Shown here in pieces: positions 1-6,139 of a stretch of DNA of 6,139 nt. The stretch is from NCBI GenBank assembly GCA_016186945.1, contig JACPKR010000070.1, positions 1 through 6,139 on the forward strand. Direction: 5' to 3'. The translations under genes were made by a program, and so were the position numbers. The notes beneath the pieces were generated by a model. It was not told the DNA's origin, did not search any database, and saw nothing but the letters and a program-made list of their open reading frames with translations. How positions within the stretch are numbered: the first letter of the stretch is position 1; every line of letters starts with the position of its first letter. The DNA is from Deltaproteobacteria bacterium. GTDB lineage: Bacteria > Bdellovibrionota_B > Oligoflexia > Oligoflexales > Bog-1112.

Positions 1-93
1 ACCATCTACCATCGAAGACAAGCCTGTTGCCGTGGTGGGGCCAAAACTGCTAATCAAATAATCAGTGTAAAGCTCAACATCCTGTTTTTTCAT
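1..93 (-). CDS. Transposase N-terminus, IS4/IS701-like (partial)
   Basis: An ATG at 93-91 on the minus strand opens a frame with no stop before the window edge, giving 31 residues beginning MKKQDVE and containing LYTDYLISSFG followed by TTATGL. This start is what I recall from DDE transposases of the IS4/IS701 kind; the family name rests on memory of that motif and no catalytic residue is visible. The frame is identical to the one at 6046-6139. AGGG sits only one base ahead of the ATG, so initiation looks weak. The gene is cut by the window boundary and need not be broken in the genome. Confidence 0.65.
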   Translation of the reverse strand, partial: MKKQDVELYTDYLISSFGPTTATGLSSMVDG

Positions 94-135
94 CCCTATT
101 GTTTAGCAGAAATATACGGAGTGCGTAACATCAGT
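1..135 (-). mobile_element. Left IS end, inverted copy of the right end
   Basis: These 135 bases are an exact reverse complement of 6004-6138 (position i pairs with 6139-i; the match breaks at 136/6003). The inner tip reads ACTGATGTTACGCACTCCG when read outward from the gene cluster. Inside it lies the start of a transposase-like reading frame running off the left edge. The outer end of the element is not in the window. The true tip may begin at the A or the C of the tip sequence, because one base can match by chance. Confidence 0.8.
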
Positions 136-139
136 AAAT

Positions 140-190
140 TATATGAATTTACCAAACTGGATTTAAAAACAATCAAAAACTATATGAATT
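140..190 (+). repeat. Direct repeat TATATGAATT, two copies
   Basis: TATATGAATT occurs at 140-149 and 181-190, 41 bases apart start to start, close to four helical turns. Flanking bases partly agree as well (A, then T or C before; T or C, then A after). Spacing on one face of the helix fits a pair of regulator sites. The AT-rich setting raises the odds of a chance match. Confidence 0.4.
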
Positions 191-195
191 CAACA

Positions 196-206
196 TTGTT
201 TAACAA
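196..206 (+). repeat. Palindrome TTGTT-T-AACAA
   Basis: A perfect 5+1+5 palindrome lies between the second direct repeat and the possible -10 box. It could be an operator half-site pair, but a palindrome this short in AT-rich DNA can occur by chance. Confidence 0.3.
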
Positions 207-248
207 CGATCAAATATATAAAAAATCCATACGATCGCTTCTGAATCC

Positions 249-265
249 GTAATCCAAGAGATTAC
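249..265 (+). promoter_or_regulatory. Inverted repeat GTAATC-CAAGA-GATTAC, possible operator
   Basis: Perfect 6-base arms around a 5-base centre lie 56 bases before the first start codon. No T-run follows, so it is not an intrinsic terminator. Its position between the likely promoter and the first regulator gene fits an operator or a leader hairpin. Which protein would bind it cannot be told from sequence. Confidence 0.4.
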
Positions 266-321
266 AGGGACTTAACGACCGCAATTGGTAAGCAAACCTT
301 CATTTAACGCAGGGGGTGCCT

Positions 322-798
322 ATGAAACATCACCGAAAGCCTTGGCTAAGAGAGGACGGCGGCATCGTCTCAGAAATGGAACTTCACGAGAAGGCGAAAA
401 CCTGGGGGGCAAGTACCTGGGAAGAGTTTTTATCTTCCACCGTTGACCATCGCCTTCAGGAAACATTGTCGGAGGTAAAATCAATCGAAGAACTCGAGGA
501 CGGCTACCGCGCCAACTATCAAGAAATCGTGTCCAGTGCCGGCAGTAACCCCAATCTCCGCAGACATGTGCGCTCTCTGCTGAAGCGGCTCACAATCCGC
601 GAACGCCTTGTCATCTACAGCATCTTCTGGCAGGGAAAGCGACAAGCGGAGATTGCCCGCGACTTGAACATTCGAAGAAGTTCCGTTCGCAACTACCGAG
701 ATCGTGCCCTGAAAAAATTAGGGGTGCTATTCGTCCAAAACATGATGTCTCCCAAGGGATTAGCCAAGACAAGCGAAAAAATTGTCCACGGGTTTTAG
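322..798 (+). CDS. Sigma-70 region 4-like HTH protein
   Basis: The 158-residue product has a C-terminal helix-turn-helix at about residues 86-136 that resembles sigma-70 region 4: an LTIRERLVI segment, then QAEIARDLNIR, then a recognition helix followed by RALKKLG. No region 2 (core-binding or -10-recognition helices) is recognisable in the N-terminal 85 residues, which are charged, predicted helical and unidentified. It is therefore probably a DNA-binding regulator or one part of a split sigma factor, not a complete sigma factor. The ATG at 322 is preferred because AGGGGG at 311-316 lies five bases upstream; the in-frame GTG at 316 overlaps that SD site. It heads the operon, 64 bases before the next gene. 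The HTH call is firm; the target is unknown, with the adjacent transfer genes the natural candidate. Confidence 0.85.
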   Translation: MKHHRKPWLREDGGIVSEMELHEKAKTWGASTWEEFLSSTVDHRLQETLSEVKSIEELEDGYRANYQEIVSSAGSNPNLRRHVRSLLKRLTIRERLVIYSIFWQGKRQAEIARDLNIRRSSVRNYRDRALKKLGVLFVQNMMSPKGLAKTSEKIVHGF

Positions 799-809
799 CC
801 AAAAAACCC
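790..809 (+). other. Small hairpin across the stop of the first gene
   Basis: GGGTTTT (790-796) pairs with AAAACCC (803-809) over a 6-base loop that contains most of the stop codon (796-798). There is no downstream T-run on the + strand. It may affect mRNA decay or coupling to the next gene, or mean nothing. Confidence 0.25.
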
Positions 810-862
810 ATAGGTAGGAGCGAAATACAACTATCACTCAAGAGAAGTTCACGGAGGAGACG

Positions 863-1270
863 ATGAAACACCTGATCCAAATCGATAACCGGCTCCCTGA
901 ATCCCTAACTTGTCAGGGTGTTCGCTACCCGCAGACAAAGGATCTCAGCATGAAAGAGCTGGTCCTGTTTCTTGAAAGGGATCTTTTTCAGCTAAAAAAG
1001 CGTTTTTCGGAGCACAGGCCGGAATTTTTCCCGTCACTGATTCAACAACAAGGTCACAAACAGATTCGTGTAGAAATTTCTGCAAACAATTGCGACATCG
1101 CCGATCGTCTTTGCAACGAAGTTGAGGCCATTCTCTGGTCCTACAATCAGCAAACCATGCTGGCGAGCAACGGTTCCTTACACCCTTCGCACTCCCGATT
1201 CACGTACCGCCTCGCTTTTTCAATTAGCGATGATTCGCGCAATGAGTTCATAGCTAACGCAGGGGGATGA
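863..1270 (+). CDS. Hypothetical protein between two HTH genes
   Basis: I do not recognise this 135-residue soluble protein. It has no signal peptide or membrane segment. A charged helical part (about residues 28-60, with LERDLFQLKKRF) is followed by an alternating strand-helix-strand pattern: IRVEIS near 68-73, a helix over about 78-95, and a strand around 112-122 (RFTYRLAFSIS). Cysteines are at 17, 77 and 84. The start is well supported by GGAGGA at 853-858, four bases before the ATG. Its last codons contain the SD site of the next gene, which begins one base after its stop, so the two are probably translationally coupled. Lying between two sigma-region-4-like proteins, it could be a partner or antagonist of one of them, but that is only inference from position. 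Confidence 0.75.
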   Translation: MKHLIQIDNRLPESLTCQGVRYPQTKDLSMKELVLFLERDLFQLKKRFSEHRPEFFPSLIQQQGHKQIRVEISANNCDIADRLCNEVEAILWSYNQQTMLASNGSLHPSHSRFTYRLAFSISDDSRNEFIANAGG

Positions 1271-1271
1271 A

Positions 1272-1652
1272 ATGATGAACCTAAACTCTCCGGTTTCCTA
1301 TTTGGATCAGGCCTCTTTGAATCGCATAGCGGACAAACATGCTCTCGATTCCTATTTACGCAAACAACAGGAGGATTACAAGGATGCCGACTTTCGAATG
1401 ATGCTAAGTCCCAAAGTCAGACAAAATCTCTGGCCTATGATTCGTGGATTAGATGAAATCGAGCAGGAAATCATTCACTTGCGCTATTGGGAAGACCTCA
1501 CTCTCCATGAAATCGGTCGGAAAACAAGGATGGAGGAAAGAGCCGTGAAAAAGCTTCTAACAACAACCCTGGCCAAGCTCAAAAGCAAAATTATGGCGCG
1601 TCTCATGAATACTTCAATCCCCCAATGGAGAAAACAACGATGTTCCGTTTAG
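1272..1652 (+). CDS. Second sigma-70 region 4-like HTH protein
   Basis: The 126-residue product has a sigma-70 region 4-like HTH at about residues 54-104: LDEIEQEIIHLRYWEDLTLHE, split here as LDEIEQEIIHL and RYWEDLTLHE, then IGRKTRMEERAVKK and a basic helix ending LAKLK. The N-terminal 50 residues are helical and charged with no recognised domain, and region 2 is absent. It is distinct in sequence from the HTH protein at 322-798 though of the same general type. Two adjacent ATG codons (1272 and 1275) are both served by AGGGGG at 1261-1266. Its 3' end overlaps the TraU start by 13 bases. It is probably a transcription regulator of the transfer operon, or half of a two-part sigma factor with its neighbour. 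The fold is well supported; the role is inferred. Confidence 0.85.
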   Translation: MMNLNSPVSYLDQASLNRIADKHALDSYLRKQQEDYKDADFRMMLSPKVRQNLWPMIRGLDEIEQEIIHLRYWEDLTLHEIGRKTRMEERAVKKLLTTTLAKLKSKIMARLMNTSIPQWRKQRCSV

Positions 1653-2638
1653 CTTTTGTTCTGACCCTGGCGACGGCGTCTTCACCGTCACTAGGGTTTC
1701 CCAATGTTTGCGACCTTATTCGGTCTGATAAGTTTCGTGACGCGCTTGACTACAGCTACAGTTACACTACCTGTGAAGGCTTTCCCTTTTCGAGGCCCTG
1801 TGCCAGATTCAGCTATTACCTTCCCAAGTACTTCATCGAGGTTGTCAGCAATCCCAAAGAAACCTATTTTCGCGAATTACCAGGTGTTGCTATGCAACTC
1901 AACTTTACGGCGGGAGGTCTTCCCACCGGCACCGATGACGATATGGGATCGTATTCTTATCAAGCCCACGCGATTCGGGTACCATTTGCCAGTTGGGCGT
2001 TTGAAGGAATGCCATGTTCGGGTGAACTTCCCGACCTCTTTTGTTTTTCTGCAATGAGTGAGCATCTGGGATTAAATTGGAAAACGGGTGCTGCCGACCT
2101 ATCGCAACTGAAGTTTCTCGCTTGGTCCCAAAGCCCGAAAGCCTGCCTCCTAGCAGGAGCCGCCACATCGACGAGTGGCAGTTGGAGCGGAGGCCTCGGT
2201 CAGGATGTGAAAAGCTGTTCGTTCAATCTGCAATGGATACCGAAGTATCCGCCATCGCTACAACCGATCTGCACGGGATGGGGCGTGCATTTTCCCCGTA
2301 CAGGTACCGTGACGTCCTCTGACACCACGACAGGTTCTTTAGTCATTGCTTCGAGGATCAAAAGCCTGGGAGCCGAGGTTTTTCAAAACATAAGTATATC
2401 GCCGGATGAAAAATGGCAGATGGTCTTCCCACAAATGTCATCGCCTTTCAGGGAGGGGCAAAACGTTGCGTTTCTCCGAACCAAGGGTGTTACCGAGGTC
2501 GGCAGGCTATCAGGAAATATAAAAAACTACCTCTACGCAATCTGGCAAAAGACCACTTGCAAAAGGGACATTCCCCACATTTGGGAAGCAAAACTTTGGC
2601 TGGGTGAAATTGCAACGGCATGCAGGGTTTTACAATGA
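1640..2638 (+). CDS. traU: TraU-like F-type conjugation/pilus protein
   Basis: The 332-residue product is a secreted, cysteine-rich protein resembling TraU and the related TraU-like family of integrative conjugative elements. The signal peptide covers residues 1-19 (MFRLAFVLTL, then a small-residue end SLG). The region CEGFPFSRPC followed by FSYYLPKYFIEVVS matches the family's early Cys-rich segment and strand. Near the C-terminus YLYAIWQKTTC resembles the family's aromatic-Trp-Cys ending. There are ten cysteines (24, 45, 54, 126, 135, 169, 193, 211, 307, 328), consistent with disulfide bonding in the periplasm. Length matches F TraU (about 330). TraU is needed in F for DNA transfer and efficient pilus formation. 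The ATG at 1640 is chosen because GGAG at 1627-1630 is nine bases upstream and it starts directly with the signal peptide; the ATG at 1625 has no SD. Its stop overlaps the ATPase start (ATGA). Confidence 0.85.
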   Translation: MFRLAFVLTLATASSPSLGFPNVCDLIRSDKFRDALDYSYSYTTCEGFPFSRPCARFSYYLPKYFIEVVSNPKETYFRELPGVAMQLNFTAGGLPTGTDDDMGSYSYQAHAIRVPFASWAFEGMPCSGELPDLFCFSAMSEHLGLNWKTGAADLSQLKFLAWSQSPKACLLAGAATSTSGSWSGGLGQDVKSCSFNLQWIPKYPPSLQPICTGWGVHFPRTGTVTSSDTTTGSLVIASRIKSLGAEVFQNISISPDEKWQMVFPQMSSPFREGQNVAFLRTKGVTEVGRLSGNIKNYLYAIWQKTTCKRDIPHIWEAKLWLGEIATACRVLQ

Positions 2639-4215
2639 GATTTGGAGAATACCTACTCAGAATGGGAATCATCCATGAGCAGGACATTCGTGAGGTCTTG
2701 GCCCTGCAAAGGTATCGAAAGAGAAAGTTGGGGCGACTGTTAGTCGAGCTTGGAAAATTGACCCCGTCCGATCTCGATGTTTTGTTACGACAATACTTGA
2801 AACCTCTTTGTGAGCTTGGATTTCAGGAATTGAAAATCAGGGCTTCAAAAATTAAAACTAACGAGAGTGATCAGAAATTTTTCCGAAGCAAGAATATCGT
2901 GCCAATCGAACTCACGGATGGCGAGATCACTATTATTGGATGCGTATTCGCGGACGCTTTGATTGAAGAGATAGAAGACAGATTTAAAAGATCAGTGACA
3001 TTTGCGGTTGTGGAACCTCACCTGTTGGATCTGGTTGCACGAACTCCGACGACGAAAACAATAACGACCAAACATTTGATAACGGTTACTCAGACCGTTC
3101 ATGACGATGACAAACTCACAGAAGATAACCCCTATACAAAACTTCTTTGGGAATGTGTCAAAGCAGCGAAAGACCTTGGGGCAAGCGATATCCACTTTGA
3201 ACCTTTCGATCTTGAATATTTCATCCGGTTTCGCACCCATGGTCAGCTAAACGATTGGAAGAGGTTAACAATTGATCATGTACAGCCTTTGACGGCGCGC
3301 CTTAAACACCTGGTGAATATGGATCTTGCGGTGGTCGGTATGCCCCAGGATTCAAGGGCCGGCTTTCATACGCTTGGCATCGATGTTCGAGCTAGCTCTA
3401 TGCCAGTCAGCAGCGGTGGAGAGAAGATCGTTCTGAGGCTTCAATACCGAGACAAGAAGCTCGACATCCGTGACCTTGGTTTGTCTGACGCAAAACTTCA
3501 GGTCTTATTGGACAGCATCGGTAAAAGTGATGGATTGATTCTAATCTCGGGACCAACTGGCAGCGGTAAGACAACAACGCTGTATGCGTTGCTCGAAGAA
3601 ATGGACCGACTCGGAAAAAACATTTCGACCCTCGAAAATCCAGTAGAAAAACAACTTCCGCGAATCAATCAAGCGGATATCTCTGATCACCGCGACTTTG
3701 CCAGTTTTCAGCGCGCTTTGATGCGCCAGGATCCGGATGTCATTCTTCTGGGAGAGATTCGCGACGCGCAGACTGCTGATTTGAGCATGAAACTCTCCTC
3801 AACTGGGCATTTGGTCCTTTCGACCATTCACGCTAACGGCGCCGTGGAGGTCGTTGATCGTCTTGCAAGTCTAGGGGTCGATAGCTTTTCAGTTCGCTCC
3901 AACCTCAGGCTTTCAGTTGCGCAAAGACTTCTTCGCACGATTTGTCCCCACTGTAGTCGGGTAGCTCCCTTTGCACTCAAACGAAAATTCGGAACACTTG
4001 AAAGCGAAGATTTTCGCATCACCAACTTAGACGGATGCAAGCACTGCTATAAGGGAGTGACGGGCCGAAGGGCCGTCATCGAGTTTTTGGGCAGGGAGGA
4101 GATTAACAAAATGGGAAACTCAACCCCGTGTGTCTCAAGTTCGCTTTTTGACGAATGTCTGGACTTGGCGAAGTCGGGGTTGATTGATATCCGGGATGCC
4201 CTTCACTACGCATGA
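2635..4215 (+). CDS. GspE/PilB-family ATPase with MshEN-like N-terminus
   Basis: The 526-residue product is a cytoplasmic hexameric-type secretion ATPase of the type II secretion/type IV pilus class. In order it shows: an N-terminal GspE_N/MshEN-like domain with two 24-residue motifs at 2-25 and 31-54 (R/K-x-G...L...G...L/I...L pattern) separated by five residues; a domain with ASDIHFEP at 183-190; Walker A GPTGSGKTTT at 306-315; an Asp-box-like LENPVE at 333-338; Walker B VILLGEIRD at 369-377; a His-box GHLVLSTIHANGA at 391-403; and the zinc-type tetracysteine pair C437-C440 and C468-C471 followed by GVTGRR. All nucleotide-binding motifs are intact. Start at 2635 (ATGA overlap with traU) is preferred over ATG 2620, because residue 2 then begins the first motif. 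It is closer to GspE/PilB than to VirB11 or to PilT, which lacks the N-terminal part and the cysteines. Being inside an F-type operon it probably powers pilus or channel assembly; c-di-GMP binding is inferred. Confidence 0.93.
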   Translation: MRFGEYLLRMGIIHEQDIREVLALQRYRKRKLGRLLVELGKLTPSDLDVLLRQYLKPLCELGFQELKIRASKIKTNESDQKFFRSKNIVPIELTDGEITIIGCVFADALIEEIEDRFKRSVTFAVVEPHLLDLVARTPTTKTITTKHLITVTQTVHDDDKLTEDNPYTKLLWECVKAAKDLGASDIHFEPFDLEYFIRFRTHGQLNDWKRLTIDHVQPLTARLKHLVNMDLAVVGMPQDSRAGFHTLGIDVRASSMPVSSGGEKIVLRLQYRDKKLDIRDLGLSDAKLQVLLDSIGKSDGLILISGPTGSGKTTTLYALLEEMDRLGKNISTLENPVEKQLPRINQADISDHRDFASFQRALMRQDPDVILLGEIRDAQTADLSMKLSSTGHLVLSTIHANGAVEVVDRLASLGVDSFSVRSNLRLSVAQRLLRTICPHCSRVAPFALKRKFGTLESEDFRITNLDGCKHCYKGVTGRRAVIEFLGREEINKMGNSTPCVSSSLFDECLDLAKSGLIDIRDALHYA

Positions 4216-4229
4216 AAGGAGCTTTCAAA

Positions 4230-4958
4230 ATGAGATTGGTCACTATCTTAATCTTCCTGACTATTGCCCAATCGATCCTTGCGTTTAACTACTTTGACAG
4301 GAAAATTGACTACTGGGGCAGTGATCGCACTACCAACCCTCCACTGAGGGAAAAAGAACCCGACAAACCGAATCCACCTGCCTTTGATTGGTCCAAGTAC
4401 AGCAACCCAAAAAGCGATGAGTTTTTCAAAGAGGGTAACTATACTCCTCCGAAACCCTTGATGGAGCTGGCACGCAATCCAAGCGATGAAAATATTCGCA
4501 ACTGGTTTAGGATCATTGAAACCAAAAACAAACTGATGGCAGCTTTACAGGAGAGGTTTACCGAATACCTGCAAACTAATAAAACAACTCTGACTGAGGA
4601 ACAAAAAACAACCGTAGAAAGGAAAGTAGAAAGCCTTGAAATCGGCAACCATGATGTGAGGCGATTTCGTTTCAGGCTCTATTTTGACTCAAGCTGCCCC
4701 CACTGCAAGAACATGATCGCAACCATGAAGGAGCTACAAGAGTTGGGTTACTATGTGGAGGTTCACCAAATAGATCGAAGGGTACCGGAATATTCCGTGC
4801 CATTTCCCATCATCCCAGCTTCTGAGAAGGATATCCGAGAGCGCAATATTTCGTCGTGGCCGACTCTATTTGTAGCAGATACCACAAAAAAGCTTACCTA
4901 TCGTATCAACGGTTACCTACCCCAAGATCAAGTCTTGGCCATTTTATCCACAAAATAG
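4230..4958 (+). CDS. traF: TraF-like thioredoxin-fold conjugation protein
   Basis: The 242-residue product is predicted periplasmic, with a signal peptide at 1-18 (MRLVTILIFL to a cleavage after ILA). A proline-rich stretch (about 40-75) and a helical part with NPSDENIRNWFRI (83-95) match the usual TraF layout. The C-terminal thioredoxin fold (about 146-242) has an active-site CPHC (C156, C159), a cis-proline loop SWPTLF (209-214) and a terminal GYL helix. F-plasmid TraF lacks the CxxC while F TrbB has it, so this protein may unite the two roles, acting on disulfides of the Cys-rich TraU. ATG 4230 is chosen because AAGGAG at 4216-4221 lies eight bases upstream and it starts at the signal peptide; the ATG at 4212 overlapping the ATPase stop has no clear SD. 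The name could equally be TrbB-like. Confidence 0.87.
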   Translation: MRLVTILIFLTIAQSILAFNYFDRKIDYWGSDRTTNPPLREKEPDKPNPPAFDWSKYSNPKSDEFFKEGNYTPPKPLMELARNPSDENIRNWFRIIETKNKLMAALQERFTEYLQTNKTTLTEEQKTTVERKVESLEIGNHDVRRFRFRLYFDSSCPHCKNMIATMKELQELGYYVEVHQIDRRVPEYSVPFPIIPASEKDIRERNISSWPTLFVADTTKKLTYRINGYLPQDQVLAILSTK

Positions 4959-4980
4959 TGTCAAACGTAAAGGAGATGAT

Positions 4981-5364
4981 ATGAGTGATCATGCGATAGC
5001 CCAGTCGATGTTGTTTTTTAGCCGGCATCCGAGAGCAAAATTTTTGGTTCCTTTGGGATTTGCCCTCTTGGCCCTGTTGTTTGCTTCTCCCGTTCTATGT
5101 GACAGGCTCCCCGGCAACGATCAATTTGACAAGCTGACCGCAGCCGGAGACCTGTTCAAAACCCTCGATAGTTTCGTTTTCAGAGTAGGAGCGCGCTTAA
5201 TGGCTGGCCTGTGTGTTCTTGCCGCGGGATGGAATCTTAAAGAACAACGTTTTGCAACCGCTGTGATCTGTGTCGTCGCTGCCATTGTCATCGCGACCGT
5301 TCCGATGTGGATCAGCAACATTTTTTCGATCGGTGGTGGCAGTATCTTCGCGCCCCCTAAATAA
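4981..5364 (+). CDS. traA: TraA/VirB2-like propilin candidate
   Basis: The 127-residue product has the layout of conjugative propilins: a long leader with basic residues then a hydrophobic stretch (about 21-39, PLGFALLALLFASPVLC), a short polar stretch with LTAAGDLF, a first membrane helix (about 67-84), a short charged loop (NLKEQR, 85-90) and a second membrane helix (about 91-112). F TraA also has a long leader (51 residues) and two such helices. The Gly-rich tail GGGSIFAPPK extends beyond the second helix. Sequence identity to TraA is weak, and the call leans on topology and on the traL-traE genes that follow, as in F. AAAGGAG at 4969-4975 lies five bases before the ATG. Alternatives are another small inner-membrane VirB2/TrbC-type subunit. 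Confidence 0.7.
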   Translation: MSDHAIAQSMLFFSRHPRAKFLVPLGFALLALLFASPVLCDRLPGNDQFDKLTAAGDLFKTLDSFVFRVGARLMAGLCVLAAGWNLKEQRFATAVICVVAAIVIATVPMWISNIFSIGGGSIFAPPK

Positions 5365-5374
5365 GGAAATTACA

Positions 5375-5686
5375 GTGCATAACTATGACTCCATGAAACA
5401 AAAGCATGTCCGGAAGGTTTGCCAGACTATCGACAGCCCCATAACTATTTTTGATTACTTCGAGCTGGGAGAAATGATGGTGGCTTTACTTGCGATGATG
5501 ATTTTTGGAATCGTCATTTATTCCTGGAAGCTGATGTTTCTAAGCTTGTTCGTTACCCTTGGAATCGGACCTGTCATTCGACGTCGCAATAAGGCCGGCA
5601 TTTTTCTTCATTTACCGTACAGGCACTTGCGGATGTCACTTCCGGGTCTCGTCAATCCAGGAGGACATAAACGTTTTTCAGATTAG
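5375..5686 (+). CDS. traL: TraL-like pilus assembly membrane protein
   Basis: The 103-residue product fits TraL, a small inner-membrane protein of F-type pilus assembly (VirB3-like role). Features are an N-terminal ITIFDYFELGE stretch leading into membrane helices (about 33-49 and 51-65), a basic loop (RRRNKAG, 69-75) and a C-terminal end HLPYRHLRMSLPGLVNP, the Tyr/Gly-Leu ending typical of TraL. The GTG at 5375 is chosen: AAGGA at 5363-5367 lies seven bases upstream, overlapping the propilin stop. An ATG at 5393 would give 97 residues but has no good SD. The frame stays open upstream to 5270 inside the propilin gene, but that extension is not supported. It sits ten bases after the propilin, and traE starts seven bases after its stop, a layout that matches F. 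Confidence 0.85.
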   Translation: MHNYDSMKQKHVRKVCQTIDSPITIFDYFELGEMMVALLAMMIFGIVIYSWKLMFLSLFVTLGIGPVIRRRNKAGIFLHLPYRHLRMSLPGLVNPGGHKRFSD

Positions 5687-5693
5687 GAGCCAA

Positions 5694-6008
5694 ATGATGA
5701 TCAATGGAAAGGATAAGAATATCGGGGGAACCAAGATGCGGATTCCTCCGCCACCATCTAGAGAGGAGTTGAAGTTCCTGCCTAAGTATATTGCCTACAA
5801 GGCTGCCCTTTTAAGGGAAAAGCTCGTTCTCACGTACGTTATTGCAACTCTGATGGTTCTTTTTGCCGTTCACTTTGCAGTAACCAGGTTTGAAATCTCT
5901 AACCTTTACGAACAGCTTCGCACCAAAGAATACATCTTAGCCCCAGGAGTTCAGGATTTTACGACTGTTTCGCCCCAATCCGTCCCGGACGACTATATTA
6001 GTAACTGA
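5694..6008 (+). CDS. traE: TraE-like pilus assembly protein, truncated by IS
   Basis: The 104-residue product matches the first half of TraE (about 190 residues in F; VirB5/VirB8-like inner-membrane component). Residues 20-45 are a cytoplasmic lead-in (PKYIAYKAALLREK), about 46-64 a single membrane helix, and 70-104 a periplasmic beginning with KEYILAPG and SPQSVPDDYIS, like the family's conserved Pro-containing strand and Tyr-Leu region. The frame enters the inverted IS end at 6004 and stops at TGA 6006-6008 inside it, so the last residue straddles the junction and the C-terminal half is missing. ATG 5694 and ATG 5697 are both possible; AGGAG at 5685-5689 gives four or seven bases spacing, favouring 5697 slightly. 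The protein is probably non-functional in this copy. Confidence 0.75.
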   Translation: MMINGKDKNIGGTKMRIPPPPSREELKFLPKYIAYKAALLREKLVLTYVIATLMVLFAVHFAVTRFEISNLYEQLRTKEYILAPGVQDFTTVSPQSVPDDYISN

Positions 6009-6139
6009 TGTTACGCACTCCGTATATTTCTGCTAAACAATAGGGATGAAAAAACAGGATGTTGAGCTTTACACTGATTATTTGATTAGCAGTTTTGGCC
6101 CCACCACGGCAACAGGCTTGTCTTCGATGGTAGATGGTG
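6004..6139 (+). mobile_element. Right IS end, inverted copy of the left end
   Basis: Bases 6004-6138 are the reverse complement of 1-135 without mismatch. The element interrupts traE and reads rightward out of the window, opposite to the left copy, so the two IS copies point away from the gene cluster. The tip begins at ACTGATG or CTGATG, similar in its first bases to tips such as CTGATG of IS10. The far end and any target duplication are outside the window. Confidence 0.8.
6046..6139 (+). CDS. Transposase N-terminus, IS4/IS701-like (partial, right copy)
   Basis: This is the same 31-residue start as on the left, MKKQDVE then LYTDYLISSFG and TTATGL, open to the window edge. AGGG at 6042-6045 abuts the ATG, a poor SD spacing. 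The identical coding sequence in both copies, with no mismatch, implies recent transposition or one element counted twice by assembly. Family placement depends on recollection of the N-terminal motif and needs the full element. Confidence 0.65.
   Translation, partial: MKKQDVELYTDYLISSFGPTTATGLSSMVDG

Follow-up and report, generated by a model that had tools for sequence, protein, structure and literature searches.

A traffic ATPase with an apparent c-di-GMP motif at its N terminus lies inside what looks like an operon for F-type conjugation: what does such an enzyme do there, and does c-di-GMP control it? The stretch of DNA analysed here (the window) is an entire contig of 6139 bp, and an earlier note on it had proposed that the motif binds c-di-GMP and gates pilus assembly or conjugation. 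We addressed the two halves of the question in turn, beginning with the operon and the class of its ATPase and then asking what its N-terminal domain can plausibly bind.

An F-type operon with a resident traffic ATPase

All genes of the window discussed here are encoded on the forward strand. Two proteins with little besides sigma-70 region 4 head the operon, one at positions 316–798 (PF08281, E = 8.8e-10), a probable operon regulator found at the same place in related operons, and the other at 1272–1652 (PF04545, E = 2.6e-11); this arrangement, with the first of the pair conserved, suggests unusual transcription control. Between them lies a conserved 135-aa operon protein without a family match (863–1270), which has counterparts by position in L027 and L047. 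TraU follows (1625–2638; PF06834, E = 1e-11) and overlaps the start of the ATPase gene, beyond which come a TrbB-like periplasmic thioredoxin-fold protein (4212–4958; Thioredoxin_2, E = 1.1e-6; TIGR02738 TrbB, E = 1.7e-7, sub-cutoff), a candidate pilin (4981–5364), TraL (5375–5686; PF07178, E = 0.0055, sub-cutoff) and the first 106 residues of TraE (5697–6005), recognized by homology. The candidate pilin, a small hydrophobic protein, had no family match in a Pfam-type profile search, and its putative identity comes from its position and two hydrophobic stretches.

The traE gene is split by an IS701-like element, whose end is present as inverted copies at window positions 1–144 and 5995–6138 and occurs at seven places in the genome; the other part of traE begins a second contig of the same genome, C62 (start of locus L058). 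There it is followed by TraK- and TraB-like, TraC_F_IV, TraH- and TraG-like genes, of which TraC_F_IV was assigned by model and the others by position and resemblance. Several relatives have a full-length TraE. Because traE is interrupted in the window genome, this copy of the operon may be inactive, or heterogeneous within the population. An FtsK/SpoIIIE-type ATPase is encoded after traG on the second contig (L058:8518-10131) and is possibly the coupling protein of this branch.

The operon type itself, as named in the earlier note, is correct: the window contributes TraU, a weak TraL match and TraE, and the second contig TraC_F_IV. A related operon, L047, has Pfam matches to TraU, TraE, TraK, TraB/TrbI, TraV, TraC_F_IV, TraH and TraG_N. 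Some single matches are sub-cutoff, and the gene set and order agree in placing these loci in the F-type (MPF_F) group. TraL, which forms a conserved family, was used as the query for a collection scan that returned 13 loci with related operons, in metagenome-assembled genomes named Oligoflexales, Bacteriovoracales, Bdellovibrio, Halobacteriovorax and others. The order traU–ATPase–trbB–pilin–traL–traE is common to the loci examined, with the ATPase gene immediately 5′ of the gene for the thioredoxin and, in every locus but L036 whose upstream gene is complete, directly 3′ of traU. Bacteriovoracales-type loci additionally carry sigma-54 activator response regulators upstream on the opposite strand (L043:1790-3289, L048:2732-4219 and L052:724-2127).

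The ATPase gene occupies positions 2635–4215 and encodes 526 aa; its ATG at 2635 overlaps the traU stop codon (ATGA). The protein belongs to the GspE/PilB class of traffic ATPases, as seen from a T2SSE domain (PF00437, E = 3.9e-87), a Walker A motif GPTGSGKT (residues 306–313, positions 3550–3573) and four C-terminal cysteines forming a zinc-type motif. Walker A, the H residues and the four cysteines are invariant across 7 relatives. Membership in this family would also be expected of an ATPase of type IV pili or type II secretion lying beside the tra genes by chance, a reading that we consider very improbable and that synteny and the tree already contradict. First, the order traU–ATPase–trbB is fixed in many genomes and the two reading frames overlap. 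Second, the protein scores far below the cutoffs of the NCBIfam equivalog models for PilB (315 versus 676 bits) and GspE (295 versus 630 bits). Third, PilB genes are present elsewhere in the genome, and a scan of ten operon genes of L047 found neither PilC/GspF nor a secretin. Finally, a tree of 35 ATPases sets the F-operon enzymes apart from PilB and GspE with support of 98/98; this group includes one stray long-branch row, L062, and constraining the F-operon rows to a single clade was not rejected (p-AU 0.42). The protein is also far below the cutoff of the VirB11 model (TIGR02788; 48.6 bits against 250).

Within the same tree, the nine members that bear an MshEN domain cluster together (support 87/77). 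The remaining F-operon members have no such domain or, in L036, another N terminus: the ATPase of that locus (L036:7964-9523) has a different N-terminal region of about 150 residues. Some of the sister operons without MshEN have a further peculiarity, in that TraU forms the C-terminal part of a protein of about 1000 aa (L033:1327-4326, L035:3191-6190, L038:5890-8880 and L032:1300-4320). In the three that were scanned, L033, L035 and L038, the N-terminal part of this protein matches TrwB/TraD coupling proteins, an apparent coupling protein–TraU fusion.

We found no description of a GspE/PilB-class ATPase in F-type operons in the open-licence literature. Among the places listed from the plasmid and phage collections, identity to the ATPase does not exceed about 41%, and the three plasmid matches inspected belong to clusters for type II secretion or type IV pili rather than to F-type operons; a TraU search of the plasmid collection and a TraL search of the viral contigs gave no match. 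That many Bdellovibrionota-type genomes have a PilB-class ATPase as a constant component of their F-type operons is a more solid novelty than any gating by c-di-GMP.

The MshEN motif and its predicted fold

The c-di-GMP-type motif in the window ATPase is real. Motif I (residues 2–25, positions 2638–2709; RFGEYLLRMGIIHEQDIREVLALQ) and motif II (residues 31–54, positions 2725–2796; KLGRLLVELGKLTPSDLDVLLRQY) are joined by the linker RYRKR (positions 2710–2724), which comprises 5 or 6 residues in relatives. Motif I retains R2, G4, L22 and Q25 and has F, not L, at position 2; motif II retains K31, L32, G33, L47 and L51. The 53-residue stretch agrees with 20 of 22 consensus positions, compared with a best of 14 in 20,000 shuffles of the same residues and a runner-up of 13 among the 11,962 six-frame 53-mers of the window. 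The consensus allowed R, K or L at position 1, an extension following PMC11731258, and hydrophobic residues at position 2. Residues 2–51 also match NF053729, the NCBIfam model of the MshE-related c-di-GMP motif, with 44.9 bits (cutoff 38; E = 7e-12). The two 24-residue motifs and 5-residue linker described previously are thus confirmed, and the residues had been assigned correctly, including a lysine for the initial R and a tyrosine for the final Q of motif II. The Pfam MshEN profile, PF05157, which the earlier note had put forward as a check, scored 14.6 bits against a gathering score of 23.1 and aligned to residues 79–129; being sub-threshold and placed elsewhere in the protein, it was set aside as a motif test, and the question was decided by the motif-specific model.

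The same note had called for a structural comparison with MshE. AlphaFold2, given an alignment of seven relatives, confidently predicts a domain (positions 2635–3045) made of a four-helix subdomain (residues 1–56) and an alpha/beta subdomain (residues 57–137), with a mean pLDDT of 84.2 and values of about 85 or above over residues 1–130. The top solved matches of this model are PilF GSPII-B (8pfa) and MshE (5htl), with VIA Z scores of 9.6 and 10.6 and a Foldseek E of about 1e-6; c-di-GMP is bound in both structures. Superposition of the whole domain on MshE is loose, with an rmsd of about 8 Å, so the mutual angle of the two subdomains probably differs from that in MshE. An AlphaFold model of the whole protein, with a mean pLDDT of 67, was poor and was left unused. 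Taken with the motif model, the predicted fold makes the MshEN assignment a good one, and the domain is kept in eight related loci. The MshEN layout is in itself ordinary for the GspE/PilB family; the unusual feature is that an F-type operon has such an ATPase as a constant component.

The putative c-di-GMP pocket across the family

Comparison of the nine MshEN-bearing members separates the parts of the pocket that are kept from those that have drifted. The glycine at position 3 of both motifs is invariant, and the lysine at position 1 of motif II and the hydrophobic residues at positions 17 and 21 are kept in 9/9 members. Position 1 of motif I is R, K or the initiator M, and position 2 is Phe throughout. 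The window protein has both glycines and hydrophobic residues at positions 2, 17 and 21, position 17 being Ile. Gly10 is lost from motif I in three members and from motif II in one. Of the two terminal glutamines, which contact ribose and phosphate, the window protein has Q25 and, in place of the second, Y54. Across the family, the motif I Gln is present in the window protein and five others but replaced by Ala, Ser and Ala in the window protein's three nearest relatives, and that of motif II gives way to Tyr in eight members and to Phe in the ninth. Q53 was considered as a register-shifted motif II Gln and rejected, its site being Q, G, D, R, N or E in the family and the adjoining residue Tyr or Phe throughout. 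Since the motif II Gln is missing from every member and the motif I Gln from the three nearest relatives, the window lineage shows no clear sign of selection for binding.

This pattern can be set beside pockets characterized by mutation. In PilF GSPII-B, single Gln-to-Glu changes raise the KD from 6 nM to 950 and 460 nM, and the double change Q190E+Q218E abolishes binding (PMC11731258). PilF GSPII-A, in which both Gln are replaced, does not bind, and for measurable binding both Gln had to be restored together with the Arg of motif II (PMC12002112). At position 1, PilF GSPII-B natively has Lys in motif I and Leu in motif II with high affinity, and Lys or Leu there is tolerated and can even raise affinity (PMC11731258); the Arg-to-Lys change in motif II of the window protein is therefore no serious problem. 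In MshE, changes to conserved hydrophobic residues cost more than tenfold in affinity, and changes to Arg9 or Gln32 reportedly about fivefold at most (PMC5013675). The PilF data are an indirect guide, by analogy, to the window protein, as Tyr is not Glu.

How should the domain be read, then? One possibility, to which we give even weight, is a degenerate MshEN fold that binds no c-di-GMP and serves docking or assembly only, like the N-domains of XpsE and GspE. The glutamine losses across the family and the failure of both the double PilF mutant and GSPII-A to bind point this way, as does the complete absence of the domain from sister operons. By contrast, the glycines, the motif II Lys and the hydrophobic positions retained in all nine members, several of which XpsE has lost (PMC5013675), argue against this reading, as do the motif I Gln of the window protein and five others, the submicromolar affinity left in the single PilF mutants and the modest cost of the MshE Arg9 and Gln32 changes. 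The chance that the window protein binds c-di-GMP with useful affinity is, from these comparisons, somewhat under one half.

The stronger proposal of the earlier note, in which c-di-GMP bound to the domain gates the assembly of F-type pili or conjugation, appears unlikely. It draws on the motif score, the motif model, the predicted fold and the presence of c-di-GMP enzymes in the genome, as well as on the importance of c-di-GMP binding to MshE function in Vibrio cholerae (PMC5013675). The host genome has 4 GGDEF genes and 5 PilZ genes, so c-di-GMP is probably made in the host. Against gating stand the glutamine losses and the neighbourhood, where a test of ten proteins (response regulators, sigma54 activators, histidine kinases and solute-binding proteins among them) turned up no GGDEF, EAL or HD-GYP.

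A proposed motor in the VirB11 position and its known counterparts

Most Gram-negative type IV secretion systems require a VirB11 ATPase; the F plasmid system, curiously, does not (PMC12857230). Given an F system without VirB11, the simplest reading is that a lineage-specific PilB-class ATPase would fill the VirB11 slot. We think it rather probable that the window protein is such a dedicated traffic ATPase of the Bdellovibrionota-type F-type (TraU/TraC/TraH/TraG) type IV secretion system, in which the MshEN domain of one subclade would be a regulatory or docking module. The enzyme would form a hexamer, a GspE/PilB-class motor sitting where the transfer machine has its base at the inner membrane and where other systems have VirB11, and would power or switch pilus assembly and DNA export. 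The remnants of the window pocket (both position-3 glycines, the hydrophobic clusters, the R/K stacking residues and one of the two Gln) make roughly micromolar c-di-GMP binding plausible; in the closest relatives of the window protein the pocket has diverged further, and c-di-GMP binding may be absent. We estimate it as quite improbable that, in one branch, c-di-GMP directly controls a PilB-class ATPase that powers or switches F-type conjugation.

The proposed ATPase role would place a motor in the style of type IV pili on a DNA-transfer machine that classically has none, in bacteria related to predatory species. A conserved PilB-class ATPase in F-type operons is a natural test case for how F pilus extension and retraction are controlled. 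The MshEN-bearing branch lets c-di-GMP gating of conjugation be asked directly; if true, it would tie DNA transfer to a life-style switch governed by c-di-GMP. The MshEN pockets of the family, which in nature have lost one Gln or both, form a series that is also useful for defining what the motif needs.

Four known systems frame this proposal. The operon shares with F plasmid Tra the set TraU, TraL, TraE, TraK, TraB, TraV, TraC, TraH and TraG, and differs from it in including a GspE/PilB-class ATPase. Like VirB11, TrwD and DotB, the window ATPase is a traffic ATPase encoded inside a type IV secretion operon, presumably in the same slot, but it is of the GspE/PilB class, with four cysteines, and carries MshEN. 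Its N-terminal domain resembles that of V. cholerae MshE (5htl; PMC5013675) in the 24+5+24 layout, the predicted four-helix and alpha/beta fold, the retained glycines and hydrophobic positions and its place on a GspE/PilB-class ATPase, whereas MshE Gln61 and Leu10 are replaced by Tyr and Phe, and MshE belongs to a type IV pilus operon, not one for F-type conjugation. PilF GSPII-B of Thermus thermophilus (8pdk, 8pfa; PMC11731258) is the top solved fold by Foldseek E-value and likewise allows Lys at motif position 1, but it has both Gln and a motif II shorter by one residue, and PilF, with three such domains, is an ATPase of type IV pili and DNA uptake.
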